A stretch of 64,000 nt of DNA from an uncultured OCS116 cluster bacterium (lineage in GTDB: Bacteria; Pseudomonadota; Alphaproteobacteria; Rhizobiales; TMED25): assembly GCA_902633855.1 (NCBI GenBank), contig CACPHU010000003.1, forward strand, positions 1-64,000. Reading direction: 5' to 3'. The position numbers were made by a program, and so were the translations under genes. This document shows, piece by piece, positions 1 to 64,000 of this stretch. Position 1 is the first letter of the stretch; every line of letters begins with the position of its first letter. Under the pieces are notes generated by a model that did no database searches, was not told the DNA's origin, and was given only the letters and a program-made list of their open reading frames with translations.

Positions 1-1374
1 AGCAATATCGAGATGAGCCCAAGGAATGTCCTCAACAAAATAATGAATGAATTCTGCTGCAGTGATTGCCCCTGCATATCTTCCACCAATATTTTTTATA
101 TCAGCAACTTTGGAGTTTATCATTTTCATATACTTTTCATCGATCGGCATTCTCCACAAAAGTTCCCCTGTTTTTTTTCCTGAATTTATTAAATTATCTG
201 CTAATTCATCATTATTGCAGAAAAGCCCAGCCATTTCTTGACCGAGCGCAACGAGTATCGCCCCTGTTAAAGTCGCAAGGTCGATTATTGCGGATGGCTT
301 GTAATTCTGAATAGCGTATGTTGCTATATCAGCTAGCACCAGCCGCCCTTCAGCATCTGTGTTCAGAACTTCAATAGTTTTACCTGACATTGATTTTATG
401 ACATCACCAGGCCTCATCGCATTACCGTCAGTCATATTTTCAACAAGCCCTACAATACCAACAACATTAGCATTCGCTTTCCTTTTTGAGAGCGCGCTCA
501 TCAAGCCGATAACACTCGCTGAACCTGCCATATCACCTTTCATTTCATCCATTCCACCCGATGGTTTTATTGAAATACCACCAGAGTCAAATGTTACACC
601 CTTACCAAGAACTACCAATGGCTTTTGACCTTTGTTTGGGAGATATTCAAGAATAACTGTGTATGGCTCATTTCGGCTTCCTTTCGCGACAGCCAAAAGT
701 GCTCCCATCGATAATTGATCCATTTTTTTCTGATTAAGAATTTTAATCTTTAAGTCTGGCCCCGCAAGATCGCCTATTCTTTTCGAATATTCATGCGGCG
801 TTAAAATGTTTGATGGTTCATTAACAAGATCTCGAGTTAAATTCACACCATCGAGTATTGCATTATAATTTTTATGGATATTTTCACTTGTTGTGTGATG
901 GCTTGTTATAAAGAGAACCTTCTGAATAATATTTCCCTTATTTTTTGATTTATATTTTTCAAACTTGTAGCTTTTCAAACCAATCCCAAATGCAAGGCGT
1001 GCAGGTATCGACATCAGCTCAATATTTTTCTTTGTAGTTTCAATTCTGATTGAGAATTGCGTTATCTGAGAGGAACAGATATATTGACAAATTTTACCGC
1101 CTTGATTTATCCATGAATCTTCATCCATACTCGATAAATCTTTTATTTTAAATAATATTATCCGTGAAAACTCATTATTGTGCGGATGAATTAAATCGAC
1201 AATGCTTTGTTCAATTTTATTTATCTTTGATGATTTTCTAAGCTTCTCGTAGAGCTTTTTTATCTCTTTATCATTTTGAGATTTTTCATCTATTAACAAG
1301 CCCTCGTCTTCGCTAAAAAAAGATACAAGAACACCGCTGTTTTCAACACCGATATCTACAAATGAAACTTTCAT
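1..1374 (-). CDS. pepA: Leucyl aminopeptidase, M17 family (partial, C-terminus off window)
   Basis: Not in the ORF track because its stop lies outside the window. Reading minus from the ATG at 1374 gives 458 codons without a stop. The protein shows the M17 catalytic signature: a lysine and aspartate region VVLGKGVTFDSGG followed by MKGDMAGSA, and the NTDAEGRLVLAD motif that binds the two metal ions and the substrate. It would remove N-terminal residues from peptides in the cytoplasm as a homohexamer. About 40 C-terminal residues are missing compared with the usual ~500. It is divergent from the lptF operon, with a 97-bp shared upstream region. Family assignment is secure; the start is the only ATG that gives a normal N-terminal domain. 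Confidence 0.95.
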   Translation of the reverse strand, partial: MKVSFVDIGVENSGVLVSFFSEDEGLLIDEKSQNDKEIKKLYEKLRKSSKINKIEQSIVDLIHPHNNEFSRIILFKIKDLSSMDEDSWINQGGKICQYICSSQITQFSIRIETTKKNIELMSIPARLAFGIGLKSYKFEKYKSKNKGNIIQKVLFITSHHTTSENIHKNYNAILDGVNLTRDLVNEPSNILTPHEYSKRIGDLAGPDLKIKILNQKKMDQLSMGALLAVAKGSRNEPYTVILEYLPNKGQKPLVVLGKGVTFDSGGISIKPSGGMDEMKGDMAGSASVIGLMSALSKRKANANVVGIVGLVENMTDGNAMRPGDVIKSMSGKTIEVLNTDAEGRLVLADIATYAIQNYKPSAIIDLATLTGAILVALGQEMAGLFCNNDELADNLINSGKKTGELLWRMPIDEKYMKMINSKVADIKNIGGRYAGAITAAEFIHYFVEDIPWAHLDIA

Positions 1375-1471
1375 GACCCACCTAACTGATACTTTATTAG
1401 TACTATTTATTTAGTATAAATCTTGTTATAAATGTATATATAAACATTATTTATTACAAGCTTATCACTTC

Positions 1472-2596
1472 ATGAGATTAATTAATACATACGTTGCAGT
1501 GAATTTTATCAGAACATTCTTCATTGTTTTATTTGTGATCTCAACACTTGCTTGGCTAACGCAAATAATAGATGACCTCACACTTATCCTAGACAGAGAT
1601 AGGAGTATTGCTGATTTCTTTAGTCTCACTATTTTGTTATATCCATATATTGTCTCAATAATAGCCCCATCCTCAGTTCTAATTGCATCAATTATTGTGA
1701 TAGATAGAATGACACGTGACTCTGAAATGGTAATTTTGAATGCAAGCGGGATTAGCTTGATCCAAAAAATATCCCCCTTTCTAGTGGCTACAATTTTTAT
1801 TACATTGTTAATTTATATACTCAGTATACATGTATCACCAATGGCCATGAAAGATTTTCGTGAAAAGATTAATGAAATTAAATCCGATATAATCAGTAGT
1901 TCATTTAAGAAAAATGAATTCAGCTCACCCGACGGTGACTATACTATCTACGTATCCGATATTTCCAATAATAATGATTTCTTGGGTATCATTATAAAAG
2001 ATATGAAGTCTAGTGACGTAATAATAACCTACACAGCAAAAGTTGCTCGAATTATTGATGTCGAGGACCAGATTATTTTAGAAATGGAAAACGGAAAAAT
2101 ATATAGCGAAAATTTAAATTTATCCGACAAAGAGACAAGTGCCATAGTATTTGAGGAGTACAAAATAAACTTATCCAACATCTTCAAAGCTGTTGATAGT
2201 ACTTATTTTAAGGCATCTGAAAAATCACTGAGGGAGCTATTTAATATTAGTAACATTTCATCGGGTGAAGATGGAGCAAAAAGAGTCGAATATATGAATG
2301 AAGCGCATATGAGAATCTCAAACCCACTTTATGCAATCGCCTTTTTATTTATCTCACTATTTTTTCTACAAAAAGATTTAAACTTTAGATCAATCAAATC
2401 CTCAGATATAATTATCGTTGCGGTATGCTCCTTTCTTGTCAAGCTCTGCGGACTTGTATTATCAAATAAAATAATGGTTTATGAATTATATTTTTTGCAC
2501 TACATAATTCCATTATTTATAATTTGCGTTTATCTGATAAATTTGATTTTGTTTCATGTGAAGGAGGTCAAACACACAAATGCTGCTTTACAATAA
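1472..2596 (+). CDS. lptF: LPS export ABC transporter permease LptF
   Basis: First of two paralogous YjgP/YjgQ-type permeases that, with LptB, extract lipopolysaccharide from the inner membrane and pass it to the LptC/LptA bridge. There are membrane segments near residues 10-32, 60-80 and 100-122, a periplasmic beta-jellyroll region of about 150 residues, and three C-terminal membrane segments. The cytoplasmic coupling stretch RMTRDSEMVILNASGIS after the second helix is typical of the family. The length of 374 aa is normal. It overlaps lptG by 17 bp, so the two are translationally coupled. No strong ribosome-binding site precedes the ATG. Confidence 0.93.
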   Translation: MRLINTYVAVNFIRTFFIVLFVISTLAWLTQIIDDLTLILDRDRSIADFFSLTILLYPYIVSIIAPSSVLIASIIVIDRMTRDSEMVILNASGISLIQKISPFLVATIFITLLIYILSIHVSPMAMKDFREKINEIKSDIISSSFKKNEFSSPDGDYTIYVSDISNNNDFLGIIIKDMKSSDVIITYTAKVARIIDVEDQIILEMENGKIYSENLNLSDKETSAIVFEEYKINLSNIFKAVDSTYFKASEKSLRELFNISNISSGEDGAKRVEYMNEAHMRISNPLYAIAFLFISLFFLQKDLNFRSIKSSDIIIVAVCSFLVKLCGLVLSNKIMVYELYFLHYIIPLFIICVYLINLILFHVKEVKHTNAALQ

Positions 2597-3665
2597 ATAT
2601 TTTGCAATCCAATATTTAAAATCAATAGTATTGATATTTTTTATTGCTTTAGCGCTAATTTTTCTTATTGATATCTCAGAAATATCTCGTAGGTTAGCTG
2701 ATGTGAGTGATGTGAGTCTCATAAATATAGTCATATTATCCCTATACAAGCTCCCATCAACATTTGAAGAAGTATCTCCGGTTATAATATTATTTGGGAC
2801 TTTACTATTTTTAAATAAGCTGTCGAGACATAGCGAGCTTATAATTTCAAATGCCTCAGGGCTATCTTTCTGGCAAGTTATCACTCCTCCAGCTGTGATA
2901 TCCATCTTATTTGGTTTATTTGTTGTATTCATAATAGATCCATTAGGCATTCAATATAAGGATAACTTTTCATTGCTAGAAAGGGATGTAAAGGGCGAAA
3001 ATAAGTTTATTAATTTAGAAGATGAAAAAGAGTTTTGGTCGTCTCAAAAAAATTCAACAGGTGAACTAATTGTAAATGCTGAGCAGGTTTATTTAAATCA
3101 ATTGACACTAATTGATGCTACATTCCTTCAATTCGATGATAACCAAAATCTATTGGAAAAATATGACAGCACGTATGCAAAATTCGAAGCAAATCAATGG
3201 ATTTTACATAATGTTTGGGCGGATATGGAAGGTAAAAGCCGTGAATATCTTGAAATTTATAAAATAGAGACAAATTCAAATGAATTATTAATGTTTGAGG
3301 ATGCAATAAAAAATAGTAATCAATCAATTTGGACCATTCTTGGGGTTATAAAAAAACTGAATTTAAACAGTATTTCAACGACAAAGCACATTGTTGATCT
3401 AAATTTTTTGATAGCAATGCCAGCCCTAATGCTAGCGCTAGTATTAACAGCTGCTTGCTTTTGCGTTAAATTATTTCGTGTGCAGCACTCAATCTTTATG
3501 GTAATATTAGGTATAATTGTTGGTCTTTTGTTATTTTTTGTGAACCACATTTCATACATTTTATCGGAAAATGAAATATTTAACCCAATATTAGGGGCTT
3601 GGTGGCATATTATAACGGTAATTTTAATTGCAACAAAGGTTTTAATTTCGAGAGAAGATGGTTAA
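2580..3665 (+). CDS. lptG: LPS export ABC transporter permease LptG
   Basis: Second permease of the LptB2FG complex. It has the same architecture as the upstream LptF: three N-terminal helices, a periplasmic domain around residues 125-265 and three C-terminal helices. The coupling motif LSRHSELIISNASGLS matches the corresponding stretch of LptF. The 361-aa length fits the family. It starts inside lptF and ends 10 bp before lptD, placing the inner- and outer-membrane ends of the same LPS bridge in one operon. LptA, LptB and LptC are not in the window. Confidence 0.93.
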   Translation: MLLYNKYFAIQYLKSIVLIFFIALALIFLIDISEISRRLADVSDVSLINIVILSLYKLPSTFEEVSPVIILFGTLLFLNKLSRHSELIISNASGLSFWQVITPPAVISILFGLFVVFIIDPLGIQYKDNFSLLERDVKGENKFINLEDEKEFWSSQKNSTGELIVNAEQVYLNQLTLIDATFLQFDDNQNLLEKYDSTYAKFEANQWILHNVWADMEGKSREYLEIYKIETNSNELLMFEDAIKNSNQSIWTILGVIKKLNLNSISTTKHIVDLNFLIAMPALMLALVLTAACFCVKLFRVQHSIFMVILGIIVGLLLFFVNHISYILSENEIFNPILGAWWHIITVILIATKVLISREDG

Positions 3666-3675
3666 ATAATATATA

Positions 3676-5838
3676 ATGATAATCAATAGGTACATATATC
3701 TGGCTTGTACTATTATGCTTTTATTTGTCTCCCCAAATCTGTGGGCAAATCAGCATGATGTAAATGATCTATATCCTTCAATATATTTTGAGGCTGATAA
3801 TCTGCTTTACGAAAATGATGGTAAAAATATTAAAGCCAGCGGTAATGCAAAATTATTCTACAAATCTTATGTAGTTGAAGCTTCGGAAATCACCTACCTC
3901 CAAGAGATCGATCAGGTAATCGCCACAGGAAATGTAACAATGTCAGATAAAGGTAAGGTGAAAATTACAGCAAATAAAATTACCTTATCGGATGAGTTGA
4001 AGAATGGATTTCTTGAGGGAGCAAATATGATCCTTCAAGATGGCAGCAAAATTAGAGCTGATAAGGCTAATATAAATTCAACCAAATCTAGTACATTTAC
4101 AGGCGCAAGTTACACTTTTTGTGAGAAATGTATCGAGGATGATGACTGTCCATATACTTGGGAATTTCAATCCGAAGAGGTGGTTCACGATGAGTTAAAC
4201 AAAAAAATTATCTTTAAGAATATCAAATTCAATGTGCTTGATAAGACACTCTTGAGCCTGCCGCAGTTTACATACCCCGACTTTACTGTTAAGCGCCAGT
4301 CAGGATTTCTTATTCCCACATATTCATTTTCAAACTTTTATGGCCATGCCATAAAAGTTCCATACATTTATATATTGGATGAAACAAGTGACCTAACTGT
4401 ATCTCCATTTGTCACAACAAAACAAGGACCTCTACTTGACTTTGAATATAGAAAAAAAACAGAAAATGGTGGAGATATCTACATTAATCCAAACTTCATA
4501 TATCAGGCAGACCCTTCTGATGTTGCTCCCGGGGATGAGAAATTGAGGGCAAGCATCCAAACTCATGGAACCATACCCATCAATGATAATTTTAATTGGG
4601 GCTGGGATGCCACCTATGCAACTGACGATACTTACATGAGAAAGTATAGTTTGGATAGTCGCACAAAATATAATTCCAATATATATGTTGAAGGACTAAA
4701 AGGGCAAAATTATCTAAATATAGCAGCTATAAACTACAAAAATTTACTTAATGAAACCGAAACACCTCAAGCAATACTCTTGCCTCGAATAGATCATCAA
4801 TACAAATTTAATCTGCCAAATCTGAAAAATTTAAGCTTTGAAAATAATATTGTAAATGTTCAAAGGGCAAGTGGTGATGAACAGATGAGACTTACGACAG
4901 AGTTGAAATGGGATGAGAGATATATCTCAAATAATGGTGTCATCATTGAACCAAAACTATCACTGAGAGCAGATCATTTGCGAACATTTGATGAATCGGA
5001 AGATCAGTATACTAATTTTTCAAGAGTAATACCAAATCTATCTACATCAATTTCTTGGCCATTCTTTGATAACGCAACATATGGAAAGCAGATTATTGAG
5101 CCAAAGATAGCATTTGGATACGTTGGTGATGAAGAGACATATGCAGACCTTCTTAACGAAGATGCACAAACATTTAATTTCAATAGTCTAAATTTATTTG
5201 AGATGAATAGGAGTTTAGGCTTTGATAGAATTGATGGCGGATCTAAAATATCACTTGGTGTAAATTATAGTCTTCAAGATAATATTGGAGGGCTATTAAG
5301 CGCAAATATTGGTCAATCTTATCACGTCAGTGGGCTAAACTCACTTGCTTCAGATCAATGGTCTGGGACAGACAATTACCACTCAGATATTGTTGGCTCC
5401 ATATCATACAATCTCAATGATGCAGTTATATTAGATTACAAAACTAGATATGACAGATCTTCCAGCGATAACTCTATCAATGAATTTAATCTCGAGATGC
5501 ATGATTTTAACAGCTATAGTTTTGGCATAAACTATACTGATATAGAAGCGGAAGCAAATTGGCTAAATACTGGGCTTAACGCAAATGATCATGTAGCTTT
5601 AAGTGAACTATCTGGTTTCCTTGAATTCGGAATTACACCGGATTGGTCAATAATTTCGAGTGGGACATTTAATTTAGAGTCAGATGATTTCGTTAGTAAC
5701 AAAATTGGACTTAGGTATGACGACGAATGTCTGGCATTTGATATAGGTTACCGAGAGAACTTATTTACAGACCGTGATATTAAAAAAGATAGGTCAATAC
5801 TATTCAATTTCGAATTAAAAACATCATCCGTAGATTAA
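3676..5838 (+). CDS. lptD: LPS-assembly outer membrane protein LptD
   Basis: A 720-aa outer-membrane protein that inserts LPS into the outer leaflet. It has an N-terminal signal peptide (hydrophobic run LACTIMLLFVSPNLWA), then an OstA/LptA-like jellyroll at about residues 35-150 (repeated alternating strands such as IKASGNAKLFYKSYVVEASE), then a beta-barrel rich in aromatic-ended strands to the C-terminus. Cysteines cluster near residues 150-160 (FCEKCIEDDDC), a position where alphaproteobacterial LptD proteins carry disulfides. The context (lptFG upstream, a SurA-like chaperone downstream) supports the call. Confidence 0.93.
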   Translation: MIINRYIYLACTIMLLFVSPNLWANQHDVNDLYPSIYFEADNLLYENDGKNIKASGNAKLFYKSYVVEASEITYLQEIDQVIATGNVTMSDKGKVKITANKITLSDELKNGFLEGANMILQDGSKIRADKANINSTKSSTFTGASYTFCEKCIEDDDCPYTWEFQSEEVVHDELNKKIIFKNIKFNVLDKTLLSLPQFTYPDFTVKRQSGFLIPTYSFSNFYGHAIKVPYIYILDETSDLTVSPFVTTKQGPLLDFEYRKKTENGGDIYINPNFIYQADPSDVAPGDEKLRASIQTHGTIPINDNFNWGWDATYATDDTYMRKYSLDSRTKYNSNIYVEGLKGQNYLNIAAINYKNLLNETETPQAILLPRIDHQYKFNLPNLKNLSFENNIVNVQRASGDEQMRLTTELKWDERYISNNGVIIEPKLSLRADHLRTFDESEDQYTNFSRVIPNLSTSISWPFFDNATYGKQIIEPKIAFGYVGDEETYADLLNEDAQTFNFNSLNLFEMNRSLGFDRIDGGSKISLGVNYSLQDNIGGLLSANIGQSYHVSGLNSLASDQWSGTDNYHSDIVGSISYNLNDAVILDYKTRYDRSSSDNSINEFNLEMHDFNSYSFGINYTDIEAEANWLNTGLNANDHVALSELSGFLEFGITPDWSIISSGTFNLESDDFVSNKIGLRYDDECLAFDIGYRENLFTDRDIKKDRSILFNFELKTSSVD

Positions 5839-5858
5839 ACATTAGATGAATCAAATCG

Positions 5859-6755
5859 ATGCAAATGTTAAGAGCCTTTTTTACAATATCATCACTAGTA
5901 GTTTACCTTTTTTGTTTTGCTTCAATTTCAAAATCTGAAATCGTCTCAAGGATAATCTTACTTGTTAACGACATTCCAATTACTCAATCGGATTTTCAAC
6001 AAAGGGCTGTATTTATTCAATCTAATAATCCACAGTTGAGTGTGAGTGCGGTCTCCAGCCAAGCTGTTCAAGAATTGATTGATGAGGCAATAAAAGTAGA
6101 TGCCTCGGAAAGTATGGGAATTACTTACTCCACAGATGAGGTTGCATTAGCGCTCGATAAACAATTAAAAGCTCAGGGAACGAGTCTTGAAAAATACGCC
6201 GAAAAACTACGTGCTGATGGTAGTGATATAAAAACAATTATTAACGCTAGAATTGCTGCTACGTTATGGAATCAGTATATTATTAGAAAATTTCGAAAGT
6301 ATGCTGACATTACTGTAAGCGAAGTTGATAAATATAAGAGAGACTTACTTGAAAAGGAGATCTTTCATATACAAATATTGAAAATACAAAATAAGGATGC
6401 GTCTCCAGAGAAACTATATCTTGCAGAAAATATATCAACAAGTTTTCAAAGCTGCGCAAATAACTTAGCCTTATATAAAGACCACCCTGATATTGAAGTT
6501 GATGATTTTTTTGATATAAGAATTAATGAGTTAGATGAGCCTTTTAAAACCATTCTAAACCACAAAAGCGATCAATTTTTACTTCCTATGCAGGTTATTG
6601 ATAATGAATTAGTAGTGATGATAAATTGCACTCCTAAGAAAATTATCTCTGATTTTGAGGTTCAAAATATTCTCATTTCCAATCAGCTAAAGGCATACTC
6701 CGAAAAAGAGCTACGAAACCTAAGACAGGATAGTGTTATTGAAGATAAAAAATAA
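5859..6755 (+). CDS. surA: SurA-like periplasmic chaperone / peptidyl-prolyl isomerase
   Basis: A 298-aa exported protein with a signal peptide (FFTISSLVVYLFCFASISKS) and a SurA N-terminal chaperone domain: IVLLVNDIPITQSDFQQRA-type strand-helix, then the helical EVALALDKQLKAQGTSLEKYAEKL stretch. The following parvulin region is short and poorly conserved, so isomerase activity is doubtful while chaperone function for outer-membrane proteins such as LptD is likely. The gene starts 20 bp after lptD and overlaps pdxA by 23 bp. Shorter than enteric SurA (about 430 aa), which has two parvulin domains; single-domain versions are normal in this class. The family call is firm, the catalytic status is inferred. 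Confidence 0.85.
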   Translation: MQMLRAFFTISSLVVYLFCFASISKSEIVSRIILLVNDIPITQSDFQQRAVFIQSNNPQLSVSAVSSQAVQELIDEAIKVDASESMGITYSTDEVALALDKQLKAQGTSLEKYAEKLRADGSDIKTIINARIAATLWNQYIIRKFRKYADITVSEVDKYKRDLLEKEIFHIQILKIQNKDASPEKLYLAENISTSFQSCANNLALYKDHPDIEVDDFFDIRINELDEPFKTILNHKSDQFLLPMQVIDNELVVMINCTPKKIISDFEVQNILISNQLKAYSEKELRNLRQDSVIEDKK

Positions 6756-7752
6756 AAAATTACCCATCGCCCTGACAATGGGTGATCCTGCTGGTATTTC
6801 AGCTGAGATTACGGTCAATGCATGGTCATCAAGGTCGGCGACAAAAATACCTCCTTTCATTTTTTTTGGCAGTGAAGAATTACTTCATAGGCGAGCTAAT
6901 TTAATTGATTGCAAAATAAAAACAAAAAAAATTAGGAAAACGGAGATGGATTTAGCTGTAGATATATTTAAGGAGTCTATACCAGTTTTTGATATCCCGA
7001 TTATGAAAGAAACTATTGGTCAATACTCAGAACATAATGATCAAAAAATAATGAAGTCAATTTTAACAGCATACGACTCAATCAAGAGCGGCCTGACATC
7101 GGCTATCGTAACAAACCCAGTCAATAAAAACTCTCTGCTCTATGAGGGTGTTAAATTTAGCGGTCAAACCGAACTCTGCGCCCACCTATGCCAATCCAAG
7201 AATCCAGTTATGCTAATGATGAGTGATGCTCTTAAGATTGTACCGCTTACACGCCATATTCCAATCAGCGAGGTTCCACAATCAATCAACAAATCATTAT
7301 TGATGAATACAGTAAAAGTAATCAGTAATGACTTGAAAAAGTATTTCAATATATCTCAGCCCCAGATCGTCGTAACAGGTCTAAATCCTCATGCAGGAGA
7401 TAATGGATTAATTGGTAATGAAGAAATTAATGTAATTGATCCAGTGATAAAAGAACTTCAGAGAGAAAATATTAATATTCACGGCCCCGCTTCTGCTGAT
7501 AGCCTGTTCAGTAATGGCAATACTGATTGTGATATAGTCATTTGTATGTATCATGACCAAGCACTAATTCCAATTAAAACTATCTCAAATTTCACTGCAA
7601 TAAATATAACACTCGGCATTGACATTATCCGGACATCACCAGATCATGGAACGGCATATCAAATCGCAAAAAGGGCAATTGCAGACCCAACTAGCTTAAT
7701 AAGATCCTTAATAATCGCAGACCAAATGGCAGAAAGAAATGCCAGTAGATAA
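6733..7752 (+). CDS. pdxA: 4-hydroxythreonine-4-phosphate dehydrogenase
   Basis: PdxA oxidises 4-phosphohydroxy-L-threonine in the DXP-dependent pyridoxal phosphate pathway. Seen motifs: ALTMGDPAGIS at the N-terminus, VTNPVNKNSL, and MYHDQALIPIKT, which carries a metal-binding histidine and aspartate. Length is 339 aa, as expected. The start is a GTG inside the end of surA (23-bp overlap); the next ATG would remove the first beta-strand. The pdxA-rsmA order downstream of surA is a common proteobacterial arrangement and the two genes overlap by 14 bp. Confidence 0.95.
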   Translation: MLLKIKNKKLPIALTMGDPAGISAEITVNAWSSRSATKIPPFIFFGSEELLHRRANLIDCKIKTKKIRKTEMDLAVDIFKESIPVFDIPIMKETIGQYSEHNDQKIMKSILTAYDSIKSGLTSAIVTNPVNKNSLLYEGVKFSGQTELCAHLCQSKNPVMLMMSDALKIVPLTRHIPISEVPQSINKSLLMNTVKVISNDLKKYFNISQPQIVVTGLNPHAGDNGLIGNEEINVIDPVIKELQRENINIHGPASADSLFSNGNTDCDIVICMYHDQALIPIKTISNFTAINITLGIDIIRTSPDHGTAYQIAKRAIADPTSLIRSLIIADQMAERNASR

Positions 7753-8581
7753 TAATCACAATAATCAATACAAAAAAAATCTTGAACAACTAGGTATCAG
7801 TCCATCAAAAAAATTAGGTCAGAATTTTATATTTGATAAAAACATCTTAAATAAGATTACCAGTTTGATTAATCCTGATGCTTGTGATTTGGTTATCGAA
7901 ATAGGTCCTGGCCTTGGTGGTTTGTCTGAGGCACTCATAAATAATAACGTAAAAAAAATTTTACTGGTGGAGAAAGATAGACAATTCACGCAATTACTCA
8001 ATGCGCTTAAATCAAAATTTCCAGATCAAATTGATATTATTTTTGAAGATGCAATAAATTTTAATTTCGATATTGAGAATTATAAAAATATTAGTATTGT
8101 TTCCAATCTTCCTTACAATGTTGCAACTAAAATACTAACCACATTGATCAATGCACATTATTCAACAAATAAATTGAAAAACATGATCTTAATGTTTCAG
8201 AAAGAAGTGGCTCAGAGAATTACCGCGGATTACAGTCACAAACACTATGGAAGATTATCAATTATATCCCAATATTTATATCAATGTAATATTGAATTTG
8301 ATCTGAATCCAGCAGTCTTTTATCCGAAACCGAAGGTGGACTCATCAATAGTATCATTCAAAAGCCTTAAGAGGAAATCGGGTCCAGACATAAAAATACT
8401 GGAAAGTATTACAAGGGCAGCTTTTAGCCAAAGAAGAAAAAAAATAAGGACAAGCCTAAAAGGCATAATAAGCGAGGCTGATTTAACCGAAAGACTGAAT
8501 ATTGATGTTGATTTGAGGGCGGAACAATTATCAGTAAATCAATATCTTAAAATATCAGAGTATTTAGAGAAAATAAGCTAG
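7739..8581 (+). CDS. rsmA: 16S rRNA dimethyladenosine transferase
   Basis: RsmA (KsgA) dimethylates two adjacent adenines near the 3' end of 16S rRNA late in 30S assembly. The SAM-binding motif I is EIGPGLGGLSEAL and the catalytic motif IV is SNLPYNVATK. The C-terminal part has FYPKPKVDSSIV and the helical AAFSQRRKKIRTSL segment characteristic of the family. Length 280 aa is normal. It is the last gene of the lpt operon and its stop overlaps by 4 bp with the convergent gmk gene. Confidence 0.96.
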   Translation: MPVDNNHNNQYKKNLEQLGISPSKKLGQNFIFDKNILNKITSLINPDACDLVIEIGPGLGGLSEALINNNVKKILLVEKDRQFTQLLNALKSKFPDQIDIIFEDAINFNFDIENYKNISIVSNLPYNVATKILTTLINAHYSTNKLKNMILMFQKEVAQRITADYSHKHYGRLSIISQYLYQCNIEFDLNPAVFYPKPKVDSSIVSFKSLKRKSGPDIKILESITRAAFSQRRKKIRTSLKGIISEADLTERLNIDVDLRAEQLSVNQYLKISEYLEKIS

Positions 8582-9246
8582 TCTTTTAATCTGTCTGATA
8601 ACTCTTCAAGCAAATGATCGACATGCTTACTAATGTTAGTAGTGTTTGCCTTAGTTATTTTCATTTTTTCAGAAGTAACTATAGATTTTAATTCTGAATA
8701 TGCCACATCGAGATCATCATTGATAATTACGTAATCATATTCATTCCAGTGCTTTATTTCGTCATATGCCGCATTCAGTCTATTTTTTATTGTATCAATT
8801 GAGTCTTGGTCCCTCTTTATCAATCTGCCCATCAATTCAGTTGCCGTTGGTGGCAGTATGAATACCGAAATGATATTATCCTCATAATTATTTTTTAATT
8901 GAAGTGCGCCTTGCCAGTCAATATCAAAAATCACATCATTTCCAATTTGGATATTTTCAATTACCCGCTCTTTTGGGGTGCCATAATTAAAACCAAAAAC
9001 ATTCGCATGTTCTAAGAGGTTGCCTTCATCAACCATTTTATTAAAAACTTCATCATCTACGAAATAATAGTGTAAGCCATCCTCTTCATTGTCTCTTTTC
9101 TTCCGCGTTGTAACAGATATCGATAATACCGCATTCTTGAGATCTGAAACTAACTTTCTTGTTAAGGTAGTTTTCCCTGCGCCAGAAGGTGATGATATGA
9201 TTATCATAACACCTTTTTGTCTAGCTAAATTTATATTCATAATCAC
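8578..9246 (-). CDS. gmk: Guanylate kinase
   Basis: Converts GMP to GDP with ATP. The P-loop is SSPSGAGKTTL near residue 20, followed by the GMP-binding region SVTTRKKRDNEEDGLHYYF and the lid. At 222 aa it is a normal length; the methionine at residue 14 (MIIISSPSG) could also be used. It is the distal gene of the fab operon, 3 bp after fabF, so nucleotide and fatty-acid synthesis are co-transcribed here. Confidence 0.96.
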   Translation of the reverse strand: MIMNINLARQKGVMIIISSPSGAGKTTLTRKLVSDLKNAVLSISVTTRKKRDNEEDGLHYYFVDDEVFNKMVDEGNLLEHANVFGFNYGTPKERVIENIQIGNDVIFDIDWQGALQLKNNYEDNIISVFILPPTATELMGRLIKRDQDSIDTIKNRLNAAYDEIKHWNEYDYVIINDDLDVAYSELKSIVTSEKMKITKANTTNISKHVDHLLEELSDRLKD

Positions 9247-9249
9247 TTA

Positions 9250-10506
9250 TTAGACTTTTGTAAAAATCAATGATGCATTCGTCCCACCAAAACCGAATGA
9301 ATTACTCAACGCACTTTTGACCTCGCGTGTGAGTGATTTTTTTGGTACCAGATTTATTTTTGTATCAACGCAAATATTATCAAGGTTTAGAGTTGCTGGT
9401 ATTTTTCCTGTATTAATTGCCATTATTGAAAATATTGCCTCGACTGAACCTGCCGCACCCAACAAATGTCCAATAGAAGACTTTGTTGATGACATATATA
9501 AATTTTTACTGTGTTCTCCAAATAATCTCTCCACAGCCTTTATTTCAATTTCATCCCCAGCTGGTGTGGATGTTCCATGAGCATTTACATAGTCAATATT
9601 ATCGAGAGCGATACCAGAATTATTTAGCGCAGCTGACATTGATCTAAAGCCGCCATCCCCATCTTCTGATGGTGATGTTATATGGAAGGCGTCACCAGAC
9701 AAGCCATATCCCTTGACCTCTGCATAAATTTTTGCGCCTCGTTTTATCGCATGCTCATACTCCTCGAGCACAACTACCCCAGCACCTTCACCCATAACAA
9801 AACCATCTCTATCCTCATCAAAAGGCCTTGATGCCTTTATAGGTTTATCATTAAATGCAGAAGATAGAGCTCTACATGCTGCAAAACCAGCTATGGATAA
9901 CCTACATAAAGGAGACTCAGTTCCACCCGCGACCATAACGTCCGCATCTCCAAATGCTATTAATCTTGATGCATCACCAATGGCATGAGAGCCTGTAGAA
10001 CAGGCTGTAACAACAGAGTGATTTGGTCCTTTAAAGTTATTTCTTATTGATATATGTCCAGACGCAAGGTTGATTAGTCGACCTGGTATAAAGAATGGTG
10101 ATATTCTTCTTGGTCCTTTATCCCTTAAGATAATTGCAGCATCTTCGATCCCCTGCAATCCACCAATACCAGATCCAATTAGTACGCCTGATCTTATTTC
10201 TTTGTCATAGGTATCGGCAACCCAACCTGAGTCTTTAATTGCTTGATCTGAAGCACAAATTGCGTAAGTAATAAACTCATCTACTTTTCTTTGCTCTTTA
10301 GGGTCAAGCCAATCATCAGGATTATAAGATCCAAGATCATCACCTCTTGGTATTTGTGCAGCTATTTTGACAGGTAAATCTTCTGTATCAAAATTCTCAA
10401 TTTTGCCTATGCCAGAATTACCTTTTATGAGATTATCCCATACAAAGTTAACCCCAACCCCAAGAGGAGTTACTAAACCAAGTCCAGTAACAACAACGCG
10501 TCTCAT
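9250..10506 (-). CDS. fabF: 3-oxoacyl-[acyl-carrier-protein] synthase II
   Basis: Condenses malonyl-ACP with acyl-ACP in fatty-acid elongation. The Cys-His-His triad is visible: ACSTGSHAIG (active cysteine), NAHGTSTPAGD and KSSIGHLLGAAG. N-terminal RRVVVTGLGLVTPLG and C-terminal SFGFGGTNASL are standard. The length of 418 aa is typical. It lies 12 bp downstream of acpP, the gene of its carrier-protein substrate. Confidence 0.97.
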   Translation of the reverse strand: MRRVVVTGLGLVTPLGVGVNFVWDNLIKGNSGIGKIENFDTEDLPVKIAAQIPRGDDLGSYNPDDWLDPKEQRKVDEFITYAICASDQAIKDSGWVADTYDKEIRSGVLIGSGIGGLQGIEDAAIILRDKGPRRISPFFIPGRLINLASGHISIRNNFKGPNHSVVTACSTGSHAIGDASRLIAFGDADVMVAGGTESPLCRLSIAGFAACRALSSAFNDKPIKASRPFDEDRDGFVMGEGAGVVVLEEYEHAIKRGAKIYAEVKGYGLSGDAFHITSPSEDGDGGFRSMSAALNNSGIALDNIDYVNAHGTSTPAGDEIEIKAVERLFGEHSKNLYMSSTKSSIGHLLGAAGSVEAIFSIMAINTGKIPATLNLDNICVDTKINLVPKKSLTREVKSALSNSFGFGGTNASLIFTKV

Positions 10507-10518
10507 CTTTTTCTGAAT

Positions 10519-10755
10519 TTAGGAGTTTTGCTTCTCAAGAAATGAGATCGCATCACCAACAGTTTGAATAGTTTCAGCAGCATCATCTGGAATTTCTGCA
10601 TTGAATTCCTCCTCAAATGCCATAACTAGCTCAACAGTATCTAAACTGTCAGCACCAAGATCGTCAATAAAGCTGGCTTTTTCTTCTACTTTATCTGCCT
10701 CTACTCCAAGATGCTCGATAACAATTTTTTTTACGCGGTCAGCAACATCACTCAT
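10519..10755 (-). CDS. acpP: Acyl carrier protein
   Basis: A 78-aa acidic helical protein with the phosphopantetheine attachment motif [10 protein letters not shown] (serine of DSL). It carries growing acyl chains for the fab enzymes encoded on both sides. A 105-bp AT-rich gap upstream separates it from fabG and could hold its own promoter, which would allow the higher expression usually seen for ACP. Assignment is essentially certain. Confidence 0.98.
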
Positions 10756-10860
10756 TTTTTACCTCTGTAACTATTAAATTATAACTTATATAAGTATTAA
10801 TATATTTATAAATATTTAACTACAATCAAAAAATTTATTTTTGCCATGTAAATATTGGAG

Positions 10861-11598
10861 CTAGTGCATCACCATGCCACCATTAACATGAATTGTCTGT
10901 CCTGTGATGTAGTCAGACATGTGACTTGAGAGGAAAAGGCAGGCCTCGGCGACATCACTGGGTAATCCGAGTTTTGCCATCGGTATTTTTCCAATAATTG
11001 TTTCCTTTTGCTTTTCGTTTAGTGAGTCAATCATATCAGAGTCAATCATACCGGGAGCAACACAATTAACAGTAATCCCCCTTGTTGCTACTTCCATCGC
11101 TAATGATTTTGTAAAACCGACTAAGCCAGATTTTGAAGAAACATAATTTGTTTGACCCGGATTACCAGAAAAACCGACTACCGATGAAATGGAAATAATT
11201 TTTCCTTGCCTCTGTTTAAACATCTGCTTTGTGATATTTTTTGTTAATTTATATACAGATGTTAAATTCATATTAATGACATCGAACCAATCATCATCTT
11301 TCATCCGGATCAATAAATCATCTCTCTTTATGCCTGCATTATTTATAAGAATATCAATTGTTCCAAAATCACCAATTACATCCTCTGAAAGTTTATTTAT
11401 GTTGTTCAGATCAGATAAATCACAAGGATATATTAAATGATCGTTACCCAAATCCGCCTTGAGTGACTTTAATTTATCAATATTCGTTGCAGATAAGGCT
11501 ATTTTTGCTCCCGAAATTGAGAGTTTTTTTGCAATTTCTTTCCCAATACTGCCTGTTGATCCAGTTAATAGAACTGTTTTACCTTTTAACATACTCAT
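10861..11598 (-). CDS. fabG: 3-oxoacyl-[acyl-carrier-protein] reductase
   Basis: NADPH-dependent reduction of beta-ketoacyl-ACP. An SDR fold with nucleotide motif TGSTGSIGKEIA, NNAGIKRDDLL, catalytic serine in ISSVVGFSGNPGQ and YxxxK in NYVSSKSGLV. The C-terminal end (YITGQTIHVNGGMVMH) is the characteristic FabG terminus. It sits between fabD and acpP, which separates it from the other SDRs in this window. 245 aa, normal. Confidence 0.96.
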   Translation of the reverse strand: MSMLKGKTVLLTGSTGSIGKEIAKKLSISGAKIALSATNIDKLKSLKADLGNDHLIYPCDLSDLNNINKLSEDVIGDFGTIDILINNAGIKRDDLLIRMKDDDWFDVINMNLTSVYKLTKNITKQMFKQRQGKIISISSVVGFSGNPGQTNYVSSKSGLVGFTKSLAMEVATRGITVNCVAPGMIDSDMIDSLNEKQKETIIGKIPMAKLGLPSDVAEACLFLSSHMSDYITGQTIHVNGGMVMH

Positions 11599-11614
11599 AT
11601 TATATCCCTTGAAT

Positions 11615-12559
11615 TTAAACTAATATAAAACTATCAATTTGATCGGGCACCTCAATGGAGTGTGAGTCCATTGTGCTATCTATTCTTTTTGCGAGCCCCG
11701 TCAAAACCTTTCCTGCACCAATTTCAAATACCTTCTCAATACCATTTTTTTTAGCATATTTGATGGTCTCGACCCACCTAACCCTTCCTGTAACTTGCCT
11801 CACCAATAATTCGGTGATTTTTTTCGCTTGCGTCTCTGGCATTGCATTTACATTTGCTATTATCGGGATAATTGGATCAATAATATTTGACTCACCGAGC
11901 GCTTCATTCATCACGTCTGCCGCCGGCTGCATAAGGCTGCAATGAAATGGCGCGCTTACTGGGAGTTTTAGAGCTTTCTTTGCACCAAAATTAGCAGATA
12001 ACTCAATCGCAGCATCTATCGCCTTAATGTGTCCACTAATGACAACTTGCCCAGGAGCATTATCATTTGCAATATTGCAGACCAGATCAGCCCTTTGATC
12101 ATTAATGTGCTTTATCAATTGCTCTACTTCTTCAATTGAACTGCCAATTAGGGCCGCCATTGCCCCCTGCCCAATTGGAACCGCCTTTTGCATCGAAATG
12201 CCGCGAAGTTTTAACAGCTTCGCAGCTGTTGCTAACTCAAGTGATTTTGTGGCAACCAGCGCAGAATACTCTCCCAACGAGTGGCCCGCGCAATATCCAA
12301 TCTTACTAAAATCAATACCTATTTCATTTTCCAAAACACGAAATATTGCGATGCTGACAGACATAATTGCTGGTTGTGCATTTTCGGTTTTTGTCAATTC
12401 TTCAATATCACCATCCCACATAATTTTTGATAGGCTCTGAGATAATGACTCGTCTACTTCATTAAATACATCCCTAGCAGCTATAAAGTTTTCAGAGAAT
12501 GTTTTTCCCATGCAAATATATTGACTCCCTTGACCAGGAAAAACTAATAAATTTCTCAT
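11615..12559 (-). CDS. fabD: Malonyl-CoA:ACP transacylase
   Basis: Loads malonate from CoA onto ACP. Seen motifs: FPGQGSQ at the N-terminus, the nucleophile motif AGHSLGEYSA, and the histidine in PVSAPFHCSLM. Length 314 aa is normal. It is the first gene of the minus-strand fab operon; its start faces the rpsF promoter across a 177-bp divergent region. Confidence 0.96.
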   Translation of the reverse strand: MRNLLVFPGQGSQYICMGKTFSENFIAARDVFNEVDESLSQSLSKIMWDGDIEELTKTENAQPAIMSVSIAIFRVLENEIGIDFSKIGYCAGHSLGEYSALVATKSLELATAAKLLKLRGISMQKAVPIGQGAMAALIGSSIEEVEQLIKHINDQRADLVCNIANDNAPGQVVISGHIKAIDAAIELSANFGAKKALKLPVSAPFHCSLMQPAADVMNEALGESNIIDPIIPIIANVNAMPETQAKKITELLVRQVTGRVRWVETIKYAKKNGIEKVFEIGAGKVLTGLAKRIDSTMDSHSIEVPDQIDSFILV

Positions 12560-12630
12560 TTTAATACCTTTTTTGTTGCAAAATTTATTACTTCAATATA
12601 GTAATCTACTATAATTTTGTTATCAAAATA

Positions 12631-12659
12631 TTGACGCGCTTAATTAAGATTTTAATAAT
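12631..12659 (+). promoter_or_regulatory. Putative sigma-70 promoter for rpsF operon
   Basis: TTGACG at 12631-12636 and AATAAT at 12654-12659 are separated by 17 bp, in the 177-bp region between the divergent fabD and rpsF genes. The spacing and -35 match are good; the AT-rich background makes chance -10 matches common. Confidence 0.45.
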
Positions 12660-12736
12660 AAATTATTTTATATTGCTTAATATGTTTGATAAACATATAT
12701 ATAGTTATAATTGAATTTTACAGGATTTAATAAAAT

Positions 12737-13081
12737 ATGCCATTATATGAACATGTTTATTTAGCTCGACAAGATATCACAACACAGCAAGTTGAGGCAA
12801 TAAACAGCACCATTGAAGAGTTAATAAAAAAAGATGGCGGTAGTATTGATAAAGTTGAATATTGGGGCTTGCGCCAATTGTCTTATAAAATAAAGAAAAA
12901 CAGGAAAGCGCACTACACACTCATGAATATTAATGCGCCATCCGATACATTAAAAGAACTAGACAGGCAAATAAGCCTAAACGAAAATGTGCTGAGGCAT
13001 TTGACTGTAAAAGTAAATAAATTTGAAGAAACCCCATCAGTTATGATGGACTCCAAATCAAGCGACACAAAAGAAGATTAG
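12737..13081 (+). CDS. rpsF: 30S ribosomal protein S6
   Basis: A 114-aa ribosomal protein that heterodimerises with S18 on the central domain of 16S rRNA. It begins MPLYEHVYLARQDITTQQVE and contains the family stretch VEYWGLRQLSYKIKKNRKAHY. The typical short acidic tail is present. It is followed 3 bp later by rpsR, its assembly partner. Confidence 0.97.
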   Translation: MPLYEHVYLARQDITTQQVEAINSTIEELIKKDGGSIDKVEYWGLRQLSYKIKKNRKAHYTLMNINAPSDTLKELDRQISLNENVLRHLTVKVNKFEETPSVMMDSKSSDTKED

Positions 13082-13084
13082 TAA

Positions 13085-13327
13085 ATGCAGACATCTCAAC
13101 AAACAAAAAAACCATATTTTCGCGGTTCACGCAATTGCCCACTCTCGGAGCCAGACTCACCACCTGTCGATTATAAGAATGTAAAATTACTACAGAAATA
13201 TATTTCCGAACGCGGTAAAATGATACCAAGCAGAATTACATCTGTCTCAGCAAAAAAACAACGAGAGCTGGCGGTGGCAGTAAAGCGTGCAAGGTTTCTT
13301 GGCTTATTGCCATATTTACAAAGATAA
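13085..13327 (+). CDS. rpsR: 30S ribosomal protein S18
   Basis: An 80-aa basic protein with the S18 core [24 protein letters not shown] and the C-terminal [13 protein letters not shown]. It binds 16S rRNA with S6, encoded immediately upstream. Downstream lie two short inverted repeats before the DUF2232 gene. Confidence 0.97.
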
Positions 13328-13338
13328 ATATTTTTATT

Positions 13339-13370
13339 GGTTGGGTATAACCCTAACCGCAAACTAGCGG
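13339..13370 (+). other. Tandem overlapping hairpins between rpsR and the DUF2232 gene
   Basis: GGTTGGG at 13339 pairs with CCCTAACC (7-bp stem with one G-T pair, six-base loop). The next stem, CCGC/GCGG (13357-13370), shares two bases with the first, so the two cannot form fully together. The second one covers the GCGGGA stretch that precedes the downstream ATG at 13380. There is no U-tract, so this is not a standard terminator; it could tune read-through or translation. Confidence 0.4.
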
Positions 13371-13379
13371 GACAGCGAT

Positions 13380-14309
13380 ATGATAATAAAACAGATATCT
13401 CTCTTATTACTTGCTATCTTGCTGCAAGCATTATTCTTCATCTACCCATTATCAGGTAATTCTGGGTTCTTATTTAATCTGTTTCTGTTTTGCCCCTTAC
13501 CGCTCTATTTTTTGGGAATTCTATTTGGATATAGGTACGTCATATTTGCTTCAATTCCTGCAATGTTAATTATCTATACACATGGTTTTAATATTGCTGT
13601 TTCTTACTCGTTATTCTTTGCGTTACCCTGTGTCTACTTATCGTACTATATTGGACTCAACAAAACATCCAATTCTGACGCAAAAGAAGTGATCTGGTAT
13701 CCACTTTCTCTGATTTTTTCGAAAATAATTATGCTATCTCTAGTTTTGAGCCTAATTGGTATATTATTTTTGGGTACAAATATTGTTGACTATAACGACA
13801 CAATATCAACAATTTACTCTGATGTTTATCAGATTAGACCTGATCTGGAACAAACAATTCAGCTAAATAATATTGCCTTGATGTCAGCGAGTCTGCCGTC
13901 AATACTTGTTGGATTTTGGATATTAATTTTCTTTGTTAACTTATGGATAGCAACAAAAATTACTAGAAAAATAGATAGCAATGTCAGAAGCTGGGATGGT
14001 TTTGATGAAATCAGCTTGCCAAAGCATTTCATTTATCTGCTGACGCTTTTCTTAATATTTGCATTCGCAGCACAGGGTATTATAAAAGTAATGTCTATAA
14101 CAGGGGCGACCGCAATACTTATGGGCTACTCTATAAACGGGTTATCTGTTTTGCATAATGTCACAAAAAACTTTAATTTAAGACCACTAGTGCTAACTAC
14201 ACTATATATTTTGGTCCTACTATTTGTGCCATTTATAATCCCAGTCACGATCTTGGGGATAATGGATTACAAAAATAATTTAAGAAATAAAATTAAATCA
14301 AGGAGATAA
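13380..14309 (+). CDS. DUF2232-type integral membrane protein
   Basis: A 309-aa protein with about eight hydrophobic helices, beginning KQISLLLLAILLQALFFIYPLSG. It resembles the DUF2232 (YybS-like) family, which in alphaproteobacteria is typically encoded between rpsR and rplI, exactly as here. No catalytic motif is visible and the function is unknown. It ends 3 bp before rplI and is presumably co-transcribed with the ribosomal genes. Confidence 0.75.
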   Translation: MIIKQISLLLLAILLQALFFIYPLSGNSGFLFNLFLFCPLPLYFLGILFGYRYVIFASIPAMLIIYTHGFNIAVSYSLFFALPCVYLSYYIGLNKTSNSDAKEVIWYPLSLIFSKIIMLSLVLSLIGILFLGTNIVDYNDTISTIYSDVYQIRPDLEQTIQLNNIALMSASLPSILVGFWILIFFVNLWIATKITRKIDSNVRSWDGFDEISLPKHFIYLLTLFLIFAFAAQGIIKVMSITGATAILMGYSINGLSVLHNVTKNFNLRPLVLTTLYILVLLFVPFIIPVTILGIMDYKNNLRNKIKSRR

Positions 14310-14312
14310 AAA

Positions 14313-14981
14313 ATGAAAATAATTTTACTGGAAAAAGTTGAAAAACTCGGATCACTTGGGGATCATGTAGAAGTTAAGAATGGCTATGCACGTAATTATC
14401 TTTTACCAACAGGTAAAGCACTTAGGGCGACTGAAGAAAATATTAAGTATTTTGAGGAAAAAGCGTCCGATTTAAAAAAGAAGAATGATAAGGACGTAAA
14501 AGAAGCAAATAAATTCCTCGATAAGATTACAGGAAAAACTTTTATTGTGATAAGGCAAGCTGGAGAAAATGGTCAGCTCTTTGGTTCAGTGACAACGCGA
14601 GATATTGCCAACCTTCTAAAGGATAATGGTATTGATCAAATCAAAAAAAATCAGATATCACTGATTGAGCCAATCAAAACTCTTGGCATTGTCGACGTTA
14701 AAGTTAATTTACATGCCGAGGTATCAACAACAATAAAAATTAATATAGCGAGAACCGAAGAAGAAGCCGAGCTGCAGGAGAGAGGTAAGGTTGTATCCTT
14801 GGATGACAGTCAATCAGATGAAGATGCTGTTATGGATGTTTTCGATGAGGGTGTCGAAGCCGAACTCAGTGAAGAAGCCACTAATGAAGCCAATGATGAA
14901 AGCATAGAGGTTAATGATGACGAAAAAATCGATGGTGCTGATACGGCAGATGAAGAAAAAGAAGATGAGGAAAAAGAATAA
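14313..14981 (+). CDS. rplI: 50S ribosomal protein L9 with long acidic tail
   Basis: The N-terminal domain has the L9 signature (EVKNGYARNYLLPTGKAL), followed by the connecting helix and the C-terminal domain to about residue 150. Residues ~150-222 are a low-complexity acidic extension rich in Glu and Asp with almost no basic residues. Canonical L9 is about 150 aa, so one third of this protein is the tail. Alphaproteobacterial L9 proteins are often extended; this one is on the long side. Strong AAGGAGAT-like sequence (caaggagataaaaa) precedes the ATG. Confidence 0.95.
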   Translation: MKIILLEKVEKLGSLGDHVEVKNGYARNYLLPTGKALRATEENIKYFEEKASDLKKKNDKDVKEANKFLDKITGKTFIVIRQAGENGQLFGSVTTRDIANLLKDNGIDQIKKNQISLIEPIKTLGIVDVKVNLHAEVSTTIKINIARTEEEAELQERGKVVSLDDSQSDEDAVMDVFDEGVEAELSEEATNEANDESIEVNDDEKIDGADTADEEKEDEEKE

Positions 14982-15120
14982 ATACCTCAGTCAAGATATT
15001 TTTTGAAAATTACAAATTAATGAATATTAGATGTGGATTATTTTGAATAAATTTAAAAATAATTCTTACTAACATTGCTTCTTATATATGCTTATTTTAA
15101 TTAAGAGTATAAATTTTAGT

Positions 15121-16608
15121 ATGACGTCAATAATTCAAAATATAGCCAGCAATTCAGAAGATGATTACAGACAGCTGCCTCATAATTTAGACGCAGAGCA
15201 GCAATTACTCGGTGCATTATTAGTCAATAATGACTTATTTGATAAAATATCTAGTTATTTAAAGATTGAACATTTTTTTGAACATATACACGGAGTAATT
15301 TTCGATAATATATCAAAGCTTATTTTATCAAATAAACTTGCATCACCAATCACACTAAAAACACAAATTGATAACGATGAGAGATTTGAGGAGATTGAAG
15401 GTAGCAAATATTTGATTAAATTAGCAGCTGAGTCCTCCTCGATCATAAATATTGAAGAATACGCACAAATCATTCGTCATCTATATACATGGAGGAAGCT
15501 TATTGATTTAGGAAATGATGTGGTTAATGTATCCTATTCACCACCTGCAGATATGACACCATTTGATCACCTTGAATATATTGAGCAAAAATTATATTCA
15601 CTTGCTGAGGATGAAAAATATGGAAATGATTTTAAAAATTTTTCAACTGCATTGACAGAGGCAATTGACACTGCAGCAAGCGCCTATCATAAAGATGGCC
15701 AGGTCTCTGGGCTATCAAGCGGTTTTAGAGATCTTGATAAGGTTCTTGGTGGTCTTCAATCTTCCGACCTTCTGATCATTGCTGGTAGACCGTCAATGGG
15801 TAAAACAGCTTTTGCTACAAACATTGCCTTTCATATTGCTAATGCTTTTAATATTGGAGACAATGATACTGAGAAAAAGCAGAGTCAAGGCGCAGTTGTG
15901 GGTTTTTTCTCACTAGAAATGTCATCATCACAACTTGCAACAAGAATAATATCTGAACAAACATCTGTATCCTCAGACAAAATTCGTAAGGGTCAAATAT
16001 CAAACATTGAATACGATAGATTAATTGATGTCGCCCGAAAACTTCAGGATATTCCCCTATTTATCGATGAAACAGGTGGGATTAGCATAGGACAATTAAT
16101 TGCCAGAGCACGTAAATTAAAGAGGCAAAATAATTTAGGTATTCTAGTAATAGATTACCTTCAACTACTGACATCCAGCAACAGAAGGTATAATGAGAAT
16201 AGGGTGCAGGAATTGTCTGAGATTACGCAAAGTTTGAAAGCCCTAGCTAAGGAGTTAAATATCCCAATAATAGCGCTATCCCAACTTTCAAGACAAGTAG
16301 AAAATAGAGATGATAAAAAACCGCAATTATCCGATTTGAGAGAGTCCGGTTCCATAGAACAAGATGCTGATGTAGTAATGTTTTTATACAGAGAAGAATA
16401 TTATCTTGAGAAAAAACAGCCGAGAGAGGGAACCGAGGAATATATACAGTGGCAAGAAAGTATGGAAGAAGTACATCAAAAGGCCCAAGTAATTATTGGA
16501 AAGAATAGACACGGATCAACGCCAGTAATCGAAATGTATTTTGATGGCTCCGTAACCCGCTTTAGTGATTATACGTCAGATGATAGGCTTCCTGAACGAT
16601 TTGAGTAG
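15121..16608 (+). CDS. dnaB: Replicative DNA helicase DnaB
   Basis: Hexameric 5'-3' helicase of the replisome. N-terminal domain begins with the family motif YRQLPHNLDAEQQLLGALL; the RecA-like domain has Walker A GRPSMGKTAF, FFSLEMSSSQLATR, Walker B LVIDYLQLL and the arginine-finger region ESGSIEQDADVVMFLYR. No intein interrupts it. The ORF track starts at 15088, but the ATG at 15121 (MTSIIQN) gives a normal distance to the conserved N-terminus; neither has a strong ribosome-binding site. Follows rplI, the usual order. Confidence 0.95.
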   Translation: MTSIIQNIASNSEDDYRQLPHNLDAEQQLLGALLVNNDLFDKISSYLKIEHFFEHIHGVIFDNISKLILSNKLASPITLKTQIDNDERFEEIEGSKYLIKLAAESSSIINIEEYAQIIRHLYTWRKLIDLGNDVVNVSYSPPADMTPFDHLEYIEQKLYSLAEDEKYGNDFKNFSTALTEAIDTAASAYHKDGQVSGLSSGFRDLDKVLGGLQSSDLLIIAGRPSMGKTAFATNIAFHIANAFNIGDNDTEKKQSQGAVVGFFSLEMSSSQLATRIISEQTSVSSDKIRKGQISNIEYDRLIDVARKLQDIPLFIDETGGISIGQLIARARKLKRQNNLGILVIDYLQLLTSSNRRYNENRVQELSEITQSLKALAKELNIPIIALSQLSRQVENRDDKKPQLSDLRESGSIEQDADVVMFLYREEYYLEKKQPREGTEEYIQWQESMEEVHQKAQVIIGKNRHGSTPVIEMYFDGSVTRFSDYTSDDRLPERFE

Positions 16609-16638
16609 ATTTGACTTATCGAAGGTAAAAAATGAAAA

Positions 16639-17745
16639 ATGAATGATAACGCGCAAAATATGTTATCTGCATTTATGAATGTAAACCTTGCTTCCATATC
16701 TCATAACTATCATAAAATCAGTACATATGTTGAGCCATCTATTTGCGCTGCCACGGTGAAGGCCGATGCGTACGGTTTGGGTCTAGAGGAAGTTGCAATT
16801 ACCCTTCAAAATTCAGGATGCAAATATTTTTTCGTATCAGATTTATATGAAGCAATTAGACTCAGAAATATTATTGGTTCAAATGATAATGTCATTTATG
16901 CGCTTAATGGATTAAAGCCCACAATGACAAAAGAATATATTTCGCATAAGATTACACCGGTCATTGGAAGCATGACCGAGCTTGAGGAATATAGGGCCAA
17001 TACTGATGAATACACAGAACATCACATTGCCCTTCATTTTGATACAGGATTCTCAAGGCTTGGTTTTGAGGGGAATGAAATTAGTAAATTATCAATCAAT
17101 AGATTAAATGTTGACCTCATAATGTCACATCTTTCAACAGCCGAAGATCCACAATCAAGCCTATCTGAGAATCAACTTGATCAGTTTTTAAAAGCAACCA
17201 ATGGATTTGTTGGGATAAAAAAAACTATTGCAAACTCAGCTGCAATTTTTAGAGGTAAATCTTTTTTACTTGATATGGTTAGACCGGGATTTTGCCTGTA
17301 TTGTGGCCACAATGAAAATGGAGTCTTAGGTAGGTTAGAGCCTGCAATTGAATTATATGCTCCAATTATTCAAATAAAAGATATAAAAGCTGGCTCAACA
17401 ATAGGATATGGAGCTACGTATAAAGCTATCAAAGATATTAGAATCGCACTCGTAGAATTTGGCTACGCTGATGGTCTGCCATGGTCTCTGAAATCGACGA
17501 ATCATCAATCTGGCGGACAGTTCTATTTTGACAATGCTCCAACACCAATATTGGGCAGAGTTTCCATGGATATTGTTGCAATTGATGTAACAGGGATAAA
17601 AAACGATATAAAAAGAGGTGATTTTGTAGAAATAATTGGATCAAATCAAAATATTGATACCTTAGCTAAAAATGCTGGTACAATAAGCTACGAAATACTG
17701 ACAAGATTAAACTCAAGAGTCAAAAAGCACTATAAATATGTATAA
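16639..17745 (+). CDS. alr: Alanine racemase
   Basis: PLP-dependent interconversion of L- and D-alanine for peptidoglycan. The PLP lysine lies in TVKADAYGLG near residue 39, and the second catalytic tyrosine region is GYGATYK; RVSMDIVAID is the conserved C-domain motif. 368 aa, normal. An ATG seven bases upstream is followed at once by a stop, so 16639 is the start. Overlaps mlaE by 8 bp. Confidence 0.95.
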   Translation: MNDNAQNMLSAFMNVNLASISHNYHKISTYVEPSICAATVKADAYGLGLEEVAITLQNSGCKYFFVSDLYEAIRLRNIIGSNDNVIYALNGLKPTMTKEYISHKITPVIGSMTELEEYRANTDEYTEHHIALHFDTGFSRLGFEGNEISKLSINRLNVDLIMSHLSTAEDPQSSLSENQLDQFLKATNGFVGIKKTIANSAAIFRGKSFLLDMVRPGFCLYCGHNENGVLGRLEPAIELYAPIIQIKDIKAGSTIGYGATYKAIKDIRIALVEFGYADGLPWSLKSTNHQSGGQFYFDNAPTPILGRVSMDIVAIDVTGIKNDIKRGDFVEIIGSNQNIDTLAKNAGTISYEILTRLNSRVKKHYKYV

Positions 17746-18526
17746 ATATATTTATATTATCCCAGAAGCAATAGGTAAGTCTGTTCTAAGGATGTGCGCA
17801 AGTATTGGTAGTATTGCAATTTTCTTTTATGACTTCGTTATATGCCTATTTACGCCACCTATTTATATTAAATCATTATTAATTCAATTAGTTAGAATTG
17901 GTTATAATTCTCTTCCAGTAATTGGGCTTACAGCTTTTTTCACTGGCGGCGTATTAGCATTACAAATATATGTAGGGGGCTCAAGATTTAATGCCGAAAA
18001 TATTGTTGCATCAATTGTCGCGCTAGGAATTACCAGAGAATTAGGTCCTGTAATCGCCGGATTAATGCTAGCAGGAAGAGTTTCAGCTTCAATTTCAGCA
18101 GAAATTGCGACAATGAGAGTAACAGAGCAAATTGATGCACTCATTACACTATCAACAAATCCAATGAAATATCTAGTTGTTCCAAGGGTGCTAGCGGCCG
18201 TTATAAGTCTGCCAATCTTGGTAATTATCGCTGACATAATCGGGATAATGGGTGGGTTTGTTGTCGGAACAAAAACTCTTGGATTTATTGAACAAAGCTA
18301 CATAAAAAATACACTAGATATTATCGAGCTCCGCGATGTCCTGTCGGGGCTGGTTAAAGCTGCCGTATTTGGTTTCATTGTTGCCTTTATGGGCTGCTAT
18401 CACGGATATAATTCAACCGGAGGCGCACAGGGTGTTGGTAGATCGACAACATTAGCAGTTGTTTCTGCGTCAATTTTGATACTAGCGTCAAACTATATCT
18501 TAACATCACTAGTATTTACAAATTAG
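17738..18526 (+). CDS. mlaE: MlaE-family phospholipid transport permease
   Basis: The permease of an Mla-type ABC system that moves phospholipids between the membranes and maintains outer-membrane asymmetry. It has the family features: five hydrophobic segments and the conserved stretches FFTGGVLALQIY, ITRELGPVIAGLMLAGRV and EIATMRVTEQIDAL. 262 aa, normal. Paired with mlaF 5 bp downstream. MlaD, MlaB and MlaC are not adjacent, so the rest of the system must be elsewhere. Confidence 0.92.
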   Translation: MYKYIYIIPEAIGKSVLRMCASIGSIAIFFYDFVICLFTPPIYIKSLLIQLVRIGYNSLPVIGLTAFFTGGVLALQIYVGGSRFNAENIVASIVALGITRELGPVIAGLMLAGRVSASISAEIATMRVTEQIDALITLSTNPMKYLVVPRVLAAVISLPILVIIADIIGIMGGFVVGTKTLGFIEQSYIKNTLDIIELRDVLSGLVKAAVFGFIVAFMGCYHGYNSTGGAQGVGRSTTLAVVSASILILASNYILTSLVFTN

Positions 18527-18531
18527 ATAAA

Positions 18532-19293
18532 ATGGATCACATACTAAAAATAAATGAGTTATCAAAGTCATTCGGTGATAAATCTGTGTTGGATAATCTA
18601 TCTATCAATATTGAACGAAATAAATCGCAGGTAATTATCGGTGGCTCAGGTACTGGAAAATCTGTGCTATTAAAATGTATTTTGGGCCTTATAGAGCCCG
18701 ATAGCGGCGAAATATTCTTTAATCAACAAATCCTTAACAAAAAAAAACGGGCCGACATAGATTTTCATAGTAAGATTGGTATGCTGTTCCAAGGGGCTGC
18801 ATTATTCGATAGCTTGAATGTGCAAGAAAATATTACTTTTGGGATAAAGAAACTTGAGAGTAACCTTGGTGATTTGACAGAGATAGCCGTTGATAAATTG
18901 AAAAAAGTTGGCTTAAACTCATCCGTTTTATATTTTTATCCATCTGAACTATCGGGTGGGATGCAAAAGAGAGTTGCGCTCGCAAGAGCAATTGCACGAA
19001 ATCCTGAACTCCTTTTTTTTGATGAACCAACAACTGGGCTTGATCCAATTATGGCTGATGTTATCAATAATTTAATTAATGAGGTTATCGAAGAGGTAGG
19101 TGCTACAGCAATCACAATTACTCACGACATGGAAAGTGCTAAAAAAATAGCTGATAAAATATCAATGCTCTATAAGGGCGCTGTGATATGGACGGGAGAT
19201 GCAATGGATATCAACAGCTCCAACAATCCTTATGTTGATCAATTTATTAAGGGCAGCTCTGACGGACCAATAAAAATTAACCCGAATGACTAA
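18532..19293 (+). CDS. mlaF: MlaF-family ABC transporter ATP-binding protein
   Basis: Cytoplasmic ATPase partner of the MlaE permease encoded upstream. Walker A GGSGTGKSVLLK, signature LSGGMQKRVALARAI, Walker B ELLFFDEPTTGLDP and H-loop ITHDM are all present. The M in LSGGM is typical of MlaF/Ttg2A proteins. 253 aa. Ends 3 bp before cvpA. Confidence 0.93.
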   Translation: MDHILKINELSKSFGDKSVLDNLSINIERNKSQVIIGGSGTGKSVLLKCILGLIEPDSGEIFFNQQILNKKKRADIDFHSKIGMLFQGAALFDSLNVQENITFGIKKLESNLGDLTEIAVDKLKKVGLNSSVLYFYPSELSGGMQKRVALARAIARNPELLFFDEPTTGLDPIMADVINNLINEVIEEVGATAITITHDMESAKKIADKISMLYKGAVIWTGDAMDINSSNNPYVDQFIKGSSDGPIKINPND

Positions 19294-19296
19294 ACA

Positions 19297-19866
19297 ATGA
19301 CTGACGCGATTTCTTTTTTTGATACAATACTTCTACTTTTATTATTCCTATCATCATTTTTTGCAATGTTAAGGGGTTTTACAAGAGAAACGCTCTCTAT
19401 ACTATCATGGTTTATTGCAGCAATGGCTTCGTTTATTGCCTACACAAATGACCAATCTCGCTCTTTTGCAAGCGGTATATTGCAGCCTGATTGGCTTGCT
19501 TATTCCTTACTTGTAGGTATTGTTTTTGTTGTAGCACTTATTGTTAGCGCGTTCATTTCATCTAAAATATCCAAGCTTGTGCTGAAAAGTAATATTGGTA
19601 TCTTAGATAGGATATTTGGAATTTGCTTTGGCTTCATCAGGGGATATTTAATTATAATGCTTCTATTTATTGGCATGACTTGGTTATTTGAACCAAATGA
19701 GCCTGACTGGTTAAATAAATCAATTTTTTATGATCATCTCGAATCAGGAAAAGTAAAGATTTACGGCTATCTGCCTGAGAACCCCGGTGAAATAATGGAT
19801 AATATAAATTTTGAAAATCTAGAAGAAAAACTTAATCTTAACAACATAGAAGTGCCGACAAATTAG
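19297..19866 (+). CDS. cvpA: CvpA family membrane protein
   Basis: A 189-aa protein with four hydrophobic segments (FDTILLLLLFLSSFFAMLRGF at the start). CvpA family members are encoded next to purF in many proteobacteria, as here (2-bp gap), and have been linked to envelope homeostasis and colicin V production, though the molecular role is not settled. The RGFTRETLSILSWFIA stretch is the recognisable family signature. Confidence 0.88.
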   Translation: MTDAISFFDTILLLLLFLSSFFAMLRGFTRETLSILSWFIAAMASFIAYTNDQSRSFASGILQPDWLAYSLLVGIVFVVALIVSAFISSKISKLVLKSNIGILDRIFGICFGFIRGYLIIMLLFIGMTWLFEPNEPDWLNKSIFYDHLESGKVKIYGYLPENPGEIMDNINFENLEEKLNLNNIEVPTN

Positions 19867-19868
19867 AT

Positions 19869-21314
19869 ATGAATAATAACTTAGTAGATGATCGTTTAAG
19901 AGAAGAGTGTGGAGTTTTTGGAGTGCTTGGGCATACTGACTCAGCTCAATTGACGGTCCTGGGGTTGCACGCGTTGCAGCATCGAGGGCAAGAAGCTGTT
20001 GGAATTGTGACTTTTGATGGAACTAAATTTCAATCCGAAAAAAGACTTGGTCTTGTTGGAGATAACTTTACAAAGCAACCTATTATTGAAAAATTATCTG
20101 GTATTTCGGCTATTGGCCACGTTAGATACTCAACACGAGGGGAAACAATCTTGAGGAATGTTCAACCGCTTTACGCAGACCTTGACACGGGTGGATTCAC
20201 TGTTGGTCACAATGGTAATCTTACCAACACTCTACTGCTACGAGAGAAACTTGTTTCAAGCGGGGCGATTTTCCAATCCACCTCAGATACGGAGGTCATA
20301 CTGCATTTAGTGGCAAAAAGCAAGAAACTAAAATTTATTGATAAATTTATTGACGCCATTGGTTATTTAGAGGGGGCCTATGCTCTCGTGGCATTGACTA
20401 ATAAAAAGTTGATTGGCGCAAGAGACCCACTTGGAATTAGACCCTTGGTTCTTGGAAAACTTGATAAATCTTATATTTTAGCATCTGAAACATGTGCGCT
20501 GGATATTATTGGCGCTGAGTTTATTAGAGAAGTAGAAAATGGTGAAATTATAGTTATTACTGATGATGGAATAGAGAGCCACTATCCTTTTCCAAAGCAA
20601 AGTCCTAGACCTTGCATATTTGAATATATTTATTTTGCGATGCCTCACAGCGTAATTGGTGGTAGGAGTGTATACGAAATACGAAAACAACTTGGATACG
20701 AGCTTTCAAAAGAAGACAATGTAAAAGCTGAAATTGTTGTTCCAGTTCCAGACTCTGGCGTTCCCGCGGCACTTGGATATTCAGAAGGATCAAAAATTAA
20801 TTTTGATTATGGATTAATTCGTAATCATTATGTTGGCAGGACATTTATAGAACCAACTCAAAATATTAGACAATTTGGAGTAAGACTAAAACATTCGGCT
20901 AACGTGCAAATGGTTAAAAATAAAAGTGTAGTACTCCTAGATGATAGCTTAGTTAGAGGCACAACCTCCGTAAAAATAGTGAGAATGCTCTTTGAGTCGG
21001 GCGCGAAAGAGGTGCATTTAAGAATTGCATCACCACCCATAAAATACAGCGACTACTATGGAATTGATACCCCAGAAAAAGATAGCTTGCTCGCAGCAAA
21101 GCACAATATGGATGAGATGAGAGACTATATTGGTTGCACATCACTAAAATTTTTATCAATTGGGGGTTTATATAGGGCATTAGGATACAGCGAAAGAAAC
21201 AACGAAATGCCACAATTTACAGATCATTGCTTTACCGGTGACTACCCAACCAAATTGAGTGATATTGAACAGATCCCAGATCACACAAGCCAACTATCAC
21301 TCTTAGAGGAATAA
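19869..21314 (+). CDS. purF: Amidophosphoribosyltransferase
   Basis: First committed step of purine synthesis: PRPP plus glutamine to phosphoribosylamine. The glutamine-amidotransferase nucleophile is the cysteine in REECGVFGVLGH, about 13 residues from the start, so a short propeptide must be cleaved to expose it. The PRPP-binding loop is VVLLDDSLVRGTTS. 481 aa, normal. Together with guaA and guaB near 47-52 kb, the window carries several purine genes in separate operons. Confidence 0.96.
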   Translation: MNNNLVDDRLREECGVFGVLGHTDSAQLTVLGLHALQHRGQEAVGIVTFDGTKFQSEKRLGLVGDNFTKQPIIEKLSGISAIGHVRYSTRGETILRNVQPLYADLDTGGFTVGHNGNLTNTLLLREKLVSSGAIFQSTSDTEVILHLVAKSKKLKFIDKFIDAIGYLEGAYALVALTNKKLIGARDPLGIRPLVLGKLDKSYILASETCALDIIGAEFIREVENGEIIVITDDGIESHYPFPKQSPRPCIFEYIYFAMPHSVIGGRSVYEIRKQLGYELSKEDNVKAEIVVPVPDSGVPAALGYSEGSKINFDYGLIRNHYVGRTFIEPTQNIRQFGVRLKHSANVQMVKNKSVVLLDDSLVRGTTSVKIVRMLFESGAKEVHLRIASPPIKYSDYYGIDTPEKDSLLAAKHNMDEMRDYIGCTSLKFLSIGGLYRALGYSERNNEMPQFTDHCFTGDYPTKLSDIEQIPDHTSQLSLLEE

Positions 21315-21320
21315 ATTAAG

Positions 21321-22055
21321 GTGTCTTTTGATTTGAAAGGAATGAATATACTAATTACTGGGGCATCCAGTGGGATTGGGAGACAAGCCGCGCTTACATA
21401 TGGAAAACATAAAGCTAACATTATAGCACTGGGACGTTCACAGAGCGCACTGGAGATGCTTGATGATGATCTTACAAAATACAATTGTAATGTGAGTCTT
21501 GTTCCATTTAACTTAATGCAATTTGATCTTATAAAGGGCATGGAACAAAAATTATCTGAAAGAATAGATCATCTGGATGTATTGTTTTTAAATGCTGCAG
21601 CATTTGGAAGTCTCACACCAATTACACACATAACCGAGGCGGAATGGAACGAGACTTTTGCAGTAAACTTGACATCTAATGTAATATTTTTGAAGTTATT
21701 TGAGCCCTACTTAAAAAGGGCAAATCAATCACAAGTCCTAATATCCACTACAGAAATCATCAATCAGAAAAAACCTTTTTGGGGCTTATATTCAGCATCA
21801 AAGGCAGCTTTAGAGCAAATAGCATATAGTTATGCTGAAGAAACTCAAAACACAAATATAAAAGTTAACCTGATTGATCCAGGTATCGTGAATACCAAAC
21901 TAAGATTAAAAGCCTATCCTGGTGAAGATAAGCAAAAAATTACTCAGCCATCAGACCTCTCAGATTTTTTTGAAGATATATTATTCAATGATAAATTTGC
22001 TAATGGTGAATTAATTAGATACGCTGATTGGCTGGAATCATCAAAGCGTGTTTAA
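21321..22055 (+). CDS. Short-chain dehydrogenase/reductase
   Basis: A 244-aa classical SDR starting at a GTG. Cofactor motif TGASSGIGRQAA, the NAA motif in LFLNAAAFG, and the catalytic YxxxK in LYSASKAAL are present. Its place directly after purF and its divergence from FabG suggest a family sometimes found in that position in alphaproteobacteria, but the substrate is unknown. Convergent 4-bp overlap with der. Confidence 0.88.
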   Translation: MSFDLKGMNILITGASSGIGRQAALTYGKHKANIIALGRSQSALEMLDDDLTKYNCNVSLVPFNLMQFDLIKGMEQKLSERIDHLDVLFLNAAAFGSLTPITHITEAEWNETFAVNLTSNVIFLKLFEPYLKRANQSQVLISTTEIINQKKPFWGLYSASKAALEQIAYSYAEETQNTNIKVNLIDPGIVNTKLRLKAYPGEDKQKITQPSDLSDFFEDILFNDKFANGELIRYADWLESSKRV

Positions 22056-23380
22056 GTGACATAGGGATTATCGCCCTTTCTAAAATGAATTCGAAGTGGC
22101 GATAAATTGTACCCAAAGGCATTTCTGAGTTCATTGATTAAATACTTACGGTAAGAACCTGGAATGGAATCTGGTGCAGATGAAAATATAATAAATGTTG
22201 GAGGCTTTACTGAGGCTTGAGTTATATATCTTAGCTTTACCCTTCGCCCAGCTTTAGCCGGCGGTTGATGCTTTTGAACAGCTTCATTTAGCCACGTGTT
22301 CAGCTTCGCTGTTGTAGTTCTCTTTGTCCATTCATCGTATAGAAGGATAACTCTTTCCATCATCTCTTCTGTACCCTTTCCTTTTAGGGATGATACTTTA
22401 AGGATATTTTTTTTATCAAGTTGAATTAAATTTGTAGAAAAGATCTTACCGATCTCATGGTCAAACTGCGCCCTATCTTTTACTAAATCTATCTTGTTAA
22501 AGACAATCAGGAGAGCTCTTCCTTCTGTCAAAACTTGATCAGCCAGCCTCAAATCCTGCTTGTCAATGAAATCAATGGCATCAATTAGTAAAATTACAAT
22601 ATCGGAATACTTAATTGCCTTTATAGAGTCAAAATAAGCAAGCTTCTCAGTATCTTGATAAACCCTAGATTTTCTTCGAAGACCTGCCGTGTCGATAAGC
22701 CTAATTCTTTTTCCACTCCATTCCCAATCAGTAGAAATCGAGTCCCTTGTTATTCCAGCAATATCACCTGTCAACATTCTGTCGTGTCCAACAAGAGAGT
22801 TTAATAATGTAGATTTACCAACATTCGGCTTTCCTATTATGGTGAGATTTATTGCATCTTCATCATTATTTTCATTAACCTGATACGATGGTATAACTTC
22901 CACTATTTCATCTATTAAGCTACCAATACCAATATTATGTTCGGCTGATATGGCAAGAGGTTCACCAAAGCCAAGCTCAAAAAATTCATAGATATTTAAC
23001 CTTGCGGCACCACGTTCGCATTTATTAACTATGGTACGTGTCAAGATACCTGATTTTCTCAAATAATTAGCAAATTCAATATCTTTTGTTGTTAATCCAG
23101 ATTTCGCATCAACAATAAATAGGCATAAGTCGGAGTCTTTTATCACTTTTAATGCGTTATCTTCGACAGACAGGGATAAGTTATCTGATGCTGACTCATA
23201 AACACCTGCTGTATCAATAAGAGAAAACTCTTGATCCTTTAGTATGATTAATTCTTCTCGGAAATCACGTGTTAACCCAGAGATATCAGATACTAACGCT
23301 TTTTTTCTACCATACAATCTATTAAATAAGGTAGATTTGCCAACATTTGGTCTGCCTGCTAAAACTATTCTTGGGGTCAT
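22052..23380 (-). CDS. der: Ribosome-associated GTPase Der (EngA)
   Basis: Essential 50S assembly GTPase with two tandem G domains: GRPNVGKSTLF at residue 8 and GKPNVGKSTLL near residue 187, each followed by the switch and NKxD motifs (IVNKCE, VFNKID). The C-terminal KH-like domain ends with PLRIHFRKGDNPYV. 442 aa, normal. Followed upstream (9 bp) by bamB, the usual der-bamB linkage. Confidence 0.96.
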   Translation of the reverse strand: MTPRIVLAGRPNVGKSTLFNRLYGRKKALVSDISGLTRDFREELIILKDQEFSLIDTAGVYESASDNLSLSVEDNALKVIKDSDLCLFIVDAKSGLTTKDIEFANYLRKSGILTRTIVNKCERGAARLNIYEFFELGFGEPLAISAEHNIGIGSLIDEIVEVIPSYQVNENNDEDAINLTIIGKPNVGKSTLLNSLVGHDRMLTGDIAGITRDSISTDWEWSGKRIRLIDTAGLRRKSRVYQDTEKLAYFDSIKAIKYSDIVILLIDAIDFIDKQDLRLADQVLTEGRALLIVFNKIDLVKDRAQFDHEIGKIFSTNLIQLDKKNILKVSSLKGKGTEEMMERVILLYDEWTKRTTTAKLNTWLNEAVQKHQPPAKAGRRVKLRYITQASVKPPTFIIFSSAPDSIPGSYRKYLINELRNAFGYNLSPLRIHFRKGDNPYVT

Positions 23381-23389
23381 AATAATACT

Positions 23390-24715
23390 TCATCTATATG
23401 ATATCAATTCACCGTCATTAGATATAACATATAAATTTTTATTTACAATAATGGGTGGTATTGTCGATGCTTCTATTTTGTTTTTCAAAATATCAGCCAA
23501 TTTACCTGTTTTTGGGTCATGCACAATCAGATCGCCTGATGATAAAAATAAATAGAGCCTATTTTGGAGTATCTGCATTGATATAATTTTGTTATCATTC
23601 TTAAACTCATAATTTGAGTTAATATCCTCAACCCATAGAACGTCTCCACTCTCAGCATCAATGGCAAAAAGTATATTATCATTAGATACAATAAATAAGT
23701 AATTATTTGACGCTACTGGTGTAATTGAAGATGAGATTGGTAATTCCCACATACGAAATCCATTATTTACGTTATTAGCAATAAGCCTCCCTTGAAAACC
23801 TACCGTTAACAATAAATTTTCATAAATGATTGGGCTGGCAGTTATATCCTTAATTTGCGAGAGGGAGTTTTTGATGTTTTTCCTATTAACCGAGTCTGCC
23901 CATAATCTGTTTCCATTATTTTTTTTAAATACGAAAATCTCACCAGATTTATAAGGAACGATTATTTTGTCTTCGAATAAAGCCATATTACTTGTTTGCA
24001 CTAACCCTGCTGTTTCAGAGAACCAGGAGTACTCCCATTTCTTGTCCCCTGATTGTATGTCGAATGCATTTATTTTATTATCCACGCTTAAGACAAATAC
24101 CATCGAGTTATCTGCTATTGGTGCAGCCCTTACAGGAGAACTAACCATATTTCTCCAAAGAATATCTCCGTTGTAAGGGTCAAGCGCATATAATTCACCG
24201 AAGCCATTTGTAAAAAATATTATTCCAGAGTTTGCAAATAAACCACCACCAAAACCAATTTTAGGATCCTCTCCATCAGGAAATAATGATTTACTCCAGT
24301 TAATAGTACCGTTATCTGGATTTACTGATGAAATTGTATTCTCTGTATCGACAACAAATAAAGTATCACCAATATAGATTGGCGACACCGAAGAAAGGTT
24401 GAGTTTACTTGAACCTTGGCCAATATTTACTGACCATTTTTTTATAAACCCCTCCGAAAACGCAATATTATTTTTATTGTTTGTTGTTTCCCTATCAGAG
24501 GAAATCCAACGCTTCGTTACGAGCGGCTCCGATAATTGAATCGTATCAAAGCTTTCGGCTAATTTTATATTGGCTGAACCTATCAATATATTTTCCCGAT
24601 CCCCGGGAAGAATATATTCTTTTCCCCTGATGACGCTCTCACAAGCAGATAGGTTAATAATTATTAGAAATAATAATAATCTAGATATGTATATTTTAGC
24701 TATATTTAATTGCAC
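23390..24715 (-). CDS. bamB: Outer membrane assembly lipoprotein BamB
   Basis: PQQ-like beta-propeller lipoprotein of the BAM complex that folds outer-membrane proteins. It begins with a lipoprotein signal (LLLFLIIINLSACES; lipobox LSAC), followed by repeated propeller blades with A-x-D-x-x-x-G-x-x-x-W repeats such as ALDPYNGDILWR and AFDIQSGDKKWEY. 441 aa. It sits between der and a YfgM-like gene, matching the yfgM-bamB-der order known from proteobacteria. Confidence 0.92.
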   Translation of the reverse strand: MQLNIAKIYISRLLLFLIIINLSACESVIRGKEYILPGDRENILIGSANIKLAESFDTIQLSEPLVTKRWISSDRETTNNKNNIAFSEGFIKKWSVNIGQGSSKLNLSSVSPIYIGDTLFVVDTENTISSVNPDNGTINWSKSLFPDGEDPKIGFGGGLFANSGIIFFTNGFGELYALDPYNGDILWRNMVSSPVRAAPIADNSMVFVLSVDNKINAFDIQSGDKKWEYSWFSETAGLVQTSNMALFEDKIIVPYKSGEIFVFKKNNGNRLWADSVNRKNIKNSLSQIKDITASPIIYENLLLTVGFQGRLIANNVNNGFRMWELPISSSITPVASNNYLFIVSNDNILFAIDAESGDVLWVEDINSNYEFKNDNKIISMQILQNRLYLFLSSGDLIVHDPKTGKLADILKNKIEASTIPPIIVNKNLYVISNDGELISYR

Positions 24716-24725
24716 AATATATATT

Positions 24726-25370
24726 TTATTTTGAATCCATGACTCTCAGCATCATCTGAGCTCTATCAAACATGCCATCTGTAGTTTTTTCACTTTTTAT
24801 AATGATATTTAGATATTCAATACCTCTTTCATATAAGCCGTGTTTGTATGCGCTCATTGCCAATACTTCATACGCAAATAATGAGAGAGGGTTGTCACTT
24901 TCTAGTATTGAAGATAGATCCTCCTGTATTTGATCAAATGAGACGTTATCGACATTCAGATAAGAAAGTTTTAGCTTTGCCAGATCTCTAATAAGACTAT
25001 TCTCAGCTTTTTTAACGAGATCCATATATGTTTCTCTTGCATCATCGAGTTTATTTTGAGAAATGAAGTTATCAGATTTCAATAGCAAGGCATATGTTTT
25101 ATAATCACTTGTTCCGCTCTCAAGTAATTCATCAATATAATCATTTATTAAATGAGACTCATCACCCGTAGCACTCTCAACAATTTGTGATAATATTAAG
25201 CCCGACTTTTCAGATTTGCTCTGTGAGTAATATTGATATGCCTCAGAACCAATTAAGACTGAGGAAATAACGATAACTGCTGCATATATTGAATTTTTAT
25301 AGGTGGCCCAGAGAGATTTTAGCCGATCCTGCCTTAGATCATCATCAATTTCATTAAATAAGTTCGACAT
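24726..25370 (-). CDS. YfgM-like tetratricopeptide membrane protein
   Basis: A membrane-anchored periplasmic protein: short N-terminal cytoplasmic part (FNEIDDDLRQDRLKSLWATYK), one membrane helix (AAVIVISSVLIGSEAYQYY), then helical TPR-like repeats. YfgM-type proteins associate with the SecYEG translocon and periplasmic chaperones and are commonly next to bamB. The ORF track begins at 25427, but the ATG at 25370 is preceded by GGTGA and gives the normal N-terminus (MSNLFNEID), so I prefer it. Confidence 0.8.
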   Translation of the reverse strand: MSNLFNEIDDDLRQDRLKSLWATYKNSIYAAVIVISSVLIGSEAYQYYSQSKSEKSGLILSQIVESATGDESHLINDYIDELLESGTSDYKTYALLLKSDNFISQNKLDDARETYMDLVKKAENSLIRDLAKLKLSYLNVDNVSFDQIQEDLSSILESDNPLSLFAYEVLAMSAYKHGLYERGIEYLNIIIKSEKTTDGMFDRAQMMLRVMDSK

Positions 25371-25442
25371 TTTATCACCAACAATAGATAACGAATTATT
25401 TATAACTATTTTTTTGGTTGTTTCCAATCAAAATCATTCAAA

Positions 25443-26126
25443 TCATGGAAAATATTGAATCTTACTTTTGTCATTAATCCACTCATCATATTTTTTCATT
25501 GTGACTTTGAACGCGTGAGAGTCAATAAAACCTTGAAGAGATTTCTTCACTTTTTCGAGTTTAAAATGCTCTTCGAACCAAAGAGGGTCAGCAATCATAA
25601 ATTGCCGAACTAAAGGCAGTATACATAATTCATACACTGATACTTTATTTCCATAAATAAATCCACTCTTGGTAATTTTATCATCTATTAGCTTCAAGAT
25701 CTCGCATGCCGAGTCTCTGTGTTTCTGTCTATGTGTAACGTCGTACCTACTTGAATATTTATACCTATCAAGATGAAATTTAAATTTGTTATCAAATAAG
25801 CTTATGAAATAATCAACGTCTTCGTTTTTATCATTAAGTGGAATTAATAGCCCACCAGGGTCACTTTGACCTAGAATCCATTTTACAATATCAAGGCTCT
25901 CTTCAATAACCGAGAGGTCTTCTTTTAATAATACTGGAACAGTTGCCTTAGGCGACGCCAAAATAAATTCTGGTGGCTTATTTTTTAGAGATATTTCACG
26001 AATTTGGCACTTGATTGTCGAATAATATATTGACAATCTTGCCCTTATGGCAAACGGACATCTTCTAAATGAGTATAATACTAACTCTCTATTTATTTTG
26101 TCTTGGCCCGAGTGCTTCTCTTTCAT
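25443..26126 (-). CDS. Glutathione S-transferase family protein
   Basis: A 227-aa protein with a thioredoxin-like N-terminal domain (YSFRRCPFAIRARLSIYYS, with the CPFA motif near residue 23), a cis-proline position in TVPVLLKEDL, and the ESLDIVKWI helix, followed by an all-helical C-terminal domain. The cysteine motif resembles Omega/glutaredoxin-2-like GSTs rather than tyrosine or serine types. Its 5' end overlaps trhO by 38 bp, so the two are translationally linked. Confidence 0.82.
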   Translation of the reverse strand: MKEKHSGQDKINRELVLYSFRRCPFAIRARLSIYYSTIKCQIREISLKNKPPEFILASPKATVPVLLKEDLSVIEESLDIVKWILGQSDPGGLLIPLNDKNEDVDYFISLFDNKFKFHLDRYKYSSRYDVTHRQKHRDSACEILKLIDDKITKSGFIYGNKVSVYELCILPLVRQFMIADPLWFEEHFKLEKVKKSLQGFIDSHAFKVTMKKYDEWINDKSKIQYFP

Positions 26127-27009
26127 GCTTCAGCTTGAGTTGTAATTTTCGTTCCTTAAATCTTTTCATGCTTTTTTGTGTTTGGTTATCGTGGCAGTGA
26201 GGACATGATATTTCTGGTACATAATACTCGCTTAATCTATCTTCTTCAGATAAAGGCATCCTGCATGCATGACACATGTTATGCTGACCCTTTTCAAGCC
26301 CATGCTCGAGTGAAACTCTGTAGTCAAATACAAAACATTCACCTCTCCATTTTGAGTGATCTTTGGATTTATGCTCAAGATATTTTAAAATACCTCCATT
26401 CAGCTGATAGACATTTTTGTAACCTTTACCCAATAGATAGGATGAGGCTTTCTCGCATCTTATTCCACCAGTGCAATACATTGCGATTTTTTTACTTTTT
26501 GACTTGCTTAGATTTTTGTCTGCCCAATCAGGAAAATCCCTAAAAGATTTTGTATTTGCTAAACTTGCCCCGATGAAGGATCCAATGGAGTGTTCGTATG
26601 TATTCCTCGTATCGACAACAATTACATCCCTGTCGTCAAGTAACTTGTCCCAATCGTCAGGTTGAAGAAGCTTTCCTGTCAGTTCATGCGGATTAACACC
26701 AAGCTTTCCCATCGTAACAATCTCTTTTTTTAATCTGACTCTCATCTTACGAAAGGTTTTTCCAAATGCTTTTGAATATTTGATTTGCAAATCCGAAAAA
26801 TTATCTAATGACTTTACGTATGTTATTACATTTTTTACGCTCATTTCGTCACCTGATATGGATCCATTAATACCCTCAGAGGCCAGCAAAATGGTTCCGA
26901 GAACTTTGTTTTTTTCGCAAATTGTTTGAATAATACCCCTAAATGACTTGTAATCGGCCCATGGACTGAACTTATAAAATGATGCAACAATATTATTATT
27001 TGATATCAT
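26089..27009 (-). CDS. trhO: tRNA uridine(34) hydroxylase TrhO (rhodanese domain)
   Basis: TrhO (YceA/UPF0176) makes 5-hydroxyuridine at the wobble position of certain tRNAs using oxygen. An N-terminal acylphosphatase-like domain (ASEGINGSISGDE) is followed by a rhodanese domain with the active cysteine in YCTGGIRCEKAS. A C-terminal cysteine-rich segment (CHACRMPLSEED, CPHCH) matches the family. 306 aa. It lies in a compact minus-strand run with the GST gene. Confidence 0.93.
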   Translation of the reverse strand: MISNNNIVASFYKFSPWADYKSFRGIIQTICEKNKVLGTILLASEGINGSISGDEMSVKNVITYVKSLDNFSDLQIKYSKAFGKTFRKMRVRLKKEIVTMGKLGVNPHELTGKLLQPDDWDKLLDDRDVIVVDTRNTYEHSIGSFIGASLANTKSFRDFPDWADKNLSKSKSKKIAMYCTGGIRCEKASSYLLGKGYKNVYQLNGGILKYLEHKSKDHSKWRGECFVFDYRVSLEHGLEKGQHNMCHACRMPLSEEDRLSEYYVPEISCPHCHDNQTQKSMKRFKERKLQLKLKHEREALGPRQNK

Positions 27010-27019
27010 AGAGTACCCC

Positions 27020-28174
27020 CTATCTAAATCTTATGTTAGCCTTATTCAAATCAGAAATTTTATTACATCCCATCAACTTCATATCTCTAATAATTTCATC
27101 TCTCATAAGGGTTATTGCCTTCTTCACCCCGCTTGAGCCAGCGCCAGCGAGTGAATAAAGATAAAATCTTCCGCCAGAGCATGCGTTTGCTCCCAAAGAT
27201 AGAGCTTTTAATACATGGGTACCTCTTCTAATTCCTCCATCACAAATTATCTCAATTTGCCCACCGACAGCACTTACAATTTCTTCCAATTGATCAAATG
27301 GTGACCGTGATCCATCCAGTTGTCTGCCTCCGTGGTTTGAGAGCATTATTGCAGTGGCGCCAACATCGATAGCCTTTTTTGCATCATCCGCAGACATTAT
27401 TCCTTTCAAACAAAGTGGTTTTGGCCATATTTTTCTTATTTCTTCAATTTTTTTCCAACTTAATTCTTGATCTAACATATTTGTAAAATAATCTCCAACC
27501 GAGATTGCAATTTTTGTCCCCTCACTTAAATGGGAGTCTAACTGAGGTAATGAGAATTTCTCTCTAAATAGGTAGTTAAAACTCCACATTGGCGAAAGCA
27601 TAAAACTCATGAGACTTGCAATGGTTAGCTTTGGTGGCGATGTAAAGCCTGTTCTCAGGTCCCGCTCCCTATTACCGCCCACAATAGTATCGACTGTTAT
27701 AGCCAATGCATCAAAATTATGGTCAATACATTTTTGAAGCATATCTTGATTGAGAGCCTTATCTTTATGTACATATAATTGAAACATCTTGGGGCACCTA
27801 AATTTCCTACCCACCTCCTCTATTCCAACCGTTGCAAGGGAAGATATTCCAAAATAAGTATTAAAATATTCAGCAGCTTCTCCAACGGCCCTCTCTCCCT
27901 CATAGTGAAACAACCTTTGGAGTGCAGTCGGTGATAAAAATATTGGCAGATCTATTTTTTTTCCCAATATTTCAATGGATATATCAACATCATTGACAGG
28001 TTTAAGTACGCTTGGTATCAGGTCGCATTGATCAAATGATGCTGTATTGCGTGCATAGGTAACCTCATCGTCGGCAGCGCCATCAATGTAATGAAAAACT
28101 GGAGACGGTAAATTTTGCTTGGCCAACATACGAAAGTCATCGGTATTATAGCAATTTTTTAACTGTTTGAGCAT
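27020..28174 (-). CDS. FMN-dependent 2-hydroxyacid dehydrogenase
   Basis: A 384-aa FMN enzyme of the lactate/glycolate/mandelate dehydrogenase family. It has the catalytic and FMN-binding signature SNHGGRQLDGSRSP (His-Arg pair), an early YIDGAADDEVTYARN stretch, and phosphate-binding ICDGGIRRGTHVLKALSLGA. The position usually reading IGRPYLYGLA is here SGGRFYLYSLAGAG, a small departure. Substrate could be L-lactate, glycolate or a longer 2-hydroxyacid. A second paralog lies at 38085-39311. No hydrophobic membrane anchor segment is obvious. Confidence 0.88.
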   Translation of the reverse strand: MLKQLKNCYNTDDFRMLAKQNLPSPVFHYIDGAADDEVTYARNTASFDQCDLIPSVLKPVNDVDISIEILGKKIDLPIFLSPTALQRLFHYEGERAVGEAAEYFNTYFGISSLATVGIEEVGRKFRCPKMFQLYVHKDKALNQDMLQKCIDHNFDALAITVDTIVGGNRERDLRTGFTSPPKLTIASLMSFMLSPMWSFNYLFREKFSLPQLDSHLSEGTKIAISVGDYFTNMLDQELSWKKIEEIRKIWPKPLCLKGIMSADDAKKAIDVGATAIMLSNHGGRQLDGSRSPFDQLEEIVSAVGGQIEIICDGGIRRGTHVLKALSLGANACSGGRFYLYSLAGAGSSGVKKAITLMRDEIIRDMKLMGCNKISDLNKANIRFR

Positions 28175-28233
28175 ATTAAAATACTACAATCTATTACAGA
28201 AAACATCAAAATTATAATTTAACTTGTGACAGA

Positions 28234-28845
28234 TTATACAAAGCTCGTAGCTTTTACCATGGCAAATGAAATAATAAAAAGAATAATACTTGTAATAATG
28301 TCAACAGATTTTAAGAGAGCAATATTTTTTGATAATGTGGAGAATAACCTAGATAGAATTGCAACCCCATAAAAGAAGATTATGCTAGCTACCGTAGCGC
28401 CCAAAATATAGAAGATCTTTTCATCATAACTATATTGCAAGGAAGCGCTCCCAATCAAAATGACTGTATCAAGATAAACATGTGGATTTAAAAGTGTGAA
28501 GGCAGACATTGCCATAATGCTCTTTTTAAAACTTCTTTGAAGGTATACCTCCTCACTCACCCCATATGATAGAGACATAACATTCTTTATTCGATAAACG
28601 CCATAAAGCAGAAGACAAAGCGCTGATAATACCAAAAATAAGTCAATATAGAATTGGCTTACAATTAGAGACATGCCATAGACACCAGCTATAATTAGAA
28701 CAAAATCTGATACTGTACAAAAACCTGCGAGGGAATAAACGTACTCATTTCTAACACCTTGACGAAATAAGTATGTATTCTGGGCACCAATTACGCAGTT
28801 CAAGGAAAAGCATAGTAAAAAGCCAGTTATTATTGCGCTCATCAT
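28234..28845 (-). CDS. LysE/ArgO family amino acid exporter
   Basis: A 203-aa membrane protein with about six helices and the family's N-terminal motif in FSLNCVIGAQNTYLFRQGV, which corresponds to the GAQN stretch of ArgO/LysE. It would export basic amino acids or similar compounds from the cytoplasm. It lies 3 bp from msrQ in the same direction, probably one transcript; why exporter and methionine-sulfoxide repair are paired is not evident. Confidence 0.85.
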   Translation of the reverse strand: MMSAIITGFLLCFSLNCVIGAQNTYLFRQGVRNEYVYSLAGFCTVSDFVLIIAGVYGMSLIVSQFYIDLFLVLSALCLLLYGVYRIKNVMSLSYGVSEEVYLQRSFKKSIMAMSAFTLLNPHVYLDTVILIGSASLQYSYDEKIFYILGATVASIIFFYGVAILSRLFSTLSKNIALLKSVDIITSIILFIISFAMVKATSFV

Positions 28846-28848
28846 AAA

Positions 28849-29487
28849 TTATAACCAATTGATTTTTCTAATTTTGAAAAAACGAAGCGATATAAGAACT
28901 ATAATTATAATAAATGTAATTATCGCATCATTTTGCAATGTTTTCTCCATCATCAGATAGTGTATACCGCCTAGGATAATTGCTGCATAAATCAGCTTAT
29001 GTAATTTTGGCCAATATTTTCCTAATCTTTTCATGGAGTAATTGTTTGATGTAGCTGCTAGTGGTATCAATAATAAAAAACCCATCATACCAAAAACAAT
29101 AAACGGCTTTCTTGTTAGTGACTCGACTATCTCAACCCATCTTAACTGCATATCCAGGAGTAACCAAGTTGAAAAATGTAGAACAATATAAAAGAAACTC
29201 ATCAAGCCAAAAGCTCTTCGAAATCTTATGAAATTAATCCCTGTTAATAATGAAAATGGCGTAATACACAGTGTTAATATTAGTATATAAATAGCTGTAA
29301 CACCTAAACTTTTTTCAATAGCCCTCATTGGATCTACACCTAATTGACCACTTAGTAAATCATAGGCAAGAAATAATAACGGTACTAATAGGCTTAGATA
29401 TATATGCCAACATCTTAATTTTCTCACTGACGCCCTCACAAGATCGAATAGGCTCCTTATATTCACTGTTTTAGTAGCTTTATACAT
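28849..29487 (-). CDS. msrQ: Protein-methionine-sulfoxide reductase heme-binding subunit MsrQ
   Basis: Inner-membrane heme b protein that passes electrons from the respiratory chain to MsrP. The 212-aa sequence has six hydrophobic segments and the family motifs GVDPMRAIEKSLG, ITPFSLLTG and KLHKLIYAAIILGGIHY with histidines placed for heme ligation. It follows msrP with a 17-bp gap, the standard order. Confidence 0.93.
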   Translation of the reverse strand: MYKATKTVNIRSLFDLVRASVRKLRCWHIYLSLLVPLLFLAYDLLSGQLGVDPMRAIEKSLGVTAIYILILTLCITPFSLLTGINFIRFRRAFGLMSFFYIVLHFSTWLLLDMQLRWVEIVESLTRKPFIVFGMMGFLLLIPLAATSNNYSMKRLGKYWPKLHKLIYAAIILGGIHYLMMEKTLQNDAIITFIIIIVLISLRFFKIRKINWL

Positions 29488-29504
29488 AATAATTATTCGG
29501 CTCT

Positions 29505-30434
29505 TTAATAATATCGGGATAAGTCCATGCCCTCGTATAACGGTGCAACCTCTTCATATCCATTAAAGAGTTTAGTGTCATATCTTTTTGTGAATAAATT
29601 TCCAAGATATCCCTCACCTTCCCCGCCAATATACCTCTCACTTGCCTGAGACCATCTCGGATGATGCACGGTTGGGTTCACATTTGAATAAAAGCCATAT
29701 TCTGCTGGATTTTGCTGATTCCATGATGAGACTGGCTCTTCCCTTTGAAAAGAAATCCTGGTAATAGATTTGATAGATTTGAAACCATACTTCCAGGGCA
29801 CAATAAGTCTCAATGGTGCACCATTTTGTTTTGGTAAAGGCTCGCCATAAACGCCAGTGGCCATTATGGTTAACGGATGCATTGCCTCATCCAATCTCAG
29901 TCCTTCTCTGTAAGGCCAATTTAATATATTTGTCTCTTGCATGTGCATTTCTTGTGGTCTAAATAGCGTTTCAAATGATACATACCTCGCCTCGTCTCTT
30001 ACACCCAACTTATTCAGTAATTCAGATAATTGGAAACCATTCCATGGTATCAGCATTGACCAACCTTCTACACATCTCAGGCTATAAGTACGCTGTATAA
30101 TGCTCATTTCTCTAACTATTTCAGAAAAATCATAGACTCCCGGATTATCAACTAAACCACTAATCTCAATTGGCCAAGGAGATGTTGTTAATTTGTGCGC
30201 ATGTTTTGCGGGGTCAGTCTTATCAATCCCAAACTCATAGAAATTATTGTAATTTGTTATTTCTTCTAAAGTATTAATCTTGCGGTCAAACATTTCTTGA
30301 GCAAAAGCAGATGTAATGCTATTGGATGCGACATAGGCAGTTAGCGCCAATCCGAATTTTAATATTTTTCGCCTGTTATAAAATAAATGCTTTGGTGTGA
30401 TATCATTCTGAGTTTTTTTATATATATCTTTCAT
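29505..30434 (-). CDS. msrP: Periplasmic protein-methionine-sulfoxide reductase MsrP
   Basis: Molybdopterin enzyme that repairs oxidised methionines in envelope proteins. It has a Tat-type signal near residues 20-45 (NRRKILKFGLALTA), a sulfite-oxidase fold, and the molybdenum-ligand cysteine in YSLRCVEGWSM. Further family motifs: NGAPLRLIVPWKYGFKSIKSI and HHPRWSQASER. 309 aa, normal. Electrons come from MsrQ encoded next. Confidence 0.94.
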   Translation of the reverse strand: MKDIYKKTQNDITPKHLFYNRRKILKFGLALTAYVASNSITSAFAQEMFDRKINTLEEITNYNNFYEFGIDKTDPAKHAHKLTTSPWPIEISGLVDNPGVYDFSEIVREMSIIQRTYSLRCVEGWSMLIPWNGFQLSELLNKLGVRDEARYVSFETLFRPQEMHMQETNILNWPYREGLRLDEAMHPLTIMATGVYGEPLPKQNGAPLRLIVPWKYGFKSIKSITRISFQREEPVSSWNQQNPAEYGFYSNVNPTVHHPRWSQASERYIGGEGEGYLGNLFTKRYDTKLFNGYEEVAPLYEGMDLSRYY

Positions 30435-30536
30435 AATTTAAATATAGTCATTAAACGATAGAAAATTCAATATTCAAATCTAGAATATTATGCTAATTTG
30501 AAAGGGCATGCATTATTTTGATTACATTACAGGAAA

Positions 30537-31439
30537 TTGAAGATGATAAAGGGACTCATCTCGCCAATTTTAAGTCCATTTGATGATAATCTTAACTTCA
30601 ACCATGAAATGTATAAAGTTCTCGCCGAGGATCTATTATCTTGTGGCTGCGCAGGACTCGCTCCCTTTGGTACAACAGGGGAAGCTCTATCATTAAGTAA
30701 CGCAGAGAGAATTAATGCTCTGGAGTACCTTATAAAATCTGGAATACCTGAAAATAAACTTATTCCTGGAACTGGTCTATGTAATTTTCCTGATACGGTA
30801 AGTTTATGCCGTCATGCAATAGAGATGGGCTGCCATGGAGTAATGACACTACCCGCATTTTACTACAAAGATGTAACTGATTCGGGTCTTTTTGAATATT
30901 TCAAACGGCTAATTGAAGAGGTCAATCACCCAAATCTTAAATTATATCTTTATCACATACCGCAAGTATCTGGTGTTGGTCTATCAATTGATCTTGTCAC
31001 GAAATTAAAAAATTCATACCCGGATATCATCGTTGGTATAAAGGATAGCTCAGGCAACTGGGATAATACAGCGCAACTGTTACAAATTGAAGGCCTCGTA
31101 GTTTATCCTGGAGCAGAATTACCAGTAATTGAGTCCATAAAGCTGGGTGGTCTGGGTTGTATATCGGCAACTGCAAATTTTAACTCAGAGAATATTGCAC
31201 GGGTCATTAGTCTGTGCCATGAAAAGAAGTGGGGCGAGGCTGAAAGGCTTCATGAGGACGTGAAAAAAGTTCGACATCTGTTTCAAGATTATTCAGCAAT
31301 ACCTGCACAAAAGTCAATGCTAGCTATAAAATATGATGATCCTCGATGGAGAAATATTCGACCACCGTTAAATCAAATATCAGAAGATAACGAAAAACAA
31401 CTTATGATAAAGCTCAGAAAATTTGGCTTTAATATTTAA
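30537..31439 (+). CDS. Dihydrodipicolinate synthase family lyase
   Basis: A 300-aa TIM-barrel class I aldolase. Motifs: PFGTTGEALSLSNAER (pyruvate carboxylate-binding GTTGE), the tyrosine in YLYHIPQVSGVGLS, and the Schiff-base lysine in VGIKDSSGNW. The family includes DapA, N-acetylneuraminate lyase and sugar-acid aldolases. The lack of lysine-pathway neighbours and the FGTTGEALSLS and HIPQVSGVGLS sequences suggest a catabolic member rather than DapA itself. It is a lone plus-strand gene between minus-strand operons. Confidence 0.85.
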   Translation: MKMIKGLISPILSPFDDNLNFNHEMYKVLAEDLLSCGCAGLAPFGTTGEALSLSNAERINALEYLIKSGIPENKLIPGTGLCNFPDTVSLCRHAIEMGCHGVMTLPAFYYKDVTDSGLFEYFKRLIEEVNHPNLKLYLYHIPQVSGVGLSIDLVTKLKNSYPDIIVGIKDSSGNWDNTAQLLQIEGLVVYPGAELPVIESIKLGGLGCISATANFNSENIARVISLCHEKKWGEAERLHEDVKKVRHLFQDYSAIPAQKSMLAIKYDDPRWRNIRPPLNQISEDNEKQLMIKLRKFGFNI

Positions 31440-31442
31440 GTT

Positions 31443-32882
31443 CTATTTAATACGAATTGTATCAAATGCTTGAAGGGCTCGATCGCGTGAGTCTTGCATG
31501 TTGACTATTGGCATTGGGTAATCTAATCCCAATTCTACACCCGCTTTATCTAAAATTGATTTTGGCGCCTCCCACGGATTGAATAAATATTTGACGGGGA
31601 CATCTTTTAATTCAGGTATGAATTTCTTTGTGTACGCACCATCAGGGTCGAACTTTTGCCCCTGCATTATAGGATTAAAAATCCTAAAATAAGGCGCAGC
31701 GTCTGCGCCAGAGCCAGCCACCCACTGCCAGCTTGCACTATTACTTGCCATGTCAGCGTCAAGCAAGCAATCCCAAAACCATCTCTCACCGTGGTTCCAA
31801 TGAATTAAAAGGTTTTTAACAAGAAATGAGCCTACGATCATTCTGGATCTATTATGCATATATCCAGTCTGCCAAAGTTCTCGCATTGCAGCATCAACTA
31901 TAGGGTACCCAGTATTACCTGATTGCCACTTTTTAAGATGATCATCGTTTTCTGCCCATGGGAAGACATCGAATTTTTTATATAAATTGTCACTTTGTAA
32001 ATTTCTATTATGATAGAGAAGGCTGTAGGAGAATTCCCTCCATCCAATTTCACTTTTGAAATGACTCAAATCCTTTTCAGAATAATTTGGATCTGATATT
32101 TGTTCAATCCTATACCAGATCTGGTTTGGTGATATTTCGCCAAAATGTAGATGAGGTGATAGTCTAGAGACATTCTTTTGAGCTGGAAAATTTCTCCCCT
32201 CTTTATAATTCATCAAGCCGTCTTCAACGAAATCAGATAGTTTCTTGTTAGCGGCAATTTCACCTATATCCCATTGATCTGAAAGCTTTTCATGCCACTT
32301 ATTTTTTGGTAATATTGCAATTTCATTTAACTGTTTTGAATTCTCAGCCTTAACTAAGTTTTTAGTATCCGCTTTACTTAGCGGTATTCGAGGTGGGGAC
32401 GCATTGAGACAGCCTTTTCTGAAAAAAGGTGAAAATACCATGTATGGAGTGCCGTCATCTTTATGAATCTCCCATGGCTCCCATAGTAATGATGCATTAT
32501 ATGACTCAACATTAATTCCTGATGACTGTAAATATTCTTTTATTTCAGTATCTCGATTGATCATCCATGGCTCATACAGCCTATTCCAAAAAATATTTTT
32601 AATATTATATTTTTCAGCAAGGTCTGTTAGGATTTTCAGTGGGTCTCCCCTAAAGAAAGATACTTTGTCATTCAGACTCTCATTAAATGCTTTTAGTGAG
32701 TTATGCAACCACCAAGAACTTGCTTCACCCAGTAAGGTCTGATCATCAGCGTTGACATCATCAAATATATATACTGCTAGAAAACCTGCTTCGCATGCCT
32801 TTGCAAGCGCAGGATTATCGGCGACTCTTAAATCTTGTCGTACCCAGTAAATGGAATGTGGTGTGGTTTCAGTATTCGTCAT
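31443..32882 (-). CDS. phrB: Deoxyribodipyrimidine photolyase
   Basis: Light-driven repair of cyclobutane pyrimidine dimers. The N-terminal antenna-binding Rossmann domain starts IYWVRQDLRVADNPAL; the C-terminal FAD domain contains GRNFPAQ, SPHLHFGEISP, the electron-transfer tryptophan region and MHNRSRMIVGSFLVKNLL plus DADMASNSASWQWVAGSG. 479 aa, typical class I CPD photolyase. It overlaps the upstream small gene by 4 bp. A photolyase fits a sunlit-water lifestyle. Confidence 0.94.
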   Translation of the reverse strand: MTNTETTPHSIYWVRQDLRVADNPALAKACEAGFLAVYIFDDVNADDQTLLGEASSWWLHNSLKAFNESLNDKVSFFRGDPLKILTDLAEKYNIKNIFWNRLYEPWMINRDTEIKEYLQSSGINVESYNASLLWEPWEIHKDDGTPYMVFSPFFRKGCLNASPPRIPLSKADTKNLVKAENSKQLNEIAILPKNKWHEKLSDQWDIGEIAANKKLSDFVEDGLMNYKEGRNFPAQKNVSRLSPHLHFGEISPNQIWYRIEQISDPNYSEKDLSHFKSEIGWREFSYSLLYHNRNLQSDNLYKKFDVFPWAENDDHLKKWQSGNTGYPIVDAAMRELWQTGYMHNRSRMIVGSFLVKNLLIHWNHGERWFWDCLLDADMASNSASWQWVAGSGADAAPYFRIFNPIMQGQKFDPDGAYTKKFIPELKDVPVKYLFNPWEAPKSILDKAGVELGLDYPMPIVNMQDSRDRALQAFDTIRIK

Positions 32883-33172
32883 CTATCTATATATATGGAG
32901 CAGTCAAGGTTATCATACAAGTCTGACACCCCGTATATATATTTACTGACTTTAGTGAATTCAATCATTTTATTGTTTTCAATTGCATCAAGCTGCTTTT
33001 GATATGATTTTTCGATTTCATTTACCAGAGTAACACAATAATTTGATAGAAATCTTGTTGCATCAATGTTTGTTTCAATATTGGCATTTGCAGTTGAAAT
33101 ATGTAGTGACAAAATAATTACGAATAGACAAATGAGCGCTTTTCTGTAAATAAGTTTCTGAACCAAGCCCAT
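32879..33172 (-). CDS. Hypothetical small secreted protein
   Basis: A 97-aa protein with a signal peptide (YRKALICLFVIILSLHISTANA) and a mature helical part of about 65 residues with two cysteines. I do not recognise a family. It lies between the dehydratase gene (5 bp) and phrB (4-bp overlap), so it is almost certainly translated as part of that operon. Confidence 0.65.
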   Translation of the reverse strand: MGLVQKLIYRKALICLFVIILSLHISTANANIETNIDATRFLSNYCVTLVNEIEKSYQKQLDAIENNKMIEFTKVSKYIYGVSDLYDNLDCSIYIDR

Positions 33173-33177
33173 GTAAA

Positions 33178-35028
33178 CTAACTTTTGTATTTATTTTGTG
33201 GTTTAAAATTTGACGTCTCAATTGACCTCGGGCTACTAACCCATAAATCACGATTTGGGTGCATACCAGCTCCGTGTACTGCCGACACAGCATTGCATCT
33301 CATATTATTCAAGAGCCTTGTATCAATTTCGCCTAAGGATGGGTGAGTGCCATTATTTTTTTGTACAATTCTGTCCCAACTATCTTTTCTCTTTGCATAA
33401 ATTAAGTGGTCTTCGAGCTCCAAGCATGAAAGAGAATTATTATTAAGATTCACAATAATTTGATCACCGTCTTCAATAAGCGCGATTGGACCGCCAAGAG
33501 CAGCTTCAGGTCCAACATGACCAATAACCAAACCGACTGAACCACCTGAAAAACGTCCATCAGTCATTAGCGCAATTACAATACCTTTATCCCGACATAA
33601 GGTCGTAATTCTTGATGTTGAGTCAAGCATTTCAGGCATTCCAGGACCGCCAACAGGTCCTTCATATCGTACAACTACCATATCCCTATCTTTAAAAGAG
33701 TCAGGATTGTTCTCAAGGGCATCTAATAATTTTTGTTCCCCATCAAAAGTTTTTGCCTTTCCGTGAAATACATTATCCTCAAGCCCACCTTCAACACCTG
33801 CAAGCTTTAAAATTGAACTATTTTCAGGAGACAAATTACCTCCGAGAAGCCTCAATCCACCGGTCTTCTTGTATGGTTCTTTTATTGAATAAATAACATC
33901 TCCATCTGGTGAATTCGGTTTTAATCTTGTCACTTGCTCAGTTAATGTCTCTGACGTACAAGTTAGGGTATCTCCGTTTAATAAGCCCGAGTCAATCATG
34001 TCTTTTACGATCACTTGTATGCCACCCATACTGTCAATGTCAACCATTGAGTATTTCCCAAATGGACGCGCGTTCACAACAACAGGAATTACATTTTGTG
34101 ATAAATGGTTGAACTCTTCGTGGCTCATTATATCACCGTAAAAATCGTCATAACCCGCTGCTCTCGCAAGCTCCGGAGCGTGAAGCATGACATTTGTTGA
34201 TCCACCAATCGCCATCGCAACAATTATCCCATTTCTTATAGAGTCTCTTGTCACAATATCCCTTGGTGTTATATTTTTTTCAATTAACTTTGCCAAATAA
34301 TCTATCAACTCATTGGGAAAATCATTTTTTCGCCGCTCATCTTGTGAAGCTGGTGATACCATATGCAAAGGTTGCATTCCAACAACAGCGATGAAGGTTT
34401 GCATCGTGTTATATGTAAAGATCCCACCGCAACTTCCATAACCAGGGCATGATTCGAGCGCAATCCTCTTTTTCAGTTTTTCGTCATTGCTCCCAGCGAT
34501 TTGGTAACTTGAGATAATATCAATTGCATCTCCGGTTACACTATCAACGCCAGGCCTAATGGAACCATCGGACATTATGATGGCTGGACGATTATGCTCC
34601 AATATTGCAGCCAGTGTCCCAACAGGCGGCTTGTCACAGGCAACGACAGCAATTGTACCCTCAAGCCCTGTCGCACTCAAATGCTCGCATACAGACTCAT
34701 TTGTGACTTCTCTACCTATAAGAGAATACCTCATCTCTTTTGTACCATTTCTAATACCATCAGATGTAGCAATACTGAACTCAGGCTGAACTAACCTCAT
34801 CTTTAGTTTGTCACTATCGCATCCGATTCTTTCTCTTAACTTATCGTGAATAACCTCAACCTTCTCGCGAACTCCAACATAACATTGTGAGTCACCTTTA
34901 TTACCTATCACGCCAATTGAAGGTTCATGTATTAATTCGACGTCTGTATTTAATTCTCTCGCAATACCATATGTTTGAGAATTTCTGCCAGGATTTCTAT
35001 CAATAAGTACAATTTTTGAATTTTTCAT
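33178..35028 (-). CDS. IlvD/Edd family [Fe-S] dehydratase
   Basis: About 616 aa from the preferred ATG at 35028 (the track uses 35049). Family motifs: ATSDGIRNGTKEMRYSL, VACDKPPVG, SCPGYGSCGGIFTYNTM and MTDGRFSGGSVGLVIGHVGPEA. The three cysteines that ligate a [2Fe-2S] cluster in IlvD-type and sugar-acid dehydratases all have counterparts (GDSQC, ACDK, GSCGG). The surrounding sequence diverges from housekeeping IlvD, for example CDKPPVGT instead of CDKxxPGM, so a sugar-acid or other 2,3-dihydroxy-acid dehydratase is as likely as branched-chain synthesis. No ilvBHC neighbours. Confidence 0.82.
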   Translation of the reverse strand: MKNSKIVLIDRNPGRNSQTYGIARELNTDVELIHEPSIGVIGNKGDSQCYVGVREKVEVIHDKLRERIGCDSDKLKMRLVQPEFSIATSDGIRNGTKEMRYSLIGREVTNESVCEHLSATGLEGTIAVVACDKPPVGTLAAILEHNRPAIIMSDGSIRPGVDSVTGDAIDIISSYQIAGSNDEKLKKRIALESCPGYGSCGGIFTYNTMQTFIAVVGMQPLHMVSPASQDERRKNDFPNELIDYLAKLIEKNITPRDIVTRDSIRNGIIVAMAIGGSTNVMLHAPELARAAGYDDFYGDIMSHEEFNHLSQNVIPVVVNARPFGKYSMVDIDSMGGIQVIVKDMIDSGLLNGDTLTCTSETLTEQVTRLKPNSPDGDVIYSIKEPYKKTGGLRLLGGNLSPENSSILKLAGVEGGLEDNVFHGKAKTFDGEQKLLDALENNPDSFKDRDMVVVRYEGPVGGPGMPEMLDSTSRITTLCRDKGIVIALMTDGRFSGGSVGLVIGHVGPEAALGGPIALIEDGDQIIVNLNNNSLSCLELEDHLIYAKRKDSWDRIVQKNNGTHPSLGEIDTRLLNNMRCNAVSAVHGAGMHPNRDLWVSSPRSIETSNFKPQNKYKS

Positions 35029-35095
35029 TTTATAATCACTATAATACACTGTTAGTAAGTAATAATTTATACAATATAAATCTATAATTTAATAG

Positions 35096-35290
35096 TTAAT
35101 CATTTTTTTCAGAAACTTTCAATCTCGCATCGCTGTGACAGACTTCTCCACCACAACAAGGATCGGTGACCTGCTTGCAGCTTATACATTGGTAGTGTGA
35201 CTGAACATAAATTAATCCATCTCTCGAAAAACAAAAAGGGCAAGTGTAATTGTCTCCCATTTCTATATCATTTTTAACTAGTTTGACCAT
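35096..35290 (-). CDS. Small putative zinc-ribbon protein
   Basis: A 64-aa protein with paired cysteines: TCPFCFSRDG, then YQCISCKQVTDPCCGGEVC. The two CxxC knuckles spaced about 19 residues apart are typical of a zinc ribbon; the CCGGEVC cluster is an extra feature. It overlaps the SOUL gene by 13 bp. I do not recognise a named family. Confidence 0.65.
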   Translation of the reverse strand: MVKLVKNDIEMGDNYTCPFCFSRDGLIYVQSHYQCISCKQVTDPCCGGEVCHSDARLKVSEKND

Positions 35291-35829
35291 CGTACTTGGA
35301 ATATAGCTTCGTTTCTTCTTAAAAAACTTGGTGTAAATGGGCCATTATATGTAGCCTTTATTGGTTCACTTAATATTTTAATTCCATCATCAGAAAGCGC
35401 GCTTCGAAGGAACTCAGCATGCTTTTGAAAATTAGAGTCTGACGACCTCCCTCCATATTTAATGACTGCGTAATGCCCTGCAGGAACAGTTGATATATTC
35501 ACATCATCATCTGTTGGTATTGGCGTATTTTCGTGATCAAATTTAGTAGGCAAATAAAATTGCATTAAATTATTTGTTTGCGTAACAGGCACAGTCATTG
35601 CAATCTTTTCTGAATTACTATTTTTCCCTGATATATAATTAAATAATTTTCGAAAACCACTATTTTGACTTGTGTTATTGGTTTGCACAACAATACGCTC
35701 ATTATAGTAACGTATTTCATACGATTCGTTTGCTTGAACTACTGCGAAAGATGGTTCTTCATAGGCCATTGAGTTTCCTGTTCCACAATAAAATATAAAT
35801 AAAGATAATAGTATATATAAGTACTTCAT
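35278..35829 (-). CDS. SOUL family heme-binding protein
   Basis: A 183-aa exported protein with a signal peptide (YILLSLFIFYCGTGNSMA) and the SOUL/HEBP fold: EEPSFAVVQANESYEIRYY near the start, then GKNSNSEKIAMTVPVTQ and VPAGHYAVIKYGGRSSDSN. SOUL proteins bind heme or tetrapyrroles; the bacterial role is uncertain. Its proximity to a photolyase, within 3 kb, is common in light-exposed bacteria but may be incidental. Confidence 0.88.
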   Translation of the reverse strand: MKYLYILLSLFIFYCGTGNSMAYEEPSFAVVQANESYEIRYYNERIVVQTNNTSQNSGFRKLFNYISGKNSNSEKIAMTVPVTQTNNLMQFYLPTKFDHENTPIPTDDDVNISTVPAGHYAVIKYGGRSSDSNFQKHAEFLRSALSDDGIKILSEPIKATYNGPFTPSFLRRNEAIFQVRWSN

Positions 35830-35886
35830 ACAGAAATTACGTTTCGTTTTTGCAAACAGTTTTTTAGGTGATTTAAATTTTAATCA

Positions 35887-36627
35887 CTAAATATTAAACA
35901 TAAGCTTAAGACCTGCAATCAGTAGGACAAGTCCAAGTGTTCTTTTTATTGCCGTATGCTGAAAATAATGGATTCCAATTCGTGATCCAATTATACCACC
36001 GAATAATGCTGCTCCACCGTAGAGAGGAAGAGTTGGAGGAATCGCCGAGAGAGATGTTATATTGCCCATCAAGCCAAATAAAGAATTAAACAAAATAAAT
36101 ATTGCAACAGTACCACTGGCCCCCTTTGTCGTCGTCCAAGCTGCAAAGATTACTAATGGTGATAAAAATATACCACCCCCAGTTCCTGTAAGACCTGCAA
36201 GAAATCCAATAATAATGCCCGTTATGACCGCGTAGAAAAACTTATATGGCACAGTTGGTTTTTCGTCTTCTTTTTTAACTGTAATGAAACGATAGGCGGA
36301 ATACAGAAGCATCACACCAATTATTGGTTTGTAGATATTGCTCGGAAGATTTATGTATCCGCCAATAAATGCCGCTGGTATAGCGCCTATAAGTAATGGA
36401 GTCGCAAGTTTGATGTCATAAAATTTTGCCCTTACAAATTGATAACTCGTGTAGGATGATACAATTATATTAAGCGATAACGCTGTTGGTTTTATTGTGG
36501 TCACAGGAACTCCAAATATTGACATAATCGCTATATAGATAGATGCGCCAGCATGCCCAACTGATGTATATAAAATTGCGCCAAAGAATAGGCAAATACA
36601 GATATAAATATCTACCAACTCAATCAT
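35887..36627 (-). CDS. TauE/SafE (TSUP) family anion transporter
   Basis: A 246-aa membrane protein with about eight helices. The family repeats are seen in TSVGHAGASIYIAIM and GFLAGLTGTGGGIFLSPLVI. Members export or import sulfite, sulfoacetate, taurine-derived and related organosulfur anions; the substrate here cannot be deduced. Its last in-line neighbour upstream (36627-37100) shares a single base with it, indicating coupled translation. Confidence 0.88.
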   Translation of the reverse strand: MIELVDIYICICLFFGAILYTSVGHAGASIYIAIMSIFGVPVTTIKPTALSLNIIVSSYTSYQFVRAKFYDIKLATPLLIGAIPAAFIGGYINLPSNIYKPIIGVMLLYSAYRFITVKKEDEKPTVPYKFFYAVITGIIIGFLAGLTGTGGGIFLSPLVIFAAWTTTKGASGTVAIFILFNSLFGLMGNITSLSAIPPTLPLYGGAALFGGIIGSRIGIHYFQHTAIKRTLGLVLLIAGLKLMFNI

Positions 36628-37100
36628 TACATTTGTAATTTACTGATTGGGACTGGAGATGAGTGATGTAAGATTAATTTTAAATTATTTGAAAATTTTT
36701 TTAATATGAAAGTGAATACAACCTTTGAATAATCCTCCGACTTCAGCGGGTAAAAGTTCAATAATCCCATTGCATAAGCACAGTCGTCAATCAGCCTTAT
36801 ATTCGGCTCTTCGTCCAGCTCAATCTTAGCCCAGGGCTTTAGTGCAAATCCATTATCTTCATCAAAGGAACCAGCTATAAAGTATGATAAAGCCTCATCA
36901 AAATTATTTCGAAAGAGTCTTATCGAAGTAAATGTTGGCTTGAACATCACATCGTCCTCTTCAAAAGCATAGTGATGGTTTAAAAAATTAATTGCTACCT
37001 CGGTAAAATTTTTCTGTTCCTCATGAGCTTTTCCTATCTCAATTACGCCCTTGGTCCATGATGCAAGAAATTTTTTTACTTCATTTTTCTCAATTTTCAT
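36627..37100 (-). CDS. NTF2-like protein resembling iota-class carbonic anhydrase (COG4337)
   Basis: A 157-aa cytoplasmic protein without signal peptide. The pattern is an N-terminal helix (KKFLASWTKGVIEIGKAH), then YAFEEDDVMFKPTF, EALSYFIAGSF, DNGFALKPWAKIEL, DDCAYAMGLLNF, VVFTFILKKF and a C-terminal LILHHSSPVP. From memory, this succession (FKPT, ALSYF, GFALKPW, AMG, TF, HHSSxP) matches the family that contains iota-carbonic anhydrases, in which the HHSS segment lines the metal-free active site. Activity is an inference from family resemblance. It lies between a small membrane protein and a TSUP transporter. Confidence 0.62.
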   Translation of the reverse strand: MKIEKNEVKKFLASWTKGVIEIGKAHEEQKNFTEVAINFLNHHYAFEEDDVMFKPTFTSIRLFRNNFDEALSYFIAGSFDEDNGFALKPWAKIELDEEPNIRLIDDCAYAMGLLNFYPLKSEDYSKVVFTFILKKFSNNLKLILHHSSPVPISKLQM

Positions 37101-37109
37101 TTTATCACG

Positions 37110-37244
37110 CTATCTAATAAAAATGTGATACAACAACAAGCCTATTATCAAACCTTTAAGAAAAGAAATCCACAATAAAGCGTATTCTGAAATACCCAGC
37201 TTGTCCTGTAAATAGTTTATATATCTATTGTGAATTTTGAACAT
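37110..37244 (-). CDS. Small single-span membrane protein (44 aa, not in ORF track)
   Basis: An ATG at 37244 opens a 44-codon frame ending TAG at 37110-37112. The protein starts MFKIHNRYINYLQDKLGISE and has a membrane span LLWISFLKGLIIGLLLYHIFI ending in Arg. It ends 9 bp before the iota-anhydrase-like gene, in the same direction, inside an otherwise empty 289-bp gap. No strong ribosome-binding site. The organised charge pattern (basic N-terminus, clean hydrophobic helix, terminal Arg) and its position argue for a real gene. Confidence 0.5.
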   Translation of the reverse strand: MFKIHNRYINYLQDKLGISEYALLWISFLKGLIIGLLLYHIFIR

Positions 37245-37389
37245 ATCTAATAAACCACTGATTAAATTGTGTAATTTTGAAAAAAAACTAATAAATCACC
37301 CAAGTTATATATAGAAAACACAACACTACATATTTCAAATATTGTTAATATAACAAGCTCTTTAAATAAGATACAATAAATAAATATTA

Positions 37390-38064
37390 CTATTTGTCAC
37401 CTGATAATATTTTGACAATACTGAGGCCTACTGAAACTGCTGGACCAATGAATATTGCAAAAATTATGGTTCCTACTCCAACAGTACCACCAAGTACCCA
37501 GCCAAGTATAACAACAACAATTTCGATTGATGCTCTGACTAATGCAATTGGTTTCCCAGTTATCCTCTGAAGACCTGTCATCAATCCGTCCCTTGGACCG
37601 GGCCCTAAATTACCGGCAAGATAAATTCCACTACCAATACCACAAATGAATATCCCTACCAATAATTGAATCAATTGTAAAAATAATAAATCACCTGCTG
37701 GTTTTGGAAGCCAGGGTAGAGCAATATCAATCATAGAGGCAACAACTATTGTATTTATAATGGTACCGAACCCTGGGATTTGACGTAGGGGTATCCAAAG
37801 TAATAAAACCGAAACGCTTACAATGAAAGTGGCCAACCCAATACTTAAATCAAATATCAATCCAAGACCTTCCGCTAAAATTGTCCATGGGTCTAGCCCT
37901 GCCCCTGCCGCAATGATAACAGCAACGCCGAATCCAAATATGATATTTCCTAGAATTACCATTAATAGTGTTTTAGTACGTGGCTTAGTATTAAGCGGGT
38001 GAACTGAGCTCCAGCTAGTTGTTGGCACTTCCCTTATGGAAAAAAATTTAATAAATAAATTCAT
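37390..38064 (-). CDS. YczE/YitT-like integral membrane protein
   Basis: A 224-aa protein with five to six helices. The stretches GFGVAVIIAAGAGLDPWTILAEGLG and YLAGNLGPGPRDGLMTGL are characteristic of the YczE group of putative membrane transport proteins. The role is not established. Its base composition is closer to the G+C-richer block to its right than to the AT-rich genes to its left. Confidence 0.75.
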   Translation of the reverse strand: MNLFIKFFSIREVPTTSWSSVHPLNTKPRTKTLLMVILGNIIFGFGVAVIIAAGAGLDPWTILAEGLGLIFDLSIGLATFIVSVSVLLLWIPLRQIPGFGTIINTIVVASMIDIALPWLPKPAGDLLFLQLIQLLVGIFICGIGSGIYLAGNLGPGPRDGLMTGLQRITGKPIALVRASIEIVVVILGWVLGGTVGVGTIIFAIFIGPAVSVGLSIVKILSGDK

Positions 38065-38084
38065 GCATCACATATTGAACTATT

Positions 38085-39311
38085 TTACTGTGATGTCAAA
38101 CTAGCATGACCTGACACTGGTAGATCAGCAGGTAATCGGATATGGTCACGAGTGATGTCTGATATATGAGTGACTCCCATGATTGCCATAGTGCGCCGGA
38201 TCTCCGACTCTAAAATCTCTAATGCCCGGGTAGCGCCTGCTTCACCTGCGGCCGCCAGGCCATAAAGAGTTGCACGACCAACTGCAATAAAATCGGCACC
38301 GAGTGCTAGCCCCTTTAGTACATCACTACCACGTCTAACTCCAGTATCAGCGATAATAATTGCCTTGCCGCCGATTGTATCTGAAATAGCAGGGAGTGCA
38401 TCCCAAGCTGTGATTGCTGAGTCGTTCACGTTACCGGCATGATTGGATACAAAAATTCCATCCACCCCGCATTTGACCGCAGTAGCTGCGTCCTCAGGGT
38501 GAAGAACGCATTTGATGAAAAGCTTTTTAGGCCAAAAATCTCTCAATCTTTTCACAAAATCCCAGTCCAAAGTTTCGTTGCGATTTAAAAAGCCTTTTGT
38601 TGAAGCGGACACATAAGTCTTAGCGTTTGACTTTTGTTCATCTGGTATATGGATATTTGAAAATGCAGGTAACCGACCCTCTGCGATATAATATCTGGCA
38701 AGCGTGCCAAAAAGCCATCGGGGATGACGGATCACATCCAAAGCGGTACGCGCATTAATAGTCGGTGGGAATTTTAGACCATTACGTATGTCAATCTCAC
38801 GATTATTATAAACCGGCGAGTCTACTGTAAGAACTAGAGCCTCATATCCCGCATCCAGCGCGCGCTTGGCTGTAACTAAAGATGCTTCAATATCCTGCCA
38901 TACATAAAGCTGATACCACTGTGTACCACCGCCATTTCGATAAATATCTTCAAGAGGCGTGTTGGAAGTACTCGCAACTGTAAAGGGAATATTTGCTCTT
39001 GCTGCCGCTCGTGCTAACTCAGTTTCCCCACGATACCAGACAAAGCCTGCAGGACCTGTGGGACCTATAATCAGCGGCAATGCATGATCTTTTCCAAACA
39101 AACTAATACCTGGATCTCGTTTAGAGACATCCCTTAACATACGCGGCATAAGTTTAATATTATCGAGTGCCGTTCTGTTAGCGCGAAGATTAACCTGATC
39201 CTCACTGCCTTTATCACAAAAATCAAAGAGTGCTTTGGTCAGTCGCTTACGTGCTAATTCTCGAAGATCGGCAATATTTAGTGCTCTTTTTTTTAGTTTT
39301 CCCATACGCAT
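38085..39311 (-). CDS. FMN-dependent alpha-hydroxyacid oxidase/dehydrogenase
   Basis: A 408-aa paralog of the enzyme at 27020-28174. Family features: DFCDKGSEDQVNLRANRTAL, FMN-site YQLYVWQD, SNHAGNVNDSA in place of the common SNHGGRQLD, and DTGVRRGSDVLKGLALGADFIAVGRATLYGLAA. The catalytic His is kept (SNHAG), but the Arg of HGGRQ is replaced by asparagine (HAGNV), which is unusual and should alter substrate binding. The gene is clearly richer in G+C than most of the window, suggesting acquisition. Ends 20 bp from the YczE gene. Confidence 0.87.
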   Translation of the reverse strand: MRMGKLKKRALNIADLRELARKRLTKALFDFCDKGSEDQVNLRANRTALDNIKLMPRMLRDVSKRDPGISLFGKDHALPLIIGPTGPAGFVWYRGETELARAAARANIPFTVASTSNTPLEDIYRNGGGTQWYQLYVWQDIEASLVTAKRALDAGYEALVLTVDSPVYNNREIDIRNGLKFPPTINARTALDVIRHPRWLFGTLARYYIAEGRLPAFSNIHIPDEQKSNAKTYVSASTKGFLNRNETLDWDFVKRLRDFWPKKLFIKCVLHPEDAATAVKCGVDGIFVSNHAGNVNDSAITAWDALPAISDTIGGKAIIIADTGVRRGSDVLKGLALGADFIAVGRATLYGLAAAGEAGATRALEILESEIRRTMAIMGVTHISDITRDHIRLPADLPVSGHASLTSQ

Positions 39312-39457
39312 GCGTCATATCACTCCCTAGAATAATAATTAAGAGTTTATAACTTAAACTTTCTCACACCAAGGTTTAAATGTCATACTCCTGTAACATG
39401 TTTGCAAACTTTCTGCTGATATAGTATAACAATCTTGCATAAAATTGGAGAATTGCC

Positions 39458-40321
39458 ATGAAGCTAAGGGAAGTTAAAACCATAGAAACCCCCTATGCAG
39501 GGGTTGACACCATAGCTTACACGAACGAAAAAAAGCGGTTGCAAGTGGAGTTGTTAAATATCCAACAGAGGATAATAGAGGAAAAAAAACGCCTCGTTGT
39601 TATTTTTGAAGGACGAGATGCCGCCGGAAAAGGCTCCACGATAAAACGCTTTACAGAAAACCTGATACCAAAACATTTTAAAACGGTGGAACTTGGTATT
39701 CCAACAAAGCACGAGTCAAAAAACTGGTTCCAACGTTATGAACGGTATTTTCCTAATCCAGGCGAGATAACTTTTTTTGATCGATCGTGGTATTCCCGCG
39801 CTTTGATAGAACCGACGTTACATTATTGTTCAAATCGCAAATATCAAAATTTTATGAATAAAGTTTTGACATGGGAACACAATCATATTGCTACAGGATT
39901 AATCTTGATAAAATACTACCTTTCTGTGGATCCAGAAACACAGCTATATCGGCTTGAAAATCGAATAAATGACCCTTTAAGCTATTGGAAAATTTCAGAC
40001 ACCGACATTCGAGCCAGGAAAAAGTGGGACGTTTTCACAGAATATAAGAAACAAATGTTTAAACACACTTCCTCAAAAATATCTCCGTGGGTTGTTATCA
40101 ATGGAAATGAAAAACTAGAAGCACGATTAACTTCCATGCTGTATCTCGTACGAAAACTCACAGGTAGTGAATACGTTCCTCTAACTGGTGATGATATAAA
40201 AGCCAACCACAGTATTAAAGTAAATGGAGTGAAATTCCGGGGTTTAACATTGCAACAATTTTCTGTTCTACAAGAACTCAAAGATCACAACGAACTATCT
40301 TCAAATCTTAAAAATAAATGA
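39458..40321 (+). CDS. ppk2: Polyphosphate kinase 2
   Basis: PPK2-family enzyme that transfers phosphate between polyphosphate and nucleotides. Walker A is EGRDAAGKGSTIKRF and Walker B is FFDRSWYSRAL; the lid region has RRLENRINDPLSYWKISDTD-like sequence. 287 aa matches single-domain PPK2. It is encoded beside a NUDIX hydrolase and a phosphonate importer, a plausible phosphorus-storage context. PPK2 subclass (ADP or AMP) cannot be fixed from sequence alone. Confidence 0.92.
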   Translation: MKLREVKTIETPYAGVDTIAYTNEKKRLQVELLNIQQRIIEEKKRLVVIFEGRDAAGKGSTIKRFTENLIPKHFKTVELGIPTKHESKNWFQRYERYFPNPGEITFFDRSWYSRALIEPTLHYCSNRKYQNFMNKVLTWEHNHIATGLILIKYYLSVDPETQLYRLENRINDPLSYWKISDTDIRARKKWDVFTEYKKQMFKHTSSKISPWVVINGNEKLEARLTSMLYLVRKLTGSEYVPLTGDDIKANHSIKVNGVKFRGLTLQQFSVLQELKDHNELSSNLKNK

Positions 40322-40388
40322 GAGTATTTAATTTACATACTATAAACCCAGATATTAATTTGCTATTCTTTCCCGAATCATCTAAGAA

Positions 40389-40889
40389 GTGAATATGGAG
40401 TTAGTTAATAATCCAAGAAATTTATCTGACAGTCTATGCTTGCCCAAAATTAAGTCTGCTGGGGGGTTAGTATTGAATGATAAGAACAACCTTTTATTAA
40501 TCTTTAAAGGTCAAAAGTGGGATATGCCTAAAGGCAGGATTGAGAGCGGAGAGTCAAAAGAAAAAACGGCACTACGCGAAGTTGCAGAAGAAACCGGGCT
40601 GGATTTTCATAAATTATCAATACAGGGAAAATTGGTATCTACTTGGCATACGACCCGACACGATAATTTGCGATACCTCAAGAAAACGCATTGGTACCTA
40701 ATGCGTTATCTAGGCGGAGATGATGCAACTATCCCCCAAATAGAAGAGGGCATCTCAGAATGCAGATGGGTCAACAAAACTGAGCTGTCAAACTATCTTG
40801 ATGCTACACAGCTCAGGGTACGATATGTTATAGATTTTTGGCAAAAAAATTTTCCTGACATTTTACAATCCAATCAAATCGTTGCTTGA
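40389..40889 (+). CDS. NUDIX hydrolase
   Basis: A 166-aa protein with a complete Nudix box: GRIESGE, seven residues, REVAEETG. The preceding SAGGLVLNDKNNLLLIFKGQKWDMPKG strand is typical of small diphosphate hydrolases acting on nucleoside or diadenosine polyphosphates or diphosphoinositol-like substrates. It is 67 bp after ppk2 in the same direction and its 3' end overlaps convergently with the phnE tail by 27 bp. Confidence 0.9.
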   Translation: MNMELVNNPRNLSDSLCLPKIKSAGGLVLNDKNNLLLIFKGQKWDMPKGRIESGESKEKTALREVAEETGLDFHKLSIQGKLVSTWHTTRHDNLRYLKKTHWYLMRYLGGDDATIPQIEEGISECRWVNKTELSNYLDATQLRVRYVIDFWQKNFPDILQSNQIVA

Positions 40890-42185
40890 TGGGCCTTTGA
40901 TTAATCGCTGACGCACTTTTCCTGATAACCAATCAGTAGTTGTGACGAGTATTATTATCAGTATAATGTAATATGCAACTTCTTCCCAGTTACTTTGCGT
41001 AATAATTGCCTGAGTAAGCATCAAACCTATGCCACCGCCCACAATCGCGCCGATAACAGTTGCGCCACGAATATTTGACTCGAAGTAATATAAAATTTGA
41101 CTAAGCAAAACTGGAGTAATTTGGGGAATAACTCCGAAACGATAGCGTTGAATATTTTTCGCTCCAGTTGACTGTACTCCATCTATCTGTTTTTTATCTA
41201 CGTTTTCTATAGCCTCTGAGAATAGCTTCCCAAATGTTCCTGTGTCAGTAACAACCATGGCTAAGGCACCTGTTAGTGGTCCGGGTCCGAAAGCTCTTGC
41301 TAAGATTATCGTCCACAGCAAATGATCTAAGCCTCTCGTAAAATCGAATATACGACGAAAGAGTGACCTGATGGGAGCTAAGGGCGTAATATTTTTTGCC
41401 GCTAAAAACGCAAGGGGAAATGCCATCAAGGCAGCTCCAAATGTTCCCAAAAAAGCCATTAGTATGGTTTCACCTATCGCCCAAGCAACATCGCTGTGTC
41501 TCCACATTTTATTGTACCAGAACTCCTCCAATATTTCAGCAAGCTCCCCACTATGCGCAAGTGAAACTAATTCGGATACACTTTTCCCATAGTATGGGCT
41601 GTCAAGAGTAAAGAAAAATAACTCCCAGCCATTAAAGTATCTAAATACTTCGGCTCGATTTCGAGTGATGCTGAGGCGACCCGCTTCCGTGGTAATAGCA
41701 ATTCGATTTTTTGACTGATTGATCCATTTCGGTAATGGTCCATCGGGGAATTCAGCTTCAACCCCACGTGAACTTGGCTTGGCCCAAATTCTACCATAAT
41801 TTGGCACCTCATAGACAACATCCTCTTCTCCAAAAAATATCAGATGACCTCCGCCAAGGTCTACTTTTGTAGTATTTCCTAATTCTACCCAGCTTGGCGC
41901 TGTTCCATCTGGGAATCTCCCCTTTTTTTCACCTTCAACGGATACAGAAATACCACCGTTTCGGTTATCACGAGTAATATGCGTCTTATAGCTATACATA
42001 TCCCCAACTAAGGTTTTTGCGTTTTTTAGGGACCCTCGTTCACTCAGGCCCATGATATCGAAAGAAACCAAAACATAAGTGAGGTATGCAAAGATAGCTA
42101 ATGGAATACCAATTGCCCGAGCACGTTTAAAGTAAAAAAGCTCATTTACATTCGTTTTGAGAGTCTCTCTACCATTGATACTCAT
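40863..42185 (-). CDS. phnE: Phosphonate ABC transporter permease PhnE (long form)
   Basis: A 440-aa permease with the PhnE C-terminal core (ALMAFPLAFLAAKN, FTRGLDHLLWTIILARAFGPGP, SNIRGATVIGAIVGGGIGLML). Between the first membrane helix and the core is a periplasmic insert of about 150 residues with repeated strand motifs (FPDGTAPSWVELGNTTKVDL, FPDGPLPKWINQSKNRIAI). The duplicated PDGxxPxW phrase suggests two copies of a small domain. Overlaps the upstream phnE by 4 bp. Its C-terminal coding end is duplicated as a fragment at 45145-45190. Confidence 0.9.
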   Translation of the reverse strand: MSINGRETLKTNVNELFYFKRARAIGIPLAIFAYLTYVLVSFDIMGLSERGSLKNAKTLVGDMYSYKTHITRDNRNGGISVSVEGEKKGRFPDGTAPSWVELGNTTKVDLGGGHLIFFGEEDVVYEVPNYGRIWAKPSSRGVEAEFPDGPLPKWINQSKNRIAITTEAGRLSITRNRAEVFRYFNGWELFFFTLDSPYYGKSVSELVSLAHSGELAEILEEFWYNKMWRHSDVAWAIGETILMAFLGTFGAALMAFPLAFLAAKNITPLAPIRSLFRRIFDFTRGLDHLLWTIILARAFGPGPLTGALAMVVTDTGTFGKLFSEAIENVDKKQIDGVQSTGAKNIQRYRFGVIPQITPVLLSQILYYFESNIRGATVIGAIVGGGIGLMLTQAIITQSNWEEVAYYIILIIILVTTTDWLSGKVRQRLIKGPSSNDLIGL

Positions 42186-43051
42186 AGCAAGCCCACAGAT
42201 TTGTTGCCGTGTGTCAAACGATCTCGCAATATGCCAGACAGCTGATCAACAATAACAATAGTTACAAATAAAAGTATGAAAATAGCACCAGCCTCGTCAT
42301 ACCGACCTTTACCCCACGAAATTGCATTTTTTAGATCATACCCGATTCCGCCAGCGCCTACAAAACCTAGAATTGCAGAAATACGTATGTTGATTTCAAA
42401 ACGTAATAGTCCATAACTGAAATAATTAGGAGATACTTGCGGGATAACGCCAAGTAGCATTTTTTGCATCCAGCTCGCACCCACTGAGGATAAACCATCA
42501 AGGGGTTTTAGTGACGAATTTTCGTTGACTTCTGAAAATAACTTTCCGAGCGCTCCAGTTGTATGAAAGGTAATAGCAATCATAGCAGGGACCGGGCCGC
42601 CACCAAGTATAAAAATTAATATTAGCGCTATCACAAAATCAGGAATGGCTCTCATAATATCCAAGATACGTCTAAAAACTGGTATGAGCCGAGGCCACTT
42701 AGCCATGCCATGAGTCGCGAGCATGGACAAAAATATAGCGAATACTGATGCGGCCAGAGTTGCCGCAGCTGCAATGTTAATCGTCTCTATTAGTGACGGA
42801 AAGAACTTTACGAAAAGGCCAGGAATTTTATCGGCTTTTTCACTAGCCTCTAAAATTACTTCCTTGGGAAAGTCAAAGATACTTGTGATTCCCGCCCAAA
42901 AACCACCAGCGTTCCTATCATCGACAACATTAAAGCCAGATATCATAAGAACGATAAAAATGCCAAGTAAAATAGCGCTGTACGTTCGACGCTTTTTTAT
43001 AAGATTGAAATACTGTGTTTTGTATTTTTGAGTTGAAGGTATTTCAAGCAT
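42182..43051 (-). CDS. phnE: Phosphonate ABC transporter permease PhnE (short form)
   Basis: A 289-aa inner-membrane permease, partner of the downstream long PhnE. Core motifs: DIMRAIPDFVIALILIFILGGGPVPAM, GALGKLFSEVNENSS and EINIRISAILGFVGAGGIGYDL (the EAA-like loop region). The two permeases would form a heterodimer under the PhnC ATPases. A 65-bp structured gap separates it from phnD, and its ribosome-binding site lies within that structure. Confidence 0.92.
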   Translation of the reverse strand: MLEIPSTQKYKTQYFNLIKKRRTYSAILLGIFIVLMISGFNVVDDRNAGGFWAGITSIFDFPKEVILEASEKADKIPGLFVKFFPSLIETINIAAAATLAASVFAIFLSMLATHGMAKWPRLIPVFRRILDIMRAIPDFVIALILIFILGGGPVPAMIAITFHTTGALGKLFSEVNENSSLKPLDGLSSVGASWMQKMLLGVIPQVSPNYFSYGLLRFEINIRISAILGFVGAGGIGYDLKNAISWGKGRYDEAGAIFILLFVTIVIVDQLSGILRDRLTHGNKSVGLL

Positions 43052-43058
43052 TATATTC

Positions 43059-43103
43059 CCAGAGAAATGTTAGGTAGGCCTATTCTCTGGTTAGACCTAC
43101 CTA
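43059..43103 (-). promoter_or_regulatory. Possible RNA pseudoknot between phnD and phnE, sequestering the phnE ribosome-binding site
   Basis: Two perfect 8-bp stems interleave: CCAGAGAA (43059-43066) with TTCTCTGG (43083-43090), and TAGGTAGG (43071-43078) with CCTACCTA (43096-43103). As RNA (minus strand) the order is stem1 5', stem2 5', stem1 3', stem2 3', an H-type pseudoknot or two alternative hairpins. The last strand contains UCUCUGG followed by GAA, so the GGGA in front of the phnE start at 43051 is partly paired. Likely tunes phnE expression relative to phnD or protects the phnD mRNA end. Confidence 0.55.
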
Positions 43104-43116
43104 TTACATTTACTTT

Positions 43117-44025
43117 TTAGTTAGATTTTAACTTACGAGCCTCTACGATGATTTCGTATGCCTCATGATCTATTGGCATTACTCCCAGTCTGTCACCGGC
43201 AAACACCCCGTATGCGCATTCTGGGTCCATTGATTTCAAACTCGCTGTAAGAGCTGTGATCTTAACCTTTACGTCTGATGGAAGATCTTTTCTTAGTACA
43301 ACTGGCCCCTCTGGAATTGGCTTAGATTGCCAAATCTGCACCATGTCATTCATATCTACCAGACCTGCATCAACTGCTTTCCTTAATGCGCCAGCATTGA
43401 AACCGTCTTCCCATTCACCAAGCCCATCGGCCCAAGTTACACCCCCGTCAACATCGCCATTATTTACTGCAACAATAGTTTGCTCATGGCCACCAGTGAA
43501 CTTAACTTCACCAAAATAGTCCCCCGATTCCATTGTTGCACCAGTTGCTTGCGGTATTTCAATAGATGGTATTAAGTACCCTGACGTTGAGTTAGGATCA
43601 CCAAAACCAAATACTTTACCTTTCATATCATCAAGTGATTTTATACCACTATCCTTTCTGGCAAAACCAACTGAGTAATAACCGTAGCCACCGTCCATAT
43701 TTACCGCAACCACGATTGGTTCTACTGCATCTGGATTTGAAATATAGGTTTTAGCATAGCCTGACGCACCCAGCCAAGCCATATCAATAGTGCCCCCTAA
43801 AAGTCCTTGAATGACTCCATCGTAATCTGCTGGAGCAAATATTTTTGCAGGGACGCCAAGCAAATCTTCAGCTTTTTGACGAAAACATTCATTATTTGTC
43901 ATACGGTCTTGAGCATTTTCACCTCCAAGAATCCCAATACGAAACTCAGATATTGAATGTCCACCTGCAAATGCAGCGGTCGATAGCATTGTAGTAGCAA
44001 TAATTGCTGATAGTAATTTTTTCAT
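43117..44025 (-). CDS. phnD: Phosphonate ABC transporter substrate-binding protein PhnD
   Basis: Periplasmic binding protein, 302 aa, with signal peptide KKLLSAIIATTMLSTAAFA. Family features: FRIGILGGENAQDR, the ADYDGVIQGLLGGTIDMAWLG ligand-site region, GKVFGFGDPNSTSGYLIP (phosphonate-binding STSG loop) and VTWADGLGEWEDG. It captures phosphonates, phosphite or related ligands; no C-P lyase or phosphonatase genes are nearby, so the ligand is open. A good GAGGAG ribosome-binding site precedes it, and RNA hairpins lie on both sides. Confidence 0.94.
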   Translation of the reverse strand: MKKLLSAIIATTMLSTAAFAGGHSISEFRIGILGGENAQDRMTNNECFRQKAEDLLGVPAKIFAPADYDGVIQGLLGGTIDMAWLGASGYAKTYISNPDAVEPIVVAVNMDGGYGYYSVGFARKDSGIKSLDDMKGKVFGFGDPNSTSGYLIPSIEIPQATGATMESGDYFGEVKFTGGHEQTIVAVNNGDVDGGVTWADGLGEWEDGFNAGALRKAVDAGLVDMNDMVQIWQSKPIPEGPVVLRKDLPSDVKVKITALTASLKSMDPECAYGVFAGDRLGVMPIDHEAYEIIVEARKLKSN

Positions 44026-44049
44026 AATTTATCTCCTCTAATTACCATT

Positions 44050-44070
44050 ACCCACTGTATTTTAGTGGGT
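44050..44070 (-). promoter_or_regulatory. Intercistronic hairpin between phnC and phnD
   Basis: ACCCACT (44050-44056) and AGTGGGT (44064-44070) form a perfect 7-bp stem with a 7-base loop, located between the phnC stop and the phnD ribosome-binding site. No following U-tract on the transcript strand, so rather a 5' stabiliser or partial attenuator for the abundant binding-protein message than a terminator. Confidence 0.5.
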
Positions 44071-44079
44071 TGACTAAAA

Positions 44080-44877
44080 TTAAACTGAAACTGAACTTAG
44101 TTCTCCAATTTCAGTTGATGATGTTGCTGCCTCAGAAAAACTAGAGTCAGCACCATACACTTCGCGGGCTATATCTGTTGTTAGTTCAGAAGGTGTCCCG
44201 TCAAAAACTACATTACCAGTTCGCATACCAATCAAACGATCACAGTATTTTCTTGCTGTATCTAATGTGTGAAGGTTCGTAATTATAGTTCGCCCATCTT
44301 CGTCATGTATTCGACGAAGAGTTTCCATTACAATCTGAGCATTCATCGGATCTAGGGAGGCAATCGGCTCATCAGCTAAGATTATTTTTGGATCTTGCAT
44401 CAACGCTCTTGCAATAGCAACCCTCTGTTGCTGCCCGCCAGAGAGAAGTTCGGCTCTTTTGGCGGCTTGCTCTTCGACTCCAAGGCGACCCAAAATTTCA
44501 ATGGCGTTATCGATATCAGATCTCGGATATAAATTGAAAAATGTAGTGAGAGTAGATCTTTTATTTAATGTACCATGAAGCACATTGCTTACCACATCCA
44601 TTCGAGGGACTAAATTGAATTGTTGAAAAACCATTGCGCAATCCGATTGCCATCGTGATTTTGCTGCGCCTTTTAAATCGGATATTGGAATTCCTTCGTA
44701 GTAAATGCTCCCAGATGTTTCTGTTTCTAATCGGTTTATCATTCTTAAAAGGGTAGATTTTCCTGCTCCAGAAGCACCGATTATGCCTAGCATAATTGGT
44801 TTTTCAACCTCTATTGAAACCGAATTTACAGCAATATTGGATCCAAATTTTTTTGTCAGATTATTAATTTTAAGCAT
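44080..44877 (-). CDS. phnC: Phosphonate ABC transporter ATP-binding protein PhnC
   Basis: A 265-aa ATPase: Walker [16 protein letters not shown]-loop [10 protein letters not shown], signature [15 protein letters not shown], Walker [14 protein letters not shown] and H-loop NLHTLDTA. The [17 protein letters not shown] stretch is typical of PhnC. First gene of the phnC-phnD-phnE-phnE operon; its 5' end lies only 28 bp from repeat copy 1, so its promoter must be in or close to the repeat. Confidence 0.94.
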
Positions 44878-44905
44878 TCGCGCCTCGCTATTACACTCAG
44901 CTATC

Positions 44906-45142
44906 GCTTGTAGATGTTATATTTTCTTTATAAATTCTTTTCAATTATGTGAATTTTTTTTTATCAACAAAAAATTTTTTGCTCGTTAAATGTACGAAGA
45001 GAGGCGCCCCTTAGAGCTATCATAGGAGTATAAATGGCTATAAACTATTGTTTTTATTATATCATTCCCACTCAATAGTACACATCGTATAGGTCATTGG
45101 TTTTATTGTTTTTTATTTTCACTATGTAAGTACTTTGTAGGT
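44906..45142. repeat. ~236-bp direct repeat, copy 1
   Basis: Nearly identical to 46599-46833, from GCTTGTAGATGTTATATTTT to TACTTTGTAGGT, differing by a few substitutions and short indels in homopolymer runs. It contains a diverged guaA 3' end (45040-45081) and a conserved AGGAG-TATAA-ATG start-like signal (ATG at 45034) that opens only 14 codons. It lies in the 518-bp gene-free stretch 44878-45395, upstream of phnC, together with a phnE fragment and a tRNA-like 3' end. Confidence 0.93.
45040..45081 (-). repeat. Displaced guaA 3'-end (putative attachment site), copy 1
   Basis: 36 of 42 positions match the 3' end of guaA plus its downstream flank at 47386-47427. On the minus strand it reads ACT ATT GAG TGG GAA TGA, i.e. 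the conserved GuaA terminus TIEWE-stop, against ACA ATC GAG TGG GAA TAA in the resident gene. Differences are third-position changes plus a stop-codon change, as expected for a guaA end from another lineage. Confidence 0.7.
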
Positions 45143-45144
45143 TT

Positions 45145-45190
45145 ATCGCTGACGCACTTTTCCTGATAACCAATCAGTGGTTGTGACGGG
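45145..45190 (-). pseudogene. Fragment of a phnE 3' end
   Basis: 44 of 46 bases match 40904-40949, the part of the long phnE gene that encodes VTTTDWLSGKVRQR. In the fragment the frame is followed by TAA where phnE continues with LIKG. Nothing of phnE remains upstream; the fragment abuts repeat copy 1 on one side and the tRNA-like end on the other. It is in the same orientation as phnE, so it forms a 46-bp direct repeat that brackets the phn operon. Confidence 0.8.
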
Positions 45191-45232
45191 GTAACTCGTT
45201 AGGGGGTTCGAATCCCTCCTCCGGGGCCACTT
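45191..45232 (+). other. Orphan tRNA- or tmRNA-like 3' end
   Basis: The sequence GGGGGTTCGAATCCCTC forms a T-arm (5-bp stem with one G-T pair, TTCGAAT loop), followed by CTCCGGG, G and CCA. No matching 5' acceptor strand (CCCGGAG), D-arm or anticodon arm is found upstream, where phnE-like sequence is present instead. It looks like the 3' part of a tRNA or tmRNA gene left by integration or recombination, not a functional RNA gene. Confidence 0.6.
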
Positions 45233-45395
45233 TTTGTCTCTAATAAAAGCAATCAGTTATCTTAATAAGTGAAAAGTAATTTTGATGTTAATTTTAGGTA
45301 AAAAACTGGAAGAATTAGCCCAAACATCCAAAAATCACATAATTTGTGTAAAGTACTGAAATATTTATGTAATAAAATTATGTCTTTAATCACTT

Positions 45396-46469
45396 ATGAT
45401 TTACAAGTTAGTTTTTATATTTCTTTTTTTTCTAAATTTTAATACCTTTGCGCACGATTATCCTCAATATCAAGCAATTGATGGATATAATTGCGATAGG
45501 GCATCTGATATAAACCTTACTAATCAATGCCGACAAAGTAGGAAATGGACTAAACCATACAATGGAATGTTATATGATGGTCACATACACCCACAAAGGA
45601 CCAAAAATATTGATAAATATATTGAGGAGTTGAGGCATAACAAATATGAACTTATTGTAATTGCGGATACTCCTAATGGATACAAAAGCTATCTCAAAAG
45701 AGATGAAAAACGTCACAAAACAATTAAAAAAATCACAAAACTTTTTAATACAAAGATTTTGTGTGGAGGTCATGTCCCGGGACTTATTCAAAAGGGTAAA
45801 TTTGATCTTGCTCAAGATTATCTAGATAGAACTATTTCTCAGATAGAAACAGGAATATGCATAGGTTTTGGTGAGATTGGTATCCAACATTTTGATAAAT
45901 CTTGCGGGAACGAAGAGATAATTAATACTGCCGGTAGACAGTCTGAGTTGATTTTGGATAAAAATAACGAGATATTTCTAAAAATGTATGATTATGCCAA
46001 CAAAAATAGTCTTTTAATGGACATTCACTATGAGCCTGCTAGATGTCAAGAAAACCCAAACACCAATCAATCGGTAGATTACTTTAAAGATGTTTGTCGT
46101 AAATACCCAAATATTAAATTATCTCTTGCTCATACTGGTATGATTACTTCACTAAAACTTGAGGAACTTATTACCACGTGCCCAAATATATATTCATCTA
46201 TAAAACCAATAATGAAGCCTTCTGGTTGGGTGAACTTAGAACCCCCCAATAACGTCTCTAACGAATTTTTCGAAGATTGGGCATTATTATTTGAAAAATA
46301 TCCAAGTAGATTTTATTTAGGTTCTGATTGGAAGGAAAATCATAGGTATTATGATATCACTTTAACAGAACATACTGACAATCTTAGACACTTAATAGGG
46401 AGTTTGAACAAGGAAACGCAAGAATCTATTGCTTTTAATACAGCAAAAGAGTTATTTAATGTGCATTAA
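45396..46469 (+). CDS. Secreted amidohydrolase-type metal-dependent hydrolase
   Basis: A 357-aa exported protein: signal peptide KLVFIFLFFLNFNTFA, then a TIM-barrel hydrolase with metal-site motifs in order: LYDGHIHPQR (HxH), GFGEIGI, LLMDIHYEPAR (His on strand 5), LSLAHTGM (His on strand 6) and FYLGSDWKEN (Asp on strand 8). This pattern fits amidohydrolase-2/TatD-like enzymes; the substrate is unknown. Cysteines in the N-terminal 40 residues (CDRASD, CRQS) suit a periplasmic disulfide. It is AT-rich and the only intact gene between the two ~236-bp repeats, so it looks like cargo. Confidence 0.78.
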   Translation: MIYKLVFIFLFFLNFNTFAHDYPQYQAIDGYNCDRASDINLTNQCRQSRKWTKPYNGMLYDGHIHPQRTKNIDKYIEELRHNKYELIVIADTPNGYKSYLKRDEKRHKTIKKITKLFNTKILCGGHVPGLIQKGKFDLAQDYLDRTISQIETGICIGFGEIGIQHFDKSCGNEEIINTAGRQSELILDKNNEIFLKMYDYANKNSLLMDIHYEPARCQENPNTNQSVDYFKDVCRKYPNIKLSLAHTGMITSLKLEELITTCPNIYSSIKPIMKPSGWVNLEPPNNVSNEFFEDWALLFEKYPSRFYLGSDWKENHRYYDITLTEHTDNLRHLIGSLNKETQESIAFNTAKELFNVH

Positions 46470-46471
46470 AA

Positions 46472-46606
46472 AAAATTTATCAGGACTCTACTATAGCGCA
46501 GACTGCTAAAAATGAGCTGCTTGTCGATTTTGGTGATGGCAAATTGTCCAAGCTCGAACCGACCGGTAACATCCAAATATACAAGGTGCATTACATTGGC
46601 TTGTAA
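46472..46606 (+). pseudogene. C-terminal remnant of an unidentified gene
   Basis: An open frame of 44 codons without a start, reading QDSTIAQTAKNELLVDFGDG, then KLSKLEPTGN and IQIYKVHYIGL, ending TAA at 46604-46606 just inside repeat copy 2. The codon usage (CTG, CTT GTC, CTC GAA CCG ACC GGT) is richer in G+C than the adjacent hydrolase. I do not recognise the family. It is probably the end of a gene truncated when the hydrolase cassette or the repeat moved in. Confidence 0.4.
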
Positions 46607-46833
46607 ATGTTATATTTTCTTTATAAATTCTTTTCAATTATGTGAATTTTTTTTATCAACAAAAAATTTTTTGCTCGTTAAATGTACGAAGAGAGGCGCC
46701 CCTTAGAGCTATCATAGGAGTATAAATGGCTATAAACTATTGTTTTATCATATCATTCCCACTCAATAGTACACATCGTATAGGTCATTGGTTTTATTGT
46801 TTTTTATTTTCACTATGTAAGTACTTTGTAGGT
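46599..46833. repeat. ~236-bp direct repeat, copy 2
   Basis: Second copy of the repeat at 44906-45142, same orientation. Shares the GAGGCGCCCCTTAGAGC stretch, the AGGAG-TATAA-ATG signal (ATG at 46726, here opening 45 codons because of a 3-bp difference) and the guaA-like 3' end. It occupies most of the 377-bp gap between the hydrolase gene and the DUF1772 gene; the remainder holds the gene remnant at 46472-46606. Confidence 0.93.
46732..46772 (-). repeat. Displaced guaA 3'-end (putative attachment site), copy 2
   Basis: Same guaA-terminus sequence as in copy 1 (TIEWE-stop on the minus strand), with one short deletion in the T-run. It lies about 0.65 kb from the genuine guaA stop, with only one small gene between. 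Confidence 0.7.
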
Positions 46834-46846
46834 CTGTTGTACTCTG

Positions 46847-47341
46847 TTAACGCAGACTTAATAGTATGAGCAGTAGCAAACTGACTGAAATAGAGATGCT
46901 TGTGCGAGTATTGTTGAAGTAATTCCATTTTCTCTCAAACTTCACACGCTCATCTGTTATTGCCGCATCATTTAACTCTTCGATTAAAACTTTTTGAATA
47001 TGGTTATTTAAAGGTATGTGGATTGCTATTGTTATGCCGTGTACGCCGAACAAATAAACAACACTAAAGAGAAGTACTAACCAATTTTCTGATAGCCCAA
47101 AACCTATCACTGAAGTTAATATTGTGCTTATTAAGGAAACAATAGAACCTATCCAAGTAAGCATAAATATTGGCTGATTGTTTTGTATTACAGAATCTGT
47201 AACTTGGAACGCTCTTATAAACTCTTTGTCATTAAGTTTAGATAAGCCAGGCATTACAACAATTGCGTATGTAAAAATGAAGCCACTTACCAAACTACAA
47301 AGTGTGATGGAAAAGATTAACGAGATGTCCAATAAGTCCAT
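46847..47341 (-). CDS. DUF1772-like integral membrane protein
   Basis: A 164-aa protein with four hydrophobic segments: LLDISLIFSITLCSLVSGFIFTYAIVVMPGL, FMLTWIGSIVSLIST, WLVLLFSVVYLFGVHGIT and SISISVSLLLLILLSL. The MPGL, NQPIFM and HIPLNNHI elements resemble DUF1772 (anthrone-oxygenase-like) membrane proteins. Function unknown. It sits between guaA and repeat copy 2, so it may itself be element cargo. Confidence 0.68.
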   Translation of the reverse strand: MDLLDISLIFSITLCSLVSGFIFTYAIVVMPGLSKLNDKEFIRAFQVTDSVIQNNQPIFMLTWIGSIVSLISTILTSVIGFGLSENWLVLLFSVVYLFGVHGITIAIHIPLNNHIQKVLIEELNDAAITDERVKFERKWNYFNNTRTSISISVSLLLLILLSLR

Positions 47342-47385
47342 TTGATGTTTAACCTTGTAGTCAATTTTTAAGTAACCAAAAATTC

Positions 47386-47427
47386 ATAAATTATTGTTTT
47401 TATTGTATTATTCCCACTCGATTGTGC
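47386..47427 (-). repeat. Resident guaA 3' end matching the displaced copies
   Basis: The last bases of guaA and its immediate downstream flank (ATAAATTATTGTTTTTATTG then TATTATTCCCACTC). Listed because two related copies lie 0.65 and 2.35 kb away in the same orientation. The guaA 3' end is a known integration site for genomic islands. Confidence 0.7.
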
Positions 47428-48961
47428 CTGGTGGTTTTGAAGTAATATCATAGACGACACGATTAATACCTTTTACAGAATTTATGATCTTATTTGATAA
47501 AAGGGATAGGAAATCACTATCAAAATGATATATATCTGCGGTCATACCATCAACTGATGTAACCGCTCTCAATGCACATACATATTCATACGTTCTTGCA
47601 TCTCCCATGACACCAACTGACCTTGTTGGAAGCAGTACCGCGAATGCTTGCCAAATCTCATCATAAAGCCCAGCTTTTTTTATTTCATTGATGTATATCT
47701 CATCAGCATTCCTCAGTATTTCAAGCTTTTCTTCTGTTATTTCACCAGGGCATCTGATGGCAAGGCCTGGTCCTGGAAAAGGATGTCGTGTTATAAATGA
47801 CTCTGGAAGACCGAGCTCTCTACCTAATATCCTTACTTCATCTTTAAATAACTGGCGTAGTGGTTCTATTAATTTTAAATTCATTTTCTCCGGTAAGCCC
47901 CCAACATTGTGATGACTTTTTATCGTTACTGAGGGGCCACCCGTAAAACTGATACTTTCAATTACATCGGGATATAATGTTCCCTGCGCAAGAAATTCAA
48001 CAATACCAATTTTTGAAGCCTCTTCGTCAAAAACATCAATAAATACATTACCTATTATCTTTCGTTTTTGCTCTGGATCGGTAACACCCTCTAATTTTCT
48101 TAGGAATATTTCTTTGGCATCAACATGAATGAGTGGAATATTATAATTCTCCTTAAACATAGATACTACTTGCTCTGACTCATTCTTTCTCATCAAACCA
48201 TTATCTATATATATACAGGTAAGCTGATCGCCCAGAATTTTGTGTAAAAGCACTGCCACAACTGAAGAATCTACCCCTCCAGAGAGCCCGCAGATCACCT
48301 TGCTGCTTTTAACTTTAGCCAATATATTTGATTTTTGAGTTTCAAAGAAGCTCGCCATTGTCCAATCAAAGCTGACGCCGCATATATCTAAAAAGTTTTT
48401 GATTATATTTTTTCCATCTGGTGTGTGGTACACCTCGGGATGAAACTGTAGACCATAATACTTGCGAGCTTCATCGGCGATAGCTGCATAAGGAGCACTA
48501 TCCGTTCTTGCGATTACGCTAAATTTTTTTGGCAAAACAGACACCGAGTCACCGTGACTCATCCATACTTTATACTCATCTCCACTATTCCAAACTTTAT
48601 CAAATAATGGAGAGTCTGAAACAACTTTTACTATTGAGTTGCCGTATTCTCTCTTACCTGAATTTATAACCTTTCCACCCAACTGATTTACAATTGTTTG
48701 CTGACCATAACAAATACCGAGAATAGGCTTTTTCAGATCAAACAACCATTCGGGTGCAGATGGAGCATCATCTTGCATTACACTGTGGGGGCCTCCAGAA
48801 AATATTACACCAGATAGATCATCACCGACCTGCTCCTTTTTTATATTGTTATATGGCAGAATTTCAGAATACACTCCAAATTCTCTCACCCGTCTTGCAA
48901 TAAGCTGCGTGAACTGGCTTCCAAAATCGACTATGATAATTTTTTCTCTTTTTTTACTCAT
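47408..48961 (-). CDS. guaA: GMP synthase (glutamine-hydrolysing)
   Basis: Converts XMP to GMP. N-terminal glutamine amidotransferase with nucleophile in [15 protein letters not shown] and His-Glu in [14 protein letters not shown]-pyrophosphatase domain with PP-loop [13 protein letters not shown]-terminal dimerisation domain ending PPGTIEWE. 517 aa, intact. Its 3' end is the site of the repeat mosaic described at 45-47 kb. guaB lies two genes upstream, in the same direction. Confidence 0.97.
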
Positions 48962-48976
48962 GATCTTGTAGTTATA

Positions 48977-50272
48977 TCATTCCAATCTTTCGAGGATTGC
49001 AACAAAAAAACCATCCGTGTTATTGGTCATTGGGGACAATAAGAGGGTCTCCGTATCTTTATTCTTTGCATTAATGGGCATATTTTTTATGCCAAAAGGC
49101 CATTGCTTTTGATAGTTCACTAGCCGAAAACCTTTTTCATTTTGAAGGAAATTTCTAATTTGTTGATCATTCTCACTATCAAAAAGTGAACAAGTTACAT
49201 AAATCAGTTTGCCACCAATTTTCACAGCATCTTTTACTTCGCTGAGAATTAATTTTTGATCTTTCAAATTATTATCCAGTTTCTCCTGATTGAATTTCCA
49301 CTTCAGATCCGGTTTACGTCGCCATGTTCCCGAACCAGAACATGGTGCGTCTAAAAATACAATGTCAAAAAACTGTGCTACCTTATTTTTTGAGTCTTGA
49401 TAATTTATAATTTGGTAATTCTTAACGCCCAATCTTTTCATCCTTGATGGAACATTTATGAGCCGCGATTGATCAATATCATTCAAATAAAGTTGTCCAG
49501 AATTTTTCATCAACATACTCAAAATTGCAGCTTTACCACCGTGACCCGCGCAATAGTCCAATACCTGCATTCCAGGCCCAGCACCAGATAATATCGCTGA
49601 TATTTGTGACCCTTCGTTTTGTATTTCAATTTGCCCCTTTGCATATGATAGAGTTTTTTCAAGGTTCGGAAATTTATATTCTAAACCTCCTGATTTGACC
49701 CTCATACCGAATGGGCTGTAGACTGTCCGTATTGGATGAAACTTTTTGAGAGCAAGTTCAACTTTATCCAAATTTGATTTTAATGTGTTAACCCTTATAT
49801 CAAGATCAGGCATGCCAGACATAAACGATAATTGTGCATCTACGGTATCACCAAATGTTCTTTGATATTCATCTATTGTGCATTCGGGCACATCATTTTT
49901 TACAAAAATATTAGCATTTGATAATCTATCCTTGGCAGAATTTAACAACTCAAGTTCATTTTCAGATAATGACTCAGGGGCATATTTTTCATTATTAAAT
50001 AATTTACTTAAATTACTGATTTTAAATTGAAACTCACGAATCAAACTTCCAATAATTATTGCCCGTGAGTCCTCACTATCCATGACATAGCTTGATGATA
50101 TTTTTTGTCGCAATGCTGCGTTCAATATATTAATTATGGTGGCACGATCCCTAACGCCGGCATAACGGTTATTTGATGCCCAGTCCTTCATAGCATTGGG
50201 TAACGGTTTGTGTCTCAAAAGTATTTGATCAAGGATTTCTATCGATGATTGTATTTGTGAGGCAAGCTTCAA
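48977..50272 (-). CDS. RsmB/NOL1-NOP2-type RNA (cytosine-5) methyltransferase
   Basis: A 431-aa SAM-dependent rRNA methyltransferase. The N-terminal half is a NusB-like helical region, the C-terminal half the catalytic domain: LDYCAGHGGKAAIL (motif I), FLDAPCSGSGTWRRKPDLKW (motif IV cysteine) and YVTCSLFDSEND (motif VI cysteine). RsmB modifies C967 of 16S rRNA, but whether this protein is RsmB or a paralog cannot be settled from sequence alone. Overlaps guaB by 4 bp and lies 15 bp from guaA. Confidence 0.88.
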   Translation of the reverse strand: MKLASQIQSSIEILDQILLRHKPLPNAMKDWASNNRYAGVRDRATIINILNAALRQKISSSYVMDSEDSRAIIIGSLIREFQFKISNLSKLFNNEKYAPESLSENELELLNSAKDRLSNANIFVKNDVPECTIDEYQRTFGDTVDAQLSFMSGMPDLDIRVNTLKSNLDKVELALKKFHPIRTVYSPFGMRVKSGGLEYKFPNLEKTLSYAKGQIEIQNEGSQISAILSGAGPGMQVLDYCAGHGGKAAILSMLMKNSGQLYLNDIDQSRLINVPSRMKRLGVKNYQIINYQDSKNKVAQFFDIVFLDAPCSGSGTWRRKPDLKWKFNQEKLDNNLKDQKLILSEVKDAVKIGGKLIYVTCSLFDSENDQQIRNFLQNEKGFRLVNYQKQWPFGIKNMPINAKNKDTETLLLSPMTNNTDGFFVAILERLE

Positions 50273-51723
50273 CGGACTGATGGATAGTTTGGTGACTCAC
50301 GTGTTATGACGACATCATGCACATGACTTTCTTTAAGCCCTGCGCTCGATATTCTTTGGAAAACTGCATTTTTTCTAAATTCTGACAAATTTTTTGCGCC
50401 AGTATAGCCCATTGATGCCCTCAATCCACCTATGAGCTGGTGTATTACACCAGATAACGGGCCTTTGTAGGGTACCTGCCCCTCTATACCTTCAGGAACT
50501 AACTTGTATGTATCCTTTACTTCCTCTTGAAAGTATCTGTCTGCAGAGCCTCTTGCCATCGCGCCGAGTGATCCCATGCCACGATAATACTTGTAGCTCC
50601 TGCCTTGATAAAGGAAGATCTCACCAGGGCTTTCATCAGTGCCCGCAAATAAAGATCCGATCATAGCTGCATTTGCTCCTCCTGCAAGTGCTTTTGCTAG
50701 ATCACCTGAATATTTTATTCCCCCATCTGCAATTAGAGGAATATTGGCTTTGGTCAAATAATCTGCTGTCTCGAGTATTGCGGAAAACTGCGGAACACCA
50801 ATTCCAGCAACAACTCGAGTTGTACAAATTGAGCCAGGGCCAATGCCAACCTTGACAGCATCCGCACCTGCATCGACTAAAGCCTGTGCAGCTTCTTTAG
50901 TTGCAATATTGCCTGCCATAACTTGAACATTATATTTCTTTTTGATTTCTTCCACTGCCTTAATTACTCTGGAAGAATGTCCATGCGCCGTATCAATAAC
51001 AACAATATCAGCGCCAGCATCAACAAGTAACTCAGTTCGTTCCATTCCCTTTTTTCCAACTGTTGTGGCGCCACCAACAATCAATCTACCAAGCGTGTCT
51101 TTACTCGCATCAGGATAGAGTTTTGCTTTTTCGATGTCTTTTACAGTTATCAAGCCAATGCATTTATAATCTTTATCAACAACAATAAGCTTTTCAATTC
51201 TATACTTATGTAATAAACCCTTTGCCTCTTCAGTTGTCGCGTTCTCATTGACAGTTATAATTTTATCCTTTGTCATTAAATCTGCGACTGCAACATCAAA
51301 GTCAGTTATAAATCTCACGTCACGGTTAGTAATAATACCAACAAGTTTGTTATTTTTTGCAACAACTGGAATGCCAGATATTGAGTGATTATGCATCAAG
51401 TTGATAGCCTCTTTCAGTTTTGCGTCTTGATTTATGGTAACGGGATTTACAACCATCCCAGACTCAAATTTCTTCACCTGAGCAATTTGATTTGCCTGCT
51501 CTTTCGACTCTAAATTTCTATGAATAACACCCATGCCCCCTACTTGAGCCATGGCGATAGCCAGATTAGCTTCTGTGACCGTATCCATTGCACTTGAGAT
51601 TATTGGGATATTTAATTTTATTGCTGATGTTATGTTTGTAGTTAGCTCAGTTTGGTTTGGAAGCACACTTGATGCGCAGGGCTTTATTAAAACATCATCA
51701 AAAGTTAGGGCTTCCACTATCAT
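50269..51723 (-). CDS. guaB: Inosine-5'-monophosphate dehydrogenase
   Basis: Oxidises IMP to XMP, the step before GuaA. Catalytic cysteine lies in [13 protein letters not shown], the flap region in [19 protein letters not shown], and two CBS domains (about residues 90-205) are inserted in the barrel. 484 aa. guaB - methyltransferase - guaA form a three-gene operon supplying GMP, a common alphaproteobacterial order. Confidence 0.97.
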
Positions 51724-51797
51724 TAATTAACTACTATAACCAAAATTTATCATTATCATCCATTTTGTATGATTAAAAGCTAAAAATCAAATACTTC

Positions 51798-52469
51798 TCA
51801 TTTTCTATAATTTATTCCGACGACATACAACTCAGAAGAATTAGATCTACTCGATTGAGGTTTGATATGCTTCACGAGTTGGAAATCTCTCTTCATTCTG
51901 TTTAATATTTGGTTTTCAGTGCCTCCACGAAATACTTTTCCAATAAAAGTGCCACCCTCTGAAAGTAAATTATCAACAATATCTAATGCGCTTTCAAGTA
52001 AGGCAACGATCCTGAGGTGATCCGTTGCCTTATGCCCTGTTGTTGATGGTGCCATATCAGATAGTATGACATCGGCACTGGGTTTTATCATCTGTTTCTT
52101 GATCAGACTAATTGCATTCTCTTCAAAAATATCCAATTTCATTGCCTTCACACCAGAAAGCGCATCAATTGGAAGAATATCAATCGCTAGAACCTGTCCA
52201 GAGGTAGATTGACTATTAACAATATTTGCCACAACCTGACTCCATCCCCCGGGCGCTGCGCCAAGGTCTAAAATACATTGACCAGGTTTAAAAATTTTAA
52301 ATTTATCATCAATTTCAAGTATCTTAAATGCCGCCCTTGATCGATAGCCAAGCCTATTGGCCTCCCTGACATAAGGATCATTTAACTGCCGCTCCAACCA
52401 TCGTGTTGATGATAATTTACGGCCTTTCGCGGACTTCACTCTGACCTTTAAATTTGCATCTCTTGTCAT
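51798..52469 (-). CDS. rlmE: 23S rRNA 2'-O-methyltransferase RlmE
   Basis: RlmE (FtsJ/RrmJ) methylates U2552 in the ribosomal A-site. SAM motif DLGAAPGGWSQV, catalytic K-D-K-E elements visible in RSRAAFKILEID, SDMAPSTTGHKATDHLR and GGTFIGKVFRGG. 223 aa with a short basic N-terminal extension. 16 bp after ribB in the same direction. Confidence 0.95.
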   Translation of the reverse strand: MTRDANLKVRVKSAKGRKLSSTRWLERQLNDPYVREANRLGYRSRAAFKILEIDDKFKIFKPGQCILDLGAAPGGWSQVVANIVNSQSTSGQVLAIDILPIDALSGVKAMKLDIFEENAISLIKKQMIKPSADVILSDMAPSTTGHKATDHLRIVALLESALDIVDNLLSEGGTFIGKVFRGGTENQILNRMKRDFQLVKHIKPQSSRSNSSELYVVGINYRK

Positions 52470-52485
52470 TGAATTTCTGTCTTAT

Positions 52486-53556
52486 TTATTTGAGGGGGAT
52501 CCGTGAATTTATCTCAATCCCAAAACCTGAAAGACCTACAAAATGTGATGTTGTTGAGGATAAAAGCTCAATTGAGGAAATATTGAGATCTCTCAAAATT
52601 TGCGCACCGAGGCCAATATCACGCCATTGCTCTTCTCTTTTATTTTCACTCAACGACTTATTACTCGCGGCTTGCACACCTATTGCGCCCTCCCTAAGAT
52701 ATAGAATAACGCCTTTATCTTTTTGCTTTAGATGGCCCATAGATGCACTGATAAGATTATTTTCCTGAAATACATCCTTAATAATATTTTCCCGGTGTAT
52801 TCTTGTAGGTATATTTTCACCAGATGTAATATCACCATAAATTAATGCAATATGTTCAACATCATCAAATATTGTGTTATAAGTAATAACCTTCGCTTTA
52901 CCAATACTCGTGCTGATGTCTTTTTCTGTAACTTTCTTTACAAGCTGCTCACGTTTCTCTCTATACTGAATTATATCAGCAACAGATATTATTCTTAGAT
53001 TATTCTTCTTGGCAAATTTAAATACTTCGTCACCTCTTTTCACGCTACCATCATCATTCATTAGCTCAGATAATAAGCCGACAGGCTCAAGCCCCGCAAG
53101 GCTTGCCAAATCGCTGGCTGCTTCTGTATGACCAGATCTCATTAGCACGCCACCTTCTTTTGCAATTAATGGAAAAACATGCCCGGGCCTTACAAAATCG
53201 CTGGGCTTTGTCTTATTGTCGGCCATTGCTCGAATTGTATTTGCCCTCTCTAAAGCAGATATCCCTGTTGTCAGCCCTTCTTTGAGGTCAATAGATATTG
53301 TAAACGCCGTACCGAGTGGCGCATCGTTGTCTGAAACCATCGGATCAAGGTGTAATCTTCTCGCGTATTCTTGAGGTACAGATACGCACAAAATACCACT
53401 TGTATGCCGGATTATGAAACCGGTTTTCTCAGGCGTAGCTCTAGAGGCAGCAATTATTAAATCACCCTCATTTTCTCTGTCGTCGTCATCAACGACTACG
53501 ATCATCTCTCCGCTTGCAATTGCTTCAATTGCTTCTTCTATTTTATCAAATTTCAT
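52486..53556 (-). CDS. ribB: 3,4-dihydroxy-2-butanone-4-phosphate synthase with degenerate GTP cyclohydrolase II domain
   Basis: RibB makes the four-carbon riboflavin precursor. The N-terminal domain has the acidic loop DDDDRENEGDLI, FIIRHTSGILCVSV and GHTEAASDLASLAGL. Residues ~215-356 align with RibA but lack its zinc cysteines: the region that should read like GEPCLVRVHSECLTGD is here GENIPTRIHRENIIKD. So the protein is a RibB with a non-catalytic RibA-like domain, as reported for RibBX-type proteins. A functional RibA must be elsewhere. Confidence 0.9.
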   Translation of the reverse strand: MKFDKIEEAIEAIASGEMIVVVDDDDRENEGDLIIAASRATPEKTGFIIRHTSGILCVSVPQEYARRLHLDPMVSDNDAPLGTAFTISIDLKEGLTTGISALERANTIRAMADNKTKPSDFVRPGHVFPLIAKEGGVLMRSGHTEAASDLASLAGLEPVGLLSELMNDDGSVKRGDEVFKFAKKNNLRIISVADIIQYREKREQLVKKVTEKDISTSIGKAKVITYNTIFDDVEHIALIYGDITSGENIPTRIHRENIIKDVFQENNLISASMGHLKQKDKGVILYLREGAIGVQAASNKSLSENKREEQWRDIGLGAQILRDLNISSIELLSSTTSHFVGLSGFGIEINSRIPLK

Positions 53557-53565
53557 AATGCTTAA

Positions 53566-54447
53566 CTACCTTTGGCTTTGGTTTATAAAGCTTCTTGCAA
53601 AGTTTTCATATAAGTTTCTTAATTTTAAAGTTAATGCTCCCGGCTCCCCATTACCAATTATTTTTTTGTCAATGGAAATTACAGGCATAACGAATACGGA
53701 CGCACTTGTATAAAAGGCTTCTGACGCCTCATAAGCCTCTTCAATTGTGAAAGGTCTCTCTTCAAAAACCAAATCCTCCTGTTGAATTAATTTTAATACT
53801 GCCTGTCTGGTTATTCCAGATAGAATAGTTTCATTATTTTTTCTACTAATCAATTTGTCATCTTTTATTATGAATGCATTACTAGATCCACCTTCAGTCA
53901 CAAAACCATCCTCATGCATCCACACTTCATTACAACCAGCCTGATGGGCTATCTCCTTTGCCAATACTTGAGCAAGAAGAGCAATGGATTTTATGTCTCT
54001 TCTTTTCCATCTTAAGTCAGGATAAGTTAGCACTTTTGCCTTTAACTTATCTGTTGCCAAATTCATAATTTTCTTATGCTGAGTAAACATTACTAAGCTT
54101 GGTTGCTGCTCTTTTGGAAACTCAAAATCACGGGACTCAGATGCCCCTCTTGTAACATGCAAATAGAACGTGCCTTCTTTAATTTTATTAAGGTGAATTA
54201 ATTTTCTTTGAAGCACAGCTAGTTCACTAAAATTCATCGGTAGCTCAAGTTTGATTTCCTGCAGTGATCTTTTTAGTCTTTCTAGATGAGCATCATTATC
54301 AATTAATATGCCCTCAAATACTCCAGCGACTTCATATACACCATCGCCGAACAACAGGCCTCTATCTTTAATTGACACTGTTGCATCGTTCATTTCAACA
54401 AAAGAACCATTTACATACGCTATATCTGCCATACTAATTTCAATCAA
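53566..54447 (-). CDS. Class IV aminotransferase, D-amino acid aminotransferase-like
   Basis: A 293-aa PLP enzyme of fold type IV (DAAT/BCAT/ADCL). DRGLLFGDGVYEV at the start, the PLP lysine in RRDIKSIALL, and FVTEGGSSNAFII for the cofactor phosphate. The sequence most resembles D-alanine aminotransferases; branched-chain or lyase members share most motifs. 9 bp before ribB in the same operon, and at its 5' end divergent from the molybdenum hydroxylase genes. Confidence 0.86.
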   Translation of the reverse strand: MIEISMADIAYVNGSFVEMNDATVSIKDRGLLFGDGVYEVAGVFEGILIDNDAHLERLKRSLQEIKLELPMNFSELAVLQRKLIHLNKIKEGTFYLHVTRGASESRDFEFPKEQQPSLVMFTQHKKIMNLATDKLKAKVLTYPDLRWKRRDIKSIALLAQVLAKEIAHQAGCNEVWMHEDGFVTEGGSSNAFIIKDDKLISRKNNETILSGITRQAVLKLIQQEDLVFEERPFTIEEAYEASEAFYTSASVFVMPVISIDKKIIGNGEPGALTLKLRNLYENFARSFINQSQR

Positions 54448-54561
54448 AATTGTTCATAAATATTATAAAAAAGTTATAATATAAGTTATATTAAAATATA
54501 TTGTATATATTTAACACTATGATAAGTAAAATTAAACTCTAATTCAAAAAGGTATCACAAA

Positions 54562-55032
54562 TTGGCAAATAAATACTCGCTGACGGTCAATGGACAAAAA
54601 CACGAAATTGAGTCTGACCCTGACACTCCCCTGTTGTACATACTCAGAAATGACTTAAAATTAAAAGGAACAAAATTTGGTTGCGGCGGCGGTGTTTGCG
54701 GTGCATGTACTGTGATAATGGACGGTCTTGCAATTTTCTCATGTGATACTCCAATCTGGTCAATTGATGATAAGAAAATCGAGACTATTGAAGGGATATC
54801 ACAAGATGGTATTCACCCATTGCAAGAGCTGCTGATCGATGAGCAAGCAGGCCAGTGCGGTTACTGCCTAAGCGGAATTATTATGAAAGTGAAGGCGATA
54901 ACTGACGATGATCCTACTAAAAGCGTCGATGATATTGCAAATGAACTTGATAGAAATCTGTGTCGATGCGGATCCCAGCTCAGAATTCTGAATGCTGTTA
55001 AAAAATATCTAGATGGGAAGTCATCAAGATGA
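54562..55032 (+). CDS. (2Fe-2S) small subunit of a molybdenum hydroxylase
   Basis: A 156-aa electron-transfer subunit. Plant-type ferredoxin domain with FGCGGGVCGACTVIMDG, then the helical second cluster domain with GQCGYCLSGIIM and NLCRCGSQLRI. These bind two [2Fe-2S] clusters in xanthine-oxidase-family enzymes. It starts at a TTG; no ATG is available upstream in frame. It overlaps the catalytic subunit gene by 4 bp. Confidence 0.94.
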   Translation: MANKYSLTVNGQKHEIESDPDTPLLYILRNDLKLKGTKFGCGGGVCGACTVIMDGLAIFSCDTPIWSIDDKKIETIEGISQDGIHPLQELLIDEQAGQCGYCLSGIIMKVKAITDDDPTKSVDDIANELDRNLCRCGSQLRILNAVKKYLDGKSSR

Positions 55033-57128
55033 ATATGTTTCCCGGATCATTTGACTCAGCGCCTAATATTGCTAATTGGTTTACGATAAATAAGGACGGT
55101 ACCGTAAGAATGGTATCGGGGAAAGTTGAAATTGGGCAGGGTATCAATACTGCGTTTGTTCAAATTGCAGCAGAGGAACTAGACATAGATCCGGATAGAA
55201 TAGAGATTTCAGCGGGCAATACCAAAGACGGGCTGGATGGGGGCTGTACTGCAGGTTCACAATCTATGCAAACAGAAGGTATTTCTGTTAGAAAAGCTGC
55301 ATCTGCAGCGAGAATGCTAATGCTTAGTAAGGCGTCGGAGTTATTGCAATCTGATGTGCGGGAATTGAATGTTATTGATGGTGAAATTTACCTAAACGAC
55401 AACTCTACAAACTTATCCTACTGGTCGATTGCTAAAGATATTGATTTTAACCAACCAGTTGAAATCTACATGCAACCAAAGTTACCTAGCCAGAGAAAGC
55501 TTGCTGGAAAAAGCATTAAGAGAATCGATTTAAAAAATAAAATTTTAGGTACTCATGAGTTTGTTCATGACATTGAACTTGATGGTATGCTGCATGCCCG
55601 CGTAGTCAGACCACCCTCTGTGTCATCTCGGATCATTAAAATCGATATTGACAAAATAAATACATTAAAAAATCTCAAAAAACTGGTTGTAAACGGTTCA
55701 TTTATAGCCGTAATAGCAGAAAGAGAGGAAGATGCAGTAAAACTTGCAGAGCAAGTGAATAAATACTGCAAATGGTCAACGCCAGATAAAATTATTGAAG
55801 ACCCACTTCAATTCATTCGGGATACAAAAAGCCCAATAATAAATAGTCTTGATAAAGGAAAAATTGATGTATTGAGATTTGATGGTATTTCAACTGAAGT
55901 CTCAAGGAAATTTCTATGCCATGCTTCAATTGGTCCTTGCTGTGCTGTCGCGCAATGGAAAGGTAATACTCTTGAAGTATATACGCATAGTCAGGCCGTT
56001 TTTGCTATGAAGAGAACTTTGGCATCAATTTTCAATATTGATGAGAGTGACGTTGATGTAATGCACAAACACGGCTCAGGATGCTATGGTCATAATGGAG
56101 CAGACGATGTTGTTTTAGATGCTGTTCTCGTAGCAAAGGAGTTTAACGGTACTCCAGTTAGACTAGTTTGGAGTCGAGAAGATGAGCTTTCATGGTCTCC
56201 TCTTGCACCTGGTATGGTAACTAAAATCGATGCGAATCTGGCAGATAATTTAATGATCGAGTCATTTGATATATCAATTAAAAGTCCACCGCATGTAAAA
56301 AGACCATCAGGTGAAAATGGAGAGTACCTTCTTGCAGCTGAGCATATGTCAAACCCGTTAAATCCTCCAAACCCGGTTGATACCCCACTTGATAAAGGTG
56401 GTGCAGCTGACAGAAACTCAATGCCACTTTATGACATCCCAAACATCAGAATACAAAAGCAAATTGTATATGATCTTCCATGGCGAACATCCGCAATGCG
56501 TGGACTCGGCGCATTTGTAAACGTATATGCAATAGAAACTCTAATGGATGATATAGCATCAATGCAAGAGATTGATCCAATAGAATTCAGATTAAAGCAT
56601 TTATCTGACCCGCGTATCATTGAATTAATCGAAAGAGTAAGAGATATATCAAAATGGACAGATAGAAGTTCTGGTTTACCAAAGGGATTTGCCTTTTCAC
56701 GCTATAAAAATTCAGGTGCATATTGTGCTATGGTTGTAGAGATAAATGTTGATGAGGATATTGAGCTCATTAACGCATGGGCCGTCATTGATGCTGGAGA
56801 AGTGGTTAATGCTGATGGAGTTAAAAATCAAATTGAGGGCGGCATCATACAAGCAACTAGCTGCACATTAATTGAGGAAGTAAATTTTGACGGCGAAATA
56901 ATATCCGCAACAGACTGGGAAAATTATCCAATAATAAAATTTAAACAAACACCGCAAATACAAGTTGAATTAATAGACCGACCTGAGGAGCCCTTCCTCG
57001 GGGTTGGCGAGGCAGCACACGGCCCGACGGCCGCAGCAATCAGTAATGCACTCTTTACGGCAATGAACATTAGAATAAAGCAGTTACCCATAACTCGTGA
57101 AAGGATTATCAGCAGCCTAAATATTTAA
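55029..57128 (+). CDS. Molybdopterin-binding catalytic subunit of a two-subunit hydroxylase
   Basis: A 699-aa subunit of the xanthine oxidase family. Features: GKVEIGQGINTAFVQIAAEEL, a GSGCYGHNGADD loop, ALRGLGAF-like region (RTSAMRGLGAF) and the catalytic glutamate in FLGVGEAAHGP. No FAD-binding medium subunit is encoded nearby, so this is the two-subunit layout seen in isoquinoline oxidoreductase- and nicotinate-dehydrogenase-like enzymes, which donate electrons to cytochromes or quinone-linked partners. No signal peptide and no cytochrome c domain. The substrate is probably an N-heterocycle or aldehyde. Confidence 0.88.
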   Translation: MNMFPGSFDSAPNIANWFTINKDGTVRMVSGKVEIGQGINTAFVQIAAEELDIDPDRIEISAGNTKDGLDGGCTAGSQSMQTEGISVRKAASAARMLMLSKASELLQSDVRELNVIDGEIYLNDNSTNLSYWSIAKDIDFNQPVEIYMQPKLPSQRKLAGKSIKRIDLKNKILGTHEFVHDIELDGMLHARVVRPPSVSSRIIKIDIDKINTLKNLKKLVVNGSFIAVIAEREEDAVKLAEQVNKYCKWSTPDKIIEDPLQFIRDTKSPIINSLDKGKIDVLRFDGISTEVSRKFLCHASIGPCCAVAQWKGNTLEVYTHSQAVFAMKRTLASIFNIDESDVDVMHKHGSGCYGHNGADDVVLDAVLVAKEFNGTPVRLVWSREDELSWSPLAPGMVTKIDANLADNLMIESFDISIKSPPHVKRPSGENGEYLLAAEHMSNPLNPPNPVDTPLDKGGAADRNSMPLYDIPNIRIQKQIVYDLPWRTSAMRGLGAFVNVYAIETLMDDIASMQEIDPIEFRLKHLSDPRIIELIERVRDISKWTDRSSGLPKGFAFSRYKNSGAYCAMVVEINVDEDIELINAWAVIDAGEVVNADGVKNQIEGGIIQATSCTLIEEVNFDGEIISATDWENYPIIKFKQTPQIQVELIDRPEEPFLGVGEAAHGPTAAAISNALFTAMNIRIKQLPITRERIISSLNI

Positions 57129-57929
57129 TCAACCAGCCGCTGTGAATCCGCCATCTACATATATTGTCTGCCCAGTAATAAAATCCGATGCACTAGATGC
57201 CAAGAATATGGCAGCGCCTAAATGATCTGAGGGATAAGCAAATCTACCTAATTTTATTCTTGATAGAATACCTTTTGCACGCTCCGGCATCGACTCCCAT
57301 GTTTTTTGAGTAAATTCGGTAACGGTTCCTGTGGGGGCCAGTGTATTTATTCGAATTCCATTTGGGGCCCATTCAGTTGATATTGCTCGGCTCATATGAG
57401 CAATGCCTGCTTTAGCCATACAATACGGAGCCTTTTTTGCATCAGTTGTATATCCCCACGTTGAGCCAAGATTTATAATTTTTCCATAACCTCTCTCAAG
57501 CATTATTTCGCCAATCTTTTGGCAACAAAAAAAGGTTCCTCGTAAATGTGTCGAAGTAATAAGATCGAAATCCTCTTGGGTTACCTCAAGAACAGGCTTT
57601 GTAAATCCGAACCCCGCATTATTAACCAATACAAGGTCCTTTTCTTCTTCTGATAGTTTCTCACGAATGAAATCAGCCAAATCCTGTATTTGATTTATAT
57701 TCGTTATGTCATTAACAAGAAAATGACACTTTCCTCCATCCTTTTCAACTTCCTCTTTTAGCTCAATTAGCTTACTCTCAGTTCTAGCTGTGACAATAAT
57801 CTCAGCCCCTGCAGCGGCGAATGCTCGTGCTATTTCCTTACCGATACCCATACTCGCACCAGTAATAATCGCAAGTTTTCCTTTCAGAGAAAAGTCTGGT
57901 TCAATTGATCCAATATTTTCTTCTACCAT
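57129..57929 (-). CDS. Short-chain dehydrogenase/reductase
   Basis: A 266-aa classical SDR. TGASMGIGKEIARAF cofactor motif, NNAGFGFTKP, and catalytic PYCMAKAGIAHM (YxxxK). The C-terminus YVDGGFTAAG is typical. It converges on the molybdenum hydroxylase gene with no spacer and follows the M24 gene by 2 bp, so it is co-transcribed with the latter. An alcohol or hydroxy-acid intermediate is a likely substrate. Confidence 0.9.
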   Translation of the reverse strand: MVEENIGSIEPDFSLKGKLAIITGASMGIGKEIARAFAAAGAEIIVTARTESKLIELKEEVEKDGGKCHFLVNDITNINQIQDLADFIREKLSEEEKDLVLVNNAGFGFTKPVLEVTQEDFDLITSTHLRGTFFCCQKIGEIMLERGYGKIINLGSTWGYTTDAKKAPYCMAKAGIAHMSRAISTEWAPNGIRINTLAPTGTVTEFTQKTWESMPERAKGILSRIKLGRFAYPSDHLGAAIFLASSASDFITGQTIYVDGGFTAAG

Positions 57930-57931
57930 CT

Positions 57932-59140
57932 TTATCTAGTTCTTCCTGTTGAAATATCATATGGATGCACATCGATTACAAGCCTTTCATCAAATGGATA
58001 GGTAGTGTAGATATCAACACCTTCTGCTGTAACAATATGATCATTCTCTAGTCTAAAACCTCCAACTCCCTTTACTCCGGCGTATGGCTCCAGATTGAAC
58101 TGCATACCCTCTTTCAATACGACTGGTTGATCTTTTGATGCTGGAGAAAAATATGGAGCCTCCCATGGATTTACACCGGAACCATGACCAAGGCTGTCTA
58201 ACACATATGGATCTGCTTGCGCGAATACTTCTGCGTTTGTAGCTCCCGGTTTTACTGCAGCACCGGCATTAAATAGAGCGTTATAGCAATTCTGATGAAC
58301 TTTTTTCATTTCGTCAGTTGGTTTTACATTTCCACAAATCCATGTCCTTGTAAGATCCCCATAGTAACCATTAAAGCAAGCTCCAATATCTATAATTACA
58401 GGATCTCCATTACGTATTATTCTATCCGATGTAAACCTGCGATAGGGGGCAGTGTAGGGTCCAGAGGCTACAATATTTGAACATTGCGTCCATTCAGATC
58501 CCATTGCAGTCATTGTCTCCCATGCAACTGCTAAAACTTCACATTCTCGAACCCCTGGCTTCAAAAAATCAAGAGCATTGTCGAGTGCAGCCTCAGTCAT
58601 GGCGTTTGCGATTTTTAGACAATGAATTTCGTCTTGAGTTTTAATTTCTTTTGCACGCATAAGTATACCCTGATATCCGTCAACAAAGCTTGACTCAGGG
58701 AAGGTTTCCCTAATCGCGTTCTCCATATTAAGATCCCAAATATCAATTCCGATTGTCTTTCCCTTCAGTGAACCAATAAAACCTTCTACTTGGTCTGCCC
58801 ATCTTTTCATACCAACTTTTTCTCTAAAATTTGCCCTGGGTTGAATCTGTTGCTCATCTAACCATGGCATTCTTTGCTTACAATGCTCATAGTCCATTGT
58901 CCATAATATCGGGTCATGTCCTCTCGCAAGAACGACAACAGCGTTACCCATTATGAACGCGGGACCTAGATGATGCCTGTAGCCCATAAGGTATCTTGCA
59001 TCTTCTGTACGAAATACGAATAATACGTCTGCTTCCGAATTATCAAGAGCCTCTTTTGCCCGGTCCAATCTCTCTCTTAGCATTCTTTGTGGGTCAAACC
59101 TATCTTCCCAATCAACTGGAATAATACCGATATCTGACAT
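57932..59140 (-). CDS. M24 family metallopeptidase-fold enzyme (Xaa-Pro dipeptidase/creatinase-like)
   Basis: A 402-aa pita-bread fold protein. The five metal ligands can be placed: Asp in VIIDIGACFNG, Asp in YYGDLTRTW, His in LGHGSGVNPW, Glu in QFNLEPYAG and Glu in FRLENDHIV. The N-terminal domain is creatinase-like. M24 members include proline dipeptidases, creatinase, ectoine hydrolase and DMSP lyase DddP; the sequence does not show distinctive features of the last two. Paired with the SDR (2 bp). Confidence 0.87.
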   Translation of the reverse strand: MSDIGIIPVDWEDRFDPQRMLRERLDRAKEALDNSEADVLFVFRTEDARYLMGYRHHLGPAFIMGNAVVVLARGHDPILWTMDYEHCKQRMPWLDEQQIQPRANFREKVGMKRWADQVEGFIGSLKGKTIGIDIWDLNMENAIRETFPESSFVDGYQGILMRAKEIKTQDEIHCLKIANAMTEAALDNALDFLKPGVRECEVLAVAWETMTAMGSEWTQCSNIVASGPYTAPYRRFTSDRIIRNGDPVIIDIGACFNGYYGDLTRTWICGNVKPTDEMKKVHQNCYNALFNAGAAVKPGATNAEVFAQADPYVLDSLGHGSGVNPWEAPYFSPASKDQPVVLKEGMQFNLEPYAGVKGVGGFRLENDHIVTAEGVDIYTTYPFDERLVIDVHPYDISTGRTR

Positions 59141-59299
59141 TTATGAATCTCCTCGAATTTGTTTATTTGTTGAACAAATTTTGATATTACAACGAGTAAT
59201 ATCAAATTTACAATCTAAATTATGTGTATAATATGTGATTATATAATTTATAGCAAAGTAAACAGTTAATTAGTTTGGAAATTTATAAGAGGGCTTCAC

Positions 59300-60019
59300 A
59301 TGGATAATGGTATATGGGCGACATGGTATAATTTAGACGAGACCGGAAAAGAGGGCCATATTAACTGGCTTCATAATGATTATTTACCGAATATACTAAC
59401 TCATGATGGAGTAGTATGGGCTGCTCATTATTTGGTGGACGAGCAGGATTACAAAGAACGGCGAGATAAATTACCTCATACGACAGAAAACATTCCACAA
59501 GGGACACAATATATATGTCTAATTGCCGCCTCATCTCCCCACATTTACTATCAAAAAAATTCCCCTCTTTTTCCTGAAAACCAGACAACTGAAATCAAGG
59601 AAAGATTTTTAGAAAGGCTAGAGGCACGAACTGCTGTTTTAATTGAGGAAGAGAGAGTCACGGGTCCTGATTATCGCATGGTCGCCCCTGGAGGTGTGCC
59701 AGCGCAGGCAATTCAGATGGGCAGCTATAACATGACCAGCGTCGAAAATGAGATTGAAATTGGAAAATGGTATGCGCAAATTAGGCTGCCGTTTGTATCT
59801 GAGGTCAAAGGTGCAATTAGAGCCAGAAAAATGGTTTCAACAGTTGGCTGGGCAAAGCATTCTGTCCTATATGAATTCACATCACATGAGGATAGACGTC
59901 AAAATATTGTTCGTGAATTTGACCCATTTAGCAAAAAAACCATTGGTGAAACAATTCATGCGCCTGGTTCACCTAGTATAGGCCATAGAATTTGGCCTCC
60001 GGTTGAAAAGCAGAAATGA
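59300..60019 (+). CDS. Conserved hypothetical protein, possible dimeric alpha/beta-barrel
   Basis: A 239-aa soluble protein starting DNGIWATWYNLDETGKEGHINWLHNDYLPN. The ATWYNL strand and HINWLHNDYLPNIL helix recall dimeric alpha/beta-barrel proteins (the EthD/NIPSNAP superfamily), and a second such unit may begin at WYAQIRLPFVSEVKGAIRARK. I do not recognise a named family. It precedes a NIPSNAP gene by 22 bp in the same direction, so the two are probably one operon. Confidence 0.6.
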   Translation: MDNGIWATWYNLDETGKEGHINWLHNDYLPNILTHDGVVWAAHYLVDEQDYKERRDKLPHTTENIPQGTQYICLIAASSPHIYYQKNSPLFPENQTTEIKERFLERLEARTAVLIEEERVTGPDYRMVAPGGVPAQAIQMGSYNMTSVENEIEIGKWYAQIRLPFVSEVKGAIRARKMVSTVGWAKHSVLYEFTSHEDRRQNIVREFDPFSKKTIGETIHAPGSPSIGHRIWPPVEKQK

Positions 60020-60041
60020 TCATAACTTTGGAGTTTAGATA

Positions 60042-60356
60042 ATGATTTATAATGTAAGAACATATAATTGTGTACCAAGAATGCTCAATAAATATGTAAA
60101 AATATTTGAAGATTACGCCATGCCAGTAAACAATAAATACGGCTTTAAACTAATTGCATATTTCATAAGTGACATAGGTCCTCAAAATCAAATAGTTCAC
60201 ATATGGGAATACAAGGATCTTGAAGAATTTAATACGATGAAAAAGAAACGGGCTGCTGACCCTGATTGGCTTAGTTTTCGAGATAAGACTGCGGGAATGG
60301 TCGCAGATCAAGAAGATAAAATCATGACTGGCACCTCATTCTCACCACTCAAATAA
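60042..60356 (+). CDS. NIPSNAP family protein
   Basis: A 104-aa protein with the NIPSNAP pattern: YNVRTYNCVPRMLNKYVKIFEDYAMP, GFKLIAYFISDIGPQNQIVHIWEYKDLEEF and RRADPDWLSF-like repeat end. Family members form dimeric alpha/beta barrels and often accompany catabolic genes in bacteria, without a defined reaction. It ends 2 bp from the convergent GMC oxidoreductase. Confidence 0.85.
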   Translation: MIYNVRTYNCVPRMLNKYVKIFEDYAMPVNNKYGFKLIAYFISDIGPQNQIVHIWEYKDLEEFNTMKKKRAADPDWLSFRDKTAGMVADQEDKIMTGTSFSPLK

Positions 60357-60358
60357 TA

Positions 60359-61966
60359 TCAAGTTTTACCTAGGATTATATCTGCGGCCTTTTCTGCAAT
60401 CATGATAACAGGTGCATTAGTATTGCCAGAGGTTATATTTGGCATTATTGATGCATCAACAACTCTAAGATTTTTTACGCCGTAAACATTTAAGTTATAA
60501 TCGACCACACAGTCATCCTCAACACCCATCTTGCAAGTCCCAACGGGATGATAACTGATCCCCCCTTTTGTTGCTAAAAATTGTTCTATTTGAGCATCAG
60601 ATTGGATTTCGTTTCCAGGGGAATGTTCTTCAATAATGTCATTACTGATTGGGTCTGATTTCATAATTTTTCTTGTTATTTTTATTGCTTGAACAAGCAG
60701 CTTCCTATCATCTTTGTGGTTAAAATAATTCATAAAGATCTGCGGCTGATCTGCGGGGTCTATGCTTCTTATCCTTAAACTACCTACACTTTTGGGTCGC
60801 AGGAGTCTCACAATAATTGAAAATCCTGACCATGGGTGTAGTTTTGTTCCGGCCTTATCACCACTAAATAGTATTAAACTAATATGCAAATCAGGCCTAC
60901 TAAGTAATTGTTTTGACTTAATAAAACCAGCTGATACAGAGGAACCCATATTTAAAAAACCTCTTCGATAAAAAATATATTTTAAGCCTTCGCGTATGGA
61001 CTTAAATTTGTTTTTCATAACAGCATTTAAGGTGTATTGATTGGATGTTTTGTAAACGATTCTTCCATTGTAATGATCTTGTAAATTTTTTCCAACACCT
61101 TCCAAAACTGATATATTTTCAATATTAAATTCATCTAGGATATCTTTTGGACCAATTCCAGATAGTTGCAGAATTTTTGGCGAATTAAATGAACCTGCAC
61201 ATAAAATGACCTCATTATTCGCGTAGAAGTTTATTTCTTTACCATTTCTGACCCCAGAGACACCAATAGCGTCTTTATTTTTGAACAAAACTTTTGAGAT
61301 AAGCACATTGGTATATATTTTTAGATTTTTTCTTTTCTTAGCCGCTCTCAAGAAGGCTGTTGATGAACTTGACCTCAGACCATTCTTGATTGTCATTTGT
61401 AAATGACCAAAGCCTTCTTGAGTTACGCCATTAAAGTCCCTATTTAGGGGGTATCCCATATTGAGACCCGCTTTTACAAAAGAAGTAGCTAGTGGATGTA
61501 AATCCTTTGGTGATGACACTGATAATTCACCATCTGAACCATGATATTGGTCCTGGATATCCACATTCTTCTCGCTTTTTTTAAAATACGGTAAAATAGA
61601 GTTATAATCCCATCCAAACCTTCTTTCAGGATCCCACAAATCAAAATCTTGCTTTTGGCCACGTATATAAACTAAGCCATTTATTGATGATGAGCCACCA
61701 ACCACCTTTCCTCGGGGTTGAAATATCTTTCTACCCCCAGTGGCTTGCTCTGGTTCAGAATGATACATCCAGTTAACTTTTGGATTATCAAAGTGTTTAC
61801 CGTAACCCAGCGGGATGTGTATCCAAGGATTATTATCCCAGCCACCAGACTCGATCAGAAGGACAGAATGATTTTCATCGTGTGATAATCTATTAGCCAA
61901 GACACAACCAGCACTTCCTGCCCCAACAATTATATAATCAAAATTAAAATCCATTATATTTTCCAT
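60359..61966 (-). CDS. GMC family oxidoreductase (choline dehydrogenase-like)
   Basis: A 535-aa FAD enzyme. Dinucleotide motif DYIIVGAGSAGCVLANRLS, GMC signature 1 GKVVGGSSSINGLVYIRG, signature 2 GSFNSPKILQLSGIGP, and C-terminal active-site histidine region SYHPVGTCKMG with NTNAPVIMIAEKAAD. It oxidises an alcohol; choline is the best-known substrate but the family is broad and no bet genes are adjacent. Probably part of the catabolic neighbourhood. Confidence 0.93.
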   Translation of the reverse strand: MENIMDFNFDYIIVGAGSAGCVLANRLSHDENHSVLLIESGGWDNNPWIHIPLGYGKHFDNPKVNWMYHSEPEQATGGRKIFQPRGKVVGGSSSINGLVYIRGQKQDFDLWDPERRFGWDYNSILPYFKKSEKNVDIQDQYHGSDGELSVSSPKDLHPLATSFVKAGLNMGYPLNRDFNGVTQEGFGHLQMTIKNGLRSSSSTAFLRAAKKRKNLKIYTNVLISKVLFKNKDAIGVSGVRNGKEINFYANNEVILCAGSFNSPKILQLSGIGPKDILDEFNIENISVLEGVGKNLQDHYNGRIVYKTSNQYTLNAVMKNKFKSIREGLKYIFYRRGFLNMGSSVSAGFIKSKQLLSRPDLHISLILFSGDKAGTKLHPWSGFSIIVRLLRPKSVGSLRIRSIDPADQPQIFMNYFNHKDDRKLLVQAIKITRKIMKSDPISNDIIEEHSPGNEIQSDAQIEQFLATKGGISYHPVGTCKMGVEDDCVVDYNLNVYGVKNLRVVDASIMPNITSGNTNAPVIMIAEKAADIILGKT

Positions 61967-62020
61967 AGAAATGGTTATACTATAAAATATATCAGATTTT
62001 GAAATTTAAATGTTGGTGTA

Positions 62021-62107
62021 ATGTTATTTTCAATAGAAACTTGGTTATGGATGATAGTCGGTATTCTGACTGGCTTTTTAATAATAATTTATACTAAAAA
62101 TAAATAG
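62021..62107 (+). CDS. Possible 28-aa single-span membrane peptide (not in ORF track)
   Basis: An ATG at 62021 opens 28 codons: MLFSIETWLWMIVGILTGFL then IIIYTKNK, a hydrophobic helix with a basic tail. It fills most of the 145-bp gap between two minus-strand genes. No clear ribosome-binding site, and short hydrophobic ORFs arise easily in AT-rich DNA. Confidence 0.3.
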   Translation: MLFSIETWLWMIVGILTGFLIIIYTKNK

Positions 62108-62111
62108 GTTA

Positions 62112-62501
62112 CTAAGCCTCGTAGTTACCATCTATTACTGTGCCAATAACATCTTTACTTTTATTATCATAAATGTAAACTTCGCCTCTTCCGTTTTTAT
62201 TAGCAACCCTGCACCAACCTCCGATCGCAACCACTTCTTGAGACTCAAATAATTCATTATTCCATTTTTCTTTATTTACATAAAAAGTATATTGCTGTTC
62301 TGATAGCTTTTTATGACTTAAAATAATGCCTGCAGTGACGTACTTATCTATAAAATTTGAATGCATTCCTGAAGCTGCCTTACATAGCTTTATTTTCCCA
62401 AGTGACGGGTTTTCAGTTATGCCAGGAATCCTATATCCAACAATACTACTTGTGAATGATAATATTAAAAAAAGAGATATTATGACAATAATTGAGCGCA
62501 T
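62112..62501 (-). CDS. Hypothetical exported protein
   Basis: A 129-aa protein with an N-terminal hydrophobic export signal (SIIVIISLFLILSFTSSIVG), then a region with two cysteines (KLCKAASG and GGWCRVAN) and mostly beta-strands (QEVVAIGGWCRV, GEVYIYDNKSKDVIGTV). I recognise no family. It lies between the GMC and LLM-class genes in the same direction. Confidence 0.6.
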   Translation of the reverse strand: MRSIIVIISLFLILSFTSSIVGYRIPGITENPSLGKIKLCKAASGMHSNFIDKYVTAGIILSHKKLSEQQYTFYVNKEKWNNELFESQEVVAIGGWCRVANKNGRGEVYIYDNKSKDVIGTVIDGNYEA

Positions 62502-62542
62502 ATCACTTATATAAACGTTTGATTAAAATATTTCAATTTGAT

Positions 62543-63640
62543 TTATTTATTGATATTTTTTGTGACTTCTGGAATTACCTTTTCAGCCATTAGTTCCATT
62601 GATTTGCGTGCAAGATCCTTATCAAGCCAATCAACCCCACCATACAAGAGCTCACCAAAATCCCCAACTGTTTCCCGAAATGCCAAAATTTGATCTATAA
62701 CATGATTTGTGTCACCGCAAATAACTAGCTCATCAAGAATATTATCAATATCTAAATCCTTGTCATCTATATTTGGATCGGATTTAAATACCCCAAGACG
62801 ACCACTCCTCTCGAGTTTTCGATAGAGATGGTCATAAAAAAATCTGTAGGGGCTCTTCTTGTTATTTTTACCATAATCTGCGGCAACTTGTGAGTCATCG
62901 TTGACAAATATAGTACGCGCGATTCTCCAATCACTCATATTTGCCTTAAGCCCGACATTTTCTTTACCCTCTTTATAGTTTTCCCAATGAGTCTTTACCC
63001 ATTTTGGTAATAGGAAATGTGCGGATATTGGATGAAAATCTTTTTCTCCCATTGCAATCACGCCCTTCGAAAATGGGGCGACAACCGTTCCAACTATTTC
63101 TGGTCTGGGTTTTTGATAGGGTTTCTGCAAGTAGCCGACGCCAACTTCAAGAAAAGTGGACTCCAGAGATGAAACTTTAAATCTATTGTTCGGTAAATCA
63201 ATGTTGTACGGGGGATCGCTTCTCCAAATTTCAAGTATTACATCAATAGACTCAGCAAAAATCTGCCCTCTATCCTCATTAATAATACCCAATACCTCTG
63301 CATCACATCGCAGTGCTCCAGGACTAATACCAAATATAAATCTGCCTTTTGAGAGATGGTCAAGCATTGCTGCATGAGACGCTATTAATACTGGATGCAT
63401 GTGTGAGAGATTAGATGTTCCTGTCCCAAGCTTTATATTTTTGGTTTCCGCAATCAAGCTTGATAAAAATATCATGCTATTTGTAATATTCTCGGATTTA
63501 TCCGTTAAATGCTCTCCAATAAATACATCATAGAAACCGAGCTTGTCTGCTAATATCACAGCCTCTCGATCTTCTTGCAGTGATATATCCCATTTCTTAT
63601 CTTCGGGATGAACGGGCATTGTAAAAAAGCCAAGTCGCAT
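62543..63640 (-). CDS. LLM-class flavin-dependent oxidoreductase
   Basis: A luciferase-like monooxygenase of 365 aa when started at the ATG at 63640 (MRLGFFTMPVHPEDKKW). The ORF track extends to 63895, but the additional 85 residues are unrelated low-quality sequence and overlap the divergent gene at 63752. Family features: FIGEHLTDKSEN, KLGTGTSNLSHMHPVLIASHAAMLDHLSKGRFIFG-like stretch. It uses reduced FMN or F420; reaction unknown. Confidence 0.88.
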   Translation of the reverse strand: MRLGFFTMPVHPEDKKWDISLQEDREAVILADKLGFYDVFIGEHLTDKSENITNSMIFLSSLIAETKNIKLGTGTSNLSHMHPVLIASHAAMLDHLSKGRFIFGISPGALRCDAEVLGIINEDRGQIFAESIDVILEIWRSDPPYNIDLPNNRFKVSSLESTFLEVGVGYLQKPYQKPRPEIVGTVVAPFSKGVIAMGEKDFHPISAHFLLPKWVKTHWENYKEGKENVGLKANMSDWRIARTIFVNDDSQVAADYGKNNKKSPYRFFYDHLYRKLERSGRLGVFKSDPNIDDKDLDIDNILDELVICGDTNHVIDQILAFRETVGDFGELLYGGVDWLDKDLARKSMELMAEKVIPEVTKNINK

Positions 63641-63751
63641 GAGAAAAAACCTTTTAATTATAAAAAAAAAATTTTTGATTAAAATATAATTTATTTTTAA
63701 AATAATATCTATAGAATATAAGACTGATTGTAGTCTTAAAAGGGGGGTTTG

Positions 63752-64000
63752 TTGAGAAAAGTTATCATTACATGTGCTGTCACTGGCGCTGCCGAGCATA
63801 CACACATAAATCCAGCAGTCCCAATAACACCCGAAGAAATTGCCAATGAATGTCTTTCTGCGCATAAGGCTGGCGCTGCAATTGTTCATATACATGTGAG
63901 AGATCCAGATACTGGAAAACCAAGTATGGAGGAGTCGCTATACAAGGAAGTTGTTGATCGGATAAGGCAAAAAAATGATGATGTTATAATTAATTTAACT
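63752..64000 (+). CDS. Beta-keto acid cleavage enzyme (BKACE/Kce, DUF849), partial
   Basis: Starts at TTG 63752, 4 bases after an AGGGGGG ribosome-binding stretch, and runs off the window after 83 codons. The N-terminus RKVIITCAVTGAAEHTH, PITPEEIANE and AAIVHIHVRDPDTG match the family; HIH supplies metal ligands. BKACE enzymes condense a beta-keto acid with acetyl-CoA, giving acetoacetate and a new acyl-CoA. Divergent from the LLM gene, with a 111-bp shared region. Not in the ORF track because it is incomplete. Confidence 0.88.
   Translation, partial: MRKVIITCAVTGAAEHTHINPAVPITPEEIANECLSAHKAGAAIVHIHVRDPDTGKPSMEESLYKEVVDRIRQKNDDVIINLT

Follow-up and report, generated by a model that had tools for sequence, protein, structure and literature searches.

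Four genes for a phosphonate importer form an operon, phnC-phnD-phnE1-phnE2, at positions 40863-44877 on the minus strand of the analysed stretch of DNA (64,000 nt; hereafter the window). The first gene of the operon, phnC (44080..44877), encodes the ATPase (TIGR02315 ABC_phnC, 306 bits). It is followed by phnD (43117..44025), which encodes the phosphonate substrate-binding protein (SBP) and was identified by TIGR03431 PhnD (305 bits, above the cut-off) and by Pfam Phosphonate-bd. The permease gene phnE1 (42182..43051) and the second permease gene phnE2 (40863..42185) are on the same strand, and both matched TIGR01097 PhnE, with 238.5 bits (above the cut-off) and 238.9 bits, respectively. The distribution of the operon was patchy. 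Of 14 family genomes, 2 had a close phnE match, and the phnD-phnE pair of the window was found in just one other genome among these 14. Beyond the close relatives, the PhnD proteins nearest in sequence (about 80%) belonged to Rhodobacterales. This kinship, together with the patchiness, suggests horizontal transfer of the phn operon. The viral contigs searched contained no phnD relatives.

The end of phnD (43117) and the start of phnE1 (43051) both lie on the minus strand, and therefore the relevant RNA is that of the minus strand. The gap between the two genes is 65 nt long and reads as RNA, up to the phnE1 start, AAAGUAAAUGUAA-UAGGUAGGUCUA-ACCAGAGAA-UAGGCCUACCUA-ACAUUUCUCUGGGAAUAUA-AUG. A Shine-Dalgarno-like GGGA was recognized from the sequence at 43057..43060 (minus strand), 5 nt upstream of the AUG, and the relatives have AGGA. 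The minus-strand RNA of positions 43059-43103 is 5'-UAGGUAGG UCUAA CCAGAGAA UAGG CCUACCUA ACAU UUCUCUGG-3'. Two perfect 8-bp stems, S1 and S2, interleave here in the order S1a-S2a-S1b-S2b, as the sequence-only reading had described. Its report that the last strand overlaps the phnE Shine-Dalgarno was also confirmed, and the 3' strand of S2 covers the first GG of GGGA.

The sequence-only reading had given S1 as an 8-bp stem; that stem is present, but its extent was understated. The perfect core pairs 43096-43103 with 43071-43078, and the hairpin reaches 12 bp once one U-G pair is counted. It spans 43071..43103 on the minus strand, with the 5' arm at 43092-43103, a 9-nt loop at 43083-43091 and the 3' arm at 43071-43082. 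The predicted fold continues through a 2-nt AA bulge into a 6-bp lower stem, AAAUGU/ACAUUU, so that the whole structure covers 43065..43111. The predicted energy of S1 with the lower stem was -20.3 kcal/mol and that of the minimum fold was -22.0 kcal/mol, and the S1 pairs had probabilities of about 0.9-1.0 in the predicted ensemble. The lower stem was missing from the predicted fold of one relative (L034). S2 pairs CCAGAGAA (43083-43090) with UUCUCUGG (43059-43066) and thus spans 43059..43090 on the minus strand. In the nested ensemble, a model that places pseudoknots outside its scope, the S2 pairing probability was 0.003 and the region from the Shine-Dalgarno to the AUG was mostly open.

The two stems differed in how far they departed from chance. 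This was the sole interleaved pair of 8-bp stems within the 64-kb window, and none of 5000 shuffles of the gap contained one. The local rarity of the interleaving was due to S1. With S1 given, an 8-bp match between the loop and the downstream region appeared in about 0.5% of shuffles, which is unusual and not decisive for a feature selected from 64 kb. When the count was extended to 854 kb of this genome, made up of the window and 40 further stretches, two interleaved 8/8 pairs were seen; 40 shuffles gave 0.55 on average, and five of them had at least two. The only other such pair was located at L141:15505-15550. By stem strength, S1 ranked eighth among 759 gene ends of the genome (z 7.5). S1 alone is far beyond chance, and the interleaving is not clearly so.

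Strong hairpins were also found after other binding-protein genes of this genome. SBP genes preceded five of the nine strongest post-gene hairpins (NMT1-like, OpuAC, SBP_bac_3, PhnD, and Peripla_BP_6), and the chance of this was P < 4e-5 even with 40 SBP genes, an assumed number rather than a full count. Very strong hairpins lay 13-24 nt past the stop codons of the SBP genes at L164:10544-11563, L165:3877-5163, L157:11316-12335, and L155:4066-5130. A hairpin was not present behind every binding-protein gene of the genome.

Every complete close relative that was examined retained S1. The changes within it were one compensatory replacement of A-U by C-G and one one-sided change (C-G/U-G). In the alignment of S1 with four close gaps, 95.8% of the pair cells were paired, and slid registers reached at most 52%. 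Covariation in S1 amounted to a single double change among three close lineages and was not above shuffle control (a) (70 of 500). The comparison was extended to 95 distinct alphaproteobacterial phnD-phnE gaps, mostly from Rhodobacterales and from a variety of families in the order to which the window belongs, with a median stem of 12 bp and a median energy of -23.7 kcal/mol. In 83 of these gaps the hairpin was stronger than all 60 shuffles, and the 83 hairpins started about 20 nt past the phnD stop (mostly 16-23 nt). The identical shuffle test gave 3 of 93 after phnE and 34 of 92 after phnC. These results indicate that the S1 hairpin is real and conserved. The phnC-phnD gap of the window (44026-44082) also contained a hairpin, ACCCACUAAAAUACAGUGGGU (p 2/100). 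The Red Sea MAG REDSEA-S34_B6 (L038:3001-4900) had neither the 3' end of phnD nor its stop codon, and the hairpin's 5' arm was also missing, a loss that yields an open in-frame PhnD-PhnE fusion. The deletion may be genuine, or the assembly may have collapsed at the hairpin.

The evidence on S2 was different. The nearest relative was the Rhizobiales MAG TMED25 (G003/L033), whose PhnD was 100% identical. A 2-nt deletion in its loop changed CCAGAGAA to CCAGAA and reduced S2 from 8 to 5 bp, while the other strand was unchanged and S1 was intact. Four further genomes (L034-L037; PhnD 95% identical) have in common the hairpin AUCGGUAGGCCU-loop-AGGCCUACCGAU, and S2 was absent from all of them, the loop pairing over no more than 4 bp with the downstream region. 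S2 was therefore broken or absent in both other close lineages. An apparent double change in S2 was rejected as covariation: it arises only through a gapped MAFFT alignment of the loop, slides of -1 and +2 gave equally many double changes, and real pairing in L034 extended over 4 bp at most. Loop-to-downstream pairing was not enriched across 87 gaps with good hairpins (mean shuffle p 0.72), and the window alone among them reached 8 bp. Likewise, S1 was the only one of 31 strong post-gene hairpins of the genome with such an 8-bp pairing. The complementarity of S2 is probably fortuitous, having appeared or been altered within the loop, where there is a GA dinucleotide repeat, and S2 probably serves no conserved function.

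At this locus, a stable hairpin lies in the gap that separates an SBP gene from the translocator gene next in the same operon, and its position is conserved in related operons (83 of 95). What was directly observed is the hairpin itself, where it lies, how well it is conserved and how it is associated with binding-protein genes. S1 is likely, in our view, to be an intercistronic stem-loop whose effect is to raise PhnD over the permeases via protection of 3' ends and/or partial termination. Once the downstream part of the transcript is cleaved, the stem would block 3'-5' exonucleases, and/or it would terminate a fraction of the transcripts at the gap. The cell would then accumulate phnD message above that of phnE1 and phnE2, and the binding protein in the periplasm would outnumber the membrane channel. 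This effect on the ratio of phnD to phnE transcripts is inferred from other bacteria. Among the three roles suggested by the sequence-only reading, protection of the phnD mRNA fits the conserved S1 and, by analogy, is likely, but masking of the phnE ribosome-binding site by a pseudoknot or in response to a ligand was unsupported. In alphaproteobacterial marine phosphonate importers, a hairpin right behind the binding-protein gene is almost universal, which is consistent with a general means by which ABC importers set an excess of binding protein.

For the copy in the window, protection is a better guess than termination because the U-tract 3' of S1 is poor (ACAUUUCUC) and the terminator scan flagged nothing in the phnD-phnE gap. 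Many relatives, by comparison, look like leaky terminators, with GC-rich stems followed by TTTTT; at least five T within the next 9 nt were found after 36 of the 83 hairpins. S1 might thus act mainly as a partial intrinsic terminator, at which some polymerases stop after phnD and others read through to the permeases. This is a single-mechanism sub-case of the explanation above, and we hold it only tentatively. Stem-loops past SBP genes in Clostridia terminate at 20.7-96.1% efficiency (PMC9045158), and the window copy, where the bulge leads into a paired A/U lower stem, resembles Type III of that study. However, the U content past the stem was weak in the nearest relatives as well as in the window.

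A second explanation is that S1 and S2 together form an H-type pseudoknot, or a two-hairpin switch, that controls ribosome access to phnE, possibly with a ligand. The perfection and interleaving of both 8-bp stems, the overlap with the Shine-Dalgarno and the rarity of S2 in shuffles with S1 given speak for it. Such a device calls for both stems to be conserved or compensated, but S2 was shortened without compensation in TMED25 and lost in L034-L037. The sequence-only reading had itself named such an outcome in advance as one that would refute its proposal. Pairing of the loop with downstream sequence was also no more common than expected in the other gaps, and the other 30 strong hairpins of the genome had no such 8-bp match. 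The two helices sum to -15.1 and -14.8 kcal/mol, from which a typical pseudoknot penalty of about 9-10 kcal/mol must be subtracted, leaving no clear gain over S1 with its lower stem (-20.3 kcal/mol). L3 is just 4 nt long and has to cross the 8 bp of S1, which is tight by known pseudoknot geometry. No match to Rfam at the gathering score was found anywhere in the window. A pseudoknot or ligand switch is thus not supported, and we regard this explanation as very unlikely. It is just as improbable that a strain-specific, recently evolved pseudoknot exists, in which pairing between the S1 loop and the phnE Shine-Dalgarno lowers permease translation; if true, it would further tune PhnD:PhnE atop the conserved hairpin. 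The locus shows that a striking pseudoknot-like pattern can be produced by a single functional hairpin together with a fortuitous complementary sequence.

The least probable explanation, that a repeated or mobile palindromic (REP-like) element landed in the gap by chance, has a precedent in the malE-malF hairpin of E. coli, which is supplied by REP elements, but it was rejected, as the 73-nt gap sequence is single-copy in the genome (best other match 14 nt) and the hairpins of other gaps are unrelated in sequence.

Compared with known systems, the locus resembles H-type pseudoknot riboswitches and translational operators in the order of the two complementary pairs and in the overlap with the Shine-Dalgarno. 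It differs from them in that the second stem is not conserved, and neither an Rfam match nor ligand evidence was found. The E. coli mRNA has a structure in the malE-malF intergenic region that shields malE from 3'-5' exonucleases, and in several ABC operons the binding-protein genes are the stabilised partners (PMC5927463). In both the malEFG and the phn operon, a stable structure separates the binding-protein gene from the first permease gene, and a stabilised binding-protein mRNA would be expected. However, S1 is a lone, unique hairpin, its operon is one for phosphonate import with phnC ahead of phnD, and the two are compared by position, not by sequence kinship. In cellulolytic Clostridia, stem-loops occur in 87.3% of the examined gaps behind 5' SBP genes, where they cause partial termination and affect transcript stability (PMC9045158). 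S1 shares with them the position directly past the SBP stop and inside an ABC operon, the long stem, and an A/U lower stem set off by 2 unpaired nt. The differences are that S1 belongs to Alphaproteobacteria, the SBP gene is the second of its operon, the U-tract of the window copy is weak, and termination at S1 is hypothetical. In position, strength and context, S1 fits the SBP stem-loop class, and it is another case of this already known kind of element.
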